A model generated the notes under the pieces. The model was not told the origin of the DNA. It saw only the letters and a list, made by a program, of their open reading frames with translations, and made no database searches. A stretch of 64,000 nt of DNA from Candidatus Gastranaerophilales bacterium (GTDB lineage: Bacteria; Cyanobacteriota; Vampirovibrionia; Gastranaerophilales; Gastranaerophilaceae), in NCBI GenBank assembly GCA_944324405.1, contig CALUWF010000001.1, forward strand, positions 310,001 to 374,000, in the 5' to 3' direction. Positions 1-64,000 of this stretch are shown one piece after another (positions within the stretch are counted from its first letter, which is position 1; every line of letters begins with the position of its first letter). The translations under genes were made by a program, and so were the position numbers.

Positions 1-1
1 A

Positions 2-1930
2 GAATTCGGAGCAAGCGAGGAAGAAATTCAAAAAACGGCAAAAGAATTCTATGAAATGATTACGCAGTGTTATTTTATGCCCAATTCTCCCACGCTTATG
101 AATGCAGGAAGAGAACTCGGGCAATTGAGCGCTTGTTTTGTGCTTCCCGTCGAAGATTCTCTTGAAGGAATTTTTGAAACAATTAAAAACACCGCACTTA
201 TTCATAAATCAGGCGGCGGCACGGGCTTTTCTTTTTCAAGATTAAGGCCCAAAAACGACGTTGTGCACTCGACAATGGGTGTTTCATCCGGCCCTGTTTC
301 TTTTATGGAAGTATTTAACGCTGCAACGGAAGCCGTTAAACAAGGCGGCACAAGGCGCGGTGCAAATATGGGGATTTTAAGAATAGATCACCCGGATATT
401 TTGGAATTTATTCACTGCAAAGACGATTTGACAAAATTAAATAACTTCAACATCTCAATTGCCGTAACGGATGAATTTATGAAAGCGGTTGAAGAAGACA
501 GGGATTTTGAACTTATTCACCCCAACACAAAACAGTGTGTTAAAAAAGTAAGAGCAAAAGAAATTTTTGACATTATCGTAAAAGGTGCCTGGTCATCGGG
601 TGAGCCCGGAATTATTTTCATCGACAGAATTAACAGGGATAACCCCACTCCCGCCCTTGGCGAGATTGAATCAACAAACCCCTGCGGAGAAGTTCCGCTT
701 TTGCCTTATGAAGCTTGCAACTTAGGCTCGATTAACCTTGCAAAAATGATTAAGCAAAATCCTGCGGGCGGCCTGGATGTTGATTGGAGCAAACTTGCAA
801 ACGTTACAAGAAAAGCAATACACTTCCTTGATAACGTAATTGTTGTAAATAATTACCCTCTGCCTCAGATTGCGCAAATGGTAAGTAATATAAGAAAAAT
901 CGGGCTTGGCGTTATGGGTCTTGCGGATATGTTAATGAAGCTTGGCATTCCCTACAACTCCGAAGAAGGCTGTTCTTTGGGCGCTAAAGTGATGGAATTT
1001 ATAGATTACCACTCAAAAGCTCAAAGTATAAACTTAAGCGAGCAAAGAGGCAAATTTAAAGGTTTTGACGAAAGCGTTTATGCGCGCCCCAATTACCTTT
1101 ATGACAAATACAAAGGCAAAAGTGCCGGTGTTATTATTGATGAGATGTGGGCAGATTTAGACAACAGAATTGCAAAATCAGGTATCAGAAACGCAACAAC
1201 AACCTGCATTGCACCCACAGGTACAATCTCTATGATAGCAGGCGCCTCAGGCGGTATTGAGCCTCTGTTCGGACTTGTGTTCAAGCGCAATATCATGGAC
1301 GGCACAATTTTGCTTGAAGTTAACCCGATATTTGAAAATTACGCAAAAGAACACGGATTTTACAGCGAAGCCCTTATGGAAGAAATCGCAAATACAGGTT
1401 CTGTCGCTCATATAGACGGAATTGACGAAAAAACAAAAAATATTTTTGTCACGGCACATGACGTATCACCCGAAGCGCATATTATGATGCAGGCGGCTTT
1501 CCAACTGCATACCGATAACGCCGTTTCAAAAACAATTAACTTTGTTGAAAGTGCCACTGTTGAAGACGTTGCAAAGGCTTACATGCTTGGCTTCAAAGCG
1601 GGTCTTAAAGGTCTTACCGTTTATCGTAACAATTCAAGATGGTCATCGCAGCCTATGGTAATAGGCGAAGTAAAAGGCGCACATAAAAAAGAAGGGGAAG
1701 AAGAACAGACACAGCAGCAAGAGCAAGGCTCACAACAAAATCAACCTCAGGGCAATGTAGACATCCCCTCTTTTGAAAGTGAGCATAAAAAAGTGGAAAC
1801 TATAGGGGAGAGAACGGATGAAAACGGCGTGACTTTAAAAACCGTCGTTTGTCCCGAATGCGGTAACTCTATTGAAATGGCGGAAGGCTGCTTTATATGC
1901 CTTAACTGCGGTTACTCGGGTTGCAGCTAA
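2..1930 (+). CDS. nrdJ: Adenosylcobalamin-dependent (class II) ribonucleotide reductase, 5' end outside window
   Basis: Reduces ribonucleotides to deoxyribonucleotides with a B12-generated thiyl radical; oxygen-independent, which suits an anaerobe. The frame is open from base 2 through the first visible ATG at 56, so the gene continues past the left edge. Visible family motifs in order: SPTLMNAG, the SACFVLP cysteine, NPCGE and CNLGSINL of the catalytic barrel (about nt 675-735), GLTVYRNNSR near 1617, then a Gln-rich linker and a C-terminal CPECG...CLNCGYSGC cysteine tail (nt 1852-1926) typical of NrdJ, thought to pass electrons to the active site. A strong hairpin terminator follows, so it ends its transcript. 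Confidence 0.95.
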   Translation, partial: EFGASEEEIQKTAKEFYEMITQCYFMPNSPTLMNAGRELGQLSACFVLPVEDSLEGIFETIKNTALIHKSGGGTGFSFSRLRPKNDVVHSTMGVSSGPVSFMEVFNAATEAVKQGGTRRGANMGILRIDHPDILEFIHCKDDLTKLNNFNISIAVTDEFMKAVEEDRDFELIHPNTKQCVKKVRAKEIFDIIVKGAWSSGEPGIIFIDRINRDNPTPALGEIESTNPCGEVPLLPYEACNLGSINLAKMIKQNPAGGLDVDWSKLANVTRKAIHFLDNVIVVNNYPLPQIAQMVSNIRKIGLGVMGLADMLMKLGIPYNSEEGCSLGAKVMEFIDYHSKAQSINLSEQRGKFKGFDESVYARPNYLYDKYKGKSAGVIIDEMWADLDNRIAKSGIRNATTTCIAPTGTISMIAGASGGIEPLFGLVFKRNIMDGTILLEVNPIFENYAKEHGFYSEALMEEIANTGSVAHIDGIDEKTKNIFVTAHDVSPEAHIMMQAAFQLHTDNAVSKTINFVESATVEDVAKAYMLGFKAGLKGLTVYRNNSRWSSQPMVIGEVKGAHKKEGEEEQTQQQEQGSQQNQPQGNVDIPSFESEHKKVETIGERTDENGVTLKTVVCPECGNSIEMAEGCFICLNCGYSGCS

Positions 1931-1939
1931 AAACTTTTT

Positions 1940-1970
1940 AAGGCGGCAGTTTGCCGCCTTTAGGTTTTTT
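1940..1970 (+). terminator. Rho-independent terminator of nrdJ
   Basis: A 9-bp perfect stem (AAGGCGGCA / TGCCGCCTT, 3-nt loop) at 1940-1960 is followed by a T-rich run ending in six Ts. It lies 10 nt after the nrdJ stop. Confidence 0.85.
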
Positions 1971-1988
1971 ATATAAAATACAATTATC

Positions 1989-2714
1989 ATGCGCAAACTT
2001 TTAAACAACTTAAAAATGAAATATGACAGGTTTGTTTTTCGATTGCTTAGTGAAAAAAAATATCCGCCCGGAAATTTTAAAATTAAAATCGAAACAAAAT
2101 GTCTTGTGCTATCGCCATATATAGGTGCCGAAACAAAGGGTCTGGGGGGGCTTATCGCCCAATACCCAAAAAACTTTGAAGTGCTTGCTCTTACAAACGG
2201 CTCATCCCTTGTAAAAAACGTAAGCCAAGTTGAATCGATAAACATAAAACAGGAACAATTTTACAATGTAATGAAACTGGCCCGTGTCAAAGGCTATAAA
2301 ATTTTTGACATAAATTCAAATACTCTCAAGGATGAGTACAAAAAGATTTCAAGAATTGATATCAGCGAAGCGGATTTTATTTTTATCCCCAATCCTTTTG
2401 ATTTAAATCCTGACACGCTTGCGCTTATTACCCATTTTAAAAGAATTTTGAAAAACAGAGAATACAAAAAGACACTGCAAATTCTTATGTATGAAAGCGA
2501 TGAAACGCTTTCTTTCCCGGATTATTACGCCGATATTTCAGGTATTACAACAACTAAAAAACAAATGCTGAGTGTTTATTATCAAAATGACCAAAAACTT
2601 ATAACAGGCATTTTAGGGCTGAATAAATTCCGTGCGGTAAATCTTAATTGTGATACGGCGGAATGCTTCACGCGCTTTTACGTAGAGGACTTTTTAAGCC
2701 TCCCGCTTATATAA
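1989..2714 (+). CDS. LmbE/PIG-L-like protein with degenerate metal site
   Basis: A 241-residue protein. Its first third (KCLVLSPYIGAETKGLGG, then EVLALTNGS) follows the fold pattern of the PIG-L/LmbE deacetylase family, and KKQMLSVYYQNDQ near residue 195 matches the family's K-x-x-M/A-x-x-x-Y-x-SQ region. The hallmark zinc motif PHPDDE is replaced by SPYIGAET, so the usual His-Asp-Asp ligands are missing. Either it is a non-catalytic relative or the resemblance is only structural. No signal peptide is seen. It sits between the nrdJ terminator and a rubredoxin promoter, so it seems to be transcribed alone. A run of seven Gs at 2144-2150 could be slippery, but I have no evidence that it varies. 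Confidence 0.5.
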   Translation: MRKLLNNLKMKYDRFVFRLLSEKKYPPGNFKIKIETKCLVLSPYIGAETKGLGGLIAQYPKNFEVLALTNGSSLVKNVSQVESINIKQEQFYNVMKLARVKGYKIFDINSNTLKDEYKKISRIDISEADFIFIPNPFDLNPDTLALITHFKRILKNREYKKTLQILMYESDETLSFPDYYADISGITTTKKQMLSVYYQNDQKLITGILGLNKFRAVNLNCDTAECFTRFYVEDFLSLPLI

Positions 2715-2728
2715 GGTAAACAGGATAA

Positions 2729-2756
2729 TTGTATCGGATATTTTTTGTTGTATAAT
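2729..2756 (+). promoter_or_regulatory. Candidate sigma-70 promoter for rubredoxin
   Basis: A perfect -10 TATAAT at 2751-2756 with a weak -35 TTGTAT at 2729-2734 (16-nt spacer) lies about 30 nt upstream of the rubredoxin start. The ribosome-binding site GGAGG is at 2774-2778. Confidence 0.5.
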
Positions 2757-2785
2757 TATTCTGATGACAAAATGGAGGAAAAATT

Positions 2786-2947
2786 ATGGATAAATATGTT
2801 TGCACGGTGTGCGGCTGGGTATATGATCCCGAAGCGGGCGATCCTGCAAATGATATAGCGGCAGGAACGGCTTTTGAAAACCTGCCGGATGATTTCTTAT
2901 GCCCAATCTGCGGTGTGGGTAAAGATCAATTTGAAAAACAAGCGTAA
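2786..2947 (+). CDS. Rubredoxin
   Basis: A 53-residue electron carrier binding one iron through four cysteines: CTVCGW near the N-terminus and CPICG near residue 39, with the conserved [10 protein letters not shown] segment between. Length is exactly that of the family. It starts at ATG 2786 after a good GGAGG site. The flavodiiron gene follows 230 nt downstream; in anaerobes rubredoxin donates electrons to that enzyme for oxygen or NO detoxification, so the pair likely works together. Confidence 0.95.
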
Positions 2948-3177
2948 ATAATGCTTGAAATTTTAAGCTTTAAACAATAAAGCAAAGACGGCACAGGATG
3001 ATTGCGGCAGCAAAGCACAAGCATATGCGCCAAATGTGCAAAGTCTGCCCAAAATCCTTGGCTGCCGGACTAAAGTTCTTCTTGGGGCACCCGGCTTTAA
3101 AAGGAACTTAAAATTTGGCATCTTAAAAGCAAGCATTACATAAACCAAAAAAACCATAATAAAAAAGGAATAAATTT

Positions 3178-4359
3178 ATGAAACTAATTAAGAATGGCGT
3201 ATACTATTGCGGTGTCGAGGATTTCGGAAGAAAAATCTTTGACCAGCTCATCCCGCTGCCAAACGGCACGACTTATAACTCTTATTACGTTGAAGGAAGC
3301 GAAAAACGCGCTCTTATTGATACTTCGTATTCAAAAACAATTGAAGAATACATTGAAAAGCTTAACGGCAAGGGCGAATTTATCGACTATGTAATAGCAA
3401 ACCATGCAGAGGGCGACCATTCCGAGGCTCTTGTTAAAATACTTCAAATGAATCCCGATGCCAAAGTTGTCACAAATAAAAAATGCTCAGAACTTTTAAT
3501 TGACCAATACGGTATCCCGCAGAGCAAATTTCAAATTATAAACGATGGCGACGAGCTTTCCTTGGGCGATAAAACAATTAAATTTCACCTTGCGCCCTGG
3601 GTACACTGGCCCGATACAATGTTTAGCGAGCTTAAAGAAGACAAAATTCTTTTTACATGCGATTTTTTAGGCGCACATATAACATATAAACAAGGGCAAA
3701 TATGGGCGGAAGAAACACCTGAATATCTTTTGAGCGCAAAAAGATATTACGCCGAAATTATGATGCCCTTCAGGCCGCACTGCAAAAAATACGTCAATAA
3801 AGTTGAGGAAATAAAACCCGAAATTATCTGCCCGTCGCACGGCGGAATTTATAAAAACCCGGAATTTATCCTAAATGCATATCGCGAGTGGACATCGGAT
3901 GTGCCTAAAAACAAAGTTGTAATACCTTATGTTTCGATGTATCAAAATACCGAACGTATGGCGCAAAGGCTTGAAAAAGGACTTAGAGAAGAAGGGGTTG
4001 AAGTACACAAATTCGACCTAATCACTGATGACATAGGCGATTTGGCAGTAGAACTTGTTGACGCTGCAACCGTAGTATTCGGCGCATCCATGGTTCTTGC
4101 CATGCCTCATCCTTACGCATTTTTTGGAGTATATCTGACAAATGCGCTAAGGCCGAATGTTAAATTTATGTCTGTCATTGGCTCTTATGGCTGGGGCGGC
4201 AATTTGCTCGGCAAAATTGAGGAAAACACAAACCTTTTACAAGCGCAAAGACTTGACGATATAATTGTAAAAGGAAGAGCAAAAGAAGAAGATATGGAGC
4301 GAATTGACGCGCTTGCCCACACAATCGCCCAAAAACACAGAGAAATAGGCGCCAAATAA
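3178..4359 (+). CDS. fprA: Flavodiiron protein (oxygen / nitric oxide reductase)
   Basis: 393 residues, the usual two-domain length. The N-terminal metallo-beta-lactamase-like domain carries the diiron ligands His76-x-Glu78-x-Asp80-His81, then TCDFLGAH and SHGG. The C-terminal half (from about residue 250, VVIPYVSMYQNTERMA) is a flavodoxin-like FMN domain. The family reduces O2 to water or NO to N2O in the cytoplasm using rubredoxin, which is encoded just upstream. The gene overlaps the next one by 1 nt (TAATG), implying translational coupling. Which gas is the true substrate cannot be told from sequence. Confidence 0.93.
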   Translation: MKLIKNGVYYCGVEDFGRKIFDQLIPLPNGTTYNSYYVEGSEKRALIDTSYSKTIEEYIEKLNGKGEFIDYVIANHAEGDHSEALVKILQMNPDAKVVTNKKCSELLIDQYGIPQSKFQIINDGDELSLGDKTIKFHLAPWVHWPDTMFSELKEDKILFTCDFLGAHITYKQGQIWAEETPEYLLSAKRYYAEIMMPFRPHCKKYVNKVEEIKPEIICPSHGGIYKNPEFILNAYREWTSDVPKNKVVIPYVSMYQNTERMAQRLEKGLREEGVEVHKFDLITDDIGDLAVELVDAATVVFGASMVLAMPHPYAFFGVYLTNALRPNVKFMSVIGSYGWGGNLLGKIEENTNLLQAQRLDDIIVKGRAKEEDMERIDALAHTIAQKHREIGAK

Positions 4360-5612
4360 TGAAAAAACTCAGACAAAGCCCCGCGCAGATTGTAAAAGAA
4401 GCGGAAGAAGAAGTAAAAAAATACTTTGAAAAAATTGACGAAATAAGAGATTTTAATCAGGAAAAAGTACTTAGAGCCTTTCAAAAAAATAAAATCGGCG
4501 AGGAACATTTCTACACCGTAACAGGCTACGGACACGATGATATGGGCAGAGAAGCTCTTGATAATGTCTTTGCCGATGTTTTTAAGGCTCAAAAGGCAAT
4601 AGTGCGCCCTCATTTTGTATCGGGCACACACACCCTTGCCTGTGTACTCTTTGGCATTTTAAGATATCAGGACACCTTAATGTCTGTTGCGGGAAAACCC
4701 TATGATACTCTTGATGAGATAATAGGACACTCCCGCCAAGGCGTACATCCGGCCTGTTCTCTAAAAGGCCACGGGGTGGACTACATTGAAGTGCCGCTGA
4801 TTGAGGACACTCTTGTTGATTTTGGGGCGATTTCAAGAAAAATAACCCCGGAAACCAAAATGGCGCTTATTCAACGTTCGCGCGGATACAGCCTGAGGCA
4901 TTCTATCCCGATAAAAGAAATAGAGCAGATTATTTTGACAATCAAAGAAAAAAACCCGAATACAATTTGTTTTGTAGACAACTGCTACGGCGAATTTGTA
5001 GAGGATAAAGAACCGCTTGAAGTCGGCGCGGATATAATCGCGGGAAGCTTAATCAAAAACCCCGGAGGCGGCATAGTGGAAGCGGGCGGCTATATCGCAG
5101 GAAGGGCTGATTTGGTTGAAATGTGCGCAAATCGCCTTACGGCACCGGGTATCGGAAGTGAGGGCGGCGCTATGTTTAATCAGACACGCACCATGCTTCA
5201 AGGCTTTTTTATGGCGCCCTCGGTTGTATCGGAAGCGCACAAAGGCGCGCGCCTTGCGGCTAAAGTCTTTGAAACAATAGGTTTTAAAACACATCCGCGC
5301 TCAAGAGAGGACAGAACAGACTTAATTCAAACAATAAAATTTGAAGACCCAAAGGCACAAGCGGCTTTTTGCCGTGCGCTGCAAAAATATTCACCCGTTG
5401 AAAGCTACCTGACACCAATTCCCGACGGTGTTCCCGGGTATGAAGATAAGCTTATTATGGCAGGCGGAAGTTTTATAGAAGGCTCGACTCTTGAACTCTC
5501 CGCAGACGGCCCCGTCCGTCCGCCTTATGCGGTTTATATGCAGGGCGGGTTAAACTATGCGCATGTAAAAATAGCGCTCAGAGGCATTCTTGAAGAGCTG
5601 AGCGAAATTTAA
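4359..5612 (+). CDS. PLP-dependent methionine gamma-lyase family protein ('aluminium resistance protein')
   Basis: 417 residues matching the Met_gamma_lyase / aluminium-resistance family of fold-type I PLP enzymes. Visible signs: GYGHDDMGREALD near the N-terminus, RPHFVSGTHT cofactor loop, VDNCYGEFVE, and AGSLIKNPGGG, whose lysine is the expected Schiff-base residue. True substrates of the family are poorly known. It overlaps the flavodiiron gene by one base and ends 2 nt from the convergent radA. Confidence 0.8.
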   Translation: MKKLRQSPAQIVKEAEEEVKKYFEKIDEIRDFNQEKVLRAFQKNKIGEEHFYTVTGYGHDDMGREALDNVFADVFKAQKAIVRPHFVSGTHTLACVLFGILRYQDTLMSVAGKPYDTLDEIIGHSRQGVHPACSLKGHGVDYIEVPLIEDTLVDFGAISRKITPETKMALIQRSRGYSLRHSIPIKEIEQIILTIKEKNPNTICFVDNCYGEFVEDKEPLEVGADIIAGSLIKNPGGGIVEAGGYIAGRADLVEMCANRLTAPGIGSEGGAMFNQTRTMLQGFFMAPSVVSEAHKGARLAAKVFETIGFKTHPRSREDRTDLIQTIKFEDPKAQAAFCRALQKYSPVESYLTPIPDGVPGYEDKLIMAGGSFIEGSTLELSADGPVRPPYAVYMQGGLNYAHVKIALRGILEELSEI

Positions 5613-5613
5613 C

Positions 5614-7014
5614 CTACTCTTTAAAAGCCTGTATAATAGCGTCAGTAAGCTTATTTACCTGCAAAATTTTAATATCAAGCTTATTGAGTTTTTGGGCAGC
5701 ATTTGCGTTTACAGCCGGTACTATTGCATACTCAAACCCGAGCTTTTGTGCCTCTTTGAGCCTTTTTTCAAGGTTATCCACAGCCCTTATTTCTCCTGAC
5801 AGCCCGATTTCGCCTATTATTACGGTTTTTTTCTTAATTGCAATATCGCGCGCACAGCTTACAATCGCAAGCGCTGCGCCCAAATCCGCCGCAGGCTCTA
5901 TTATATCTATCCCGCCGATTACGTTTATATAAACATCCTGTTTTGACAAATTCAGACCAACCCTTTTTTCAAGCACGGCAAGAATTTGCAGCAGCCTGTT
6001 ATATTCTATTCCGCGCGCAACACGCCTTGGATTGGGATAGGGGGTAGAACCCGTCAAAGACTGAATTTCAAGCAGCAGCACACGTGTTCCTTCGACGGAT
6101 GCAATGACCGAACAGCCGCAGTTATTAACATCCAAAGAATCCAAAAACAACTCGGAGGGGTTTAAAACCTCGCTTAGGCCGTCATCATCCATATTAAAAA
6201 CCCCGACCTCTGACGTTGCACCAAAACGATTTTTAATCGAGCGCAAGATACGGCAGCTTTTATACCTGTCCCCTTCAAAGTTTATAACGCAATCAACCAT
6301 ATGTTCTAAAACCTTGGGGCCTGCGATATTTCCTTCTTTTGTAACATGCCCTATAATTACGGTTGTGATATTTTTTTGCTTTGCAATTCGCATTAAAATA
6401 TTTGTACACTCGCGAATTTGCGAAACCGAACCGCAAGAGCTTGTTATTTGAGAGGAAAAAACAGCCTGAATAGAATCTACAACAAGAAATTTAGGGTTAA
6501 TTTCATCAATTTGTTTTATAACCTCTTCAAGACAGTTTTGACTTGTGACATACAAACACTCGCTTTTTACCCCAAGCCGCATCGCCCTTAATTTTACCTG
6601 CCGCGGAGATTCTTCCGCGCAAACGTAAAGAGCGCGGATGGCCGGGGAATTGCTTTTTTCCGAACACAAATTCCTGCATGCCTGCAAAACAAGAGTGGAT
6701 TTACCTATTCCCGGGTCGCCCGCCAAAAGGACAAGAGAACCTTCTACAAAACCTCCTCCGAGCACTCTGTCAAATTCCTCCATGCCTGTTTTAAGGCGAA
6801 TTTTTTCATCGTTTTCAACTTCGTTGATTTTCTGCACCTTAAGTTCATTATTTAAAATAAGGCTCGGAGCGGAATTTGTCTTAAGCTGAGGGGCATCCTG
6901 CACGACCTCTTCGCAAAATGTCGCAAAATTCCCGCAATCAGGACACCTTCCAAGGTATGAAAAGCTCTCATACCCGCAGGATTGACATACCCATTTTGTT
7001 TTTGTCTTTGCCAT
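5614..7014 (-). CDS. radA: DNA repair protein RadA/Sms
   Basis: 466 residues, normal length. The N-terminal zinc finger (CQSCGY...CPDCG, residues 10-28) is followed by a RecA-like ATPase with Walker A GDPGIGKST (99-107), the RadA-specific KNRFG motif (SIKNRFGATSEVG) and a C-terminal Lon-protease-like domain. RadA extends D-loops by branch migration during recombination. It is therefore one host candidate for helping homologous exchange between cassettes in the array at 31-40 kb (inference only). Confidence 0.95.
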   Translation of the reverse strand: MAKTKTKWVCQSCGYESFSYLGRCPDCGNFATFCEEVVQDAPQLKTNSAPSLILNNELKVQKINEVENDEKIRLKTGMEEFDRVLGGGFVEGSLVLLAGDPGIGKSTLVLQACRNLCSEKSNSPAIRALYVCAEESPRQVKLRAMRLGVKSECLYVTSQNCLEEVIKQIDEINPKFLVVDSIQAVFSSQITSSCGSVSQIRECTNILMRIAKQKNITTVIIGHVTKEGNIAGPKVLEHMVDCVINFEGDRYKSCRILRSIKNRFGATSEVGVFNMDDDGLSEVLNPSELFLDSLDVNNCGCSVIASVEGTRVLLLEIQSLTGSTPYPNPRRVARGIEYNRLLQILAVLEKRVGLNLSKQDVYINVIGGIDIIEPAADLGAALAIVSCARDIAIKKKTVIIGEIGLSGEIRAVDNLEKRLKEAQKLGFEYAIVPAVNANAAQKLNKLDIKILQVNKLTDAIIQAFKE

Positions 7015-7482
7015 AGGTATATTTTAATCTTGTGAAAGTGATTGTTCAATAGATTTGTTTAAATATTTTGCCCGCAGATATATATAATGCCGCACCCCTG
7101 TCGGTGTTTAGGGTCTTAATAATTGTGCGAATTTATTTTTAATGTGCCGCTGTCACCCTGAATTTATTTCAGGGTCTTAGCAGTGCAGAAAGCATACAAG
7201 CAGCGTGGACACAGTGCAACGGTGTGCATTAATTAGCAACGTCAATAAGATCCTGAAACACCAAGTAGGAACAAGCAAATTTAAAACACCAATTTAAACT
7301 CACAAAAAAAAAGCCGTCATAAAAGGCGGCTACTAGACTTGGGGAGGAGGTTTTGAGTTAGGACTTTATGTCCTTATGTTATAAATTTCGACAGAGTTTT
7401 TTAAATCTTTAGCCATATCGTCCATACGTATTAATTTTTTAAAAATGTTCAATATTTGCGCGCCTTTTGTTAAAATATTTCT
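7015..7482. other. Intergenic stretch with hairpins, no gene seen
   Basis: About 470 bp between divergent radA and the hydrolase gene. No convincing ORF or tRNA. It holds two inverted repeats: CCCTGAA...TTTCAGGG near 7159-7178 and AGCCGTC...GGCGGCT near 7311-7330. The short word AGGGTCTTA occurs twice. Function unknown. Confidence 0.5.
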
Positions 7483-8259
7483 ATGAAGAAATTTTTTGCT
7501 CTGTTATTAATAATCTTTTTTTCTTTTACACTTTTGGGTGCAGACGCTGCAACAAAGAAGAAAAAAGTCAGAAAACCAAAAACAAAGACAAGAATAGAAC
7601 TTGAAGCAAAAGACGGATTTTTGCTTGTGGGAGATTTATATTTTTCCCCGCAGAGAAAGCCTCCCTGCCCGCTTGTAATTCTTTTGCATTCTTTCGGTTC
7701 GCGGGCGTCAGACTGGGGGAATATGCCGGAAACTCTGCGTCTTAAAAATTATAACGTTTTGGCGCTTGATTTAAGAGGACATGGCAGAAGCGTTTATACA
7801 AAAAATTTACGCTTTAAATCAAGAATGAATTTTGAAAAAGAGGACTGGGTTAAATACCCCATTGATGTTATAAGTTCAATAGAATACATTAAAAAGAACT
7901 ACCCGCAGATAAATGCGAATGAAGTATATCTTGTCGGTGCGGATTTAGGGGCAAATAGCGCTGTTCTTGCCGCCTCTATCATGAAAAACAAACCTAAAAA
8001 AATGGTTTTAATCTCTCCTTATGTTTCATTTAAAAACCTTGATATAGCGCTTATTGTACCGAAACTTGCAAGTGTTCCGATGATGGTAATGGCTTCGCGC
8101 GCCGATAAATATTCCTATTCACAAAGCGACATCATATATCGCCTCATACATTCTCAAAAAGTTTTAAAACTCTACGATGAAGGCGGCTCGGGAAATTTAC
8201 TTTTAAAGCGCAATCCTGTTTCCTATGATGAAATAGTTAAATACATTTCAGGCAAATAG
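7483..8259 (+). CDS. Secreted alpha/beta-hydrolase-like protein with altered catalytic residues
   Basis: 258 residues with a clear signal peptide (MKKFFALLLIIFFSFTLLG) and a Lys-rich segment after it. The fold signature is present: VILLHSFGS oxyanion region, LALDLRGHGRS, and a nucleophile elbow at GADLGAN. In that elbow Asp replaces the usual Ser. Asp nucleophiles do occur in haloalkane dehalogenases and epoxide hydrolases, but the C-terminal region where His should sit reads GGSGNLLLK with no His. It may be a non-catalytic or unusual relative. It is probably envelope-associated and transcribed alone. Confidence 0.65.
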   Translation: MKKFFALLLIIFFSFTLLGADAATKKKKVRKPKTKTRIELEAKDGFLLVGDLYFSPQRKPPCPLVILLHSFGSRASDWGNMPETLRLKNYNVLALDLRGHGRSVYTKNLRFKSRMNFEKEDWVKYPIDVISSIEYIKKNYPQINANEVYLVGADLGANSAVLAASIMKNKPKKMVLISPYVSFKNLDIALIVPKLASVPMMVMASRADKYSYSQSDIIYRLIHSQKVLKLYDEGGSGNLLLKRNPVSYDEIVKYISGK

Positions 8260-8316
8260 ATGATTTAAAATACCCAACATATGTATATACTATACATACA
8301 CTTAGGGGAATTTTAA

Positions 8317-9180
8317 ATGGCAGGGAATTTAAAAACAAAAAGCGAACAAAAAGAGGGTTTAAGGGTTGTAAAACCTGCCAAAACTACTGCTTTTAGCGAT
8401 ATTGACCTTAATAACTGGAAAATGTATTCGCATATTAAAACAGGCTCTCTCTGGGAATTTGCTTCGCGCGATAAATCAAACGGACACAGCTACGATTACC
8501 ATGGCAACTACATCCCGCAGATTGCAACCCAGCTTTTTGAACGCTTCACAAAAAAAGGCGACATCATTTTAGATTTGTTTTTCGGCTCGGGCACATCGGG
8601 CATTGAAGCACTCAATATGGAAAGAAGATGTATAGGCGTAGAGCTTAAAGAAGATATGGTCGATTACGTATCTAAAAAATTTACAAAGCGTGAACTTGTT
8701 TCAAAAATGAATATAATCTGTGCCGACAGCGCATCTGAAGCCGCAAAAGAAAAAATTGAAGCCCGTCTTGAGATTATGGGTAAAAAAGCGGCGCAGTTCC
8801 TTGTTTTGCACCCGCCATACGACAATATAATTAAATTCAGTGACAAAAAAGAAGATTTATCAAACTGCGAAACAACGGAAGAATTTTACGAACTTTTTAA
8901 AAAGGTCGCAAAAAACGGCTATGACCTGCTTGAAAAGAAACGCTTTGCCGCTCTTATAATAGGCGATAAATACGCAAACTCGCGTCTTGTGAATTTAAGC
9001 TTTGAATGCCAAAGGCGCATGGAAGAGCTGGGCTTTATCACAAAAGCCGTTATTGTGAAAAATATCACGGGCAACGAAAAAGCAAAAGGTAAACAGGCAA
9101 ACCTGTGGCGCTACAGAGCACTGGCGGGCGGATTTTATACTTTTGATCATGAATACATTATGGTCTTTCAAAAGTTATAG
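8317..9180 (+). CDS. DNA N4/N6 methyltransferase-like protein
   Basis: 287 residues. The SAM-binding motif DLFFGSGTSGIEAL and catalytic HPPYDNI (a PPY-type motif IV) mark the N6-adenine/N4-cytosine methylase family, preceded by the YHGNYIPQIATQLFERFTKKGD segment typical of the group. No restriction endonuclease or specificity gene lies nearby, so it looks like an orphan methylase. An RNA substrate cannot be excluded. A good AGGGGA site precedes the start. It ends with a 6-nt overlap into the convergent next gene. Confidence 0.75.
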   Translation: MAGNLKTKSEQKEGLRVVKPAKTTAFSDIDLNNWKMYSHIKTGSLWEFASRDKSNGHSYDYHGNYIPQIATQLFERFTKKGDIILDLFFGSGTSGIEALNMERRCIGVELKEDMVDYVSKKFTKRELVSKMNIICADSASEAAKEKIEARLEIMGKKAAQFLVLHPPYDNIIKFSDKKEDLSNCETTEEFYELFKKVAKNGYDLLEKKRFAALIIGDKYANSRLVNLSFECQRRMEELGFITKAVIVKNITGNEKAKGKQANLWRYRALAGGFYTFDHEYIMVFQKL

Positions 9181-11274
9181 ACTGTTTAAACGCCTTAGCG
9201 CCGCTTCTTCAATCTTTTGAGCCTTAAGGAGTGCGTTATTTATCTCCGGATCAAGTGCTCCGTCTGCACTTTGATTTTTAATGGTGCACTCGGATGAAGG
9301 GATATAAGTCCTGACAGGCTCGAGCCGGTCTTCTTCGGTATTATCTTTCCCCTGTGCCTGCTGCTCTTGTTTTTCATTTTTGCCAAGTCCGAATAAATTA
9401 GCTTGACTTTTTGAATTATCAAGTGCATTTAAAGACTGCGGCTGCGTTATGGGATTTGTAATATTTTGTACCGCACCTGCGGGAGCTTGTGTTTGGCCTT
9501 GTTTAATTATGTATTTTGAATTTAAAATATCATCGGAGGGCTGTGCTGTCACCTGCGAAGGCTTAATTTCATTATTTAAAAGCTTTTTAAATAACTCAGG
9601 GTCGGATAAAACCTGCTCCAAAAACTTCGGATCATTTTCCATTCTTTGCATAAGTTCAGGATTTGAAGCAAGCTTTTGCATAAGTTCTTCCTGGGTCATA
9701 TTAAGCGGATTATTAGCATCCTGCGGGGTTTTATTTTCTTCTTTTTTGTCTTCATCAAGGATTGATTTTGAAGGTCTGCCAAAAATCAAATGCGATATTT
9801 TGGTAACTGCTTTTGAAATAAGCGGCCCGACAAGCATTGTGCCGACTGCAAACCTTAAAATAGTACCTATATAAGGGCCCTTAATCTTATTTGCAAGGTT
9901 GCTCAATTTTGAAAAAACGGCAGTACCGAAAGAATTATCCGCAGCGTTTACAAAGGGTTTGATTGTTTCTTCATCCAATCCTGTTGAGAAAACCTTGCCG
10001 ATAAATTTAAGCGGCTTATGATACCATTTTGAATCGCCTTTCAAAAAGTTTTTAATTGCATTTTTTTCATTTAAATAGTCAATATGGGACAGTGCGCCTC
10101 CTGCAACTTTTTCATTAAGCGCTTTTATCATTTCACGATATTTTGCAACATTTTTTGTCTGTTGGGCTGCATTTTTTGCTCCGCCGATACCGATGTATTT
10201 TAAACCGCCCACAATGTGAGAAGATTTAACCTGCAAAGGAAGGGCAAGGAAAAATCCAAAGTCATTTGCGATGTTTTCCGTAAATGTGGATAATTTTTCG
10301 CCCTTGGGAGCGTCCATGGCCTTTTTAATTGCCTGTGCAAAAATTGACGCCTGAATTACAATCAAAAGTTTTCCGCCCGCACCGCCGTTTGTAAGACCTT
10401 CAAAAGTTTTCAAAGCCTGACGCGGAAGGCTTTTGCCAAGCGTTGTAACCTGATTACCAAGCCCCGCACTGTTTGATAAAACAGAGTTTAATTTATTCGC
10501 CATTTCTTTAAAAGAGCCTTTTCTTTTTAAGAAAGGAATGTTGGGGATTTTAAAATTAAAGTTTATTTTTGTAAAAGGAATGTGAATATTGGAATTTACA
10601 AGGTTATCCACCGAAACTTTCACATTACTTTGACTTAATTTTTTAACAAGCTGCTCAATCTGCCCTTTGTTTTGCTCGCAGTTTTTAAACAGGTCATCAA
10701 TGTAATCAAGTGCTTCTTTGGGCGTTTTTAAATCCGGCTTTAAATCTTTTACAAGGTTTAAAATGTCATCACCGTGGCCGTTTTTTAAATGATAGCCAAG
10801 CATTGATGACACATCAGACATTACATAGCCCGTTATTCCCCTTGCCTGGGTTATTGCAAGAGAATTTTGCGGACGTGTCGGAGTTTTTAAACTCCTTAAA
10901 ACTGCCGATTTGTCAAATAAACCGTTTATAAAATTGCGGACTTTGCCGCCGTTTGCGTTTTTTGTATGTTTAAGCGCAAAACTTTCCGCCTTTGCGCCAA
11001 TTTTACCCAACCAGCTATCGTCCCAATTGGTATCGAGTTTATTGTTTAAAAACTGGCAAAACTGCGCTATTGCAATCCAAAGTACACCCGTTAAACCGAT
11101 TGTAAACGGGTCGGTATCCGCATTTTGAGCGGCTTTTATTGCGGTATTATCGCTCACCGTTTCCCTTACGTCAAAATTTTGCACATTTTGAGGCAGTTTG
11201 TCGTTAATGCTCTGCGGAACAACGTCTTTCACCGCGCCATAGCTAAATTGGTTTTGATAGTTATTCGATATCAT
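9175..11274 (-). CDS. Large protein of unknown function, 699 residues
   Basis: I do not recognise this protein. The N-terminal 55 residues are polar. A hydrophobic stretch (IGLTGVLWIAIAQFCQFL) lies near residue 60, and further apolar segments occur near 310-320 and 470-490 (GTILRFAVGTMLVGPLISKAV). The C-terminal 200 residues are Gln/Asn/Pro-rich and include a helical run, LASNPELMQRMENDPKFL, that resembles short STI1/Hsp-organising repeats (NPxLxxxxxxP). There is no cleavable signal peptide. It is flanked by convergent genes on one side and divergent etfB on the other. It may be lineage-specific. Confidence 0.55.
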   Translation of the reverse strand: MISNNYQNQFSYGAVKDVVPQSINDKLPQNVQNFDVRETVSDNTAIKAAQNADTDPFTIGLTGVLWIAIAQFCQFLNNKLDTNWDDSWLGKIGAKAESFALKHTKNANGGKVRNFINGLFDKSAVLRSLKTPTRPQNSLAITQARGITGYVMSDVSSMLGYHLKNGHGDDILNLVKDLKPDLKTPKEALDYIDDLFKNCEQNKGQIEQLVKKLSQSNVKVSVDNLVNSNIHIPFTKINFNFKIPNIPFLKRKGSFKEMANKLNSVLSNSAGLGNQVTTLGKSLPRQALKTFEGLTNGGAGGKLLIVIQASIFAQAIKKAMDAPKGEKLSTFTENIANDFGFFLALPLQVKSSHIVGGLKYIGIGGAKNAAQQTKNVAKYREMIKALNEKVAGGALSHIDYLNEKNAIKNFLKGDSKWYHKPLKFIGKVFSTGLDEETIKPFVNAADNSFGTAVFSKLSNLANKIKGPYIGTILRFAVGTMLVGPLISKAVTKISHLIFGRPSKSILDEDKKEENKTPQDANNPLNMTQEELMQKLASNPELMQRMENDPKFLEQVLSDPELFKKLLNNEIKPSQVTAQPSDDILNSKYIIKQGQTQAPAGAVQNITNPITQPQSLNALDNSKSQANLFGLGKNEKQEQQAQGKDNTEEDRLEPVRTYIPSSECTIKNQSADGALDPEINNALLKAQKIEEAALRRLNSL

Positions 11275-11425
11275 TTTTAACCTTGTGAATATTCCTATAT
11301 ATAAAATAAAAACAAATTGTTTTCAAAATTTGCCGATTTTATTAAATTTGTCTTAATATTTTCAGCTAATGTTCAATAAAATGATATATGGTATAATTTG
11401 ATTAAAGTTAAACGGAGTGAGCATT

Positions 11426-12208
11426 TTGCATATAGTTATCTGCATAAAACAGGTTCCCGACACAAATAATGTAAAATGGAGCAAGGAAAATAACCTCTTA
11501 AGAGAAGGCATGATTTCTATTTTAAATCCTTGCGATGAAGAGGTAATTCAACAAGCGCTTGAAATAAAGAAAAAATTTAAAAATGCCACGGTAACGGCAA
11601 TTTCCATGGGGCCAAAACAGGCAAAAAGTGTTCTTGAATATGCGCTTGCACGCGGCTGCGACAGGGCGGTTCTTTTATGCGATAAAGCTTTTGCCGCTTC
11701 GGATACCCTTGCTACAGCGCGGGTTTTATCAACTGCCATTAAAAAAATTGCACCTGATTATAACCTTATAATCTGCGGGCAATATGCGCTTGACGGAGAT
11801 ACGGCACAAAGCGCGCCTTCAATTGCCGGCTTTTTGGATATTGCGGTAATCTCAAATGTAGAAGAGATAATAAATTCCGACATCAGCCTTTCGATTTTAA
11901 AACAGAATACAAAGGAAGGAATTAATATCATAGAAGCCAAAAATCCTTGCGTGGTGTGCATTTTAAAAGGCAAAAATCCCTTAAAGCCGCTTTGCGTAGG
12001 GGATTATGTCAGAGCGCAAGACATAGGAGTACAAATTCTTGAAGCAAAAGATTTGGATATTGACCCAAAAGAAACGGGGATTTTAGGCTCTCCCACTTTT
12101 GTTACAAGAGCTTTCCGCCTTGAACACGACAGAACGGCAAAAACGCCGGTGGGCGACGTTTGCGAGTTTTTATATTCAATTTTAAAAAGAGAGGACAAAA
12201 ATGTCTGA
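11426..12208 (+). CDS. etfB: Electron transfer flavoprotein, beta subunit
   Basis: 260 residues from a TTG start at 11426. That start places GGAG (11414-11417) 8 nt upstream and gives the canonical HIVICIKQVPDT opening; the in-frame GTG at 11417 would overlap the binding site and is rejected. The AMP-binding region is recognisable (LALxARG-type helix, ICGQYALDGDTAQ). EtfB with EtfA carries electrons between flavin dehydrogenases and acceptors. The 8-nt overlap with etfA shows coupling. No acyl-CoA dehydrogenase or FixC-type partner lies beside it. Confidence 0.92.
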   Translation: MHIVICIKQVPDTNNVKWSKENNLLREGMISILNPCDEEVIQQALEIKKKFKNATVTAISMGPKQAKSVLEYALARGCDRAVLLCDKAFAASDTLATARVLSTAIKKIAPDYNLIICGQYALDGDTAQSAPSIAGFLDIAVISNVEEIINSDISLSILKQNTKEGINIIEAKNPCVVCILKGKNPLKPLCVGDYVRAQDIGVQILEAKDLDIDPKETGILGSPTFVTRAFRLEHDRTAKTPVGDVCEFLYSILKREDKNV

Positions 12209-13211
12209 AGGAAAGATTTTTGTTATATCGGAATATAAAAAAAACCAAAATGTCTTTAAGGACGTGTCATTTGAGCTTCTTGGGGCGGCTCAGGATTTAA
12301 GAGATGAAGCGAAAAAAAATTTTAATCTCGATTATAAAGTTTGCGCAGTTGTCTTAGACAGCGGGATTGATGCGGATTTTTGCCAATTGTCAAAATACGG
12401 TGCACAGGAAATAATTTATTTAAAAAATAAAAGATTTAAAAACTATGACTGTGTCAATTACTCTTGCGCGCTTGTTGAATTAATAAAACTTAAAAGCCCT
12501 GATATTGTACTTTTTGGCGCCACTGATATTTTCAGAGAACTGGCACCCCTTGTTACTTCAAAACTTCAAACAGGTCTTACCGCAGACTGCACGGCACTTT
12601 CGCTTACAAAATACAAAGGTGAAATAAAACTTGCGGCAACCCGTCCGACATTTGGCGGAGTGCTTATGGCGACAATTTTATCTAAAAAAAATCCCCAGTG
12701 TGCAACGGTAAGAGAGGGCGTTTTTAAGAAAAAAGAATACGATTATCCGCCCGTAACCGATGAAATATCGCTTGATGAGAATGTATTTAAAACATCGGGC
12801 ATAAAATTTTTACAATTCAGCGACAAAGAACAGTGTCAAAACGCGCTTGAAGGCGCAAAAATTATCCTTTGCGGAGGCAGGGGGCTTAAAACAAAAGAAA
12901 ATTTTGAAAAATTACAAAAACTTGCACAACTAAGCGGCTGTGCAATAGCAGCTTCCAGAGGGGCTGTGGACAAAGGGTTTGCGCCGCAGGAAATCCAGGT
13001 CGGACAGACAGGCAAAACCGTAGCGCCTGAAATTTATATGGCTTTTGGGGTATCCGGTGCAATTCATCATATTTCAGGGATGAGTGCCTCAAAAACAGTC
13101 ATTGCAATTAACAATGACCCGAATGCGCCGATTTTTGAAAATTGCGACTATAAAATAGTGTGCGACGCAAACGAGCTTATAGACAAGCTTTTGGTACATT
13201 TTGAGGATTAA
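12201..13211 (+). CDS. etfA: Electron transfer flavoprotein, alpha subunit
   Basis: 336 residues. The C-terminal FAD-binding domain shows the family signature: [52 protein letters not shown], then [20 protein letters not shown]. It forms a heterodimer with EtfB, encoded immediately upstream with overlap. Whether this is a bifurcating ETF cannot be settled here. Confidence 0.94.
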
Positions 13212-14299
13212 CTTCCGAGTTGTCCCAATTTTCTGTAAAGTTCTAAAGCTTCATCGGAGAGATTTTTAGGCAGAGTTATTTTTATTCTGACATTTAAATT
13301 GCCTAAAGAACCGTCTTTTTTGGGCAAGCCTAAACCCTTAAGCCTTAAGACTTTTCCGCTGTCCGTACACTTGGGAATTGTAATATTTATTTTGCCGTCC
13401 ACGGTCGCAATTTCTTTTTTTGTACCCAACGCCGCTTCGGAAGGTAAAATTTCAACTTCTTTTTCTAAATCATCGCCCAAAACCTTATAATTCGGGTCTT
13501 TTATTCTGACCGTAAGGTACAAATCACCCTTTTGTCCGTATTCATCAGATTTACCTTCATTTTTAAGACGTATTTTTTGCCCTTCTTTTACATATTTTGG
13601 AATTTTGACGGAAAGATTTTTTGTTATTTTTTCAAGTCCGGTGCCCGAACAGTGTGCGCAAAACGCGCCTTTTGAATTTCCGCCGCAATATCTGCAAGGC
13701 TCGTAATCCACAATTGTCACCGTTTTTTGCGGAGTTTTAATTAAATCGCTTACATTTAGAACGATGTCTTTTGTAATATCAAGATTTTTTGTGGGTTGTT
13801 TAGCTCTTGCGCCGCTTCTTTGGGCGTTTGAATAGTATTGAGAAAAGTCGTTTGCGCCGCCGAAGCCGGAATTATTAAAGCCCGAACCGCCGAAATTATA
13901 CTCTTTAAATCCGCCGTTTTTAGCGCCGCCTGTGCCCATATTGCCCATAAGGTCGCCGAAAATGGCACTGAAAAAGTCCGAAAAACCGCCGCTTGAACCG
14001 CCAAAATGTATGTTGCCGTTTGAGAAATTTGAAAAATCAAAACCTTCAAACCCCGGCGGCGGAGTAAAGTCAGCCCCTTGCTGCCAGTTTGAACCCAATT
14101 GATCATATCTTGCACGTTTTTGAGGGTCGCTTAAAACTTCATAAGCTTCGTTTATATCTTTAAATTTTTCGGCAGCCCCCGGCTCTTTATTGACATCAGG
14201 GTGATATTTTCGCGCTAATTTCCTATAGGCGGATTTAATATTCGCCTGCGTTTCGTCGCGTTTTACCCCTAAAATTTCATAATAGTCTTTGTATTTCAT
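13208..14299 (-). CDS. DnaJ/CbpA-type co-chaperone
   Basis: 363 residues. An N-terminal J domain (YYEILGV...KYHPDVN, HPD near residue 34) stimulates Hsp70. A long Gly/Phe-rich region (about 75-160) follows, then a reduced cysteine motif (CRYCGG...CAHCSGTG: two CxxC pairs, not the four CxxCxGxG repeats of canonical DnaJ) and the C-terminal substrate domain ([25 protein letters not shown]). Intermediate between DnaJ and CbpA. No dnaK or grpE is adjacent. The end overlaps convergent etfA by 4 nt. Confidence 0.88.
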
Positions 14300-14350
14300 A
14301 CTAATATATTAATATCAAATTTGAAAAATCATTTTAAAATTAATTTTTAT

Positions 14351-15184
14351 TTAATATTTTTTAACTCTTTTGCCCTCTACCTCATGCACGTTTTCAATTG
14401 CAATAAACGCCTCCGGGTCAATAGAGTTCACTATGTCTTTAAGTTTTGTAAGTTCAAACCTTGGCACGACACAGTAGAGCATTTTCTTTTTCTGGTGGGA
14501 ATATCCGCCCTGTGCGTCAATGTAGGTTACGCTTTTATCAAGCTGAGATATAATATTGCTCCCGATTTCCAAGTTTTTATCCGAAACAACAAAAATGGAC
14601 TTTGCCTCGTTTAAACCCTGCAAAACAGCATCTATCACACGAGATGCGCCGATGTATGTAAGGGCCGAATACATCGCTTTATCCCAGCCGTAAATAAAAC
14701 CCGCACAGGTATATATAAAAACATTTAAAAACATTATAATCCCGCCGACTGACACGGGAAATTTTTTTGTTAAAGTAATGGCTAAAATCTCCGTACCGTC
14801 AAGGCAGCCGTTGTTTTTAAGCACAAGACCCACGCCGGCACCCAAAATCATCCCGCCAAATACTGCCACAAGCAAGCCGTCATGTGTTACTATGCCGATT
14901 TTACCGCCTACAATACCGACAAATATTGAAAAGACGGTAACTGCGTAAAATGTCTGGAAAATAAACATTTTGCCGTATATTTTAAGTGCAAGAAGTACAA
15001 AGGGAATATTTAAAACAAAAAGTAAAATGCCGAGGTTTATTTTTGTTAAATAGCTTACCATCATTGATACTCCGACAATCCCGCCGTCTATCATCTGATT
15101 GGGGACCAAAAAACCTTCAATTGCAAAAGCTGCAAGAAATGCGCCCAAAGTTATGAGCAGCATCTTAATAATAAATTTCTTCAT
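14351..15184 (-). CDS. YitT family membrane protein
   Basis: 277 residues from the ATG at 15184 (MKKFIIKMLLITLGAFLAAFAIEGFL); the longer frame starts inside the divergent gene and is rejected. Five to six hydrophobic segments, VPNQMIDGGIVGVS and KNNGCLDGTEILA are characteristic of YitT/DUF161. The C-terminal soluble part (SVTYIDAQGGYSHQKKKMLYCVV) is the DUF2179 domain. The family's function is unproven; transport is often supposed. It is divergent from the lipoprotein gene, with a shared promoter region of only 24 nt. Confidence 0.85.
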   Translation of the reverse strand: MKKFIIKMLLITLGAFLAAFAIEGFLVPNQMIDGGIVGVSMMVSYLTKINLGILLFVLNIPFVLLALKIYGKMFIFQTFYAVTVFSIFVGIVGGKIGIVTHDGLLVAVFGGMILGAGVGLVLKNNGCLDGTEILAITLTKKFPVSVGGIIMFLNVFIYTCAGFIYGWDKAMYSALTYIGASRVIDAVLQGLNEAKSIFVVSDKNLEIGSNIISQLDKSVTYIDAQGGYSHQKKKMLYCVVPRFELTKLKDIVNSIDPEAFIAIENVHEVEGKRVKKY

Positions 15185-15208
15185 AAATTTTATGATACAA
15201 TAATTTAG

Positions 15209-16003
15209 ATGAAAAATCCAATTTTTATTATTGCTTTTATAATAATCGGCGCCCTTGTTCTTGGGGGCTGCATTTCGCAGGAAAAAAAGCAAAATACGCT
15301 ATCCCATGCCGTTTTGATGAATAAATTTACGGTGGGAGTAAAAAGCGATTCAAAACCCTTTGGTTTTTTAGACAAAGAGGGCAATCCCGCAGGTTTTGAT
15401 ATTGATATAGCTCGTGCCATTGCCGGACAAATTTTAGGCGATGAAAATGCCGTAGAATTTGTTTATGTTACGCCAAGCAGCAGAATTTCAGACCTTAACG
15501 GCAGAAAGGTTGATATGGTAATTGCGGCTATGAGTATAACCGAAAACCGCGCAAATGTTGTGAGGTTTTCGACCCCTTATTTTGTTGCGGGACAAGCAAT
15601 AATGACAAAAAACGGCTCAAAAATACTTGCTCTGAGCGACCTAAACGGTGCTAATGTCGGCTTTGTACTCGGCACAACAGGAGAAAGAACCGTAAGAAAC
15701 CTGGCACCCGGGGCAAATTTAAGGGCGGCAAAAACATATCCCGAAATTTTTGAACTTCTGAAAAATGGCGAAATAGACGCAATTTTAGCGGATGACAGTA
15801 TGCTCTACGGCATTGCCGCAGATAATCCGGGGTATAAAATCCTTCCAAAAAGATATACAAGGGAATATTACGCAATTGCGCTAAGACGCTCAAAAGACAG
15901 CGACGAGCTGGTGCAGGAAATCAATAATGCCCTTAATATTATGCATCAAAAAGGTATTATAAATAAAATTAAAGCAAAATGGATACCGAATTTACATTCT
16001 TAA
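15209..16003 (+). CDS. Amino-acid-type ABC transporter solute-binding lipoprotein
   Basis: 264 residues with a lipoprotein signal and lipobox LGGC (Cys at residue 21). The mature part is a type 3 periplasmic binding fold: FTVGVKSDSKPFGFLDKEGNPAGFDIDIARAIA, MVIAAMSITENRANVVRFSTPYF and ADDSMLYGIA. It should bind a polar amino acid or similar small molecule outside the inner membrane. The permease and ATPase are not adjacent, so they must be encoded elsewhere. Confidence 0.9.
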   Translation: MKNPIFIIAFIIIGALVLGGCISQEKKQNTLSHAVLMNKFTVGVKSDSKPFGFLDKEGNPAGFDIDIARAIAGQILGDENAVEFVYVTPSSRISDLNGRKVDMVIAAMSITENRANVVRFSTPYFVAGQAIMTKNGSKILALSDLNGANVGFVLGTTGERTVRNLAPGANLRAAKTYPEIFELLKNGEIDAILADDSMLYGIAADNPGYKILPKRYTREYYAIALRRSKDSDELVQEINNALNIMHQKGIINKIKAKWIPNLHS

Positions 16004-16059
16004 CATTAATATGATATAATTGACGCACTCGGGTATAAAAATGGATAGGAAGAATTAAA

Positions 16060-18177
16060 ATGACAAACACTGCTATGAAGAGTTGTTTTTGGAAGACTCT
16101 TTTTTGGATTATTTTTGCAATAGCTCTTTATATGTGCTATGTAAAACTTTTCCCCATGGATGTAAAAACAGCATCCATACTTTGGATAGGCACAATTTCA
16201 GGTGCTCTTTCACTTTTGTTTGCCACACTGAAAATTTACACAATCGCCGTTGAAGATGCGGGCGATGATAACATGAGAAAAATAGCGGGGCACATTTTTA
16301 AAGGTGCAATGGCATTTTTAAAAAGAGAATACAAAATTTTATTCTGGTTTGTTCTTCTTGTTTTCGGACTGCTATTTCACTTTATCGACCCCGAAACGGC
16401 AATTTGCTTTGTCTGCGGTGCATCATGCTCTGCACTTGCAGGATTTGTCGGCATGTATGTTTCAACAAAAGCAAACTCCAGAACAACACAGGCTGCTAAA
16501 AGCACAATAAATAAAGCTTTTAAAATAGCTTTCTCGGGCGGCGCCGTTATGGGTTTAACCGTTGTAGGACTCGGCCTTTTCGGGCTGAGCGTTTTGTATT
16601 TAATATACAAAGACCCCGCAATAATTAACGGTTTTGGCCTTGGCGCAAGCTCAATCGCGCTTTTTGCACGTGTCGGCGGCGGAATTTATACAAAAGCCGC
16701 AGATGTTGGTGCCGATCTTGTGGGTAAAGTAGAAGCCGGAATTCCCGAAGACGATTGCAGAAACCCCGCCGTTATTGCGGATAACGTCGGAGATAACGTA
16801 GGCGACGTTGCAGGCATGGGCGCGGATTTATTTGAATCGTATGTAGGTTCAATTATCGCAGCTATTACTCTTGGGGCGATATGTTTAAGCCTTGAAGGCG
16901 CATTTTTACCTGTTTTAATCTCGGCTGCGGGCATTTTCGCCTCCATCATAGCAATTAATTTCGTAAGAACAAGTGAAAATTCAGACCCCATGGCAGCACT
17001 TCAAAGAGGTACCGTTGTTTCAATGGTAATTCTTATTGCCGCTTCGTATTACATCGTTAAATTCTTTATACCGGACTTTACAGGCGTCTTTTGGGCGATT
17101 TTAACAGGTATTATAACCGGTTCAATCATAGGATTTTTAACCGAATACTACACCTCATACGATCATAAACCCACAAAATCCATAGCGGATGCAACAAAAA
17201 CAGGCCCCGCAACAACAATTATTGCAGGCTTGGGCATTGGTATGAAATCAACATTTTTACCCTTAATTTTAATCTGCGCCGCAATTATCGCTTCTTTTGT
17301 CCTTGCGGGCGGTTTAAATTCATATACTTTGGGTATATATGGCGTATCAATGGCAGCTGTCGGCATGTTGGCCGTTGTTGGTATGATTGTAGCGGTTGAC
17401 GCCTACGGCCCCATTTCGGATAACGCAGGCGGTATCGCACAGATGGCAGGGCTTGAAGGTGCAGTACGCGAAAGAACGGATAAACTGGATTCTGTCGGAA
17501 ATACGACGGCAGCAATCGGCAAAGGCTTTGCAATAGGCTCTGCGGCATTAACCGCGATTGCACTTTTAAGCGCGTTTGCAACAGTTGTCGAACTTGATAA
17601 AGTGGATGTTTTAAATCCTTTTGTAAACGCAGGAATGCTTTTTGGCGCAGCATTACCGTTTTTATTCTGTGCCCTCACCATGGGTGCAGTGGGACGTGCG
17701 GCACAGAAAATGGTTGATGAGGTCAGAAGACAATTTAGAGAACTCAAGGGCATTATGGAAGGCAAATGCGAGCCGCAGTATGCAAAATGCGTTGATATTT
17801 CGGCAAGAAGCGCGATTTATGAAATGTTTATGCCCGGCTTCATTGCAATAGCAGCACCTCTTATAGTAGGTCTTGGGGTTGCTTTCTTTACCGATAAAGC
17901 CTCAGGCGCACAAGCTCTTGCAGGCATGCTTATGGGCTCAATAGCTTCAGGCGTTTGCCTTGCAATTATGATGGCAAATGCGGGCGGCGCTTGGGATAAT
18001 GCAAAAAAATACATTGAAAGCGGCTACTTGGGCGGCAAAGGAACAAGCGAACATGCTGCGGCCGTTGTGGGAGATACTGTCGGTGACCCCTTTAAAGACA
18101 CGTCAGGCCCTTCGCTCAATATTTTAATTAAACTTATGTCAATAGTAGCCCTCGTGTGCGCATCACTGTTTATTTAA
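16060..18177 (+). CDS. hppA: Membrane-bound ion-translocating pyrophosphatase
   Basis: 705 residues with about 16 membrane segments. It couples PPi hydrolysis to H+ or Na+ pumping across the inner membrane. Signature motifs: [43 protein letters not shown], here with Cys at the x position, then [12 protein letters not shown] and [14 protein letters not shown]. The segment [18 protein letters not shown] has Ala at the site where potassium-independent enzymes carry Lys, suggesting the K+-dependent class. Whether H+ or Na+ is pumped cannot be read with confidence. Such pumps save energy in fermenters. Confidence 0.95.
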
Positions 18178-18200
18178 AATTTTTTAAATAAATGCTAAAA

Positions 18201-18239
18201 TCAAACACGCTTCATATTTTAAGAGGCGTGTTTGATATT
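18201..18239 (+). terminator. Hairpin after hppA, possible terminator
   Basis: A 10-bp perfect inverted repeat TCAAACACGC ... GCGTGTTTGA (18201-18236, loop about 15 nt) stands between hppA and the next gene. The T-run after it is short, so termination may be partial and the hairpin may instead shape the yjbQ leader. Confidence 0.45.
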
Positions 18240-18254
18240 AAAAAAGGAAAAAAT

Positions 18255-18671
18255 ATGCCTGTTAGAAACGAAAAATTTTTACTTTCCACAAAAGGTTTTA
18301 ACGATATTATTGATATAACCTCAAAAGTGCGTGATATAGTACGACTTGGCGGAGAAAAAAATGCCATCGTACACATTTACACACCTGGCTCTACCATATC
18401 CGTTACAACTCTTGAATACGAACCCGGCCTTGTAAAAGATTTGCCCGAAGCGTTAGAAAAAATTGCACCGATAAATAAAGATTACGAACATGACAAAAAA
18501 TGGCATGACGGCAACGGATATGCGCATATCAGGGCTTCAATGATAGGCAATTCAATCACCGTGCCGCTTGCGGCCGGAGAGCTTGAGCTTGGAAGCTGGC
18601 AGCAGATTGTTTTAATCGATTTTGACAACAAAGCACGCACAAGAAGCGTAATAGTGCAGATTTTATCCTAA
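18255..18671 (+). CDS. YjbQ/UPF0047 family protein
   Basis: 138 residues from the ATG at 18255, which has AAAGGA 8 nt upstream; the longer frame begins within the hairpin and is rejected. The family pattern is clear: HIYTPGSTISVTTLEYEP, WHDGNGYAHIRASMIGNSITVP and GSWQQIVLIDFD. Most members have H-x-P-H-T metal-site residues; here TPGSTIS partly departs. Some family members show thiamine phosphate synthase activity, but the general role is uncertain. Confidence 0.8.
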   Translation: MPVRNEKFLLSTKGFNDIIDITSKVRDIVRLGGEKNAIVHIYTPGSTISVTTLEYEPGLVKDLPEALEKIAPINKDYEHDKKWHDGNGYAHIRASMIGNSITVPLAAGELELGSWQQIVLIDFDNKARTRSVIVQILS

Positions 18672-18681
18672 GGAAAATAAA

Positions 18682-20319
18682 ATGGAAGATGTGAAAGAAT
18701 TTTACAAAAAGCTTTTAAATTACGATAAAAATAATTTTGCCCTTATAAAAAGTGCCGATGAGTACTATATGTGCCATTATATCGGCTCGCCGCTCAATAT
18801 TCTGACAGGTTTCAGCGGAACAACGGCAGAGGCAATTATAAACGGCCTTGGCGAAATTACTCTTTTTGTTGACCCGAGATATCACGAACAGGCGGATTTT
18901 GAAACAAAGGGTAAAAATATAAAAGTTGTAAAAATGAATTTTGGAGAAAATTTCTCAAATGCAATCTCAAAAGCGCTGAAGGGGAAAAAACTCTTTGTGA
19001 GCGGTTCGATAAATTTTTTATTTTATGAAAAATTAAAAGACAAGGGACTGGAAATTGAGCCATATAAGGACCTTGAGGGCTTTGGCGAAAACAAAAACGT
19101 TAATTTAAAAAACGAAATTTTCTTCCTTGATACCCTAAAAGATACAAAAGATAAACTCAAAACACTTAAAGAAGGAATTAAAAAGCGGCACGGCGCGCGC
19201 TATGAACTTATTACATCACTTGAAGAAATTGCTTATCTGACAAATTTGAGAAGTTTTTCCATGGATAATGCTTCCACCTTTAAATCAAGGCTTTTAATTG
19301 ATTTTGGGGCAAAAGAAGGCGTCTTGGGGCTGCTTTTTTGCGATTATGAAATAAAAAATTTACCCCAAGGGCTCCTACAGCTTAAAATAAAAGATTTTGA
19401 ACAAAAAATAAAGAGCATTAATGAAGAAATAATTTTTAGCAAAGGCTCAATTACGCTTGGCGACTATAATTTAATCAAAAAACCGCTTGAGTGCAGGGAA
19501 AATATTGTTGCAAAAATGGCATCAATAAAAGAAAAAAATGAAATTGAACACCTGAAAAGCGCATTTTCAAGGCTTGATAAGGCTCTTAATTCTTTTAAAG
19601 ACAAGATAAAAGCAGGCCTGAGCGAATATGAACTTAAGGAAATTTTTGAAGAAGAACTTCTAAAATATGGCGCAAAAACAACAAGTTTTAAAACTATACT
19701 TGCTGTTTCCGACAATTCTTCATCAATTCATTATTCAAATTACGATAAAAATAAAATTTTAAAAGAGGGCGATTTAATTCTTTTGGATTGCGGCGGATAC
19801 TATGAAATGGGGCTTGCAACAGATATCACGCGCGTATTTGTCTGTGGAAATCCCCAAAATAACACTCTTGGTAAAAAGCAAAAAGAGGTCTATAGCGCCG
19901 TTTTAAAAGCTTTTTTAAATTGCTATCATTCAAATGCGCATACGGGCGCTGATTTAGATAAAATCGCAAGAAAAATCTTAACGCCATGGGCAAAAGAGGG
20001 ATTTTTATTCCCCCATGCCCTGGGTCATGGGATAGGAATACCCGTACATCAATCACCGCCCGTAATTTCAAGCTACGGTGATAAAAAATTTCCGCTCTAT
20101 AAAAATATGGTTCACTCGATTGAACCCGGGCTGTATTGCGAAAATAAACCCTTCAAATTTGGCATAAGGCTTGAAAATACAGTATTTGCAACAGGAAGAG
20201 GGAAAAGAGAAAGCTTATCTCATTTTGAATTTGAAGAAAAGCTGATAGAAAGAAGCCTCTTGACAAAAAAAGAGCAAAAATGGCTTGATATGTGGCAGAA
20301 AAAAGCAGGCAGGGCGTGA
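18682..20319 (+). CDS. Xaa-Pro aminopeptidase (M24B metallopeptidase)
   Basis: 545 residues: two creatinase-like N-terminal domains, then a pita-bread catalytic domain from about residue 300. Metal ligands are visible in order: LLDCGGYYEMGLATDITR (two Asp), HALGHGIGIPVHQ (His), EPGLYC (Glu) and GIRLENT (Glu). It removes N-terminal residues preceding proline from peptides in the cytoplasm. Its stop overlaps the next gene's start (GTGA). Confidence 0.9.
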   Translation: MEDVKEFYKKLLNYDKNNFALIKSADEYYMCHYIGSPLNILTGFSGTTAEAIINGLGEITLFVDPRYHEQADFETKGKNIKVVKMNFGENFSNAISKALKGKKLFVSGSINFLFYEKLKDKGLEIEPYKDLEGFGENKNVNLKNEIFFLDTLKDTKDKLKTLKEGIKKRHGARYELITSLEEIAYLTNLRSFSMDNASTFKSRLLIDFGAKEGVLGLLFCDYEIKNLPQGLLQLKIKDFEQKIKSINEEIIFSKGSITLGDYNLIKKPLECRENIVAKMASIKEKNEIEHLKSAFSRLDKALNSFKDKIKAGLSEYELKEIFEEELLKYGAKTTSFKTILAVSDNSSSIHYSNYDKNKILKEGDLILLDCGGYYEMGLATDITRVFVCGNPQNNTLGKKQKEVYSAVLKAFLNCYHSNAHTGADLDKIARKILTPWAKEGFLFPHALGHGIGIPVHQSPPVISSYGDKKFPLYKNMVHSIEPGLYCENKPFKFGIRLENTVFATGRGKRESLSHFEFEEKLIERSLLTKKEQKWLDMWQKKAGRA

Positions 20320-21782
20320 AAGACATATTAAAAAACAACAGGGTTTATTTTGCACTTTTAGGGCTTGTTTTTTTGCTCGGACTCATTTTGCGCTTTGATA
20401 TGTACATTTTTAACCGCTCTTTTTGGTTTGATGAAGCAGCACTTGCCATAAATATCTTAAACAACGGATTTTTCGATTTATTCGGGGAACTTAAATACTA
20501 CCAAAGTGCGCCGCCTTTATTTCTTTTTGAAACAAAAATTTTAGTATCGCTCTTTAAAAGCTCAGAGCGCGTTTTTCGCTTTATCCCTTTTTTGACTTCG
20601 CTTTTCTTGCTGCCTTTGTTCTATCTTTTTTCAAAATATTTTTTATCATCCCGCGCTGCAAGACTTTTAGGCTCATTTTTATTTGCAATAAATACAAATT
20701 TAATTTTCTACTCGGGCGAATTCAAGCCATATGCGCTCGATGTTTTTGCGCTTTTGAGCTTTGTGCTTTTGATTTTTATGTTTAAATTCAAACGCCCCTT
20801 GCTTTTAGGCGTAATTTTTGCTCTGTTTAGCTGGTATTCTTATGCCTCGGGTATAATATCATTCTCTTTTGCAATTGTTTTATTTTTTTATGTCCTTAAA
20901 AACAAAAAGCATAAAAAAGATTATTTTCTCTTTCTCCTGCCGCAAATAGTTAACCTTGTACCCCTTGCGCTGCATTTTGGCGCAATAGAAAACACCCGCG
21001 CTTTTATGAGTAAAATCTGGGCCTGGGGCTATATTCAGCCTGATTTTTCAAATTTTTTAACACTTTTTACGGAAAATATTTTCTACATTTTTCATCCGTA
21101 TAAAATTATTTTTAAACCGCTGCCCGTGCTTTTACCTTTATTTTTAGGAATTATGTGCATTTTGGGCGGTATTTTTCTTTTCCGCGGGAGTAAAATCAAA
21201 TTCTTTCTTATAACATCGCCGTTTTTTATGACACTTTTTCTCTCCTACTTCGGTCTTTACCCTTTTTACGACAGGTTAAGCCTCTATTTAACTCCGATTT
21301 ATATAATACTTTTTGTAAAATCTTTTGAATTTCTCCTTAAAAAACCCTTCGGCAGCGTTATTTTGCTTTTGTTTTTACTTATCTCAATATATCCGACAAT
21401 TAATTCGCAAAAACATATGAAAAACCTTCCCGCGCAGGATTTAGCAGTATTTTTAAAATTAAAAGAAAACTATAAAAAAGGTGATGTTATAATACTGGAT
21501 GAAACCTCAATTCCTCAATACATCTACTATTCAAAACGCACAGGCTTTAGTGCGGACAGAGTTTTGAGCGAAAAAATGACAAAAGACAGCACAAAGTATT
21601 TATTTTATTTAAATACACTTGATAAAAACAAAAACTACTGGTTTGTACGCTCTTCGGTCAAATTTCCGGATGTCCTGGAAACAAGGGAAATAATAGAATT
21701 TTTTGGACGCGAGCGCGGAGAATTTAAGCATTATAATAAAGGAAAAACGGATTTATACTATGTCGGAAAAAAACTACACTGA
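20316..21782 (+). CDS. GT39-like membrane glycosyltransferase
   Basis: 488 residues from a GTG at 20316 whose GTGA overlaps the upstream stop; the earlier in-frame GTG at 20292 is possible. About ten hydrophobic segments follow an N-terminal signal-anchor. The first periplasmic loop carries a DE pair (SFWFDEAALAINIL) and YQSAPPLFLFETK, as in the ArnT/PMT family that uses lipid-linked sugars. The acceptor is unknown; surface protein or lipid glycosylation is likely. It overlaps the downstream methyltransferase by 23 nt. Confidence 0.75.
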   Translation: MKDILKNNRVYFALLGLVFLLGLILRFDMYIFNRSFWFDEAALAINILNNGFFDLFGELKYYQSAPPLFLFETKILVSLFKSSERVFRFIPFLTSLFLLPLFYLFSKYFLSSRAARLLGSFLFAINTNLIFYSGEFKPYALDVFALLSFVLLIFMFKFKRPLLLGVIFALFSWYSYASGIISFSFAIVLFFYVLKNKKHKKDYFLFLLPQIVNLVPLALHFGAIENTRAFMSKIWAWGYIQPDFSNFLTLFTENIFYIFHPYKIIFKPLPVLLPLFLGIMCILGGIFLFRGSKIKFFLITSPFFMTLFLSYFGLYPFYDRLSLYLTPIYIILFVKSFEFLLKKPFGSVILLLFLLISIYPTINSQKHMKNLPAQDLAVFLKLKENYKKGDVIILDETSIPQYIYYSKRTGFSADRVLSEKMTKDSTKYLFYLNTLDKNKNYWFVRSSVKFPDVLETREIIEFFGRERGEFKHYNKGKTDLYYVGKKLH

Positions 21783-22557
21783 AATAACCTCGCTTAATAA
21801 CGAACTTGTAAAAGACATCGTTAAACTGCATCAAAAAAAATACAGAAAAGAAAGCGGCTTATTAATTTTAGAGGGCGAAAAATCCATCCTTGGTGCGCTT
21901 GAAGATAATATTACGCTTAAATGCGTTTTAAGTCCCGATGTTTTGATGTTTAACAAAATAGCTTGCAGCGATGATGTTAAGTTTTGTAAAGTTAATGACA
22001 AAGTCATGGAAAAAATTTCCTCGACAAAAAGTCCGGCAAACATCCTCGCTCTTGCTTATGCACCAAAATATACACTTGAAGACACATTAAAAAAGAAAAG
22101 GCTCGTATTATTGGACAGCATTAAAGATTCCGGCAACTTGGGCACCATAATAAGAAGCGCATGCGCCTTTAAAATGGAGGGAATTTTGCTTTTTGGCGAA
22201 TGTGCGGATGAATTTTCTTCAAAAGTTATCCGCTCGAGCGCGGGAAATATCTTTAAAATCCCGCTTATCCACATGGATATGGACAAAAGAGCATTGTCTG
22301 AACTGAAAAAAACACATAAAATAATATCAACAGTCGCTCCTTTTGGACAATGGGGCAAAGATGCCCTAAAATGCGACGAGATAACCTATCCCGAGTCTTT
22401 TGTGCTTGCGCTCGGCTCGGAAGCTTCGGGCTTGTGCGATGAAATATTAAAAATTTCAGATATTTACACAACCCTTAATATGGAAAATAACGTAGAATCG
22501 CTCAATATTGCGGTTTTTGCGGGAATAATTTTCTATATAATAAATTCAAAAAAATAA
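21760..22557 (+). CDS. SpoU/TrmH-family RNA 2'-O-methyltransferase
   Basis: 265 residues from the ATG at 21760, which gives a standard N-terminal substrate-binding domain (SLNNELVKDIVKLHQKKYRKESGLLILEG). The knotted SAM domain shows the three SPOUT motifs: DSIKDSGNLGTIIRSA, LALGSEASGL and NVESLNIAVFAGI. Likely targets are rRNA ribose sites (RlmB/TsnR-like); the exact nucleotide cannot be predicted. Confidence 0.88.
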   Translation: MSEKNYTEITSLNNELVKDIVKLHQKKYRKESGLLILEGEKSILGALEDNITLKCVLSPDVLMFNKIACSDDVKFCKVNDKVMEKISSTKSPANILALAYAPKYTLEDTLKKKRLVLLDSIKDSGNLGTIIRSACAFKMEGILLFGECADEFSSKVIRSSAGNIFKIPLIHMDMDKRALSELKKTHKIISTVAPFGQWGKDALKCDEITYPESFVLALGSEASGLCDEILKISDIYTTLNMENNVESLNIAVFAGIIFYIINSKK

Positions 22558-22638
22558 AAAAATTTTATTGTCACGTAATAAATTTTGTGATAATATTTAT
22601 ACGTTAAACCGGTTGTGAATGAAAGGAGCCCTTAACAA

Positions 22639-22830
22639 ATGAAAATAGCACCCATTATGTTAAATTACGGTAAGAATAACGCTATTTCAACAAAGGGGCA
22701 ATCAGTACTTCAAAATAAAGCGGCTGGCGCGGTTCGTCATTACACCGGTAATCCTTGCCAAGACTTGGCTTATGCGAGCATGTTTGATAACAAAATCGCT
22801 CGAGATTTAAAATTAATGGGATTGATTTAA
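22639..22830 (+). CDS. Small protein, 63 residues, upstream of gpsA
   Basis: Unrecognised. It has a good ribosome-binding site (AAAGGAG, 9-10 nt upstream) and ends 3 nt before gpsA, so it appears to be the first gene of that transcript. The sequence is basic with a Lys/Asn-rich N-terminus, no membrane segment and no cysteine cluster. It could be a leader peptide or a small lineage-specific protein. Confidence 0.5.
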   Translation: MKIAPIMLNYGKNNAISTKGQSVLQNKAAGAVRHYTGNPCQDLAYASMFDNKIARDLKLMGLI

Positions 22831-22833
22831 TAA

Positions 22834-23835
22834 ATGAAACTTACTGTTTTGGGCTTAGGCTGCTGGGGTTTGGTTTTAACAAAGCTCTTAACGCCAAAGT
22901 TTGACGATGTTTGGGGTTGGTCAAGAGCACAGGATTTATCTAAAGAACTTTTGGAAGAAAAAAAATCCAAACTTCCTTTTGAAGTTGAACTTGATAAAAA
23001 AGTTAACATTACGCATGATATGCAAAAAGCAATATCCGGCGCCGATATTATTCTGCTTGTCGTTTCTACAAGCGCAATCAGAACTGTTTGCCAACAGCTG
23101 AAAGATGCGGGAATTAAAGACAATCAAATCCTTGTAAATACGTCAAAAGGGCTTGAACTTCCTTCGCTTAAGCGTATGAGCGAAGTTATAAAAGAAGTTT
23201 TGCCCAATCAAAAATTCGCCGTACTCTCAGGCCCGACCCTTGCGCGTGAAGTGCTCGAAGGGCAGCCAACAGCAGCATGTGTTGCGTCTTATGACATTGA
23301 AATTTCAAAATTTGTACAAAAACATTTAAATGTTGATACGAAATTCCGCCTCTATACAAACGATGATGTGGCAGGAGTTGAATTCGGCGGAAGCCTCAAA
23401 AACGTTATCGCAATTGCGGCAGGCTTTTTATCGGAATTAAATTTGGGCGATAATGCAAAGGGTGCCATTTTAACCCGCGGTATGGCAGAAATCGTACGCG
23501 TCGGAACGGCACTTGGCGCAAATCCTTCCACATTTTGGGGTTTATCCGGAATGGGAGATTTAATCGCCACCTGTTCAAGCCCCTTAAGCCGTAATCATAC
23601 AGTAGGGCGCATGCTCGCGCGCGGCAAAAAAATTGACGATATATTATCGGAACTGGGCTCCGTTGCGGAAGGCGTCAAAACCTCAAAAGCAATTTGTGAA
23701 TTGTCGGAAAAATTGGGCATTGATACTCCTATCTCCCATGCGATTTATAAAGCCGTTTATTCAAGCGAAAATTCAAAAGAAATCTTTATGAACCTTATGT
23801 TAAGAAGCCTTAAGGCTGAAGAAACTTTTGCCTGA
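22834..23835 (+). CDS. gpsA: Glycerol-3-phosphate dehydrogenase [NAD(P)+]
   Basis: 333 residues. N-terminal nucleotide-binding GLGCWGLVL, substrate region LSGPTLAREV, catalytic Lys in GGSLKNVIAIAAG, and GLSGMGDLIATCSSPLSRN are all present. It makes sn-glycerol-3-phosphate from dihydroxyacetone phosphate for phospholipids. It is followed by a strong hairpin shared with convergent dnaB. Confidence 0.95.
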   Translation: MKLTVLGLGCWGLVLTKLLTPKFDDVWGWSRAQDLSKELLEEKKSKLPFEVELDKKVNITHDMQKAISGADIILLVVSTSAIRTVCQQLKDAGIKDNQILVNTSKGLELPSLKRMSEVIKEVLPNQKFAVLSGPTLAREVLEGQPTAACVASYDIEISKFVQKHLNVDTKFRLYTNDDVAGVEFGGSLKNVIAIAAGFLSELNLGDNAKGAILTRGMAEIVRVGTALGANPSTFWGLSGMGDLIATCSSPLSRNHTVGRMLARGKKIDDILSELGSVAEGVKTSKAICELSEKLGIDTPISHAIYKAVYSSENSKEIFMNLMLRSLKAEETFA

Positions 23836-23859
23836 GGCATTAAATAAATCTATTAATAA

Positions 23860-23882
23860 GGCGCCTTAAAAGGCGCCTTTTG
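23860..23882. terminator. Bidirectional terminator between gpsA and dnaB
   Basis: AAGGCGCC and GGCGCCTT form a GC-rich stem with a short A/T loop, followed by TTTTG on the plus strand. The region lies in the 50-nt gap between convergent genes. Confidence 0.75.
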
Positions 23883-23885
23883 TTT

Positions 23886-25247
23886 TTATATAAGGTTAGG
23901 GTTGACTTTGTTTTTAAATTTGGTTGTTGCACCCTGAAATATAAGTTCAAAGCTTCCTGTCGGGCCGTTTCTCTGTTTTGCGATGATAATCTGGGCTTTG
24001 TTTTTCAGCTCGGGATTTTCTTTGTCATAGTATTCTTCTCTGAATATAAACATTACAACGTCGGCATCCTGCTCAATTGCGCCGGATTCACGCAAATCCG
24101 AAAGCATCGGGCGTTTGTCCGTCCTGTCCTCCACTTTACGCGAAAGCTGCGAGAGAGCAATAATCGGAACATCAAGCTCACGGGCAATTGCTTTCAGTCC
24201 GCGCGAGATTGTTGAAATCTGCTGATTACGGTCATTTGAGCTTCTGTCTTCAATAAGCTGCAAATAATCAATTAGTATCAGCCCCAATTCCGGATACTTC
24301 ATTTTTAATCTTCTGCATTTTGCACGAATATCCGAAATGCTCACCCCTGCGGAATCATCAATAAAAAGCGGCGCCTGGTGCAGCTCGTTCATAACATTTG
24401 TAATTTTTTCCCACTCATGCGGCTGCAGCTCGCCCGTTCTTACCCTTTGGGCGTCAACTTCCGCCTCTGCGCATACAACCCTTTGGGCCAGTTGAATTTT
24501 AGACATTTCAAGAGAAAATATAACAACCGGTATATTTTGTCTTATAGATATATTTTGTGCAATGTTTAGCGCAAAAGCCGTTTTCCCCATGGAAGGACGT
24601 GCCGCAAGCACCACAAAATCCGACTTTTGAAAACCGGCCGTTAAATTATCCAAATCATGATATCCGCTCGGAATTCCTGTATAAGAGCCTTTATTTACAC
24701 AGCGATACTCGATTTTTTCAACAGTTTCCATAAGCAAATTTGTAAGCTGCTCAATTTCCTGAGAGCTTTTTTGCTGAGCTATGTCAAAAATAAGCTTTTC
24801 TGCCTCTTCCAAAGATTCCTGCGCCTGCGCATTTTTGTATGTCTGCTCAATTATGCTCGCGCCGGCGTTTATAAGTTTTCTTTTAATTGCGTTTTCTTTA
24901 ATAATATTTGCATAGTATTCAATGTTAGAGCTTAAAATGGTATCTGACATTAAATCGCTTAAATATTCCGCCCCTCCGATTGTTTCAAGCTGATTTTTCC
25001 TCTGGAAAAAATCACTTACGCTAAGCAAATCATAAGGCTTATTTTGATTGTATAAAGTAAAAACCGCATCATAAATGAGTCTGTTTGAAGGGGAATAAAA
25101 AAAGTCCGCTTCAAGAATTTCAACCACTCTGTTCATGCTGAGCGGGTTTATTAATATCGCCCCGAGTACGGCTTTTTCCGCGTCTAAATTATGCGGGGGA
25201 AGCCTTTTTGATATGTTTTCTTTTGTCTGTGGTGCCATTTGTTCCAT
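23886..25247 (-). CDS. dnaB: Replicative DNA helicase
   Basis: 453 residues. The N-terminal helical domain (PPHNLDAEKAVLGAILI) is followed by a RecA-like domain with Walker A ARPSMGKTAF, IFSLEMSKIQLAQR, LILIDYLQLI and LSQLSRKVEDRTDKRPMLSDLRESGAIEQDADVV. The hexamer unwinds DNA at the fork. No intein is seen. Confidence 0.97.
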   Translation of the reverse strand: MEQMAPQTKENISKRLPPHNLDAEKAVLGAILINPLSMNRVVEILEADFFYSPSNRLIYDAVFTLYNQNKPYDLLSVSDFFQRKNQLETIGGAEYLSDLMSDTILSSNIEYYANIIKENAIKRKLINAGASIIEQTYKNAQAQESLEEAEKLIFDIAQQKSSQEIEQLTNLLMETVEKIEYRCVNKGSYTGIPSGYHDLDNLTAGFQKSDFVVLAARPSMGKTAFALNIAQNISIRQNIPVVIFSLEMSKIQLAQRVVCAEAEVDAQRVRTGELQPHEWEKITNVMNELHQAPLFIDDSAGVSISDIRAKCRRLKMKYPELGLILIDYLQLIEDRSSNDRNQQISTISRGLKAIARELDVPIIALSQLSRKVEDRTDKRPMLSDLRESGAIEQDADVVMFIFREEYYDKENPELKNKAQIIIAKQRNGPTGSFELIFQGATTKFKNKVNPNLI

Positions 25248-25463
25248 TCCGAACTCTTTAACTTATTATATTACGCTCAAAATTTTTACTCAATAAATTA
25301 TACCGCAGTATGACAAAATTCTAACTTTCCTATAATTCATAAACGCCTAAAAAGCTTGTATATTAACAATGTAGTCAATCACCAATCACCATTAAAAGAT
25401 TAAAAATTGTAATTGCCAAATTATCAAACCATCACATTATTACCCCATATTAGTTAGATTTAA

Positions 25464-25508
25464 ACGACCCACAAAAGGAATTCGGGTCGCCAATTTGAAA
25501 GGAGTCCA
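25464..25508 (+). promoter_or_regulatory. Flagellin leader hairpin and ribosome-binding site
   Basis: CGACCC ... GGGTCG forms a 6-bp stem just upstream of a strong site AAAGGAG (25497-25503) before the flagellin ATG. A leader stem near the site could stabilise the mRNA or control translation. I see no clear sigma-28 promoter. Confidence 0.4.
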
Positions 25509-25513
25509 TCACT

Positions 25514-26377
25514 ATGGCTATTGTTGTAAACACAAACATTGATTCGCTGAGGGTGCAAAGAAACTTGAACTCAGCTAGCACCAACATGTCAAAAGCAATT
25601 GAGCGCTTGACAACCGGCAGCCAGGTTAACCAAGCTGCAGACGACGCTGCGGGCTTTGTAATCGCAAAAGGTTTGGAAGCTCAACAAAGAGGTTCGGTCG
25701 TTGCTCAGGACAATGCGCAAACCGGTATCAACCTCTTACAGACGGCAGAAGGAAACCTGGATGTTATTCAAGACCACCTGTTAAGAATTCGTGACTTGAC
25801 GCTTCAAGCTATGAACGGCGGCTACAGCTACGATGAAGTAAAAGCAATGGAAGATGAAGTCCTTGCAAGAACAGCTGAAATAGACAGGATTTCAAACGGT
25901 GCAAAATTTAACGAATTCGAGCTATTCCCGGTGGGCGGTGCAGATCCTCTCGTGCTTCAGATTGGCTCAAACTCAGATGAAGCAACAAACACAATATCTG
26001 TAGAAGGAGTATTTACCGAAGCCACGGTATCAGTCCTGACAGGCAGAACAGGCAATCCTATAAAATTTACTGACGGTGTTTCAGATGTTGTAGACCTTAC
26101 GGAATTCAGACAAATATTAGATGACCTAGATACAGGTATAAAAGAAATCTCGACAAGAAGAGGTACAATCGGTGCAATCACCAACAGGCTAAATTCAGCA
26201 GTTGAAGCGCTTGATATACAAAATGAAAACCTCCTTGCCGCAAAATCAAGAATTGTTGACGCAGACATAGGACAAGAATCATCAAACTACACACAATATC
26301 AAATCCTTCAACAAGCATCAGCCTCACTTCTGGTGCAGGCTAACCAATCACCATCAATTGCTTTATCTCTAATCTAG
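25514..26377 (+). CDS. Flagellin
   Basis: 287 residues, near the minimal flagellin size. The conserved N-terminal D0/D1 (VVNTNIDSLRVQRNLNSAS, LTTGSQVNQAADDAAGFVIAKGLEAQ) and C-terminal D1/D0 (ENLLAAKSRIVDADIGQESSNYTQYQILQQASASLLVQANQ) are intact, with a short central domain of about 90 residues. No other flagellar gene lies in the window. A perfect terminator follows, so it is monocistronic, as is usual for a highly expressed filament gene. It marks the left edge of the accessory island. Confidence 0.95.
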   Translation: MAIVVNTNIDSLRVQRNLNSASTNMSKAIERLTTGSQVNQAADDAAGFVIAKGLEAQQRGSVVAQDNAQTGINLLQTAEGNLDVIQDHLLRIRDLTLQAMNGGYSYDEVKAMEDEVLARTAEIDRISNGAKFNEFELFPVGGADPLVLQIGSNSDEATNTISVEGVFTEATVSVLTGRTGNPIKFTDGVSDVVDLTEFRQILDDLDTGIKEISTRRGTIGAITNRLNSAVEALDIQNENLLAAKSRIVDADIGQESSNYTQYQILQQASASLLVQANQSPSIALSLI

Positions 26378-26431
26378 GTTTACAACAAAAGCTAAGAAGA
26401 TAAAACAATCTAACTGGTGATGGCAATACAG

Positions 26432-26460
26432 TGGATCGGGAAACCGATCCTTTTTTTTAT
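26432..26460 (+). terminator. Flagellin terminator
   Basis: GGATCGG-GAAA-CCGATCC, a 7-bp perfect stem with a GNRA-type loop, followed by eight Ts. Confidence 0.93.
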
Positions 26461-26669
26461 TCTTATTTATATCAAAACAAAAAACGCAAGGGCGCAATTT
26501 ATGATAATAAAAGAATAAATGGTAATTAATATATAAATAATATTTATATATAAAATCTTTGTAATGCACATTTTTCAACTATTTATTCAAATTATAACGC
26601 AAATAATAATGCTTGAAATGTTGAGTTTGCTTATGTATAATTTGCTTAAGCAGAAAAAGGCATTAAAAA

Positions 26670-27050
26670 ATGGCACAATATTACCATCTGAATGTCTACA
26701 AAAAATCTTTTGACTTCCTTGTCAAAGTTACACAGCTAACATCGCGCTTCCAGCGCGATTTCAGGCACACATTGGGCGAAAAGTTAAATAACGGTACAAT
26801 AGAGCTTATTGTGTTGATATACAAAGCGAACTCCGCACAAGATATGGGTGAACGGGTTAATTACATAAAAGAGCTTCTGGAGAAGCTTCAATACATCAAT
26901 ATTATTTTGAGATTATCCTGCGAACTTCACAACATTTCACAGGAACGCTTTGCCGAACTTGCCCTTATGTCACAGGAAATTGAAAAGCAGCTCAACGGTT
27001 GGCTTTCGCACAGTTCAAAAGTTTTTGCGGATAAAAAAACTTCTTTATGA
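26670..27050 (+). CDS. avd: Avd-like accessory protein of a diversity-generating retroelement
   Basis: 126 residues, predicted all-helical and basic, of the four-helix-bundle / 23S-intervening-sequence protein type to which DGR accessory protein Avd belongs (YHLNVYKKSFDFLVKVTQL, then a long amphipathic helix with ELLEKLQYINIILRLSCELHNIS). In studied DGRs Avd forms a basic pentamer that binds the reverse transcriptase and template RNA. It overlaps the reverse transcriptase by 4 nt (ATGA), so the two proteins are made together. The preceding 210 bp are very AT-rich with no other feature seen. Confidence 0.85.
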   Translation: MAQYYHLNVYKKSFDFLVKVTQLTSRFQRDFRHTLGEKLNNGTIELIVLIYKANSAQDMGERVNYIKELLEKLQYINIILRLSCELHNISQERFAELALMSQEIEKQLNGWLSHSSKVFADKKTSL

Positions 27051-28219
27051 GTAAAAAAGTAACTGATACAACGATACCTCAGGCTGAATTCAGCCCTGAG
27101 GCGCTTTTTGAGGCATATTACGATTGCCGAAGACACAGACGTGCAAATATACAGGCTGTGGACTTTGAGTTTGATTTGGAAAAAAACATTTTTGAACTGT
27201 ACGAAGAAATCCTCAACGACTCATATCAGGTAGGGAAAAGCATTTGTTTTGTCGTAACTCTTCCAAAGCCGCGCGAAGTCTGGGCCGGAGCTTTTCGTGA
27301 CAGAATAATACACCACCTTATATACAATGCCATAAAAGACAGGTTTGACAAGGTTTTTATAGATGATGTATTTAGCTGCATTCCAAAACGCGGAACGCTA
27401 AAAGGTGCGCAAAAAGCCGCTTTTTATGCTAAAAAGCTCACAAAAAATTACACTCAAAAAGCTTATTTTATGAAAGCCGACATCTCAAACTTTTTCAACA
27501 GTATAGATAAAGAAATTCTCTTTGATGAAGTTCGCAAATATGTCTATGAGCCTTGGCTTGTGCGGCTCATTGAAAAAGTCCTCTTTCACAACCCCAGAAA
27601 CAACGTTTCTATGAAATCCCCAAAATGGCTCTTTGAGCAAGTTCCGGCCTACAAAAGTCTTTTTAACATTGATGCAAAAAAAGGTTTGCCTATCGGCAAT
27701 CTGACAAGCCAATTTTTTGCAAATGTTTATCTCAATCCGCTCGATCAATACGTAAAAAACGAACTAAAATGCAAATATTATTTAAGATACGTTGATGACA
27801 TACTTCTTTTACATCAAGACGCAGGCTGGCTCAATCAGGCGTATTCAAAGATAAACCGTTTTTTGCTTGATAATCTTGCTATGAGCCTAAATCACAGAAA
27901 AAAGAATATGAACCTCATCTGCCGCGGATTTGACTTTGTAGGACACATGGTAAAACCAAACCGCATATTTTTAAGAACAACAATAATAAAAAAATCTTTT
28001 GAAACAATTAAAAAATGGGAAAAAAATCCAAACCGCTTTTGCCCGGAAGAATTGGAGATATTCAGAAACAAAATAAACAGCTACCTTGGAATGTATAAGC
28101 ATATAAACGGCTACAACCTGCGCAAAAAAATCTGCATGCGGGCAACCACCCTTTTTACTCATCCGGATGAAGACTTTTCAAAAATAATAATTACAAATTA
28201 CAACGAAGAAAAAAAATAA
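27047..28219 (+). CDS. Reverse transcriptase, DGR type
   Basis: 390 residues. DGR hallmarks: PKPREVWAGAFRDRIIHHLIYN near residue 73, KADISNFFNSI, GLPIGNLTSQFFANVYLN (residues 213-230; the SQ version of the motif that is QGxxxSP in most other RTs), and the catalytic YVDD box at 248-251. There is no maturase, endonuclease or RNase H domain, unlike group II intron enzymes. DGR RTs copy a template-repeat RNA with errors at adenines and place the cDNA in a target gene. Here no conventional template repeat is visible nearby, while 32 silent versions of the target's variable segment lie 3 kb away. The gene is convergent with the target. Confidence 0.9.
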   Translation: MSKKVTDTTIPQAEFSPEALFEAYYDCRRHRRANIQAVDFEFDLEKNIFELYEEILNDSYQVGKSICFVVTLPKPREVWAGAFRDRIIHHLIYNAIKDRFDKVFIDDVFSCIPKRGTLKGAQKAAFYAKKLTKNYTQKAYFMKADISNFFNSIDKEILFDEVRKYVYEPWLVRLIEKVLFHNPRNNVSMKSPKWLFEQVPAYKSLFNIDAKKGLPIGNLTSQFFANVYLNPLDQYVKNELKCKYYLRYVDDILLLHQDAGWLNQAYSKINRFLLDNLAMSLNHRKKNMNLICRGFDFVGHMVKPNRIFLRTTIIKKSFETIKKWEKNPNRFCPEELEIFRNKINSYLGMYKHINGYNLRKKICMRATTLFTHPDEDFSKIIITNYNEEKK

Positions 28220-28226
28220 AAAAAGA

Positions 28227-28333
28227 GGGCCAACATATTTATCCTGGAGTGACCCTCGAATTAAGATACGAAGTCTTTAAAAAAAAGGGTGCCTTCTGAA
28301 AACGTACCTGGAGTTGTATCTTCAAGGCACCCC
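28227..28333 (-). terminator. Two tandem terminator-like hairpins with a shared loop word
   Basis: On the minus strand, downstream of the variable protein, GGGTGCCTT...AAGGCACCC (arms 28324-28332 and 28287-28295) runs into eight Ts, and a second stem GAGGGTC...GGCCCTC (28228-28257) runs into a further T-run. Both loops contain CTCCAGG. That word is complementary to the CCTGGAG just past the variable segment in the same transcript. They probably terminate the target gene; a second role is speculative. Confidence 0.6.
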
Positions 28334-28358
28334 AAAATGGTTAATTTACATGAAATCT

Positions 28359-29686
28359 TTAATCGTCATATTTTATCCAATTTAAATACACATAGCCGTT
28401 TTGGCCGGCAGAACCGCCGCCGGGGTTCGGATAGTTTGTAGTATCCTCGCTCCAGCCGCCTCCGCCGCCGCCTGCGCCTGCGGCACCGTATTGAGCCGAG
28501 TCATAAACATTATTTGGCGCAACAAATACAACGGTTGAGCCGTTTACGTTTGTATTTGTGCAAACGGTGCTGTCAATAAAAAGACCGCCGCAGGAACCTT
28601 TTGTGCCAAGTCCGCTGTCACCTCCGACGCCGCCCGAGGAGCCGCCAAAGCCGTTTGTGCTTGTAAATGTCTTGCCGTCTTTTCCGGATGAACCGGCTTT
28701 TGAATCCAAATTGCTTGTATCCGTTGCGCTTGTGTAAACTCCGCCGCCTGCACCGCCTTTGCCTTGTACTGCATCAGAGCTTGAAGTTGCAGAAGTTCCC
28801 GCACTTCCTTTAGTTCCGCCCTTTAAGGTGTATGTGAGCGAATCAAAAGTTATTGAGGTTGCGCCGCCGTCAGCACCGTTTGAACCGACTCCGCCCGCTG
28901 CGCCTCCGCCGCCCACTCTGATTGTATATTCTACACCGGCGCTTACGGGGATATCTTTTATTATTGCAAAGGCTCCGCCGCCTCCGCCTCCTCCGCCCGC
29001 TGCGGGATAAACTATATCATATTGGATTTCGGCAATGCCGTTTGCGCCTCTGCCGCCTTTACCTTTGTATACGTTTGAGGTTGAGCCGGAGATTTGAAAT
29101 CTTACTGTTCCGCCTCCGCCACCTGCGCCATAGCGCGAACCGTCCATTCCGTTTTCACTGTTGCTGTCGCCGCCTGAGCCGCCGCCCGTGAATGAAGAGT
29201 AGTTATATGCGCTTCCGCCGCCTGCGCCGCCTGTGGCCGAGGTATTGCCTTCTTTTTCATAGTTGCCGTTCACACCGTTTGGGCCATAGCTTGAACAATC
29301 TCTGTTTACCCATGATGTTCCGTTGTATTCTCTGCAAGTATTTTGAGCTTTTTTGCCTCCGCCGTCACCATAATCCGATGAAGTCGCTCCTTTTCCGCCC
29401 AAGCCGCCGGGTACTTCAATACCCCATTTTAATTTTCCGCTTGCATCATTCACTTTGATTGATGAAGCGGCGCCGTTTGAACCGTCACCTGCTGCCGCGC
29501 CCGAGCTGCCTCCGGCGCTTCCGCCCGCGCCTCCGGCAGCTCCATAGAGTATAATCTCTCCTCCGATGTTTGATTCAATTACATTTTTTGGTATTTCGAG
29601 ATTTTTTATGTAAGGAGCGCCGCCGCCTCCGCCGCCGGCGAAAGTGTTAAAGCGTAGAGCCAATTTCTCCAGGACACAGCGACCGA
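28359..29686 (-). pseudogene. Glycine-rich C-terminal half of the variable surface protein, now out of frame
   Basis: This open frame has no start of its own. It continues the upstream gene if one base is restored at the edge of the variable segment (near 29682): the protein would then read AFSVRCVLEKLALRFNTFAGGGGGG and run on for about 440 residues. The region is strongly Gly/Ser/Ala-rich with many GGxGG blocks, two cysteine pairs, and a terminal VYLNWIKYDD. It resembles glycine-rich tails of tail-fibre and adhesin proteins. No stop interrupts it, so the loss of frame is recent, reversible, or bypassed. Restored, the full protein is about 823 residues (28359-30829). Confidence 0.7.
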
Positions 29687-30829
29687 AAAGGCACGAGTAA
29701 GCTCTGTAGCGCTGGCTAATATTAATTTGCTTCCTTCCATGGAATAAATTGCAACTCTGCCCTCGGTAGTGGTATTCGTGTAATACGCATGAGCGCAACA
29801 ACTTTTACCGGTAGCGTCACGACATAAGTTAACCCCGCAATGGCACCTTGGCGACCCCAAAGCGGAGGAGTTGCAGTCACAAAGTTGTAAACCGTCTGAG
29901 CCTAAATACTTCGATAATTTTGCATTATTAACACTGGACTCCGCGTTAATGACTGCTTGCCATCCTGTCATTTCCGCGTTAGTCGGTAATCTCCAGTCAC
30001 CTGCGTTTGTACCTTCCGGGTTCCACTGTGCACATGAATCACGTGCGGCTGTCCATTGACATACCGTCCTTGTACATCCGCTGTAATTACTGCTGTGCGT
30101 ACCCCATGTTCCGCTGTTTGTACAATTTGAGGAAGTCGTGCCCGACCAACAGCAGTTTGTGGAACTTGAAGGACAAGTTCCCGAGCCTGCCGTGAGTTTT
30201 GTAACTGTTGATGCCATTGTAGGGCCGTTTGGATCACCTACGTTGTATTTTGTAACGCAAGTATTTTTTCCGCCCGAGCCGTTCATTGATGCGGGGATAA
30301 ACATCGCATTATATTTGTTGCAGTCAGCCTGAGATTGCGGGGCGCCCTGCTGTTGGGTGTAGGCACCGCCTCCGCCGCCTCCGCCGCCTCCGGCGAGATA
30401 GCTTATTGTAACATTTTTCATATTTTTGGTTATTTTAATTGTCTTTGTTTGCGAACTTCCTATTGATGAGTTTGCAGCATAGCTTTTTTGATCGAGCGAT
30501 ACGGTGGGAGTTGTCGCGCCCGCTCCTCCTCCGCCGCCTGATACCATTACAGCGCTTATTGAACTTACTCTGTTTGGAACAGTGAATTTACAATCAACCG
30601 CATTGGGGTCATCTGCCGCAGCCGAGCAGTCTGTAGCGAATTTGTCATACAAGAAAAGCTGACCTTCTGTCTTGTAACTAATATTTGCACGTTCTTTTAC
30701 TCTTTTTGTCAGAACAGGTGCAAAGAGTGTCAATATTATTGATATAATAAGAATTGCGACCAAAAGTTCAGCCAGAGTAAATGCGTTTTTCTTCAAACGC
30801 CAAAAGCCTGTTTTCATCATAAAATTCAC
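29606..30829 (-). CDS. Prepilin-anchored variable surface protein with C-type-lectin-like domain (expression site)
   Basis: 407 residues in the present frame, from a GTG at 30829 with AGGA 8 nt upstream. The N-terminus is a type IV prepilin signal (KKNAFTLAELLVAILIISIILTL) for export and assembly or anchoring. Glycine-rich blocks (residues about 90-150) and a Cys/Ser/Thr-rich part follow. Then comes a domain with WRLPTNAEM (Trp279), as in DUF1566 / Fib_succ_major C-type-lectin folds that DGRs commonly diversify. Its last third (about 319-381) is the variable segment and is identical to silent cassette 28. One base is missing just after it (TCGGTCGC instead of TCGGTTCGC), so the protein ends with 26 unrelated residues. 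It is convergent with the reverse transcriptase and divergent from the array. Confidence 0.8.
   Translation of the reverse strand: MNFMMKTGFWRLKKNAFTLAELLVAILIISIILTLFAPVLTKRVKERANISYKTEGQLFLYDKFATDCSAAADDPNAVDCKFTVPNRVSSISAVMVSGGGGGAGATTPTVSLDQKSYAANSSIGSSQTKTIKITKNMKNVTISYLAGGGGGGGGGAYTQQQGAPQSQADCNKYNAMFIPASMNGSGGKNTCVTKYNVGDPNGPTMASTVTKLTAGSGTCPSSSTNCCWSGTTSSNCTNSGTWGTHSSNYSGCTRTVCQWTAARDSCAQWNPEGTNAGDWRLPTNAEMTGWQAVINAESSVNNAKLSKYLGSDGLQLCDCNSSALGSPRCHCGVNLCRDATGKSCCAHAYYTNTTTEGRVAIYSMEGSKLILASATELTRAFSVAVSWRNWLYALTLSPAAEAAALLT
29688..29874 (-). repeat. Expressed variable segment, identical to cassette 28
   Basis: The 187 bp read on the minus strand match plus-strand 38485-38671 without a mismatch in my base-by-base comparison. 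The first differences on either side are A in the cassette versus T here (29875 and 29687), and 1 nt is missing near 29682. Beyond the shared CTTTGTGAC word homology stops, so exchange was limited to the cassette unit. Confidence 0.9.
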
Positions 30830-31282
30830 CGATTATTCCTCAAAAGCTACTCTTATAACATTAAAAAATTATTGATATATAACCTACAATATAACATATT
30901 TGTTTTTAATTTCAACCATGAATTATAATTATAAAAATAATTGTAACATTTGATGGAAAAAGTACTTAAAATATGTTAAAATCGGTCATTGATAGTTAAT
31001 TTTGCACGTTGACAATTGAATATTAAATTCACTGATTTATATTAAATATATCGGAATTTCCGATATTGATTAAACACTCCTTAGAGCGGTATGTTTCACG
31101 GAACATGCCGGAGAAGGTATTAAACTCGTTTTAAGGTAGCGGCAGAATGATACGCCGCTTAAGCTGTATACGGTTAACACATCGGACGTGCTTTATGAAA
31201 AGCGGCTTCATTTTATATTATGAAGCCGCAAAGTACGGCCGAGTGGCTTTTGGCTTTTAGCATACTGAAAACCTTAAATAAA
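30830..31282. promoter_or_regulatory. Control region between target gene and cassette array
   Basis: This gene-free stretch holds, in order: an AT-rich region that must carry the minus-strand promoter of the variable protein; a perfect -35 word TTGACA (31009-31014, plus strand) with only weak -10 candidates after it; a 17-nt palindrome TATCGGAA-T-TTCCGATA (31049-31065), a possible operator; RNA-like element E1; and a 10-bp hairpin GCGGCTTCAT...ATGAAGCCGC (31202-31229). A plus-strand transcript entering the array is plausible but not shown. Confidence 0.45.
31077..31163 (+). ncRNA. Structured RNA-like element E1, at the head of the array
   Basis: First of three related copies (with 37654-37738 and 39875-39955). 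Paired parts: CCTTA (31079-31083) with TAAGG (31132-31136); GAG with CTC; CGGTATGTT (31087-31095) with AACATGCCG (31102-31110); AGCGGC (31138-31143) with GCCGCT (31154-31159). The unpaired words GAG-A/C-AGG and TAAACTCGTT are conserved in all copies, while the stems change in compensating fashion. I do not recognise the family. The strand is inferred from its lead position before plus-strand cassettes. Confidence 0.6.
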
Positions 31283-34200
31283 CTTTGTGACTGGTGCGAC
31301 TTCGCTTATGGGTCGGTTCTTTGTTTTTATTCGATGGACAGCTGCCCGGGCGCACGGTTTGATTCAAAGTCAGATAATGCTTGCTATCCTTATGACTTAT
31401 GGGCAGGCTCTGACACCATGTTTCAGCTTTGCAGCGGTAATGCTTTCACCAGAGTCGCTACACCTGATTATGCCATTTCGGCGCGCTGTGTCCGGTATTT
31501 AATAAAAATGTGTTTATTGTATAGAGTAAACTTTAAAAAACTTTGTGACAACAACTCCTCCGATTTGGGGTCGATAATGTGCTTAATGGGTTATCCGTTA
31601 TGCCTCGGTACACCCAATAATAACAAATGCGGACCGCAAGACTATTTGACAGGAAATTTACATGGCACTAATGTTTGGTATTATACACTTTCCAGGGGTA
31701 AATTTGCTCAACATAATACTTTGTCAATGAAAGAAGCCTTTTCGGCGCGCTGTGTCCGGTATTTAATAAAAATGTGTTTATTGTATAGAGTAAACTTTAA
31801 AAAAACTTTGTGACCACGGCTCCTCCTCTAAGGGGTCGCTAAAGTGTTTTTGCGGGTCTTCTTCTTCCTGCAAAGGCAGTTATGACGACAAATGTCATAC
31901 TCATAACTATTGGTCGGGCAGTGCTACAGGAGAGAAATATTACGCCGCCAATTTGGATTCGGGCTCTTGGGTACGCTCGCCAAATCCCTCCGGATATCCC
32001 TTTTCGGCTCGCTGTGTCCGGTATTTAATAAAAAATGTGTTTACTTATACAATAAAACCTTAAAAAAACTTTGTGACTGGTACTCCTCCGCTTATGGGTC
32101 GGTATACTGTTCTTGGAATATAAGGTGTCCCGGGGCGCTAAGCGATTTAAGCACATCGGGAGATTGCAATATTCATGGGCATTGGTCACAGACGGCTTCA
32201 GGCGGCAGCTATTATGATTTAGGGCTTGGCGAGGGGCGTGCGCAATTGTATTTGAAAAAGCCGGGCTATGCCTTTTCGGTTCGCTGTGTCCGGTATTTAA
32301 TGAATTTGTGTTTATTTATACAATAAAACCTTAAAATAACTTTGTGAGCGCGGCTCCCCCGCTTGGGGGTCTGTGTATTGCGGAAGTACCCCTACCCCCG
32401 GGTGTTATGGCGCCCTTAATACGAACTGCGATCCCGCCTTTATATGGAGCTCGACTATGTCCGGCAACGGTTATCGCTATTTGTGGCTGCATAACAACGT
32501 TTGTTATATCGATACAGTTTCGGCCAATGACTCCTTTTCGGCCCGCTGTGTCCGGTATTTAATGAATTTGTGTTTACTTATACAATAAAACCTTAAAAGA
32601 ACTTTGTGACCGTTACTCCTCCTCTTTGGGGTCGCTGCATTGCCAACCGTCCGGCGGGTGCTTGGGCGCGGTTAATCCAAGCTGTGATGCGGCGTTTATT
32701 TGGAACTCGAGTATGGATGGCAGCAATTATCACTATATGAGACTGGATAACGGCGTTATTTATCACTCTGCACATTCGGCCAATGACTCCTTTTCGGCTC
32801 GCTGTGTCCGGTATTTAATTAATTTGTGTTTAGTTATGCAATAAAACCTTAAAAGAACTTTGTGACTACTCCTCCGCTTATGGGTCGATTTGGTGTCAAA
32901 GTTCAGGACTTTGCAGGGGCGCATCAGATGGCTGCTGTTACAGTAACACCTATTGGACTCTGACAGTACAGGGCACAAACCACTGGGAGTTCCATCTTAT
33001 TTTCGGTGAAATAGGAGACAATAAATGGGACGCTCGTTATGCCTTTTCGGTCGCTGTGTCCGGGGCTTAAAAAAACGTGTTTATAGTATATGGTAAACTT
33101 TAAAATAACTTTGTGACTGGTACTCCTCCGCTTATGGGTCGATTTGGTGCTATAGCAAAGAGTACACTTGTCTTGGCGCGCAGTCTGATACGGGTTATAC
33201 CGGCTCTTGCCACCCGCTTGATGTATGGTCAGAGTGTACGGGCGCAAACACCTGTTTGTTTTTTCAGCTTGGTAGCGGCAAATTTGTAATCAACTCGCGT
33301 AATATGCGTTATGCCTTTTCGGTTCGCTGTGTCCTGTAGCTTAATAAAAAAAATGTGTTTATTGTGTATAAAAGCCTTAAAATAACTTTGTGACCTCAAC
33401 TCCTCCTCTTTGGGGTCGCTTATGTGCTTAAGTACAGCGAATTTGTGCTATGGAGCAGTTGCTGACCCGAGTTTTGCCCATGGCTGTTACTCTTTTGCCA
33501 TTTGGTCAAGCACCCCTTCAAGCAGCGGCCGTTATTATGACCTGTGTGTTTGGAACGGCAGGGGGCAAATTTTAGAGCGTCCTGCGGGCTATGCCTATTC
33601 GGTTCGCTGTGTCCGGTATTTAATAAAAAATGTGTTTACTTATACAATAAAACCTTAAAAAGACTTTGTAACGGCTACTCCTCCGCCTTGGGGTCGATAT
33701 TTTGCTTTGACGGGGTGAGTCTTTGTCGCGGCAGCGGCTCGGACGGCGTTACTGTCGACAATTGTGCTGTTCATGATGTGTGGTCAGGCACCGCTGGTGG
33801 CGGCGGGTATTATTTTTTGTTTAACTATCATGTTCTAACCGCACAAAACTCATATCCCGCAAATTTTGCCTTTTCGGCCCGCTGTGTCCGGAGGTTAAGA
33901 GAAAATGTGTTTATAGTAGGCAGTAAGCTTTAAATTGACTTTGTGACAGTCACTCCTCCGCTAATGGGTTGATATACTGTTGGGATGGGCCGTACCGTTG
34001 TCTTGGCAGCTGGGGGAAAAATGGCGAGCAGCATCGCTGCTATGTTCATAATATTTGGTCAAGTACACCCGGGGGCTATGGCTATTATGTTTTGTTCAAT
34101 TACGCAGGTTCATCGGCGGATGTAACATCTGACCCTGTGTGTGCCTTGTCGGCTCGCTGTGTCCTGTAGCTTAATGAAATTGTGTTTATTATGTATAAAA

Positions 34201-37200
34201 ACCTTAAAAAGACTTTGTGACGGCGGCTCCTCCGCTATGGGGTTGTGCAGATGTTATATGGCTACTACTTGCCTTGGGGCGTATAGTTCAGCTTGCCAGA
34301 CTGACAACCTTTGGGCGATAACCCAGGGCAGCACAGGATATTATTATCTTACGTTGAATTACGGCGAAGTAAACGTTAGATCAGTTAACCTGCCATATGC
34401 CGCCTTTTCGGCTCGCTGTGTCCGGTATTTGATGAAATTGTGTTTATTGTGTATAAAAACCTTAAAAAACTTTGTGACTGGATCTCCTCCTCTTTGGGGT
34501 CGATATACTGTCCTATTGATACAAGGTGTCCCGGGGCGCTGAGCGATTCAGGTACATCGGGAGATTGTTATAGGCATGCGCATTGGTCACAAACAGCTTC
34601 AGGTAATGGCTATTATGATTTAGGGCTTGGCGATGGGCATGCGCAATTGTATTTGAGAAAGCCGGGCTATGCCTTTTCGGTTCGCTGTGTCCGGAGGTTA
34701 AGAGAAATTGTGTTTATAGTAGGCAGTAAGCTTTAAAATAACTTTGTGACACGCACTCCTCCTCTTTGGGGTCGCTACAGTGTTACAACCACGGTACCAA
34801 TTGCCCCGGGGCGCTTAGTGACGGTGGCGTTGTCGGACGCTGCCATCCTCACGATTTATGGTCAGGCTCAGTGTCAGGTGCTACTCACTACTTTTTTCTT
34901 ATGGGCAATGGCAAACTGGTTGGGAAAAACCCTTATTGTACGCCTCGTTATGCCTTTTCGGTTCGCTGTGTCCCGTAGCTTAATAAAATTGTGTTTATAG
35001 TATATGGTAAGCTTTAAATTAACTTTGTGACCAAGACTCCTCGGCTTCGGGGTCGATAAGATGTTATTGCGGTTCTAAATACGGCTGTAACGGGAGTATT
35101 GACGGCGGGCGTGCCCATGCCCATCATTTCTGGTCGGGCACTCCTGTAGGAGGGCACTATTATGCAGGCCAGATGAGTTCCGCTTCTCTCACGGTGCCAA
35201 ACCTAAATCCGAGATACGCCTTTTCGGCTCGCTGTGTCCGGTATTTGATAAAATTGTGTTTATTTATACAATAAAACCTTAAAATAACTTTGTGACGGCA
35301 GCTCCTCCGCTTCGGGGCTGTGCAAATGTTACAATGCCACTACTTGCCTTGGGGCGTATAGTTCAGCTTGCCAGACTGACAACCTTTGGGCAATAACTCA
35401 GGGCAGCACAGGATATTATTATCTTACGCTGGTTTATGGCAAAGCATCCGTTAAATCGGTTAATCTGCCGCATGCGGCCTATTCGGTTCGCTGTGTCCCG
35501 TAGCTTAATAAAATGTGTTTATAATATGCAGAAAACTTTAAAAAACTTTGTGACTACAGCTCCTCCTCTAAGGGGTCGCTTTGCTGCAATGGCGGGTTGT
35601 ATTGTCTTGGAGGGATTAATCTTCAATGCGACCCGAATGAAATTTGGTCAAGTGTACTCAAACAAAGTGACCGCTATTATGCCCTTAGGATAGCAGGCGG
35701 CAACGTAAGCTTTCCAGACCGAGGAATGAGGGACACCTTGTCGGTTCGCTGTGTCCTGTAGCTTAATAAAATGTGTTTATTGTATAGAGTAAGCTTTAAA
35801 ATAACTTTGTGACCACAGCTCCTCCGCCTTGGGGTCGATAAGCTGCTATCATAAAACGCTTACCTGCCTTGGTGCACAATATGACCCGGGGTATACTTAT
35901 GCCTGCTATCCGCTTGACATATGGGCACAGTGCACAAGTTCAAACGCCTGTTTGTTTTTTCAATTGGGTTTTGGGAAGCTTTTATTAAGTTCGCGGACGC
36001 CGGGATATGCCTTTTCGGTTCGCTGTGTCCGGAGGTTAAGAGAAATTGTGTTTATCTTATAAAGCAAACCCTAAATAAACTTTGTGACATCAACTCCTCC
36101 GCTGCGGGGTCGCTTAGGTGCGATATACGCGTTAGTTCCTGTATTGGCTCAATGGAAAATTCATGCCGAAGTTTTGATGTCTGGACAGGAAATGCATACG
36201 GCAGCACATATTACTATTATCATTTACAATACGGCGGATTAACAAGAGGTGTGCGTGAGCCGATTGACGCCTTTTCGGCTCGCTGTGTCCCGTAGCTTAA
36301 TGAAATTTGTGTTTAAGTATATGGTAAGCTTTAAAATAACTTTGTGACTGGGACTCCTCCGCTTCGGGGTCGGTTGTATGCTCCTTTCACCTTACGGCTT
36401 GCAAAGGCGCTTATGGCGGGTATTGCCATGCGCATGGCATATATTCCCTTAATGGTGATGGCAGCAGCGCGTATGTGTTTGCATTAGATAACGGCAAGTG
36501 CGGTGTAAACTTTCACACAGTTAAGCGCGCCTATTCGGCTCGCTGTGTCCGGTATTTAGTAAAAATGTGTTTATTGTGTATAAAAAACTTTAAAATAACT
36601 TTGTGACCGCGACTCCTCCTCTAAGGGGTCAATTAGATGTTACAGCGGCCCGGATTGCCTTGGCGGCGAGAATGAGCACTGTGACCCTTTCGGTTATTGG
36701 TCAGGCAGTGCCCAATCAAGCAACGTCTATTACTATCTTCGATTTATTGACGGAGAGGTCGGGTTTAGGTCTATAACCGCAAGGGAAACCTTTTCGGCTC
36801 GCTGTGTCCGGTATTTAGTAAAAATGTGTTTATAATATGCAGAAAACTTTAAAAGTACTTTGTGACAGCGACACCTCCGTTATGGGGTCGATTATGTGCA
36901 ATTGGGGCCCTTCGCGCTGTAATGGAGGCCATGGGAACGTTTGCTACCCGCAAAACTATTGGACAGGCACAAATTCAGGGAGTTATGCCTGCCTGTTTGA
37001 CGAAGGGGGGCTTCGCTGTGCAAATACATACTTGCTAACGCATTGCTTTTCGGTTCGCTGTGTCCGGTATTTAATTAAAAATGTGTTTATAGTATATGGT
37101 AAGCCTTAAAATAACTTTGTGACCACGGCTCCTCCGCCTTGGGGTCGATAAGCTGCTATCATAAAACGCTTACCTGCCTTGGTGCACAATATGACCCGGG

Positions 37201-37606
37201 GTATACTTATGCCTGCTATCCGCTTGACATATGGGCACAGTGCACAAGTTCAAACGCCTGTTTGTTTTTTCAATTGGGTTTTGGGAAGCTTTTATTAAGT
37301 TCGCGGACGCCGGGATATGCCTTTTCGGTTCGCTGTGTCCTGTAGCTTAATGAAATTGTGTTTATAATATGCAGAAAACTTTAAAAGAACTTTGTGACCA
37401 CGGCTCCTCCGCTTTGGGGCAGCCAAGATGTTACAGGCACAGTTCCGCATGTCCGGGAGCTATGAGCGATTGGACTAATGCACCTGTTTGCAATCCGCAT
37501 GACGTATGGACAGGCCCTGCCGCATATTATTTTAGTATGGTTAACGGAAAATACGGCGGCCCGGTGCAAGCGCATGGGAGATATGCCTTTTCGGCTCGCT
37601 GTGTCC
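31283..37606 (+). repeat. Silent variable-segment cassette array, block 1 (cassettes 1-24)
   Basis: Twenty-four units, each from CTTTGTGAC to CGCTGTGTCC, starting at 31283, 31541, 31806, 32069, 32340, 32602, 32858, 33108, 33386, 33664, 33939, 34213, 34470, 34742, 35023, 35288, 35546, 35805, 36080, 36340, 36599, 36858, 37115 and 37390. Units are about 200-230 bp, with spacers of about 50 bp. Each encodes the pattern LCDxxSSxxGSxxC ... CxGA ... C..HDxW[TS]G ... YY ... G ... FS[AV]RCV, that is, the last third of the lectin-like domain with conserved cysteines. They have no start signal or promoter, and most end at a stop in the spacer. Cassettes 18 and 23 are identical over 213 bp; 12/16 and 4/13 are mosaic relatives. 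Confidence 0.9.
37128..37340 (+). repeat. Cassette 23, exact copy of cassette 18
   Basis: These 213 bp equal 35818-36030. The bases just before differ by one A/G change (35817 A, 37127 G) inside the NNC codon after CAC; the 15 bases before that agree again. The tails after GTGTCC differ (GGAGGTTAAG against TGTAGCTTAAT). The core therefore moved between different spacer contexts, which is further evidence of cassette-level copying. Confidence 0.9.
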
Positions 37607-37758
37607 GGTATTTAATTAAAAATGTGTTTAGTTTACAATAATATTTAAAACACACCTCAGAGCGGATTGTATCAAGGTATAATCCGGAGCAGGAAAATAA
37701 ACTCGTTTAAGATAGCGGCAGAAGATATACCGCTTAAGTTAATAAAATCTTAAAAAAA
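37607..37758 (+). ncRNA. Structured RNA-like element E2, splitting the array
   Basis: Second copy of the element; the core is 37654-37738. Paired parts: GAG (37660-37662) with CTC (37702-37704); CGGATT (37663-37668) with AATCCG (37681-37686); AGCGG (37714-37718) with CCGCT (37730-37734). The outer CCTCA helix seen in E1 and E3 is weak here. It leads directly into short cassette 25. Confidence 0.6.
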
Positions 37759-37874
37759 CTTTGTGACTGCAACTCCTCCGCTTAGGGGTCGCTTATACGT
37801 TATGTAGTAAGCGCCGCTATCCCCTGACGTTGGCAACCGCTGCCAGCCGGTGTGCCTTTTCGGTCGCTGTGTCC
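37759..37874 (+). repeat. Cassette 25, short degenerate unit with edges like the expressed gene
   Basis: Only 116 bp. Its left edge GACTGCAACTCCTCC and right edge TTTTCGGTCGCTGTGTCCTGG, including the 1-nt deletion, match the expressed gene's edges rather than those of most cassettes. The core carries stops and does not encode a lectin segment. It may be a decayed unit or a product of a failed exchange that copied the expression-site edges. Confidence 0.7.
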
Positions 37875-37930
37875 TGGTGTTTATTTTATGTGTTTTTCTA
37901 TACAGTAAAGCCCTAATAAAATTGTAAGGA

Positions 37931-39768
37931 CTTTGTGACGCATACTCCTCCGCTTTGGGGTCGCCAAGGTGCCTCTACATTCAAAGCTGCTCAGGCGCAC
38001 CGAATGCCTATTGCTACCCTTACGCCCATTGGACTTCTGCCCCTTGGAATACGCCCACTACACATTATTGGGACAAGCTAATGTTAAACGGCGGACTTGC
38101 TAACGACTCACAGCCCCTTACGGTGCCCTTGTCGGTTCGCTGTGTCCTGTAGCTTAATAAAAATGTGTTTAATTATACGGTAAACTCTTAAATAAACTTT
38201 GTGACCTCTACTCCTCCGCTTTGGGATCTGCGCAGTGTTTTCTTGGCGTAGATATGTGCAAAGGTGCCCTTAGCGACGGCGGACGGCCGTATGTGTGTTA
38301 CCCTCATCACCTGTGGACATGCACTTCGGCAAACGGAGGGTTTGCATGGGGAGCCTTAGACACGGGGCTATTCTTGCCTACCGCTACAGCCTATCAGACA
38401 GGCTTTGCCTTTTCGGTCGCTGTGTCCGGTATTTAATAAAAATTGTGTTTTTATACAGTGAAGCTTTAAATTGACTTTGTGACAGCAACTCCTCCGCTTT
38501 GGGGTCGCCAAGGTGCCATTGCGGGGTTAACTTATGTCGTGACGCTACCGGTAAAAGTTGTTGCGCTCATGCGTATTACACGAATACCACTACCGAGGGC
38601 AGAGTTGCAATTTATTCCATGGAAGGAAGCAAATTAATATTAGCCAGCGCTACAGAGCTTACTCGTGCCTTATCGGTTCGCTGTGTCCGGTATTTAATAA
38701 AAATTGTGTTTTTATACAGTGAAGCTTTAAATTGACTTTGTGACGCATACTCCTCCGCTTCGGGGTCATCAAGGTGCTATTGCGGATTTAATTTATGCCA
38801 CGGTGCTATCCCAAACAGTTGTTGCGCCCATGCGTATTACACAGGCACTTTGACAGGTAATAGTGTTAAGCTTTATACCTTACAGGAGAGCCGGTTGTTA
38901 TTAGCCAACGCTACAGAGCTAACTCTTGCCATTTCGGTTCGCTGTGTCCGGTATTTAATAAAAATTGTGTTTATTTTATACGGTGAAGCTTTAAAATAAC
39001 TTTGTGACGCCTACTCCTCCGCTTTGGGGTCGGTTCAGTGCTGGCCTTATGAGGGCAATTGCCCGGGCGCTGTTGACACTGACGGTTATACCGGACGCTG
39101 TCACCCGCATGACACGTGGACAGGCACCTATGAGTCAAATAAACGCTATTTTGTCATATTGCAAGACGGTACTTTATCTCTTGTAGGGCCGCGCTATGAT
39201 AGTCGTTACGCCTTTTCGGCCCGCTGTGTCCTGTAGCTTAATGAAATGTGTTTATCTATACGGTGAAGCCATAAAATACTTTGTGACTACGACTCCTCCG
39301 CCAAGGGGTCGATGATATGTTATTGCGGGAAGGCTTCTACATGCAGAGGCACCCCCGACGGGCTTTCTCATGCCCATCATATCTGGTCAAGCAGCTCCAC
39401 GGGAGGAAACTATTATACGGGTAATTTAAATTATTCTTCCATGACGGTAAGGGGTTTTGGCCCCAAATACGCCTATTCGGTTCGCTGTGTCCTGTAGCTT
39501 AATAAAATGTGTTTATCTATACGGTGAAGCCATAAAATACTTTGTGACATGTCCTCCTCCGCCTTGGGGTCGCCAAGGTGTCTGAATATTCGTGTCTGTT
39601 ACGGCTCTGTCGGTGATTACGGTTCCGCTGACCCTTGCCACCCTCATGATGTATGGTCAGGCACTTATTCAGGTAATATGCGCACATTTTTTAACCTGGC
39701 AGGGGGCAGTTGGATTCGCGCCATCGACAGTGCTACAGTGCGTTATGCCTTTTCGGCCCGCTGTGTCC
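37931..39768 (+). repeat. Silent cassette array, block 2 (cassettes 26-32)
   Basis: Seven full units starting at 37931, 38197, 38475, 38736, 39000, 39279 and 39540, with the same edge words, spacers and encoded pattern as block 1. Cassette 28 (38475-38688) is the current donor match of the expressed gene. Cassettes 28 and 29 are partial relatives. Cassette 27 carries the TCGGTCGC deletion found in the expressed gene. Spacers here tend to read TATACAGTGAAGC or TATACGGTGAAGC, slightly unlike block 1, so the block may have grown separately by local duplication. Confidence 0.9.
38485..38671 (+). repeat. Donor-identical core of cassette 28
   Basis: The 187 bp are identical to the expressed variable segment at 29688-29874 (inverted). 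About 46 adenines on the coding strand are all unchanged, so this transfer was faithful rather than adenine-mutagenic within the core. Confidence 0.92.
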
Positions 39769-40026
39769 GGGATTTAATAAAATGTGTTTTTTCTGTGAGA
39801 TTTTAACGGCTATACAAAGGCTAAAACAACATCTTGATAATTTAGAAAAAAAACGTTAAACTTAAGTTTGGATATCCTCAGAGTGCGAGAATTTACGGAT
39901 TTTTGCAGAGCAGGATAACTAAACTCGTTATGAGGTAGCCTGAATAATACGGCTTAAAAAATATTTGTTCAACCCTCATAGGTATGCTGCCGCCTTTTCG
40001 GTCGCTGTGTCCTGGAGTTTGGAAGT
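39769..40026 (+). ncRNA. Structured RNA-like element E3 and terminal cassette fragment
   Basis: Third copy of the element (core 39875-39955). Paired parts: CCTCA (39876-39880) with TGAGG (39931-39935); GAG with CTC (39924-39926); TGCGAGAAT (39884-39892) with ATTTTTGCA (39899-39907); AGCC (39937-39940) with GGCT (39951-39954). About 35 bp later a lone right edge GCCTTTTCGGTCGCTGTGTCCTGGAG (39991-40016) appears without a cassette core; it matches the expressed gene's right edge. The rest holds no gene. Confidence 0.55.
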
Positions 40027-40053
40027 TTAAGACCTCTTTTTGAGGTCTTTTTT
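40027..40053 (+). terminator. Terminator closing the cassette array
   Basis: AAGACCTC-TTTTT-GAGGTCTT, an 8-bp stem, with a run of Ts, directly after the last cassette fragment. It suggests the array or element E3 is transcribed on the plus strand. Confidence 0.85.
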
Positions 40054-40122
40054 AATATCAAGGCAATTTTTTCTCACAGATATACTTTATATATATAAAC
40101 CCCATTATTTTTAAGAGAGAAA

Positions 40123-42549
40123 ATGAACATAGAGCCGCTTTATATAACAAATAATATTTACAGCACAAAAGAGTCCGCCGCAACATCAAATGTCAGCGCA
40201 CAAGACCCCATTTACGCACAAAATATCGTGCAAGAAGGCGACAGTGTAAACTTTAGCAAAAACTACAAAACACGGGAGAGCAATTCTTTAAGGGAAAGTT
40301 TTGAAGAAACAAAAGAAGAACAGGGACTAATCGGAAAAGCATGGGACGGTATTAAAAATCTCTTTAATTTTAAAACAGGCTCAGATTATGTTGAAGAAAC
40401 GCTTGAAAAATATGAAAACGGCGAAATAACACAGCAAGAAGCTCAGTCGGTACTTGAAAAGTATCAAAAAGGACAGGAAATGTCCTCGGATGTTGTTTCC
40501 GATGTCACTTCAGGCATAATAGCGGTTGGCGCCGCAGCACTTGCACCCGTAACAGGCGGGGCGTCTTTACTTGTAGCAGCCGGCGCGGGCGCACTTTCAA
40601 AAACTGCAATCAAAGCAGTTGACGCTCTTGCGGGCGGAAGGGAATATGATATAAAAGATTTAGGATACGACCTTATTACAGGCTCAATCAACGGCGCAAT
40701 GGCTCCCGTTTCAAACGCCCTTGGCGGCGTTGCGGGCACTGCCGTTGCAAAGACTCTGGGACTTGAATCCGTAGAGGCTGCGGCAAAATCGGCAGGGGGA
40801 GGAATAATCGCCAATTTACTGGCAAAAGGAGGGGCAAGTTACGTCGCAAAACAGGGAGCCCAAACAAGCGCAAAGACTGTTTTGTCAAGGGCTCTTTCCT
40901 ACGGTGCCGATATGGCGGTCGACGGAGCTTTATCAGGTGCCGCAGACGGTTTTTCACGTGCTTTGGGAGAGGGAAGAATTGAAGATATTAAAGATGACAC
41001 CCTAAACGGCGCCTTAGGCGGACTTGTAGCTTCACCGTTAATCGGCGGGGCAATGAGATTGAGCTTTGGCGGTGCAACATCGCTTAGCGCAAAATTATTC
41101 ACCGAAGCCAAAGACACACTTTCAGACACCCTTGCAGACGGCGCGCAAAACACTGTTTCAAGGGAAATAAGCCAAGCTGATAAGATAGTTTTCACTACAT
41201 TTGATGAAGCAATTGACTATTTAAACAACTCTGCAAACAAAAACGCTAAAACGGTCTTGGATGCCTATAAAAAAGCGCTTGAAAAAGGTAAAAACATATC
41301 ACTTGAACAGCTTGGGGATGCAATTAATTTAATTGATAACCCGAAATACGAAGAACAAATCAGAAAATATGCGGCAGATTTAGCAAAACAATACGAAGAT
41401 GAAAGCTCTATATACAATACCATAGATGAAATGTTTGAAATTTTGGGCATAAATCCGCAAATAGTATATGACGCATCACATAACAGCTACATGGCGCAAA
41501 GCGGCTACGGCTCAATAAGCGTACGCGCCAAAGGCGAAGAGTCGGTGCTTTCAAAAATAAGAAATAAAGTTTTGGAATTTAAAGACACCTTCCCGCAAAA
41601 TGAATATCAGGCTTCTTCATTAATCGGAGATGCACACGGCGTAAGGATTATTGCCGGAGTGTCAACACTTAGCGAAGATGACATCGCACAAATTATAAAA
41701 AATTCGATAAAAAATCAAGATGACACGGATTTGTTTGTAAAACACATTTTAACGGGAGAAGGTGAAATTCCCGCGCAAAAACTTGCAGAGTTTGAAGCCG
41801 TTCAAAAAGAAGTCGTTGAAAGGGCAAGAGAACTGCAAAGCGGCAAACTTGTGGAAAATTTGACTCAGGCAATTGAAGATGACAGGATAAACGTAACAGA
41901 GCTGCACAACTACTCAAGCAAAGACGGCATAACATACTTTAGCGATGTACAGGTTGATAAACTTAAGGACTCATATAAAAAATGGTATGAAAAAATGCTT
42001 GAAATAGCGCAAAACAGCCCCGAAACGTCAAATTATACAATTGTTGAAAAGAATAACTTAATTTGTCTGAAAGATAAAAACGGCTACATTTTTAAACCCA
42101 GTATGCTTATAGAAACCGTTTCCGAAGGCGAAAAAGCAATTAAAAAGTCCGGCTACACGGCAGCACAGATGAACATAATTACAAAAGACGGCGTACAGGA
42201 AGAATTCCAATATAGAGGTGTTCTGGCGGATGAATTTTCGGAACTTGAACATCTGCACTACGACATAAAATCAAAAAAAGACACCGTCTTGGGTGCGCAA
42301 TATAACGATATAAGAAATGTTTACAATAAATACAATACAGAGAAATTTGAAAATGCATACAATGCTTATTTAAGCGACACATTTAAAGCGTACAGAAAAC
42401 GCGAACTCGGGCTTGCCGCAGAATTGCCGGATATAGAAAATTATCTGGGCGATATGTTGAGCGAAGATGAAATGCGCATAATTTCACGCGAAGGACTTAA
42501 AGAACTTTACGATTTAACTCATTCGTTAGACAAAAACGCCGCAGCCTGA
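40123..42549 (+). CDS. Large protein with glycine-rich hydrophobic core and RelA/SpoT-like C-terminal domain
   Basis: 808 residues. The N-terminal part is polar. From about residue 125 to 310 it is Gly/Ala-rich and hydrophobic (VTSGIIAVGAAALAPVTGGASLLVAAGAG), like translocation or pre-toxin regions of polymorphic toxins. The C-terminal part carries a nucleotide-pyrophosphokinase pattern: SVRAKGEESVLSKIRNK (about 465-482), IGDAHGVRII (about 502), SGYTAAQMNI (about 676) and EEFQYRGVLADEFSELEHLHYDIK (about 694-717), matching RelA/SpoT order R-x-K...DxxGxR...GY...E-x-Q-x-R...E-H-x-x-YK. This could be a (p)ppGpp/(p)ppApp-type toxin. No signal peptide is seen. The next gene is a candidate partner. 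Confidence 0.6.
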   Translation: MNIEPLYITNNIYSTKESAATSNVSAQDPIYAQNIVQEGDSVNFSKNYKTRESNSLRESFEETKEEQGLIGKAWDGIKNLFNFKTGSDYVEETLEKYENGEITQQEAQSVLEKYQKGQEMSSDVVSDVTSGIIAVGAAALAPVTGGASLLVAAGAGALSKTAIKAVDALAGGREYDIKDLGYDLITGSINGAMAPVSNALGGVAGTAVAKTLGLESVEAAAKSAGGGIIANLLAKGGASYVAKQGAQTSAKTVLSRALSYGADMAVDGALSGAADGFSRALGEGRIEDIKDDTLNGALGGLVASPLIGGAMRLSFGGATSLSAKLFTEAKDTLSDTLADGAQNTVSREISQADKIVFTTFDEAIDYLNNSANKNAKTVLDAYKKALEKGKNISLEQLGDAINLIDNPKYEEQIRKYAADLAKQYEDESSIYNTIDEMFEILGINPQIVYDASHNSYMAQSGYGSISVRAKGEESVLSKIRNKVLEFKDTFPQNEYQASSLIGDAHGVRIIAGVSTLSEDDIAQIIKNSIKNQDDTDLFVKHILTGEGEIPAQKLAEFEAVQKEVVERARELQSGKLVENLTQAIEDDRINVTELHNYSSKDGITYFSDVQVDKLKDSYKKWYEKMLEIAQNSPETSNYTIVEKNNLICLKDKNGYIFKPSMLIETVSEGEKAIKKSGYTAAQMNIITKDGVQEEFQYRGVLADEFSELEHLHYDIKSKKDTVLGAQYNDIRNVYNKYNTEKFENAYNAYLSDTFKAYRKRELGLAAELPDIENYLGDMLSEDEMRIISREGLKELYDLTHSLDKNAAA

Positions 42550-42566
42550 TAAAATAAGAAAAAGGA

Positions 42567-42983
42567 ATGATTATGAACATACAAACATCATACAAATGTA
42601 AAAACGAAACAAATTTTTCAAAAAAAACGGCTGAAGATATGAATTTTGAACAAATACAAAAAAATGCTGTAGAAAAGCTCTACGAAAGGGCGCAGAGGGA
42701 AGTCTGCGAGTGGGGGAATTTTTCTAAAGTGAGCGAAGATTTCAGCGAAAACAACGGCGCAAAGTCTTTTAAACTCTACATTACACCATCCCCCGACAGA
42801 AAAAAACCGACAACAAGAATTTTACAAATGAGCGTGGAAACACCGCATGGTGCAACATTTTTCAGCGCCGATATTTTAAGGGGCACAAAAGACGACATTT
42901 TAAAATTTTTAGCGGATGAGAAAAATTTAAAACAAATTTCGGGCTATGCGGCTATGCTCTCCGAAAGATTGGACAAGGAATAA
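42567..42983 (+). CDS. Small protein after the RelA/SpoT-like gene, possible immunity or partner
   Basis: Up to 138 residues; an in-frame ATG at 42573 is an equally good start. It is cytoplasmic and charged, with no recognised domain. The middle part (KSFKLYITPSPDRKKPTTRILQMSVETPHGATFFSADILRGTKDDILKFL) reads like a beta-sheet followed by a helix. It lies 17 nt after the 808-residue protein and 6 nt before a hydrolase, so the three form one operon. Its immunity role is a guess from position and size. Confidence 0.5.
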   Translation: MIMNIQTSYKCKNETNFSKKTAEDMNFEQIQKNAVEKLYERAQREVCEWGNFSKVSEDFSENNGAKSFKLYITPSPDRKKPTTRILQMSVETPHGATFFSADILRGTKDDILKFLADEKNLKQISGYAAMLSERLDKE

Positions 42984-42989
42984 GCAGAA

Positions 42990-43724
42990 ATGCCGCGGGA
43001 GATTATTTTAAAAACAAAAGACAGAGTAAAAATCGCCGCGGATTATTATACAAAAAACTGTGACAGTGTCGTAATTATCGCCCCCGGATGGTGCATGACA
43101 AAAAATTCAAAAGCTTTCAGGGAAATTTCACGGGAATTTTTTAAAAAATATGATGTTTTAACCTTTGATTTCAGAGGACACGGCAAAAGCGGCGGCTTTT
43201 ATACTTTTAGCGCAAAAGAAGAAAATGACCTTTCGGCGGTTGTTGATTTTGCAAAACGAAAAAACTATAAAAAAATATTCCTCGCGGGTTTTTCACTCGG
43301 GGCGGCGGTTTGCGCGATTTATGCAGCAAAGCACAAAACGGATAAAATAATTCTTGTCAGCGCGCCATATGACTTTTCAAAAATCGAAAATCAAATGTAC
43401 AAAAAAGAGGCATGGTTTGAAACGTTTAAAAAATTTGAACTGAAAAGATTTTTGTCAATCCGCCCGAGCGTTGTTATGCACAGAAAAACAAAACCCTGCG
43501 ATGTTATAGACAAAATAGGTACACCCCTGCTTTTTATCGCGGGCAAAAAAGACCCTACGGTTCACTTTTGGCACTGCGAAGAGCTTTTTAAGAAAGCAAG
43601 GTGCAAAAAGAGATTTGTGCTTTATGAAAACGGACTCCATGCCGAGGATATTTTTTTACATGCCGGGAATGATTTTATGAGGACTTGTTTTTGCTGGCTT
43701 GAAGAAGAAAAAACAGACACTTGA
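42990..43724 (+). CDS. Alpha/beta hydrolase
   Basis: 244 residues with no signal peptide. Pattern: VVIIAPGWCMTKNSKAF, LTFDFRGHGKSGGFYTF, nucleophile elbow GFSLGAA with Ser, the acidic loop FIAGKKDPTVHFWH, and catalytic His in ENGLHAEDIF. The triad therefore looks complete. A cytosolic serine hydrolase or esterase of unknown substrate. Confidence 0.8.
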   Translation: MPREIILKTKDRVKIAADYYTKNCDSVVIIAPGWCMTKNSKAFREISREFFKKYDVLTFDFRGHGKSGGFYTFSAKEENDLSAVVDFAKRKNYKKIFLAGFSLGAAVCAIYAAKHKTDKIILVSAPYDFSKIENQMYKKEAWFETFKKFELKRFLSIRPSVVMHRKTKPCDVIDKIGTPLLFIAGKKDPTVHFWHCEELFKKARCKKRFVLYENGLHAEDIFLHAGNDFMRTCFCWLEEEKTDT

Positions 43725-43810
43725 AATAAAGTTAATTTTAGTGTATAAAAAGCATAAATACAACTTGGCTGCATGACAAAATTGCTGTAGAATAAGTGGT
43801 GATTGAAGTA

Positions 43811-44022
43811 TTGATAATTGAATAATTGTATTTAATGCGGAAGTAACTCCTTTGCAAAGCAAACGCGGCTTGTCCGCAATGGCCAATTGAGTTACGATAA
43901 AGATTGATAATTGAATAATTGTATTTAATGCACAAGTAACTCCTTTGCAAAGCAAACGCGGCTTGTCCGCAATGACCAATTGAGTTACGATAAAGATTGA
44001 TAATTGAATAATTGTATTTAAT
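43811..44022. repeat. Tandem 93-bp repeat derived partly from the tRNA-Gly 5' end
   Basis: Two full units (43811-43903 and 43904-43996) and the start of a third that runs into the tRNA. Each unit holds TTGATAATTGAATAATTG, then a copy of the tRNA start (GCGGAAGTAACTC, changed to GCACAAGTAACTC in unit 2), then about 30 bp of unrelated sequence and the inverted word CCAATTGAGTTAC, the reverse complement of the tRNA D-arm. GTAACTC/GAGTTAC make each unit a potential hairpin. It looks like a small element inserted in a duplicated tRNA start. Confidence 0.8.
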
Positions 44023-44095
44023 GCGGAAGTAACTCAATTGGTAGAGTCCCTGCCTTCCAAGCAGGTTGTTGCGAGTTCGAGCCTCGTCTTCCGCT
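44023..44095 (+). tRNA. tRNA-Gly (anticodon TCC)
   Basis: Acceptor GCGGAAG pairs with CTTCCGC (44088-44094). The anticodon stem CCTGC/GCAGG encloses loop CTTCCAA, anticodon TCC. The T-arm holds GTTCGAG, the family constant. CCA is not encoded. It reads glycine GGA/GGG codons. Confidence 0.93.
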
Positions 44096-44216
44096 TTTTC
44101 CCGTAAAATTAACTCAAATCACTATGAAACAAATTTTAAACAAAAATCTCCCATGCCTTGCAATGGGAGATTTTTTATGATTTATTACAGCATAAGAAAC
44201 AAATGGAGGATTGAAA

Positions 44217-45020
44217 TTGAAAAGAATACTTACGGGTTTTGTGATTGCTTTTGCATTTTTAACATTTTCCCAAACGGTTTTTGCCGCGCAGTATGATGCA
44301 GCGCAAAGAGTAAGCGCCGTGGGCGAAAATCTGCTCTTAAAAAACTCTATCCCTTCGTCGGATATTAAATTTGAAGTAACTTCAAAAGCTGTTGATAATT
44401 CCACCTTTGCGCAGGACAGAATAATAAGCATTTATGCAAATAACCTTAAATACGCGGGAAATGACAATGAAACAGCGGCAGTTGTTGCAAATGAACTCGG
44501 ACACATAATTGCGGGACATGGCTCCAGAAGCAAACTTGTATCATCAATTACGGGAACCGATGTTTCAGGCGGAAGTGATTTGGCGGGCAGCCTCGTTGAA
44601 AATTACAAAAATACAAAAGAAGAAAAAGAAGCAGATGTAATAGCGGTAAACCTTATGGCAAATGCCGGCTATAACCCTCTTGCCGCAATTGTCGTACTTA
44701 CAAAGCAAACCTCGACATATTGGGATGCAATTGCCGCTCAGCCTGCCAATGCACAAAGAGCTATGAACATTTACGATTACGCACACTACGCCTACCCTAA
44801 TTCCGTAAAATCAGGCTATAATTGCGTTGAATACAAAAATTTTCTAACCTATGCAAACGGCATACTTGAAGAAAGAAAAGAAAGCCCAAAAGCACAGAAA
44901 AAACTGGATAAAGAACTTAAAAAATACAGAAAAGACAGCGTTTCACAGATAACAAAATTTAAAACAAGGGGTGCTATGTCCGGCTGGGATGCGCTCTGGG
45001 GTATCTTAAAAGAACAATAG
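44217..45020 (+). CDS. Secreted M48-like metalloprotease homologue with altered zinc motif
   Basis: 267 residues from TTG at 44217, 7 nt after GGAGG; the TTG at 44211 touches that site. A signal peptide (MKRILTGFVIAFAFLTFSQTVFA) leads to a Zn-peptidase-like domain. The HExxH motif reads ANELGHIIAGH (Asn92-Glu93-x-x-His96), so the first zinc His is Asn, while the downstream EKEADVIAVNLM (third ligand Glu) is kept. Loss of a ligand suggests weak, altered or no catalysis. The C-terminus is helical and Lys-rich. Probably periplasmic and monocistronic. Confidence 0.75.
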   Translation: MKRILTGFVIAFAFLTFSQTVFAAQYDAAQRVSAVGENLLLKNSIPSSDIKFEVTSKAVDNSTFAQDRIISIYANNLKYAGNDNETAAVVANELGHIIAGHGSRSKLVSSITGTDVSGGSDLAGSLVENYKNTKEEKEADVIAVNLMANAGYNPLAAIVVLTKQTSTYWDAIAAQPANAQRAMNIYDYAHYAYPNSVKSGYNCVEYKNFLTYANGILEERKESPKAQKKLDKELKKYRKDSVSQITKFKTRGAMSGWDALWGILKEQ

Positions 45021-45042
45021 CTCTCCAATAAAACGTATAAAC

Positions 45043-45083
45043 AATAATAACCGCCCCTGTATATTACCGGAGCGGTTATTATT
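45043..45083. terminator. Bidirectional terminator
   Basis: AATAATAACCGC ... GCGGTTATTATT, a 12-bp perfect stem between convergent genes, with the inner CC/GG extending it. Confidence 0.8.
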
Positions 45084-45094
45084 TGAAAATACAA

Positions 45095-45385
45095 TTAATC
45101 TTCAATAATTTCTATACCTTCTTTTTGCACATCTGCACTCGGGGCAAGTTTTCTGTATTTATACAAAGGAACAGGCTCGCTTTGCGCCTTTTTTTGCGAA
45201 ATTTTCTTGTCAAAGTCCCTTTTTTCTTCAACGTAAAGCTGTTTTACAAAAGTATCGCTCTGAATTTCCGAGGGCATCTCATCAAATTGCGCGCTTATTA
45301 CAAGCCTTTCACCCGCATATGCCGCAGACACGCCAAAATAAATGCTCAAAACCATAGCAAGCACAAATGTGCATTTTTTTCCCAT
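45095..45385 (-). CDS. Small secreted protein
   Basis: 96 residues from the ATG at 45385, which gives a clean signal peptide (MGKKCTFVLAMVLSIYFGVSAAYA); an upstream in-frame ATG at 45406 is possible. The mature part is short, charged and unrecognised (KQLYVEEKRDFDKKISQKKAQSEPVPLYKYRKLAP). It shares a terminator with the M48-like gene. Confidence 0.55.
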   Translation of the reverse strand: MGKKCTFVLAMVLSIYFGVSAAYAGERLVISAQFDEMPSEIQSDTFVKQLYVEEKRDFDKKISQKKAQSEPVPLYKYRKLAPSADVQKEGIEIIED

Positions 45386-45481
45386 AACAAATCTTTCTTC
45401 TTTCACTGCCTTCTAATAATATAAATCCCCGTAATTAAAAATAATCACGGAGATTTATAAATTATTTACTTAAGTTAACAA

Positions 45482-45901
45482 TTAGAAGCCGAGAAGTTTT
45501 AATTGTGCGTCGTATTTTTTATTGACGTTGTCTTTTCTTGTGTTAAGAGTTTGCAATTTTCTTTCGTAAGTTCTTACTTTTAATGTTTTTTGTGTTTGAA
45601 GCAGAGTTTTATCATTATTTGTTGTTTTAATATCTTTTTCTACTTGTTTAATTTCTTCTTCAATCGGTTTCAATTCTTCTTGTCTTGCTTTTTCGATTTG
45701 TTTTTTCTTAGCTTCGTTTTGTTGCTGTTTTTGTTTTTGTGCTGCCGCTTTTTGTGTTTGTACATCTTGTTTTGCGGCTTCTTTGACTGCGTTCAAATCG
45801 CTCTTTACGGCATTTTTAAAAGCAGTACCGAAATCACTTGCTGCAAAAACGCAAGATACACTCATACAAAGCGCAAGAGCTAATCCAAGATATTTTTTCA
45901 T
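45482..45901 (-). CDS. Secreted Lys/Gln-rich coiled-coil protein
   Basis: 139 residues from ATG 45901, with AGGAG well placed upstream; the longer frame has no site and is rejected. Signal peptide MKKYLGLALALCMSVSCVFA, then an almost purely helical mature part with AAAQKQKQQQNEAKKK and a long coiled coil ending in KKYDAQLKLLGF. Function unknown; a periplasmic structural or chaperone-like role is possible. The following 260 bp toward pyrF hold no gene that I can see. Confidence 0.65.
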   Translation of the reverse strand: MKKYLGLALALCMSVSCVFAASDFGTAFKNAVKSDLNAVKEAAKQDVQTQKAAAQKQKQQQNEAKKKQIEKARQEELKPIEEEIKQVEKDIKTTNNDKTLLQTQKTLKVRTYERKLQTLNTRKDNVNKKYDAQLKLLGF

Positions 45902-46202
45902 AAAACAACACTCCTTTTTAACTACAAAAACCATAATAGCACAAAAAACGTAATTGTAAACCAAAAGCCGCACAAATTTTACTCTGAGCGGCTTTATATC
46001 GGTTTTTATCCCCCGCATATGTCCATATAAGGCAAAAGCCTCATTTAAACAAATTCTCTTTACATTAAAATAAAAACTTTTCTTAAGTACATATTGCAAA
46101 AGCAAGAAAAATATTTACATTTCTTAACGCATAAAGCACGGTTGCATTTATCCGCTCAAAGTGTTAAAATTCTTGTGCTATAACTTTTTAAGGTTTATTT
46201 TA

Positions 46203-46964
46203 ATGGTAGTAAAAAGACCCCAAAGTGCAGTCGAAAGAATAATCCTTGCACTTGATGTAGATACACTTGAAGAAGCACACTCGCTTGTAAGCACTCTGAA
46301 AGATTATGTCGGGTATTTTAAAGTAGGCTTACAGCTCTACACTGCCTGCGGATACGATTCGGTTAAAATGATACATGATATGGGTGCAAAAGTCTTTTTC
46401 GACGCAAAATTTCACGATATTCCAAACACGGTTGCACGCGCAAGCGCCAACCTTGTTAAAAACGATGTCGATTTTTTTGATTTACATATAAAAGGCGGCT
46501 CCAAAATGCTCTCCGCAACAAGCAGGCTCTGCCGCGAAGTGGCTAAAAAATACGATAAACCCGCTCCGACTATCTTAGGCGTCACCCTATTATCAAGTTT
46601 CGGACAAAAAACTCTTAATCAGGAATTAAACGTCAATATGAACATTGATGAATATGTATCACGCCTTGCAAAAGTGGCGCTTGAGGCAAAACTCGACGGC
46701 GTTGTGGCGTCAGCTTCCGAAGTTGGCGCAATAAGAAGGGTTTGCGGAGATGAATTTATTATAGTATGCCCCGCAATACGTCCCACCTGGTCTTATGTTG
46801 ATGATCAGGTTCGCGTTGTAACACCCACGGACGCTATTGAAGCAGGTGTTGATTATATGGTCGTGGGTCGTCCGGTTATCAAAGCAAAAGACAAAATTGA
46901 AGCAATAACGCTTATTATTGACGAAATAGAAGACGCAAAAGAAACAATAAAGGAAAGACTTTAA
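46203..46964 (+). CDS. pyrF: Orotidine 5'-phosphate decarboxylase
   Basis: 253 residues from the ATG at 46203. Catalytic DAKFHDIPNT (D-x-K-x-x-D-I), substrate-phosphate loop GVVASASEV, and VCPAIRP with VGRPVIKA at the C-terminus are all present. It makes UMP from OMP. A TATAA element near 46170 suggests its own promoter, and the next gene follows after 3 nt. Confidence 0.95.
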   Translation: MVVKRPQSAVERIILALDVDTLEEAHSLVSTLKDYVGYFKVGLQLYTACGYDSVKMIHDMGAKVFFDAKFHDIPNTVARASANLVKNDVDFFDLHIKGGSKMLSATSRLCREVAKKYDKPAPTILGVTLLSSFGQKTLNQELNVNMNIDEYVSRLAKVALEAKLDGVVASASEVGAIRRVCGDEFIIVCPAIRPTWSYVDDQVRVVTPTDAIEAGVDYMVVGRPVIKAKDKIEAITLIIDEIEDAKETIKERL

Positions 46965-46967
46965 CAT

Positions 46968-48104
46968 ATGAAAACAAATTTTGGCATACCTAAAGAACTA
47001 AAAGAAGGCGAAACGCGCGTTGCGCTTACTCCCGATTCCGTCGGAATGCTTACGGATGAAGGTTTATCCGTTGCAATAGAAGCAGGGGCCGGTGATTTAG
47101 CAGGCTTTGACGATGAACAATACGAAAAAGCCGGCGCAAAAATCGTAAGCACTCCGGATGAACTTTGGGCAAATTCAAATGTTATTGTTAAAGTAAAAGA
47201 GCCGCAAAAATGCGAATTTAAGCATTTTCGCGAAGATTTGGTTATATTTTCTTACCTTCACCTTGCCGTTGAAGAAGAACTTACCCGCGAACTTTTAAAG
47301 AAAAAAATCTGTGCCGTTGCAACGGAAGCGGTTCAAACTCCGGGAGGAGAACTCCCGCTTTTAAGGCCGATGAGCGAAGTGGCAGGCAGGATGAGTGTAC
47401 AGCTGGGCGCAAGATTTCTGGAAAAACAAAACGGCGGCAGAGGACTGCTCTTAGGAGGTGTCCCCGGTGTTGCCCCCGCTAAAGTCGTAATCTTAGGCGG
47501 CGGAGTTGCAGGTTCAAACGCCGCACAGGCAGCACTTGGCATGGGCGCGGACGTTTCGGTTTTAGATATAAATTCAAAAAGACTCTCGAGCCTTGATATG
47601 TTCTTTGGCGGACAGATAAAAACTTATTATTCAAACCCCTCCACAATAGCATCCCGTGTAAGCGAAGCGGATTTGCTAATTACGGCGGTGCTTATACCGT
47701 CAACAAGAGCGCCTAAACTTGTAAGTGCGGATATGGTAAAAACAATGAAAAAAGGTTCGGTTATTATTGATATTGCAATAGATCAGGGCGGAAACGTCGA
47801 AACAATTGACAGAGTCACAAGTCTTGATAATCCGGTCTTTGAAAAATACGGTGTGCTGCACTGCGCAGTGCCGAATATTCCCTCTTTTGTGCCAAAAACC
47901 GCATCATATGCTTATTCTTACGCGATTTTACCTTATTTAAGAGAAATAGGCGAAAAAGGTACATTTGTCGCACTTAAGGAAGATGACTCTCTAAGCTGCG
48001 GCGTGTCTACATTCAGAGGCGCAATTACAAATGAAGCGCTTGCACTGTCACTGGGCGAAGAACACACTGAAATATCGCTTTTAATAGGTTTTAAGGTTAA
48101 ATAA
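46968..48104 (+). CDS. ald: Alanine dehydrogenase
   Basis: 378 residues. N-terminal substrate domain GIPKELKEGETRVALTP, the Lys/His active region KVKEPQ and FSYLHLA, then a nucleotide-binding VVILGGGVAGSNAAQAALGMGADV and D-rich SVIIDIAIDQGGNVET. It interconverts alanine and pyruvate with NAD. It overlaps proB by 1 nt, so nitrogen and proline genes are coupled. Confidence 0.93.
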   Translation: MKTNFGIPKELKEGETRVALTPDSVGMLTDEGLSVAIEAGAGDLAGFDDEQYEKAGAKIVSTPDELWANSNVIVKVKEPQKCEFKHFREDLVIFSYLHLAVEEELTRELLKKKICAVATEAVQTPGGELPLLRPMSEVAGRMSVQLGARFLEKQNGGRGLLLGGVPGVAPAKVVILGGGVAGSNAAQAALGMGADVSVLDINSKRLSSLDMFFGGQIKTYYSNPSTIASRVSEADLLITAVLIPSTRAPKLVSADMVKTMKKGSVIIDIAIDQGGNVETIDRVTSLDNPVFEKYGVLHCAVPNIPSFVPKTASYAYSYAILPYLREIGEKGTFVALKEDDSLSCGVSTFRGAITNEALALSLGEEHTEISLLIGFKVK

Positions 48105-49219
48105 TGGATAAAATAAGTGCCGCAAAAAGAATTGTCTTTAAATTCGGGACAAATATTTTAAGAAACGACGAGGGCGAAATTTCGCTCACCCGTTTATATT
48201 CTTTTATTGAAGATATCGCCTCCTTAAAGAAAAAAGGTAAGGAAGTACTCATTGTAACCTCAGGTGCCGTGGGCCTCGGGGCTAAAAAATTAAATGTCGA
48301 CACAAGCGCAAGCACCGTCTTAAAACAGGCGGCGGCATCTGTCGGACAGCAGATATTAATGGGCATTTGGCAGGACGGCTTTGAAAAATACGGCCTTTGC
48401 GTGGCACAAATCCTTTTAACCGAAGAAGATTTTTCGAACAGAAAAAAATATTTAAGCTTAAGAAATACTCTCTCAAAACTTTTAGAGCTCGGGATAGTAC
48501 CCATAATTAACCAAAATGACGCAGTTTCACCCTCCGAACTTGAACATGCGTCTTTTACGGATAATGACAAGCTTTCTGCCATTGTTGCCTCAAAGCTTGA
48601 TGCAGAGCTTCTTGTAATGGTCTCCGATATTGACGGGCTTTTTGATAAAAACCCCAAAGAATATCCCGATGCCAAAAAGATTGATGTGGTTGAAAAAGTC
48701 ACCTCTAAAATAGAAAAACTTGCCTCGGGCGCTTCTCTCGGGGGCAGGGGAGGAATGATAACAAAACTTCTGGCGGCAAAAGTTGTCACCTCATCAGGGC
48801 TTTATGCAATGATTGTTAACGGCAAAAAACCGCAGATAATAAAGAAAATCTTTGAAGAGGACAACATCGGCACAATATTTTTGCCGACAAAAAATCTTTC
48901 GCACAAAAAACGCTGGATTGCTTATGCTACAAATATTATGGGCGCAATAACGGTAAATTCGGGGGCCAAATCCGCCCTTATTGAGAGGCAAAAAAGTCTG
49001 CTTGCGGTTGGAATTGTGCGCGTTGAAGGCAATTTCAGAGCAGGCGAGATAGTGAGCATTTTTGACGAAGACGGGGCCGAATTCGCCCGCGCAATGGTAA
49101 ATTACAACGCGCAGGACTGCAAAAAAATTATAGGTGCCCACAGCGACGAAATAGAAGGCATCTTGGGCTATAAAATTGATGACGATGTAATAACAAAAGA
49201 CAATCTGGTATTGTTATAG
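48104..49219 (+). CDS. proB: Glutamate 5-kinase
   Basis: 371 residues: an amino-acid-kinase domain (RIVFKFGTNILRND, VTSGAVGLG, INQNDAVSPSELEHASFTDNDKLSAIVASKLDAELLVMVSDIDGLFDKNP, GGRGGMITKLLAA) plus a C-terminal PUA domain from about residue 280. First step of proline synthesis. It is followed 9 nt later by proA. Confidence 0.95.
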   Translation: MDKISAAKRIVFKFGTNILRNDEGEISLTRLYSFIEDIASLKKKGKEVLIVTSGAVGLGAKKLNVDTSASTVLKQAAASVGQQILMGIWQDGFEKYGLCVAQILLTEEDFSNRKKYLSLRNTLSKLLELGIVPIINQNDAVSPSELEHASFTDNDKLSAIVASKLDAELLVMVSDIDGLFDKNPKEYPDAKKIDVVEKVTSKIEKLASGASLGGRGGMITKLLAAKVVTSSGLYAMIVNGKKPQIIKKIFEEDNIGTIFLPTKNLSHKKRWIAYATNIMGAITVNSGAKSALIERQKSLLAVGIVRVEGNFRAGEIVSIFDEDGAEFARAMVNYNAQDCKKIIGAHSDEIEGILGYKIDDDVITKDNLVLL

Positions 49220-49228
49220 GGATAAAAA

Positions 49229-50476
49229 ATGGATATACAAAAAATTGCAAAAGCCGCAAAAGAAGCATCTCTTGGACTTTTAGGCGCAGGAGAAGAAATA
49301 AAAAACAAAGCTTTAAAAAATGTTCATGACGAAATTGAAGCAAAAAAAGAAGAAATTTTTGAAGCAAACAAAAAAGATTTAAAAGAGGCAAAAGAGCTTT
49401 TAGACAAAGGCGAAATAAACTCTTCAACATATTCACGCCTAAAATTGGATGAAAATAAAATGCGTGATATGCTAAAGGGCATTTTAGACGTTATATCACT
49501 TGAAGATCCCGTAAACAAAGTCTTTTGGACAAAAGAACTCGACGAAGGGTTGATTTTAAAAAAAATCTCATGCCCCATAGGGGTTATAGGTGTAATTTTT
49601 GAGGCACGTCCGGATGTAATATCCCAGATTGCCTCTCTTGCGATAAAATCCGGAAATGCCGTGATATTAAAGGGTGGAAAAGAATCGCAAAATACTAACA
49701 AAGCAATTTTTGACGCAATTAAAAAGGCTCTTGAAAATACGCCTCAATTCCCTCAAAATGCCGTAAATCTTGTTTTTTCGCGAGATGATATCAAAACGCT
49801 TTTAGAACTTGACGAATATGTGGATTTAATTATTCCGCGCGGCTCAAATAAACTTGTCAAATATATCCAAAATAATACAAAAATTCCGGTCTTGGGGCAT
49901 GCCTCCGGCATTTGCCACATTTTTGCGGACGAAAGTGCAAAAACAGAGCTTGTAAATAAAGTCTGCGTTGATGCAAAAGTACAGTATCCCTCTGCCTGCA
50001 ATGCGGTTGAAACAATACTTGTACATAAAAATTACCCGGCAATTGACGAGCTTAAAAAAGCGCTTTGCGATGCGGGAGTAAAAATTGTTGAAAACCCTGA
50101 AAATTTTTCACACGAATGGGGTGAAAAAATAGTTTCTTTTAAAATCGTGGATAACGTTGATGAAGCAATAGCGCACATAAACAAATACGGCTCGGGGCAT
50201 ACCGACTCGATTTTAAGCGAAAACGCCCAAAATGTTAAAAAATTTATGGACTACGTTGACTCTGCCGGAGTCTATCATAATGCCTCCACACGCTTTTCGG
50301 ACGGTTTTCGATATGGCTTTGGCGCGGAAGTCGGAATTTCAACAAATAAAACCCACGCACGCGGCCCTGTGGGTTTAGACGGACTTACAATCTATAAATA
50401 CAAGCTTTTTGGCAGTTATAATACCGTAGAACCTTATGCAAAAGGCGAAAAAACTTTTACCCATAAGTTTATTTAA
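49229..50476 (+). CDS. proA: Glutamate-5-semialdehyde dehydrogenase (gamma-glutamyl phosphate reductase)
   Basis: 415 residues. NADPH/substrate region PIGVIGVIFEARPDV, LKGGKESQNTN, catalytic Cys in YPSACNAVET, and C-terminal STRFSDGFRYGFGAEVGISTNKTHARGPVGLDGL. Second step of proline synthesis, using the unstable product of ProB. Confidence 0.96.
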   Translation: MDIQKIAKAAKEASLGLLGAGEEIKNKALKNVHDEIEAKKEEIFEANKKDLKEAKELLDKGEINSSTYSRLKLDENKMRDMLKGILDVISLEDPVNKVFWTKELDEGLILKKISCPIGVIGVIFEARPDVISQIASLAIKSGNAVILKGGKESQNTNKAIFDAIKKALENTPQFPQNAVNLVFSRDDIKTLLELDEYVDLIIPRGSNKLVKYIQNNTKIPVLGHASGICHIFADESAKTELVNKVCVDAKVQYPSACNAVETILVHKNYPAIDELKKALCDAGVKIVENPENFSHEWGEKIVSFKIVDNVDEAIAHINKYGSGHTDSILSENAQNVKKFMDYVDSAGVYHNASTRFSDGFRYGFGAEVGISTNKTHARGPVGLDGLTIYKYKLFGSYNTVEPYAKGEKTFTHKFI

Positions 50477-50543
50477 TTTTTTTCTGCTATAATAAAATAA
50501 TCTAAATAAAAAATTTAAATAAACGGACGGCCAAATTACCGAT

Positions 50544-51452
50544 ATGCAAGAGATTATAGAGAAAATAAATAAACTTAAAAAAGAAAAAAAGGCCATTATT
50601 CTTGCGCATTGTTATCAAAATGTCGAGATTGACCTTGTTGCGGATTATGTCGGAGATTCGCTCGGATTATCAAAAATTGCCGCAAAAACCGACGCTAAAA
50701 TTATTGTCTTTGCGGGAGTTTATTTTATGGCGGAAACCGCAAAAATTCTCTCGCCCGATAAAAAAGTGCTCCTGCCAAACTTAAACTCCGGCTGCCAAAT
50801 GGCAAATATGATAGATTCCAAGCGCATGAAAGAATTTAAAGACAAGTATCCCGGCGTTCCGGTTGTGTGTTATGTGAATTCAACCGCAGAAGTCAAGGCA
50901 TTGGCGGATATTTGCTGTACAAGTTCAAATGCCGTTGATATAGTAAGGTCATTAGGGGTTAAAAAAGTTCTCTTTGCACCGGATTGTTATCTGGGCTCAT
51001 GGGTTGCAAAAAAACTTCCAGAGGTAGAAATAATCTCATACAACGGTTTTTGCCCCACTCATTTAAGGCTTATGCCCGATGAGATTAAAAAAATGCGAAT
51101 TTTATACCCTGATGCTGCCGTTTTGCTGCACCCGGAATGTCATCGCGAAGCCGTTAAGCTTGCTGATTTTGTCGGTTCCACAACCCAAATTATGCAATAT
51201 TGCGAAAAAAGCAAAAAGAAAACTTTTCTTATAGGAACTGAAAAAGGTGTGGTAGACAGATTATCGCGCGATTTGCCGGAAAAAGAATTTATACTTATAA
51301 CAGACAGGCTCATTTGCCACAATATGAAATACAATACTCTTGAAGATATTTTGCATGTGCTTGAAACCGGCGAAAATGAGGTTTTTGTGGAAGAAAATCT
51401 AAGAAAAGCCGCCCTTTGCGCAATTGAGCGTATGGTAGAGTGCAGAGTATAA
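50544..51452 (+). CDS. nadA: Quinolinate synthase
   Basis: 302 residues. It condenses iminoaspartate and dihydroxyacetone phosphate for NAD synthesis, using a [4Fe-4S] cluster. The three expected cysteines are in NLNSGCQMA, LHPECHREA and LICHNMKYNTLEDI. AHCYQNVEIDLVADYVGDSLGLS is the conserved start. nadB and nadC are not nearby. A TATAAT before the gene suggests a separate promoter. Confidence 0.93.
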   Translation: MQEIIEKINKLKKEKKAIILAHCYQNVEIDLVADYVGDSLGLSKIAAKTDAKIIVFAGVYFMAETAKILSPDKKVLLPNLNSGCQMANMIDSKRMKEFKDKYPGVPVVCYVNSTAEVKALADICCTSSNAVDIVRSLGVKKVLFAPDCYLGSWVAKKLPEVEIISYNGFCPTHLRLMPDEIKKMRILYPDAAVLLHPECHREAVKLADFVGSTTQIMQYCEKSKKKTFLIGTEKGVVDRLSRDLPEKEFILITDRLICHNMKYNTLEDILHVLETGENEVFVEENLRKAALCAIERMVECRV

Positions 51453-51453
51453 T

Positions 51454-52305
51454 TTAAAGCTGCACACCTTTTTTAACCCCCGCGCAAACTACGCGTTTAA
51501 TGCCCGCCATATCACAAATAACATCGCAAACTTCAAAGCCTCTTTGCTCAAAAAGCCCGCAAATATCGTCCGCTTGGCCTTGTGCGCACTCAAAGGCAAT
51601 AAAACCGGAGGGTTTTAGATATTTTTTTGCTTCATTTATTATTTTTATATAAAATTCAAGTCCGTCCTCACCTGCTAAAAGCGCGCTTTTGGGCTCAAAA
51701 TTCAAAACGGTTTTATCAAGCTTTAAGTAGTCGTCTTTCTTGATGTATGGCGGATTTGACACGATTAAGTCAAATTTTTCGCCATCCCTGATTGAAGAAA
51801 ACACGTCCGATTTTCTAAAAATTACCTTTCTTATCAAATCGAGCTTTTGGGCATTTTCAAGCGCAACCTGGAGCGCATTTGTACTGATATCGACCCCCAA
51901 AACCTCAATATCCGGCAGGTTTTTTGCAATCATGCAAGCTATACACCCGCTTCCCGTGCCGATTTCAAGTACATTTGGCGCTGTTTTTAAATTTCTAATC
52001 TTATCAATTGCACATCTTACAAGAAATTCTGTTTCTTCCCGCGGGATAAGTGTATCGGGAGTTACAATAAACTTTTCGCCCATAAAATAAGAGTATCCGA
52101 GCATATATTGCAGCGGTTCGCCGCTTAATGCAAGTTTTTTAGCGAAATTTAAAACTTCTTCTTTGTTTTCAACGTCTTTATCCAATAGCATATCTTCAAA
52201 TTTTAAATGCCCGACTTCGCGCACTATAATTCGCGCTTTTGCCTCCGCTTCATCAATCTGAGCGTCTTTAAGAATTTTTTTCACTTCAAGAAAAGTCTTG
52301 TTCAT
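51454..52305 (-). CDS. prmC: Peptide chain release factor glutamine N5-methyltransferase
   Basis: 283 residues. SAM motif VLEIGTGSGCIACMIAK and catalytic SNPPYIKKDDY, with an N-terminal helical release-factor-binding domain. It methylates the GGQ glutamine of RF1/RF2. It overlaps the upstream 171-residue gene by 20 nt and is convergent with nadA with a 1-nt gap. Confidence 0.93.
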   Translation of the reverse strand: MNKTFLEVKKILKDAQIDEAEAKARIIVREVGHLKFEDMLLDKDVENKEEVLNFAKKLALSGEPLQYMLGYSYFMGEKFIVTPDTLIPREETEFLVRCAIDKIRNLKTAPNVLEIGTGSGCIACMIAKNLPDIEVLGVDISTNALQVALENAQKLDLIRKVIFRKSDVFSSIRDGEKFDLIVSNPPYIKKDDYLKLDKTVLNFEPKSALLAGEDGLEFYIKIINEAKKYLKPSGFIAFECAQGQADDICGLFEQRGFEVCDVICDMAGIKRVVCAGVKKGVQL

Positions 52306-52801
52306 CTTCTCCTTTTTTGCCGCTATCGTCGATAATTTCCATTATCCAATTCCTTAAGTCCAATCTTGTTGCACCCTCCAGCGGTTTTTTGGGCACATTA
52401 TGCGCACGTGCGACTTTATCATAATACCACAGCTGTTTTTTTGTAGGCTTTAATTTCGACATTTTGTAATCATTTGCGCGTTTTCTTGCCTCTTTTTGAG
52501 AGGCTTTTTGTCTTTCCAAAAGGGGCTTTAGCGCTTCTTTTTGTTTGTTTTCCCAAAAAATATATTTAAAAAATTTTATAATATCTCCCAAAAACTCATC
52601 GTTTGAAAAATTATCCAGAGCAAATTCAAAATGAGGAGAACCGACGTCCATGTAATAATTTTCCTCTTCGATAAATTTATCCAAAAGTTCATTTTCATCG
52701 CAGTTTTGATGTTTTTTTGCAAAAGACCTTAAAAAACTCACCAGCTGCGAACGCTGGCGTGGTGTAAGATACAAAAAAACGCTGTTTTTAATATATTGCA
52801 T
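52286..52801 (-). CDS. Unknown protein, 171 residues, upstream of prmC
   Basis: Unrecognised, helical and highly charged. The C-terminal part (KPTKKQLWYYDKVARAHNVPKKPLEGATRLDLRNWIMEI) resembles short helix-turn-helix modules of the 'SdkQ..i..L..' type found at the end of DNA-associated proteins. It forms an operon with a 55-residue gene upstream and prmC downstream. Confidence 0.55.
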   Translation of the reverse strand: MQYIKNSVFLYLTPRQRSQLVSFLRSFAKKHQNCDENELLDKFIEEENYYMDVGSPHFEFALDNFSNDEFLGDIIKFFKYIFWENKQKEALKPLLERQKASQKEARKRANDYKMSKLKPTKKQLWYYDKVARAHNVPKKPLEGATRLDLRNWIMEIIDDSGKKGEDEQDFS

Positions 52802-52802
52802 A

Positions 52803-52970
52803 TTAAATTAAATCATCGGGTTTAATTTGTTTTTTGTCAAGACAAAATTTGGCAAAGCGCGCGCGGATAGGGTCGCTTGCAGCATCAGACACAATAAAAT
52901 CGCTTGTTTTTTTCTTTTGGTCTTTTTCGATTTTTTTCTCGTCAATAAAAGTAATTTTGTCTTTTTCCAT
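52803..52970 (-). CDS. Small charged protein, 55 residues
   Basis: ATG at 52970 with AAAGG about 12 nt upstream, stop at 52803-52805, 1 nt before the next start. Lys-rich N-terminal half (MEKDKITFIDEKKIEKDQKKKTSD is its character), then DAASDPIRARFAKFC. The tight spacing and single open frame support a real gene. Function unknown. Confidence 0.55.
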   Translation of the reverse strand: MEKDKITFIDEKKIEKDQKKKTSDFIVSDAASDPIRARFAKFCLDKKQIKPDDLI

Positions 52971-53037
52971 AGCGTTTATATACCTTTTATATATTAATAA
53001 AGTATTTTAATTTCAAAAAATTGCACATTTTGTAAAA

Positions 53038-53952
53038 TTACTTAACATCCAAACCCAAAGATTTAATAAAATTATCATCCTTTTGCCAATTTTTTACAAC
53101 TTTTACAAAGAGTTCCAAGAAAACTTTCTTTTCAAGGATTTTTTCAAGCTCAAGGCGCGCTCTTGTGCCTATTTCTTTAATCATTGCACCGCCTTTGCCG
53201 ATTATTATCTTTTTTTGCGAGTCCGAAGCCACAATAATCTGTGCGCTTATTCTGTCCATATTTTCTTCTTCGCTGTAGTTTTCAATTATTACGGCGCAAT
53301 TGTGCGGGATTTCATCTTTTGTAAGGAAAATAATTTTCTCCCTTATAATTTCGGATGCGATTTCTCGCATGTTTGAATCGGTCACTTCATCGTCGTCATA
53401 AAGCTTTTGGCCCTCGGGGATATATTTTTTTATTTTTTCAATTAAATCGTTTATGTTTCTGCCTGTTTTTGCGCTTATTTTAACGCTTTCAACAGGTTTT
53501 TCAAAAAGCTTTTTATAGCTGTATGTGTTTACTTCGCGTTTTGCTAAATCCGCTATTGTATCAACCTTATTTAAAACAAGCAGTACCGGTGATTTTGCTT
53601 CTTTTATATAATTTTCAAAAATCCATTTATCTCCTCTGCCCGCTTCAAAATTAGCATCAACAAGGAATAAAATTAAATCAACATCATCCGCAATACTCTT
53701 TGATTGCACCAAAAGTGCCTCACCGAGCTTATTTTTTGGCTTATGAATACCCGGGGTATCAATAAAAACTATCTGAGAATTTTCATCGCAATAAATTCCC
53801 TTTATATTTTTTCTTGTGGTCTGGGCAAGAGGAGTTGTTATTGCAATTTTTTGCCCGACAAGCCTGTTCAGAAGGGTAGATTTGCCGACATTGGGGCGTG
53901 CTATAATCGCAACAAAACCGGATTTGAAATCAGACACTTGATTTTGAGCCAT
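53038..53952 (-). CDS. era: GTPase Era
   Basis: 304 residues. G1 ARPNVGKSTLL, the Era-type G2 TTPLAQTTR, G3 DTPGIHKP, G4 NKVD, then a C-terminal KH domain (IIVASDSQKKIIIGKGGAMIKEIGTRARLELE). It binds the 3' end of 16S rRNA during small-subunit maturation. Confidence 0.96.
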   Translation of the reverse strand: MAQNQVSDFKSGFVAIIARPNVGKSTLLNRLVGQKIAITTPLAQTTRKNIKGIYCDENSQIVFIDTPGIHKPKNKLGEALLVQSKSIADDVDLILFLVDANFEAGRGDKWIFENYIKEAKSPVLLVLNKVDTIADLAKREVNTYSYKKLFEKPVESVKISAKTGRNINDLIEKIKKYIPEGQKLYDDDEVTDSNMREIASEIIREKIIFLTKDEIPHNCAVIIENYSEEENMDRISAQIIVASDSQKKIIIGKGGAMIKEIGTRARLELEKILEKKVFLELFVKVVKNWQKDDNFIKSLGLDVK

Positions 53953-54071
53953 TTAACTCCTTTCTTTGCCACAAAAAATTATTCATTGTATAATGACGAA
54001 TATAAAAATATTATAATATAAAATTTAATTTTATTAAGACCTCTAAAATAAGCATAAAAAGGTTAATCAGG

Positions 54072-55874
54072 ATGAAAAAAATTTTTCTAATATTATTGGG
54101 GATAGTAACTTTTGGCGGTTTTGCAAATGCAATTGAAAGCGATTTTAAAAACAGCCTTTTAAAAGTCGATTATGTAAAAACTTCAAATGACAGCTATAAT
54201 ATCCGTCTATTCACCCAAAAGCCATACAGTGAACCGATTAAGGTAATTAAAAAAACAAATACAAATTACTATATCCTTCTTCCTGAAACATTTCACTCGG
54301 TAAGCTCCGTTGCACCCACAGGCGACATTAAAAGCACCGAGGTAAAACTTTTCCCATACGCGGGACAAGATTTAAACAACGGTTATACAAAAATAAGCAT
54401 ATATACTACAAAACCGCTTAACATAAAAGCTCAACTTAACAGCTCAACAGGTGCCGTTGCTCCTTCAATTAACGCAAAAGAGCTTGCAAAACTGGATAGT
54501 GCTTTTAATCAAAATAATGCTCAAGAAGCCGCAAAAATTCAAGCGCAACGCGAAGCGCAATTAAAAGCCCAACGTGAAGCACAGGCGCGTCAGGAAGCAC
54601 AAAGGCAGGCACAGCTTAAGGCTCAAAAGGAAGCTCAATTAAAAGCACAAAAAGAAGCTGCCCAAAAAGCCGCAGCAGCGCAAGCGGAACAACTAAGACA
54701 GCAACAGGAAGCCAAAAGACAGGCGCAATTAAAAGCCCAGCGTGAAGCACAGGCGCGTCAGGAAGCAGAGTTAAAAGCCCGCCAAGAAGCACAAAGGCAG
54801 GCACAGCTAAAGGCTCAAAAAGAGGCTGCTGCGCGAGCACAAAGGGAAGCTGCACAAAAAGCAGCACAACAGGCACAACAACCAAAACAACAGCAGAACC
54901 GACAGACAAATGCGGTTCAACAAGCACCTTTAAAGCAAAATGCACAAACGCAAAATTCAAATAAACTGCAAGTTTCAGATGAAGCGGGACAAGCATACAA
55001 CAAAATACACGGAGCGGACTTTAACAAAGAAAAAAAGTCCGAAGCGGAGTCTTTTACTGAGGCTCCCGGAAACAACGAAGGACTTGCAGACCTTGAAAAA
55101 AACAATATCATAACCGAAGATATTGAAAACACTCCTGGCAAAGGACAAATTTCTGACAATCCGGACAAAGATGAAAACAAGGCATCATTTAAAGAAATTT
55201 TAAAAGATAAATTAAAACCCCTTATCTCGCATCTTCGTCCGTATTATTATATAATAGCTGATAATATTATACTCTTTGGCGCACTTATTATTGCCCTTGG
55301 CGGAATATTACTGCTCAGTATTAATTTTATTACCACTAAAAATAAGAAAAAAGGAACGGCTAAAAGCATGGAAAATGAACAAACATTAGAAGATACTACC
55401 GAAAATTCAGACCTTGAAGCATTAAAAAATGATATTAATTCAAGCTTTAAACAGGAAGAAAATACAGCAGCTACAGATGACATTCAATCGTTTAAAGACG
55501 AATTTAAAGAGCTTGCCTATGATATCGAACAGCAAGACTCCGCTGTCGGAACATTGGAAGCTTCGGAAGAAATACAGGAAGAAGAACCGCCAGAGGAAGA
55601 ATACATTGAACCTGAGATTTTATCATCCGTTGAAATTGCGCCAAATCGCGGCTTTATGGTAATTGATAGACAGGGCGTAAAAGCGCTTTTTGGCTACATA
55701 AAAGATGAAGTCTTTCTGCTTTATCAATTTAAAGAGTTTCTTTCAAATTATGAAATAAAATTCAGAATGTCTGAAAAACAAGACAATAAAGCGTTTTTCA
55801 TTGTAAAAATAGATAAATTTAAACTGCTGGTAAGGGTTACAAACTCCGCAATGCGCCTGGAACTTGAAATGTAA
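54072..55874 (+). CDS. Envelope protein with signal peptide, long Ala/Gln/Lys coiled coil and transmembrane segment
   Basis: 600 residues. Signal peptide MKKIFLILLGIVTFGGFANA, then an AMIN-like beta domain of about 115 residues (SYNIRLFTQKPYSEP, YTKISIYTTKPL). Residues about 150-280 are imperfect repeats of K/R-A-Q-x-E-A-Q, as in TolA-type periplasmic rods. A single strong membrane segment follows near 392-415 (IILFGALIIALGGILLLSINF), then an acidic region and a compact C-terminal domain. The repeats can expand or shrink by recombination. Not recognised as a named family; a cell-envelope spanning role is inferred. Confidence 0.65.
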   Translation: MKKIFLILLGIVTFGGFANAIESDFKNSLLKVDYVKTSNDSYNIRLFTQKPYSEPIKVIKKTNTNYYILLPETFHSVSSVAPTGDIKSTEVKLFPYAGQDLNNGYTKISIYTTKPLNIKAQLNSSTGAVAPSINAKELAKLDSAFNQNNAQEAAKIQAQREAQLKAQREAQARQEAQRQAQLKAQKEAQLKAQKEAAQKAAAAQAEQLRQQQEAKRQAQLKAQREAQARQEAELKARQEAQRQAQLKAQKEAAARAQREAAQKAAQQAQQPKQQQNRQTNAVQQAPLKQNAQTQNSNKLQVSDEAGQAYNKIHGADFNKEKKSEAESFTEAPGNNEGLADLEKNNIITEDIENTPGKGQISDNPDKDENKASFKEILKDKLKPLISHLRPYYYIIADNIILFGALIIALGGILLLSINFITTKNKKKGTAKSMENEQTLEDTTENSDLEALKNDINSSFKQEENTAATDDIQSFKDEFKELAYDIEQQDSAVGTLEASEEIQEEEPPEEEYIEPEILSSVEIAPNRGFMVIDRQGVKALFGYIKDEVFLLYQFKEFLSNYEIKFRMSEKQDNKAFFIVKIDKFKLLVRVTNSAMRLELEM

Positions 55875-56017
55875 TGAACAAAACAAAAAAAGATAAAAAA
55901 ATAAAACTTGATACAAAAAAATGGGGAATTAACTACAACAAAAACGAATACTATGAAGTTGTAGAATCAAATCAGGCGCGCCCGCTGGAGTCTTTCAAAA
56001 AAAATGCTAAATTTTGA
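55874..56017 (+). CDS. Small basic protein, 47 residues
   Basis: Starts in the stop of the preceding gene (TAATG), suggesting coupled translation. It is Lys/Asn-rich (KKDKKIKLDTKKWGINYNKNEYYEVVES) with no cysteine or membrane segment. Real by position and overlap; function unknown. Confidence 0.5.
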   Translation: MNKTKKDKKIKLDTKKWGINYNKNEYYEVVESNQARPLESFKKNAKF

Positions 56018-56061
56018 CCAAAATATAAAAATCATATATACTTAAAATAAAAGGAACAGCC

Positions 56062-56667
56062 TTGGTGGATAATAAAAACATAAAAAACGGTTTTACTCTT
56101 GCAGAAATATTAGTCACGCTCGGAGTCATAGGCGTGGTTGCCGCTATGACAATCCCGATTGTTATGGCAAACGCAAAACAGTACGAATTTAAAACCGGCG
56201 GTAAAAAGGCTTTTTCTGTCATGAGCAGTGCAATTCAAAACATGACAAGGTCAGGACTGTATCCGGAAAACTTTATCAATGCCACTGATACAGAAAAAGA
56301 AGAATTTTACAAAGAGCTTGAAAAACACCTTGTAATTGTTAAAAAAGATACCGATGCGGAAGGAAACGACGTCATTTACACAGGCGACGGCATTGCATAT
56401 CATTTTGTAAACACAAATGAATACTATGCCGATGTTAACGGTGATAAAGGCCCTACAAAAACAAGCTCCGCAAAAAATACCTGGTCTTACGCAAAATATG
56501 ACAATGAGGACGATCTTTTTGAGTCTTCTTCTTGGGATAATGTAAGGGTATCGGATGTGTTTTACATAGGCTTTAATCCGGACACCGGCGCGGGCGTGGT
56601 TCTGCCCTATGTTCAAAATGCTCCGCAAATAGCATTCCCAAATGCACAGACAAATAATAAACCTTAA
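56062..56667 (+). CDS. Type IV pilin-like protein (pseudopilin)
   Basis: 201 residues from TTG 56062 (or GTG 56065), with AAGGA upstream. The prepilin cleavage region NGFTLAEILVTLGVIGVVAAMTIP has Gly at -1 and Glu at +5. The mature domain is short, with ADVNGDKGPTKT (a calcium-loop-like DxNxDxG) near residue 130 and a C-terminal FYIGFNPDTGAGVVLPY. It shares the prepilin signal with the variable surface protein at 29.6-30.8 kb, so both likely use the same peptidase and secretion machine. The end overlaps convergent smpB by 4 nt. Confidence 0.85.
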   Translation: MVDNKNIKNGFTLAEILVTLGVIGVVAAMTIPIVMANAKQYEFKTGGKKAFSVMSSAIQNMTRSGLYPENFINATDTEKEEFYKELEKHLVIVKKDTDAEGNDVIYTGDGIAYHFVNTNEYYADVNGDKGPTKTSSAKNTWSYAKYDNEDDLFESSSWDNVRVSDVFYIGFNPDTGAGVVLPYVQNAPQIAFPNAQTNNKP

Positions 56668-57110
56668 TGTTTAAGATTTTTGGCAATATTTTTTTCAATG
56701 TCTTTTTTCTTTAAGGCTTCTCTTTTGTCGTAGAGTTTTTTACCTTTTGCAAGAGCAATTTCAAGCTTTGCCCACTTGCCGCACAAAAAAAGCTCAAGCG
56801 GCACGATTGTATAGTTTTCCTGTTTAATTTTGCCCGACATTTTTAAAATTTCTTTTTTATTTAAAAGCAGCTTTCTTGTGCGCTTTTCTTCATGGTTAAA
56901 TCTGTTCCCCTGCTCATAGAGGCTTATGTGTGCATTATATAAAAATGCCTCTCCGTCCTCGATTTTTACAAAACTGTCTTTTAAATTCAGCGCTCCTTTT
57001 CTGATTGATTTTATCTCGGTTCCCGTCAAAACAAGCCCTGCGGTGTATTTATCAAAAATCAAAAAATCATGAAACGCTTTTTTATTTGTTGAAATAATTT
57101 TTTTCTGCAT
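56664..57110 (-). CDS. smpB: SsrA-binding protein
   Basis: 148 residues from ATG 57110 (a longer frame is possible but out of family length). NKKAFHDFLIFDKYTAGLVLTGTEIKSIRKGALNLKDSF, YEQGNRFNHEEKRTRKLLLNK and the basic tail KGKKLYDKREALKKKD are diagnostic. It binds tmRNA to rescue stalled ribosomes. Confidence 0.96.
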   Translation of the reverse strand: MQKKIISTNKKAFHDFLIFDKYTAGLVLTGTEIKSIRKGALNLKDSFVKIEDGEAFLYNAHISLYEQGNRFNHEEKRTRKLLLNKKEILKMSGKIKQENYTIVPLELFLCGKWAKLEIALAKGKKLYDKREALKKKDIEKNIAKNLKH

Positions 57111-57155
57111 AAAAGGATTATAACACAATATTGTTATGCTATAATGTTGGCTGAG

Positions 57156-59219
57156 ATGAACAAAGTTAAATTTGATTTAACAGCACAAAAAAAACTAATC
57201 ATTACGGGGCTTTTGATTTCAACCGTACTTATCGTAGGGGTTGCCTTTTTTGCCATAAGCAAAATTCAGCAAAAATTATACGATTCATACGGAAGTTTCG
57301 GACAGCTTTTGACAAAAACCCTTGCCATACAAAGCTATGAACTTACAAAAGACACTCCTGCGGAATATAAATATAATCTTTTAAGAACGCATGCAAATTC
57401 AATTTTAACAAGCAACAAAGACATCTCTTTTATAACTTTTAAAGACGAAAAAGGCAAAATAATCTACACAACCGCAGACGCCTACAATCGCCGTGCACAG
57501 GATACAAGAATAAATATAAGCTCTCCTATGACAGATTCTTTCGGAAGAATTGTAGGAGTGGTAGAAATCGGCCTTAGCGCGGATATGGCAAGCGTTGTTG
57601 CGCATACGACAAAAAATTCCATGCTTATTGTCTTTACTCTTGTATGGATAATTTTTACTGCCGTAATTTTAATAAATACATTTTTAATAACCCGCGAATT
57701 AAGGCTTTTGCATCACGGTGTAAAAGAAATCTCCGGCGGGAAATTCGGCACCGTGCTTGATTATAAACAAGCATCCGGGGAGATAAAAGAACTGTTTTCG
57801 GCATTTAATGACATGTCAAAAAGGCTTCATACTTACGAAGAACAAAATGTCGACCAGCTAACTCTTGAGCGCAACAAACTTGAAGCGGTGCTGATGAGCA
57901 TTGTAAACGGGGTTGTGGTTTGCGACAATTATGACAAAGTTTCAATGCTAAACCCTGCCGCGCAAAAAATTCTCTCTGTCACCCCGATGGATTTAATCGG
58001 CACATCAATCCAAAACTATTGCGACACAAACGGAGAACTGTGTTTTAGAGAAAAAATAAGCATTTTTAAAGACACTCCGCTTGACGTGATGGAAAATAAG
58101 CCCCTTGAATTTAACATTGATGTAGACAAAAGGGTTATAAAAACGCTCATTTCTCCGATGTATTCCAAAGTACACGATTATATGGGCTATATTATAATTC
58201 TTATCGACATTACAAAAGAAGCCGAGGTGGACAAACTTAAAAACGATTTTATCTCAAATGTATCCCATGAATTAAGGACTCCTGTTACAATTCTTACAAG
58301 CTATGCCGAAACACTTTATCAATACGGAAAAGATTTTAATTATGATGAGCAAAAAGAATTTATCGGCACGATTAATCAGGAAGTTATCCGTTTGAATAAA
58401 ATGGTAAACGACATTTTAGACTTTTCAAAACTTCAAAACGACATTGAGCTTGAAAAAACAAAACAAAACATCATGCCGGTAATTGAACGCTCTATTGAAG
58501 AGCATAAAATCCTCGCCGATGAAAAAAATATTACTTTCTCGGTTATAAAAGAGCCTAATTTACCCGAGGTTGCATTTAATGAGCAAAGCATAGAGCGTGT
58601 TTTGTCCAACCTTATAACAAATGCCATTAAATATTCGCCTGATAATTCAAGAGTGAAAATCCGTGCCGAAATTGCAAAAGACCCTAAATACCTTGAAGTA
58701 AGCATAGAAGATATGGGCATGGGAATAGCTCCTGAGTATCAGGAGAAAATTTTTGACAGATTTTTCAGAATTGAAAATGCAACTCATACAATTAAAGGCA
58801 CGGGGCTTGGGCTTCACCTTGTAAAAATTGCCATTGAAAAACACCATGGCGGCAAAGTTTTTGTACACTCAAAAGTAGGAGAAGGTTCAACATTCGGCTT
58901 TTGGCTGCCGCTTGATAGTGCAGATAACACAAACAAAAACGCAAAAGAACCTGTTGCAATCGCTGCTTTGGAAGCACAAAACAAAAAGGATGAAAAACAG
59001 CCTCAAGCGCAAGAAAAAATCTATGTAGAGCCTAAAATTTCTACCATAAACGATTATGATAATAAGGCAAAAAAAGACGCGGAATTTGTGGATGCGCCGG
59101 CAAAAGAAGAAAACCAAAACGCACAAAATATAGCTGCAGAAAATGAAAATGTACGCTCTAAACCGCTCGAAGACGGCGGCTGGGAAATAACTTTTGAAGT
59201 CCGCGATAAAAACGAATAA
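57156..59219 (+). CDS. Membrane sensor histidine kinase
   Basis: 687 residues from ATG 57156; an ATG at 57144 overlaps a TATAAT box (57140-57145) and is less likely. Order: transmembrane segment 1, an extracytoplasmic sensor of about 140 residues, segment 2 (MLIVFTLVWIIFTAVILINTF), HAMP, PAS-like domain, HisKA with phospho-acceptor in SNVSHELRTPVT (His near 371), then ATPase boxes NLITNAIKYSP, EDMGMGIAPE and GTGLGLHLV. A long acidic tail follows. No response regulator is adjacent, so its partner is elsewhere. Confidence 0.92.
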   Translation: MNKVKFDLTAQKKLIITGLLISTVLIVGVAFFAISKIQQKLYDSYGSFGQLLTKTLAIQSYELTKDTPAEYKYNLLRTHANSILTSNKDISFITFKDEKGKIIYTTADAYNRRAQDTRINISSPMTDSFGRIVGVVEIGLSADMASVVAHTTKNSMLIVFTLVWIIFTAVILINTFLITRELRLLHHGVKEISGGKFGTVLDYKQASGEIKELFSAFNDMSKRLHTYEEQNVDQLTLERNKLEAVLMSIVNGVVVCDNYDKVSMLNPAAQKILSVTPMDLIGTSIQNYCDTNGELCFREKISIFKDTPLDVMENKPLEFNIDVDKRVIKTLISPMYSKVHDYMGYIIILIDITKEAEVDKLKNDFISNVSHELRTPVTILTSYAETLYQYGKDFNYDEQKEFIGTINQEVIRLNKMVNDILDFSKLQNDIELEKTKQNIMPVIERSIEEHKILADEKNITFSVIKEPNLPEVAFNEQSIERVLSNLITNAIKYSPDNSRVKIRAEIAKDPKYLEVSIEDMGMGIAPEYQEKIFDRFFRIENATHTIKGTGLGLHLVKIAIEKHHGGKVFVHSKVGEGSTFGFWLPLDSADNTNKNAKEPVAIAALEAQNKKDEKQPQAQEKIYVEPKISTINDYDNKAKKDAEFVDAPAKEENQNAQNIAAENENVRSKPLEDGGWEITFEVRDKNE

Positions 59220-59250
59220 GCAGAATAAAATTCTGTGCTATAATACAAAT

Positions 59251-59514
59251 ATGAACAAAGCACAAATTTATACAATGGCATCATGCCCCTACTGCCAGAA
59301 GGCAAAAAAGCTGCTAAAAGCATTAAATATTGAATTTAGTGAAATTGATGTGACAAATTCTTTTGTTGAAATGCAAAAGACCCTCGGAGAAAAATTTTCG
59401 CTTAAAGATATTTCAACCGTTCCGCAAATTATCCTAAATGATAAATATGTAGGCGGATATGACGATTTAGAGGGTTATTATAAGAAAAATAATTTAGCCG
59501 ACTATCTGCAATAG
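59251..59514 (+). CDS. Glutaredoxin
   Basis: 87 residues from ATG 59251, with a TATAAT about 10 nt upstream. CPYC active site near residue 12, STVPQIILNDKYVGGYDDL with the cis-proline glutathione site. Reduces disulfides in the cytoplasm. Confidence 0.93.
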   Translation: MNKAQIYTMASCPYCQKAKKLLKALNIEFSEIDVTNSFVEMQKTLGEKFSLKDISTVPQIILNDKYVGGYDDLEGYYKKNNLADYLQ

Positions 59515-59556
59515 AAGGACAATATAAACTCTGATTTCAGGGTGCATAATTAATGC

Positions 59557-59928
59557 ATGAAAAAATTATTTTTAATTCTTTTTTTGTGCTGCCTTCCTGT
59601 TTCGGCGCAACAGCCATATAGGGTTGTAAATCCTGATGAGAATACAAAGGTGGAAATAATTCTGGATAAAGATGCGCGCGAATTTAAAGGCAATATTGAA
59701 ATTATCAACGGAGCGCCTTGTTTTGATTTAATTTTGTGCAACGAAAAGGGACTTGAACTAAAACGCACAAAGACAGACCCTTTAGGACAGTATAATTTTG
59801 GCGCACTCAATAAAGGACGATATTTTTTAAAATTTGATAATATCATAAAACAAACAGAGCCCAAAAAAGATAAAGCCGCACCTTATATTATGGATTTGCC
59901 CTATGTAAAAAAGAAAGCTCGGGGCTAA
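59557..59928 (+). CDS. Small secreted protein of unknown function
   Basis: 123 residues with a signal peptide (MKKLFLILFLCCLPVSA). The mature part looks like one beta-sandwich domain (FDLILCNEKGLELKRTKTDPLGQYNFGALNKGRYFLKF) resembling carboxypeptidase-regulatory or Cna-B type modules, then a basic tail. Unrecognised beyond that. Confidence 0.6.
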   Translation: MKKLFLILFLCCLPVSAQQPYRVVNPDENTKVEIILDKDAREFKGNIEIINGAPCFDLILCNEKGLELKRTKTDPLGQYNFGALNKGRYFLKFDNIIKQTEPKKDKAAPYIMDLPYVKKKARG

Positions 59929-59961
59929 TTTTGAGCGGGAATTTTATGCCGTTAAATAACA

Positions 59962-60591
59962 TCATTTAATCAGCTTATTTAGTTCATCCTCATTATCAAC
60001 AACCCTGAAAAGTTCTTCCGGAGGGCATTTTATCAGTTTTGTTTCATATAATTTTTGATACTGTTCGACAAGACCTTTGAAAAAATCCCTTCCGACAAGG
60101 ATAATTTGTTTTTTATCCTGCGGATTTCCATAGTAATTTTTTGTAATCAAAGTTGTTGCTTCCTGCAAAGTTGTTGAGCTTCCGGGGAAAATAACAAAAG
60201 TGTTTGCAACTTGGGCAAATTTTTCAATTCTTTCCGCTTCGCTGTTTGAATATGTCAGGGGAATGCAGTTTTCAAGGTCTTCATCTCCCCAAAGGGGCTT
60301 CGCTATTATTGCAAGATTTTGAGCCGGTCTGCCGTCAATATCCTTTTGTGAATACGTTTTTGCGCTCTTATATGCCGCGCCCATAATGCCTGAATTGCCG
60401 CAGCCATGGACAATATTTTTCCCACCAAGTACAAGCGCCTTTGTAATTTGCGAGCATTTATCCATATAATCAAGTATTTCATCCGTACTTTTTGAGCTTC
60501 CCAAAATGCCTACAGTGTTATCTTTAGATTGCCGTGTTAAATATCTCTTATCAATTGTTTGCGGAATTGAGGCAATTGAAGCTGTATTCAT
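59962..60591 (-). CDS. LOG-like (lysine decarboxylase-like) protein with altered motif
   Basis: 209 residues. The Rossmann-like fold of the LOG / nucleotide-monophosphate glycosidase family is visible: GILGSSKS, LVLGGKNIVHGCGNSGIMGAAYKSA, then TFVIFPGSSTTLQEATTLIT. The family motif PGGxGTxxE is changed to PGSSTTLQE, keeping Thr and Glu but losing glycines. It may have altered or no phosphoribohydrolase activity. Confidence 0.7.
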   Translation of the reverse strand: MNTASIASIPQTIDKRYLTRQSKDNTVGILGSSKSTDEILDYMDKCSQITKALVLGGKNIVHGCGNSGIMGAAYKSAKTYSQKDIDGRPAQNLAIIAKPLWGDEDLENCIPLTYSNSEAERIEKFAQVANTFVIFPGSSTTLQEATTLITKNYYGNPQDKKQIILVGRDFFKGLVEQYQKLYETKLIKCPPEELFRVVDNEDELNKLIK

Positions 60592-60662
60592 TTTTAAAAC
60601 TCTCCTTTGTGCGGTTTTTCAATTTACTCTCTATAAAGTATGAAGAAAAAAATTTTTGCCCT

Positions 60663-61544
60663 TTAATCAAGCTTCAATTTATCAAACCCCAGAAGTACTG
60701 CGCCAATCATGCCTGCGTAATTACCTGATGATGCGTGTAAAATTTTTGTGGGCATGGTCACAATTTCCTCATTTACAAGCTTTTCCATATATTCTATATC
60801 GCAGAATTTACCCATTGAGCCTGATAAAACAATACAATCGGGATCAAAAATATCCGCGAGGCCACAAAGACCCGCTATGATGTGATTTTGCCAGATATTA
60901 TAAGCACGAAGCATTTTTTCATCACCCTTATCAACCCCTTCAATTATATCGTAAGTTGTGATGTCTTTATTGCCCGTCACATCTATTCCCGAAAGCCTCA
61001 GCCCGTTTCCCGAAGCGTAAATTTCAAAACAGTCATAAGCGCCGCAGGTACAGCGTCTTTTTTTATCCAATGACATTTTAAAATGCATTTCGCCCGCGGT
61101 GCCTGATTTACCCTTTAAAAGTCTGCCGTCGACAATTATCCCGCCGCCTACTCCCGTGCCTAAAGTAAGAGTAATGCTGTTTTCCATGCCTTTTGCGCTT
61201 CCCGTTTTGTACTCTGCCCAGGCGGCACAGTTTGCGTCATTTTCAACAAATACGGGCTTATTTGAAAGACTGCTAAAGTCCGTATTCGGGTAACCCTCGG
61301 GCAGATTGGCGGTTGAGCATATAACTTTTGTATTTTCCCGATTAACCCCGCCCGCGGTTGAAATTGCGCTGAATTCGACTTCGCCTTCGTATTTTGAAAT
61401 TATCTCTTTTAATTTTTCAACAATTTCTTTGGCTGTTTTTGGCGTCGAATACTTTTCGACCTCAGAGCATATTTCTCCCGAGCCGTTTATAAGTGCGGCG
61501 TAGATTTTTGTACCGCCGATATCAATTCCTAATGCCGTTTTCAT
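60663..61544 (-). CDS. nanK: ROK family sugar kinase, probably N-acetylmannosamine kinase
   Basis: 293 residues from ATG 61544, which overlaps the nanE stop (ATGA). Nucleotide site LGIDIGGTKIYAALI, ENDANCAAWAEYKTG, GTGVGGGIIVDGRLLKG, and a ROK zinc-binding motif CTCGAYDCFE. Linked to nanE, so the most likely substrate is ManNAc, giving ManNAc-6-phosphate. ROK substrate range is broad, so glucose or another hexose cannot be excluded. Confidence 0.85.
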   Translation of the reverse strand: MKTALGIDIGGTKIYAALINGSGEICSEVEKYSTPKTAKEIVEKLKEIISKYEGEVEFSAISTAGGVNRENTKVICSTANLPEGYPNTDFSSLSNKPVFVENDANCAAWAEYKTGSAKGMENSITLTLGTGVGGGIIVDGRLLKGKSGTAGEMHFKMSLDKKRRCTCGAYDCFEIYASGNGLRLSGIDVTGNKDITTYDIIEGVDKGDEKMLRAYNIWQNHIIAGLCGLADIFDPDCIVLSGSMGKFCDIEYMEKLVNEEIVTMPTKILHASSGNYAGMIGAVLLGFDKLKLD

Positions 61545-62224
61545 TTTAAAATCTCCGTAAATCTTTTTGTTATTAACTGCGGACGGGTAATCGCCGAACC
61601 TATTACAACACAAAATGCGCCAAGGTCAAATGCTTTTTTGGCTTGCTCGGGTGTCCAAATTTTTCCCTCCACAATGACAGGCACCGAAAAATCTCTGCAC
61701 AGGGCGCTGCACAGTTCAAAATCAGGTTCATCGGGTTTATTTTGCGTTTCTCTCGTATAGCCGCTTAAGGTGGTTGAAACAATATCCGCACCAAGCTCTA
61801 TTGCGTTTTTTGCCTCGTCATAGGTTGCAATGTCCGCCATGGCAAGTTTATTTTGTGATTTTATAAAATTTATAATATCGCAGAGTTTTTCATTGTTTGG
61901 TCGTTTTCTCATTGTGGCGTCAAATGCGGCAATGTCCGCCCCCGCCTCGATTACATCCCTTGCGTCATTTAGTGTCGGGGTGATATAGACAGTATCCAAG
62001 TAATTATCAGGGATTTTTTCAGGCTTTGTTATTCCTATAACGGGAATTTTCGGGAACATTTTTTTTGCATTTTTAATATCCCTTACACCTGCGAGTCTTA
62101 ATCCGCCCGCACCGCCGCAAACGACACTTTCCATCATGGCATTTAGCGCAATCTCTTGGTACAAAGGCTCATTGGGCATTGCCTGCACCGAGACAACAAT
62201 TTTTCTTTTCAAGTTTTGTAACAT
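61541..62224 (-). CDS. nanE: N-acetylmannosamine-6-phosphate 2-epimerase
   Basis: 227 residues from ATG 62224 with AAAGG 9 nt upstream; the longer frame has no site. VSVQAMPNEPL, GGAGGLRLAGVRDI, PVIGITK, and FDATMRKRPN are the NanE signature; IVEGKIWTPEQAKKAFDLGAFCVVIGSAITRP closes the barrel. It converts ManNAc-6-P to GlcNAc-6-P in sialic acid catabolism. nanA is not in the window. Confidence 0.93.
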   Translation of the reverse strand: MLQNLKRKIVVSVQAMPNEPLYQEIALNAMMESVVCGGAGGLRLAGVRDIKNAKKMFPKIPVIGITKPEKIPDNYLDTVYITPTLNDARDVIEAGADIAAFDATMRKRPNNEKLCDIINFIKSQNKLAMADIATYDEAKNAIELGADIVSTTLSGYTRETQNKPDEPDFELCSALCRDFSVPVIVEGKIWTPEQAKKAFDLGAFCVVIGSAITRPQLITKRFTEILK

Positions 62225-62327
62225 ATATGAACTACCTTTTAGAGAAATTATACACCAAATTGACCATGATTTTTGTTTTTGATTTATACTATTATACAGA
62301 CACACTTAAATTAAAATAAGAGGAACT

Positions 62328-63623
62328 ATGACTAAACACAGTATTGAAAAACAAGACAACAATCTTGTAAAAATCACCATCACAGTTGATGCAAAACAGG
62401 CAGACGAAACTTACAACAGAACTTTAAAGAAAATCGGTTCAAATATCAACATTGCAGGCTTTAGAAAAGGCAAAGCCCCCAATAATGTTATTGAAAAATA
62501 TGTCGGCACCGACAGAATTAAAATAGAAGCTATTGAAACCCTGTTCCCGCAGGAATTTGCAAAAATAGCTCAGGAAGAAAAACTTGACCTTGCAACACAA
62601 CCGCAGATTGAACATTTTGAGTACGAAAAGGGGAAAGATTTAACAATTGATGTTAAAGCGGAATTAAAACCCGAAGTCAATCTGGCGCCGTATAAAGATG
62701 TTGAGGTTGAATATGAAGAGTTTAAGGGCGAAGACGACGCTATGGACAAGGAGCTTGAAGCCCTTCAAAACAGATTTTCGACTTTGGAAAAAGTTGACAG
62801 AGCTTCAAATGAAACAGACGTTGTTGTTTTTGACTTTGAAGGAAGCGCAAACGGCGAACTCATTGAGCATGGCAGCGCTAAAAACTACACTCTCGATTTA
62901 GCTCATTCAAATTTCATCCCCGGATTTGCACAGGGTCTTGTAGGGCACAGCGCAGGGGAAGAATTTGTTATTGACGTTACATTCCCCGAAAACTACCACG
63001 AACCGAAGCTAAAAGGGGCACCCGCGCAGTTTAAAATCAATCTGCATGAGGTAAAAGAGCGCAAATTGCCCGAATTAAACGATGAACTGGCTAAAAAAGC
63101 GGGGAAATTTGAAACTCTTGACGCGCTTAAAGAAGACATTAAAAAATACCTTGAAGATGCCAAAAACTTTGAAAACGAAAGAAGAAAATCCGACGCGATT
63201 TTTAACAAAGTTTATGATGAAACAAATATTGATATACAAGAATCAATGATAGCGCGCGAAATGGAAGCAGTAAGAGAAGAAACAAAACAAAACGCCCTGC
63301 GTCAGGGTCAAGACTGGCAAAAACTCGTTGATGCGGAAGGTTTGGAATCGGTTAATCAAAAGCTCAGAGATGAAGCAATTAAAAGAATTAAAAATTCTTT
63401 GATAATTGAAAAAATCGCAAAAAATGAGAATATAAAAGTAGAACAGAGCGATTTATTGACTCAAATTCAAGAACTTGCAAGAATGTACGGCTCAAACGCT
63501 ACTTCGGTTTTTGAAGAAATGAAAAAAAATCCCTCTTCCTTTGCTTTTCTTTCGCAGCAAATAGCAACCAGAAAAGTAAATGAGCTTTTATTAAACTCAA
63601 ACAAATTCAAAACAAAAGCATAA
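62328..63623 (+). CDS. tig: Trigger factor
   Basis: 431 residues: ribosome-binding tail with GFRKGKAPNNVIEKYVG, the peptidyl-prolyl isomerase (FKBP-like) domain from about 150 (VVVFDFEGSANGELIEHGSA, FIPGFAQGLVGHSAGEEFVIDVTFPENYH), and the C-terminal helical chaperone arms. It folds new chains at the ribosome exit. It lies 26 nt upstream of clpP, the usual tig-clpP-clpX arrangement. Confidence 0.97.
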   Translation: MTKHSIEKQDNNLVKITITVDAKQADETYNRTLKKIGSNINIAGFRKGKAPNNVIEKYVGTDRIKIEAIETLFPQEFAKIAQEEKLDLATQPQIEHFEYEKGKDLTIDVKAELKPEVNLAPYKDVEVEYEEFKGEDDAMDKELEALQNRFSTLEKVDRASNETDVVVFDFEGSANGELIEHGSAKNYTLDLAHSNFIPGFAQGLVGHSAGEEFVIDVTFPENYHEPKLKGAPAQFKINLHEVKERKLPELNDELAKKAGKFETLDALKEDIKKYLEDAKNFENERRKSDAIFNKVYDETNIDIQESMIAREMEAVREETKQNALRQGQDWQKLVDAEGLESVNQKLRDEAIKRIKNSLIIEKIAKNENIKVEQSDLLTQIQELARMYGSNATSVFEEMKKNPSSFAFLSQQIATRKVNELLLNSNKFKTKA

Positions 63624-63649
63624 ATACTCTTAATTGAAAGGAAATAATA

Positions 63650-64000
63650 ATGAGTTTTGTACCTGTAGTAATAGAACAATCATCACGCGGTGAAAGGTCT
63701 TTTGACATTTTCTCGAGATTATTGAGAGAAAGAATTATATTTTTAGGCACACCGATAGATGATATGGTTGCAAATCTTGTAGTAGCGCAAATGCTTCTTT
63801 TGGACAGCGAAAATCCCGAAAAAGACATTATGCTATACATAAACTCCCCAGGCGGTTCGGTTACGGCAGGCTTTGCAATTTATGACACAATGCAGCACAT
63901 AAGGTCCGATGTATCGACTATTTGCCTTGGCCAAGCAGCCTCTATGGGCGCATTTTTGCTCTCATCAGGTACAAAAGGCAAGCGCCTCGCCCTTCCGCAC
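63650..64000 (+). CDS. clpP: ATP-dependent Clp protease proteolytic subunit, cut by the right edge
   Basis: 117 residues visible from ATG 63650 (AAAGGA upstream). [51 protein letters not shown] and catalytic Ser in [11 protein letters not shown] are present. The catalytic His and Asp lie beyond the window. Forms the proteolytic barrel with ClpX. Confidence 0.97.

What the first reader, a model, noticed from the sequence alone, without database searches (positions are those of the whole stretch)
31077..39955. Three copies of a covarying RNA-like element at the start, middle and end of the array
Seen: at 31077-31163, 37654-37738 and 39875-39955 a shared plan CCTYA-GAG-stem-GAGmAGG-TAAACTCGTT-stem. 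Stems differ but keep pairing (CGGTATGTT/AACATGCCG, CGGATT/AATCCG, TGCGAGAAT/ATTTTTGCA; AGCGGC/GCCGCT, AGCGG/CCGCT, AGCC/GGCT; CCTTA/TAAGG and CCTCA/TGAGG). Compensatory change is strong evidence for selected structure. Inference: handle for the RT-Avd complex, origin of a guide or template RNA, or a recombination signal. I match it to no known RNA family.
Basis: partly seen in the sequence, partly recalled or inferred. Interest (0 to 1): 0.9.

Follow-up and report, generated by a model that had tools for sequence, protein, structure and literature searches.

The report
Folded RNA heading retroelement template cassettes
The three elements are copies of a conserved, previously uncatalogued folded RNA that sits at the head of the template from which a protein-diversifying reverse transcriptase copies; here each copy heads a unit of a 9-kb array of ready-made variant cassettes for a pilin-like surface protein in a gut bacterium.

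Summary
In detail: three copies of one structured element (31078-31163, 37654-37738, 39875-39956), found nowhere else in this Gastranaerophilales MAG and matching no Rfam family. In relatives the same element lies directly 5' of diversity-generating-retroelement (DGR) template repeats (TR): single A-rich TRs in sister species, avd-TR-RT operons in other Gastranaerophilales, Omnitrophota and viral contigs, and the head of cassette arrays in two other genomes. Covariation is very strong (93% of cells paired vs 57.5% shuffled; score 0.93 vs 0.27, 0/500). I found a further long-range helix, P4: the strand after the conserved 'CUCG' pairs with a strand ending 2-7 nt before the TR/VR homology, with compensatory changes locus by locus. 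So 'handle for RT-Avd / origin of a template RNA' is supported; 'recombination signal' and 'start-middle-end marker' are not, since each copy heads its own unit. Best reading: the 5' structural module of DGR template RNA, which recruits RT-Avd and marks where cDNA ends (binding and stopping are inferred). In this window the A-rich TR is gone. About 31 diversified lectin-like cassettes replace it; one nearly equals the expressed VR, so transfer here looks almost non-mutagenic.

The parts
31078..31163 (+). Element copy 1 (P1, P2 with YNMG loop, P3); head of the first sub-array
   Evidence: R1 74.6 bits, R2 70.5 bits; it is a member of the alignments behind the models
31130..31137 (+). P4 5' strand of copy 1, TTTAAGGT
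31271..31278 (+). P4' of copy 1, ACCTTAAA, 4 nt before cassette 1; similar strands stand before most other cassettes
31283..37606 (+). First sub-array: 24 intact lectin-like cassettes of 204-232 nt with spacers of about 47-51 nt
37654..37738 (+). Element copy 2; head of the second sub-array
   Evidence: R1 81.5 bits
37706..37713 (+). P4 5' strand of copy 2, TTTAAGAT
37747..37754 (+). P4' of copy 2, ATCTTAAA
37759..37874 (+). Internally deleted cassette directly after copy 2
37931..39768 (+). Second sub-array: 7 intact cassettes, including 38475-38688, which matches the expressed VR
39875..39956 (+). Element copy 3; heads a truncated template stump (type B of the sister species)
   Evidence: R1 84.8 bits
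39928..39935 (+). P4 5' strand of copy 3, TTATGAGG
39974..40012 (+). P4' of copy 3 (CCTCATAG, 39974-39981) and template stump ending CGGTCGCTGTGTCC
40029..40049 (+). Terminator-like hairpin with T run
29672..29885 (-). Expressed variable region (VR) in the target gene
28359..30829 (-). Target gene: prepilin-type N-terminus, VR, glycine-rich part (now in two frames)
26670..27050 (+). bAvd
   Evidence: PF22296 45.8 bits, phrog_3206
27047..28219 (+). DGR-type reverse transcriptase
   Evidence: PF00078, phrog_1423; relatives sit in loci with A-specific TR/VR pairs

Best explanation
The element is the 5' structural module of the template RNA of a diversity-generating retroelement. Shown by sequence: (a) a folded RNA of helices P1 (UCCU/AGGA), P2 (about 10 bp, YNMG-capped, flanked by GAG..GAG) and P3, with a long-range helix P4; (b) it lies directly 5' of the template; (c) the P4 3' strand ends 2-7 nt before the first base that template and VR share. 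Inferred: Avd and the RT bind the P1-P2-P3 body of the transcript; P4 closes the RNA at the 5' edge of the template, so that the RT copies the template and stops there; the cDNA then replaces the VR of the pilin-like target gene. In this window the single A-rich template has been replaced by two tandem arrays of diversified cassettes, each headed by one element, plus a third element heading a conserved stump. A cassette (such as 38475-38688) can be exchanged with the expression site almost unchanged, by low-error cDNA or by gene conversion.
For: Place: directly 5' of A-rich TRs in sister species and of TRs in avd-TR-RT operons; 13 of 17 R2 hits over 154 DGR loci lie on the RT strand 279-621 nt before the RT, the other 4 next to A-rich repeats. 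Structure: covariation. P4: own partners beat permuted ones, 0 of 20000, 6 of 20000 and 129 of 20000 in three sets; it ends 2-7 nt before TR/VR homology. Use as template head in trans: the G014 VR derives from a distant RT-less element+TR (14 of 15 mismatches at A). Element at the head of arrays in G175 and G392. In BPP-1 RNA flanking the TR is known to be needed and a motif in the avd 3' end terminates reverse transcription (PMC12875486).
Against: No biochemical or transcript data. BPP-1 and most Pseudomonas/Burkholderia-type DGRs have no match, so the module is not universal. In the g51 arrays P4' lies 30-210 nt or more from the first cassette found, not 2-7 nt. Element B and copy 3 head only a stump, whose role is not explained. 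In the window 2 of 51 template A differ between the matching cassette and the VR, so mutagenic copying from these cassettes is not shown.
Confidence: 0.85

Rival explanations
1. Downstream primer RNA: copies 2 and 3 (and element B of sister species) act as the DGR spacer (Sp) RNA 3' of a template and prime cDNA synthesis into the array upstream of them.
For: In the window and in G014, G004 and G005 one copy also lies 3' of a template; the BPP-1 Sp RNA lies 3' of its TR.
Against: Distant operons have the element only 5' of the TR; the RT-less G014 and G004 units have none downstream, and the G014 one is the evident source of a VR; copies 2 and 3 have their own P4' strands further 3'.
Confidence: 0.1
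2. A DNA recombination signal (attC-like folded site) for gain or shuffling of cassettes.
For: Cassette array; the element can fold.
Against: One element per array, not one per cassette; G-U pairs and YNMG loop favour RNA of one strand; it occurs before single TRs with no array.
Confidence: 0.03
3. A cis-acting regulator (attenuator or riboswitch-like leader) of the template transcript, not bound by RT-Avd.
For: Copy 1 lies near the presumed 5' end of the transcript, divergent from the target gene; promoter-like matches at 30861-31043 (consensus matches only).
Against: In avd-TR-RT operons the element is internal and next to the TR; P4' follows the edge of the TR, not a start site or terminator.
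Confidence: 0.06

Closest known systems
BPP-1 DGR template RNA (avd 3' flank, TR, Sp). Handa et al. 2018 and 2025 are known to me by citation and memory only; summary taken from PMC12875486
   Same: RNA flanking the TR, the 5' part overlapping or following the avd 3' end; works with RT and Avd; a 5' motif terminates reverse transcription.
   Different: No match of models R2 or R3 to the BPP-1 locus; there the TR directly follows the avd stop codon. Copies at several array heads, and in trans, are not described there to my knowledge.
Silent-cassette systems (Neisseria pilS/pilE, Borrelia vlsE; from my own knowledge)
   Same: One expression site for a surface (here pilin-like) protein and an array of intact, promoterless variant cassettes; near-identical cassette and expressed copy.
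   Different: An RT and Avd stand next door; a structured RNA heads each array; homologous recombination was not shown.
Dscam docking/selector RNA pairing (insects; from my own knowledge; analogy only)
   Same: One 5' strand could pair with a matching strand before any of many alternative cassettes (27 of 32 here).
   Different: No splicing; shared ancestry of the spacers can also explain the matches.

Membership tests
Diversity-generating retroelement (DGR) | DGR-type RT with Avd partner | tested here: met
   bAvd PF22296 and phrog_3206; RT phrog_1423 and PF00078; RT relatives at 50-76% identity lie in loci with TR/VR pairs
Diversity-generating retroelement (DGR) | TR/VR pair that differs mainly at template adenines | tested here: not met
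   Window: no A-rich TR (96 AAY codons of 2174); best cassette vs VR has 2 of 51 A changed. Met in sister and other loci: 14/15, 21/23, 20/26, 13/13, 18/20 mismatches at A. The window is therefore filed as DGR-derived, not as a canonical DGR.
Diversity-generating retroelement (DGR) | Mutagenic retrohoming activity | not testable with these tools
   needs experiment or population reads
BPP-1-type DGR RNA fold | Same 5' RNA structure | tested here: not met
   No R2 or R3 hit in L255; the 3-D structure itself could not be compared (paper not held)
Any Rfam family | Match above gathering score | tested here: not met
Silent-cassette gene conversion system | Expression site plus several intact partial copies | tested here: met
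   31 stop-free cassettes and one VR
Silent-cassette gene conversion system | Near-faithful transfer between cassette and expression site | tested here: met
   212 identical of 214 aligned positions plus a 1-nt gap; direction unknown, one instance
Silent-cassette gene conversion system | RecA-type recombination as the mechanism | not testable with these tools
   needs experiment
Integron cassette array | One attC site per cassette | tested here: not met
   The element occurs once per array or unit
Integron cassette array | Integron integrase | not tested
   no dedicated search was made

The most novel reading that the evidence does not exclude
RNA-guided cassette choice: copy 1 docks, through P4, onto the matching strand before any one of the 24 cassettes of its sub-array, looping out the others, so that one shared RNA head lets RT-Avd copy alternative ready-made templates into the single expression site. 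In this window 27 of 32 cassettes carry 7-9 nt complementary to copy 1's P4 strand at a fixed place, and all 32 spacers keep a GTGTTT flank 3' of the cassette. The array would be a heritable library of past variants rewritten into the template locus.
Probability: 0.2. Interest if true: 0.92.

Novelty: new variant of a known kind. Interest (0 to 1): 0.78.

Why it matters
How a DGR marks out its template RNA and where its cDNA ends has been worked out mainly for one phage system. A covarying RNA module with a helix abutting the template edge, shared by DGRs of several phyla and viral contigs, gives a searchable covariance model, a way to find template loci far from any RT (one shown by sequence to work in trans), and point-mutation tests. 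The arrays suggest that a hypermutating retroelement can turn into a cassette-switching archive, which would link DGRs to pilS/vlsE-like variation.

Tried and rejected
Rfam in gathering and permissive modes: nothing at the element. A simple string search for AGAG-stem-YNMG-stem-GAG upstream of RTs found nothing because stems hold bulges. R1 hits L074 and L075 were rejected: no TR or cassettes follow. L175's P4 partner was missed with a fixed 30-nt window and found in the open search; in the fixed-window test the template start of the four G175 elements was set after P4' had been seen, so only the open-window tests are relied on. P4 docking to every cassette does not hold in the g51 arrays. At one control offset (-10) the permutation test was also mildly positive (16 of 2000), unexplained. 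Handa 2018/2025, Handa 2021 and Paul 2017 are not held, so I could not check whether an equivalent structure is described there. Paper searches found no description of DGR cassette arrays or of DGRs in Gastranaerophilales.

Full report
WHAT WAS CHECKED. The window (G000 contig C1, a 1.8-Mb MAG; its relatives are named Candidatus Gastranaerophilales) holds three copies of one element at 31078-31163, 37654-37738 and 39875-39956, + strand. A search of the whole genome with copy 2 finds only copies 1 and 2 at meaningful E-values, and the covariance model R1 finds exactly these three. Rfam has nothing there.

SURROUNDINGS. 26670-27050 is bAvd and 27047-28219 a DGR-type RT. The target gene runs on the minus strand (30829 to 28359): prepilin N-terminus, weak Lcl_C similarity, VR at 29885-29672, glycine-rich rest. 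The + strand from 31283 to 39768 carries 31 intact cassettes, each an open frame (LCD..SSA.GS..C....SxRCV), plus one internally deleted copy (37759-37874) and a stump after copy 3. Mean amino-acid identity between cassettes is 37% (range 23-99%). AAY codons are rare (96 of 2174), against 15-18 of about 68 in sister TRs. A terminator-like hairpin follows at 40029-40049.

THE ELEMENT IN RELATIVES. In G014, G004 and G005 (RT 70-73% identical) the order is RT, target gene (opposite strand), element A, one classical A-rich TR, element B, linker, stump ending in CGCTGTGTCCTGGAG, terminator (in G005 RT and TR lie on different contigs). G014 and G004 also have an RT-less locus: target gene, element, TR. 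In G014 the VR beside the RT differs from that distant TR at 15 of 216 positions, 14 of them A in the TR, while it differs from the nearer TR at 55 positions of all kinds. So an element-headed TR is evidently used in trans, without an element downstream. G221 has a canonical single unit. In the operons L044, L110, L113, L117, L120 and L156 the element lies between avd and TR or just upstream of the TR. Model R2, scanned over 154 DGR loci from genomes and viruses, gave 17 hits with E below 1: 13 on the RT strand 279-621 nt before the RT, the other four likewise next to A-rich repeats. They include Omnitrophota and viral contigs; R3 adds further loci. BPP-1 and most Pseudomonas/Burkholderia-type DGRs have no hit. 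In the window's family, 26 of 383 genomes and 12 of 41 genera have hits.

ARRAYS ELSEWHERE. G175 and G392 (one other genus) have 8 and 10 elements. In the contigs examined the elements are followed in the same orientation by cassettes (1 to 23 found per array); two of the elements lie at contig ends. One RT was found in G175, on another contig. Element-headed arrays are therefore not unique to this window.

STRUCTURE. P1 (UCCU/AGGA and many replacements), a GAG/GAG internal loop, P2 (about 10 pairs) with a YNMG tetraloop, a conserved YCG stretch, and P3. On 36 distinct sequences 93.0% of cells pair (shuffled 57.5%), 18 of 19 pairs have changes on both sides, covariation score 0.929 against 0.270 shuffled and at most 0.198 slid. 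Thirteen distinct sequences found by R2 and not used to build it give 92.5% and 0.730 vs 0.233. G-U is the commonest type at one P2 pair and U-G at the pair closing the loop, as expected of RNA on this strand.

P4, NEW HERE. The strand after YCG pairs with a strand just before the template: window copy 1 TTTAAGGT/ACCTTAAA, copy 2 TTTAAGAT/ATCTTAAA, copy 3 TTATGAGG/CCTCATAG; G014B GTGAGG/CCTCAC; G005A CGAAA/TTTCG; G175 C66 CAATGT/ACATTG; L101 TCGGAGT/ACTCCGA; L125 GACAGGCC/GGCCTGTC; L205 GGCCGTCC/GGACGGCT. Own partners beat permuted partners: 279.4 vs 230.3 (sd 8.6), 0 of 20000, with the partner sought anywhere in 200 nt (the helix was first noticed in part of this set); 6 of 20000 for the G175/G392 elements, some shared with the first set; 129 of 20000 for loci not used before. 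In the loci measured the P4 3' strand ends 2-7 nt before TR/VR homology begins, apart from one diverged VR at 9 nt. This is the main reason to think that P4 sets the 5' edge of the copied template. PMC12875486 reports that in BPP-1 a motif in the avd 3' end terminates reverse transcription.

THE WINDOW'S ARRAY. 27 of 32 cassettes carry a 7-9 nt complement of copy 1's P4 strand at a fixed place before the cassette; the mean score is 16.7 against at most 11.5 for the P4 strands of other elements. Either each cassette can dock with copy 1, or the spacers have simply been inherited. Nearly all variants seen (RCYTTAAA) are G-U compatible, which favours constraint but does not prove docking. The expressed VR matches cassette 38475-38688 at 212 of 214 aligned positions plus a 1-nt gap; 2 of 51 template A differ (4%), against about 27-38% in the canonical pairs. 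So this transfer was close to faithful, in one direction or the other. The L101 unit and the second half of the RT-less G014 template show VR-like, diversified sequence at the template place, so templates in this clade appear to be overwritten by diversified copies; the arrays may be the end state of that process (inference).

CONCLUSION. The element is real, is RNA, and belongs to the template side of a DGR. That it binds RT-Avd and that P4 stops the RT are inferences from place and pairing. Whether the window's system is still mutagenic is open. All evidence is from assemblies, most of them MAGs; several sister contigs break at the target gene or array, so array sizes elsewhere are lower bounds.

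Noticed in passing
29606-29885: The VR ends ..CGGTCGCTG.., one base shorter than most cassettes (CGGTTCGCTG). This puts the glycine-rich rest of the target out of frame; by eye the VRs of G004, L039 and L042 look the same while G014 reads through. Possible phase switch or assembly state.
   Followed up: partly
39974-40012; L038:8520-8640; L068:6960-7090: A stump (P4' plus only the last ~25 nt of a template, VR-like CCTGGAG end, then terminator) is conserved after the last element in four species; its role is unknown.
   Followed up: partly
L067:6120-6340: The second half of an RT-less TR of G014 equals diversified VR sequence: a template rewritten by VR-like sequence.
   Followed up: partly
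L093:2978-5215 (own genome, contig C47): A second prepilin/glycine-rich gene with a VR-like end (..HSVRCVR..): a possible second target.
   Followed up: partly
35805-36030 and 37115-37340: Two cassettes nearly identical to each other but with different flanks, as after gene conversion within the array.
   Followed up: no
L070:3570-3860, L069:8990-9075 (G003): A relative keeps decayed elements and stumps next to an RT remnant: a dying copy of the system.
   Followed up: no

What the first reader, a model, noticed from the sequence alone, without database searches (positions are those of the whole stretch)
37759..40016. Structured elements E2 and E3 are followed by truncated copies with the expression site's own edges
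Seen: after E2 comes a 116-bp unit with edges GACTGCAAC and TCGGTCGCTGTGTCCTGG, and after E3 a bare right edge ending CCTGGAG. Both match the expressed gene (TGGAG tail and 1-nt deletion) rather than the usual cassettes. Inference: an RNA made of the element plus target-edge sequence could act as an address that directs exchange to the expression site, or these are footprints of the displaced expression copy.
Basis: partly seen in the sequence, partly recalled or inferred. Interest (0 to 1): 0.7.

Follow-up and report, generated by a model that had tools for sequence, protein, structure and literature searches.

The report
Retroelement template leaders with guide loops
In an uncultured gut bacterium, a known kind of gene-diversifying retroelement appears to have grown from one template into a library of about thirty, each fronted by a short tag that matches a loop in a folded RNA leader, which suggests how one machine could choose among many spare versions of a surface pilin.

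Summary
The locus is a diversity-generating retroelement (DGR): Avd and a DGR-type reverse transcriptase beside a prepilin gene. Same-genus relatives carry an adenine-rich template and adenine-specific target changes (14 of 14 and 20 of 21 substitutions). In the window that template is replaced by 31 open, adenine-poor cassettes; one matches the expressed copy over 187 nt.

E1-E3 are copies of a covarying structured element that leads templates in three genera. A variable loop in each pairs with a box just before the template it serves (g1 permutation 0/50,000; supported in g53; two g38 cases). E1's loop fits 28 of 32 array boxes; E3's fits its own.

E2 plus the 116-bp unit is a leader with a decayed original template; its tail is TGGTG, not TGGAG. 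E3 plus bare edge is a conserved terminal unit (5 of 5 same-genus genomes with clear elements), always with the 1-nt deletion and TGGAG, ending in a terminator. Its edge equals the local target's in 2 of 3 testable genomes. The deletion throws a 440-codon C-terminal region out of frame, so the unit may write an 'off' edge into the target: inferred, not shown.

The parts
26670..27050 (+). Avd-like protein (bAvd)
   Evidence: Pfam PF22296 E 9.6e-12 above its cutoff; NCBIfam DivGenRetAVD 2e-11, below its cutoff
27047..28219 (+). DGR-type reverse transcriptase (IGNLTSQ and YVDD motifs)
   Evidence: Pfam RVT_1 4.7e-17; best solved relative 8ub7_A 1.9e-32; motifs invariant in the 11-row alignment A3
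28359..29801 (-). C-terminal Gly-rich region of the target gene, out of frame with the variable domain because of the 1-nt deletion
   Evidence: Pfam Gly_rich_2; 440 codons open after the edge
29606..30829 (-). target gene: prepilin N-terminus, Lcl_C/DUF1566-like domain, variable repeat
   Evidence: N_methyl motif; relatives' domain matches Lcl_C weakly, below cutoff
29617..29643 (-). 27-nt GC-rich hairpin sequence downstream of the target edge, identical in 5 of 5 reverse-transcriptase-adjacent targets
29667..29885 (-). expressed variable repeat: left edge GACTGCAAC, 187-nt core identical to cassette 38475, right edge TCGGTCGCTGTGTCCTGGAG
31068..31180 (+). E1, leader element of the array; loop TTTAAGGT at 31130-31137
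   Evidence: R1 bits 77.7; loop-box pairing
31271..31278 (+). box ACCTTAAA in front of the first cassette, complementary to the E1 loop; 28 of 32 array units have a box that fits
31283..39768 (+). array of 31 full cassettes plus the 116-bp unit; 0 of 31 with a stop in the coding frame, 28-31 of 31 in each other frame
37644..37755 (+). E2, leader of the old template; loop TTTAAGAT at 37706-37713
   Evidence: R1 bits 82.1
37747..37754 (+). box ATCTTAAA, complementary to the E2 loop
37759..37874 (+). 116-bp unit: internally truncated template repeat with target-like edges, followed by TGGTGTTTA
38475..38688 (+). donor cassette of the present expressed copy
   Evidence: 187-nt identity; next best cassette 30 nt
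39865..39975 (+). E3, terminal element; loop TTATGAGG at 39928-39935
   Evidence: R1 bits 90.9
39974..39981 (+). box CCTCATAG, private to E3
39998..40017 (+). bare right edge TCGGTCGCTGTGTCCTGGAG of the terminal unit
40029..40049 (+). terminator-like stem-loop that ends the template locus

Best explanation
This is a DGR whose template locus has been amplified into a library. Shown by sequence: E1, E2 and E3 are copies of one structured leader RNA, and each leader has a variable loop complementary to a short box that lies directly in front of the template it serves. E1 fits nearly all the cassettes of the array. E2 fronts the decayed remnant of the original single template. E3 fronts only a box, a target-type right edge and a terminator. 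Inferred: the reverse transcriptase-Avd complex binds the leader; the loop-box helix brings one template to it and sets the 5' end of the cDNA, so one leader can serve any of about 28 cassettes by looping out those in between; the cDNA then replaces the variable repeat of the neighbouring pilin gene. Inferred with less confidence: the E3 unit is an 'empty template' that supplies the 3' edge of the target, including the 1-nt deletion that puts the C-terminal region out of frame, so it keeps the target recognisable and switches its long form off until a template with the full edge rewrites it.
For: DGR: Avd and RT. Adenine-specific differences between template and target: G014 14 of 14, G004 20 of 21, G269 20 of 22. 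Leader RNA: compensatory changes at 18 of 22 pairs with 0 of 500 shuffles as high, and at 10 of 21 pairs on an alignment not fitted to structure. The leader precedes a template or array in g1, in 11 of 11 g53 elements with downstream sequence, and in both g38 genomes. Loop-box pairing: g1 13 elements, 0 of 50,000 permutations; 9 distinct, 1 of 50,000; g53 16 elements, 86 of 50,000; g38 examined after the rule was set: G269 34 of 20,000 shuffles over 15 nt or 131 of 20,000 over 45 nt, G058 666 of 20,000. In the window the E1 loop fits 28 of 32 boxes and the E3 loop 1 of 32, with 14% of control windows for each. Terminal unit: found in 5 of 5 same-genus genomes with clear element matches, always with the deletion and TGGAG, against 0 of 7 template edges. 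The target's 3' edge equals the terminal edge, not the donor's, in G000 and G004. Deletion in 4 of 5 RT-adjacent targets and 0 of 10 dispersed ones. The out-of-frame region stays open in 5 of 5 genomes and has dN/dS 0.19 between G004 and G014.
Against: G014's terminal edge does not match its target. Dispersed targets never carry the deletion (0 of 10), 6 of them with the same TGGAG flank, which an edge-writing unit that acts in trans should sometimes change. g53 and g38 have leaders but no terminal unit was seen. The window's own expressed copy shows no adenine mutation in 46 adenines, so use of the reverse transcriptase there is not shown. Some loop-box matches are weak: G003_Er and G005_E1 5 units, L089 3 units, and the first 11 g53 elements alone give 6,192 of 50,000 by permutation. 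The g1 pairing was noticed by eye before it was tested. G012's deletion is at a different base of the edge (TCGTCCGC), so not all deletions come from one written edge.
Confidence: 0.55

Rival explanations
1. Ordinary homologous gene conversion: the cassettes are a silent library, as in pilS or vls systems, and host recombination copies them into the pilin gene; the reverse transcriptase and the elements are relics of the ancestral DGR in this species.
For: 187 nt with 46 adenines are copied unchanged; at the 28% change rate assumed there, no change in 46 adenines has P 2.7e-7. Cassettes are adenine-poor (3.3 AAY codons on average against 13-18 in relatives' templates).
Against: RT and Avd are intact in the window. 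Loop and box are complementary for all three window elements. A second array-bearing genus, g53, keeps one RT and many leaders. A less mutagenic copying step would look the same.
Confidence: 0.33
2. The E3 unit is a recipient site, not a template: target-type edge plus stem-loop is the anatomy of a DGR homing site, so new cassettes could land there and the array could grow.
For: Target-type edge followed by a stem-loop in the terminal unit; RT-adjacent targets 5 of 5 have a strong hairpin after the edge, while the 7 dispersed variable repeats folded and most template edges do not (the template edge of G005 folds at -6.4). In BPP-1 an edge plus hairpin directs homing (PMC3240598, passages).
Against: The stem-loop is followed by a T run and is explained as a transcription terminator. 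No full cassette follows the terminal element in any of 5 genomes.
Confidence: 0.2
3. Passive remnant: E2 and E3 are template units that lost their middle by deletion; the edge is like the target's because target and template edges share ancestry, and the target simply keeps its own edge at each rewriting.
For: The E2 unit is clearly truncated and has an in-frame TAG (read). A remote leader in G003, whose RT is a remnant, also lost its template. In known DGRs the target keeps its own edge (recalled).
Against: E3's edge is conserved at 0.94 against 0.70 for its spacer in four genomes; its loop and box covary with each other separately from the template's.
Confidence: 0.25
4. Footprint of a displaced expression copy.
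For: The E2 unit shares both edges with the present target.
Against: The E3 unit lies in the same place with the same tail and a terminator in 5 genomes; it holds no displaced coding sequence.
Confidence: 0.05

Closest known systems
Diversity-generating retroelements (Bordetella phage BPP-1 type)
   Same: RT of the DGR motif class, Avd, template repeat, variable repeat in a Lcl_C/DUF1566-like domain, adenine-specific changes in relatives, target edge that differs slightly from template edge, hairpin downstream of the target edge
   Different: About 31 adenine-poor templates in one array instead of one adenine-rich template; conserved structured leader 5' of the templates with a loop that pairs with a template box; terminal leader with only an edge; variable repeat lies inside the protein and its edge can shift the frame. 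In BPP-1 the structured RNA is 3' of the template (PMC12875486, passages)
Silent-cassette antigenic variation (Neisseria pilE/pilS, Borrelia vlsE)
   Same: One expressed surface gene (here a pilin) and an array of silent, open, partial copies; exact segment transfer
   Different: Array sits in a DGR locus with RT, Avd and structured leaders; no RT is part of those systems (recalled)
DGRs with trans-acting or multiple templates
   Same: A template far from the target can rewrite it (here 195 kb; trans activity is argued in PMC10907252, passages); a DGR with 6 template repeats is described in PMC6642488 (passages)
   Different: No leader elements, no loop-box code and no tandem template library in the passages read

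Membership tests
DGR | reverse transcriptase of the DGR class | tested here: met
   IGNLTSQ and YVDD invariant; best solved relative 8ub7_A, 1.9e-32 (that this entry is the BPP-1 DGR complex is recalled)
DGR | Avd accessory protein next to the RT | tested here: met
   PF22296 above cutoff
DGR | template repeat and variable repeat that differ mainly at template adenines | tested here: inconclusive
   Met in relatives G014, G004 and G269; in the window itself the expressed copy and its donor do not differ at the 46 adenines of the core
DGR | edge (IMH) at the 3' end of the variable repeat, slightly different from the template edge | tested here: met
   TCGGTCGC..TGGAG against TCGGTTCGC..TGGTG in G004; window target against cassettes
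DGR | hairpin-forming repeat downstream of the target edge | tested here: met
   27-nt GC-rich sequence identical in 5 of 5 RT-adjacent targets; the 7 dispersed variable repeats folded lack a strong hairpin
DGR | structured spacer RNA 3' of the template that recruits the RT | tested here: inconclusive
   A conserved structured element is found 5' of templates; whether it plays that part was not testable
Silent-cassette gene conversion | exact segmental transfer from a silent copy to the expression site | tested here: met
   187-nt identity to one cassette
Silent-cassette gene conversion | dependence on host recombination and not on an RT | not testable with these tools
   needs knock-outs
Rfam families | match to a described RNA family | tested here: not met
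   only a tRNA reached a gathering score in the window

The most novel reading that the evidence does not exclude
A DGR that has turned from random mutation to choice from a library: a leader RNA selects one of some thirty stored templates by base-pairing between its loop and a box in front of each template, separate loop-box codes keep different leaders in one transcript apart, and an empty terminal template switches the target off by writing a one-base frameshift into its edge.
Probability: 0.33. Interest if true: 0.92.

Novelty: new variant of a known kind. Interest (0 to 1): 0.76.

Why it matters
If true, it links two strategies that are usually kept apart, random mutation by a retroelement and selection from a stored library, inside one family of machines, with relatives that use one adenine-rich template still at hand for comparison. 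It names a testable RNA code for template choice, which would also be a handle for programming DGRs, and it offers a way in which a DGR could switch its own target on and off by the edge it leaves behind.

Tried and rejected
AlphaFold2 of the target's variable domain with 9 rows gave mean pLDDT 35 and was not used; no fold search was run. Model R1 did not match 20 viral DGR loci (20 of the 80 kept) or the four more distant cellular DGR loci L032-L035, so the element is not general to DGRs. Three weak R1 matches in the genus (G007, G002, G008; E 0.026 to 0.097) were not counted as elements. Matches of R1/R2 in G120 and G089 look like rpoC coding sequence when read by eye (recalled, not tested) and are counted as false; the G120 match was in the alignment from which R2 was built. 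A first loop-box script clipped the boxes of E2 and E3 and was replaced. An anchor rule for g53 boxes chosen after inspection gave 101 of 50,000 but chose wrong places in several new elements; the uniform rule is the one relied on. Adenine-biased differences between the most similar cassette pairs of the window were looked for and not seen. Element-plus-edge as displaced expression copy: see rivals. The viral collection held one match to the edge pattern, not followed up. Structure prediction of the RT, RNA folding of whole transcripts and metagenome scans were not done.

The genomes are related, so its Fisher values are not independent tests. G012's target edge is read from a contig that starts 15 nt before it. 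Targets of G005, G003, G008 and G010 are missing from their assemblies at the edge, so the edge co-variation test rests on 3 genomes. Elements L082 and L081 (7-114) have no downstream sequence and were left out of the g53 tests. My note 5 says 6 dispersed repeats were folded; one search shows 7.

Full report
What the locus is. The window holds an Avd-like protein (26670-27050) and a reverse transcriptase of the DGR class (27047-28219), then on the opposite strand a prepilin gene, then an array of 31 open cassettes plus one short unit on the + strand.

Relatives show the ancestral state. In G014 and G004 the same place holds a leader element, one adenine-rich template repeat, a second element, a short right edge and a terminator. 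In G004 the target next to the RT differs from that template at 21 sites, 20 of them template adenines, plus the 1-nt deletion; in G014 it differs from a template 195 kb away at 14 sites, all adenines. A third genus, G269 (g38), has 20 of 22 at adenines. So these are working DGRs by sequence, and one template can act in trans. Both genomes also have dispersed targets (6 examined in G014, 4 in G004).

The window differs. Its cassettes are poor in adenine codons (mean 3.3 AAY against 13-18 in five relatives' templates), and so are those of G073 in a second genus (1.1), while G102 keeps 5-13. None of 31 cassettes has a stop in the coding frame, against 28 to 31 of 31 in each of the five other frames, and 29 of 31 have lengths of 1 modulo 3. 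The expressed copy is identical to one cassette (38475) over 187 nt, with 46 adenines unchanged; the next best cassette shares 30 nt. This is a template library, whether copied by the RT with little mutation or by host recombination.

The elements. A covariance model finds three elements in the window, three each in G004 and G014, two each in G005 and G003, 8 in G073 and 10 in G102, and one each in G269 and G058. Across 26 sequences 18 of 22 pairs show changes on both sides, 91% of cells pair, and no shuffle of 500 does as well; slid controls pair in 36-50%. That alignment is fitted to the model; on an independent alignment of 13 sequences 10 of 21 pairs have compensatory changes. No Rfam family matches. 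Of 286 genomes sampled from the order, 5 match R1, all in this family.

The address. Between the conserved AAACTCGT and TAGC each element of the window's genus has a variable loop. Its complement lies 3-5 nt in front of the template's left edge (leader type) or 15-20 nt in front of TCGG (terminal type and one remnant): TTTAAGGT/ACCTTAAA for E1, TTTAAGAT/ATCTTAAA for E2, TTATGAGG/CCTCATAG for E3, TTTGAGA/TCTCAAG for G014 and G004 leaders, TGTGAGG/CCTCACA for G005's terminal element. Own pairs beat permuted pairs in all of 50,000 permutations for 13 elements and in all but one for 9 distinct ones. I noticed this by eye before testing. Checked afterwards: G269, TGCAGGGT/ACCTTGCA two bases before the edge (34 of 20,000 shuffles of 15 nt; 131 of 20,000 of 45 nt); G058, TCGGAGT/ACTCCGA (666 of 20,000); g53, 16 elements with one uniform region, 86 of 50,000 permutations, though the first 11 alone reach only 6,192 of 50,000. 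In the window E1's loop fits 28 of 32 boxes at 6 units or more, E2's 13, E3's 1; control windows reach this in 14%, 5% and 14%.

What E2 and E3 are. E2 with the 116-bp unit keeps the flank TGGTGTTTA that follows templates in relatives, so it is most simply the original leader and template, decayed by an internal deletion. It carries the target's left edge and the deletion, and an in-frame TAG. E3 with the bare edge corresponds to the terminal unit of G014, G004, G005 and G003: same element subtype, own loop and box, the edge with the deletion and TGGAG in 5 of 5, then a stem-loop. Template-type edges carry neither in 7 of 7. The edge is conserved at 0.94 against 0.70 for the spacer in the four genomes whose RT is not a remnant, and has two further changes in G003, whose RT is a remnant.

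Does the edge follow the local target? In G000 and G004 the target's last bases (GCCTTTTCGGTCGC; GCCGGTTCGGTCGC) equal the terminal edge and differ from the donor (GCCTTATCGGTTCGC; GCCGATTCGGTTCGC). In G014 they do not; there the whole end equals the remote template, which has no terminal unit. The other genomes lack one side in their assemblies. Two of three, with the exception explained, is support but not proof. The deletion is present in 4 of 5 RT-adjacent targets and in 0 of 10 dispersed ones. It puts 440 codons out of frame in the window; that region stays open in all five genomes and evolves under constraint (dN/dS 0.19 between G004 and G014), so the long form must be made at times. In G073 and G102 the target is in frame. 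RT-adjacent targets also share a 27-nt GC-rich hairpin sequence after the edge, identical in 5 of 5 although synonymous sites elsewhere are near saturation between most of them.

Literature. I read passages, not whole papers: PMC12875486, PMC8144416, PMC3240598, PMC3521204, PMC6642488, PMC10907252, PMC10053308. Searches of the held library listed no paper on a DGR template array with leaders or on a DGR in Gastranaerophilales; subscription journals are mostly not held, so this is weak evidence of absence.

Verdict. DGR identity is close to certain for the locus; the leader RNA and the loop-box pairing are well supported; the terminal unit is a conserved, probably functional part; that it writes the target's edge and so switches the gene is the least certain step.

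Noticed in passing
window 35805-36030 and 37115-37340: Two cassettes differ at one base in 226 although 1.3 kb apart, a sign of recent copying within the array.
   Followed up: no
L079-L085 (G073): About 60 right-edge matches in six contigs of one genome in genus g53, with one RT found; a dispersed set of adenine-poor arrays.
   Followed up: partly
g53 loci L081, L083, L085, L086, L088, L089: Between leader and array lies a motif GACACAGYGCAC or similar, close to the reverse complement of the template's right edge, which could pair the two ends of a template.
   Followed up: no
L058 in G014, L059 in G004: Second template loci far from the RT with their own leader, and several dispersed prepilin-like targets with in-frame edges.
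   Followed up: partly
L235 (G058): Leader element starts 11 bases after the RT gene on the same strand, with a template that is not adenine-rich.
   Followed up: no
window 43810-44095: 93-bp tandem repeats that resemble the end of a tRNA gene, just before an intact tRNA; similar repeats stand near the locus in G014 and G004.
   Followed up: no
L037 (G012), 16-34: The target edge has a 1-nt deletion at a different base (TCGTCCGC), which suggests that the out-of-frame state has arisen more than once.
   Followed up: no
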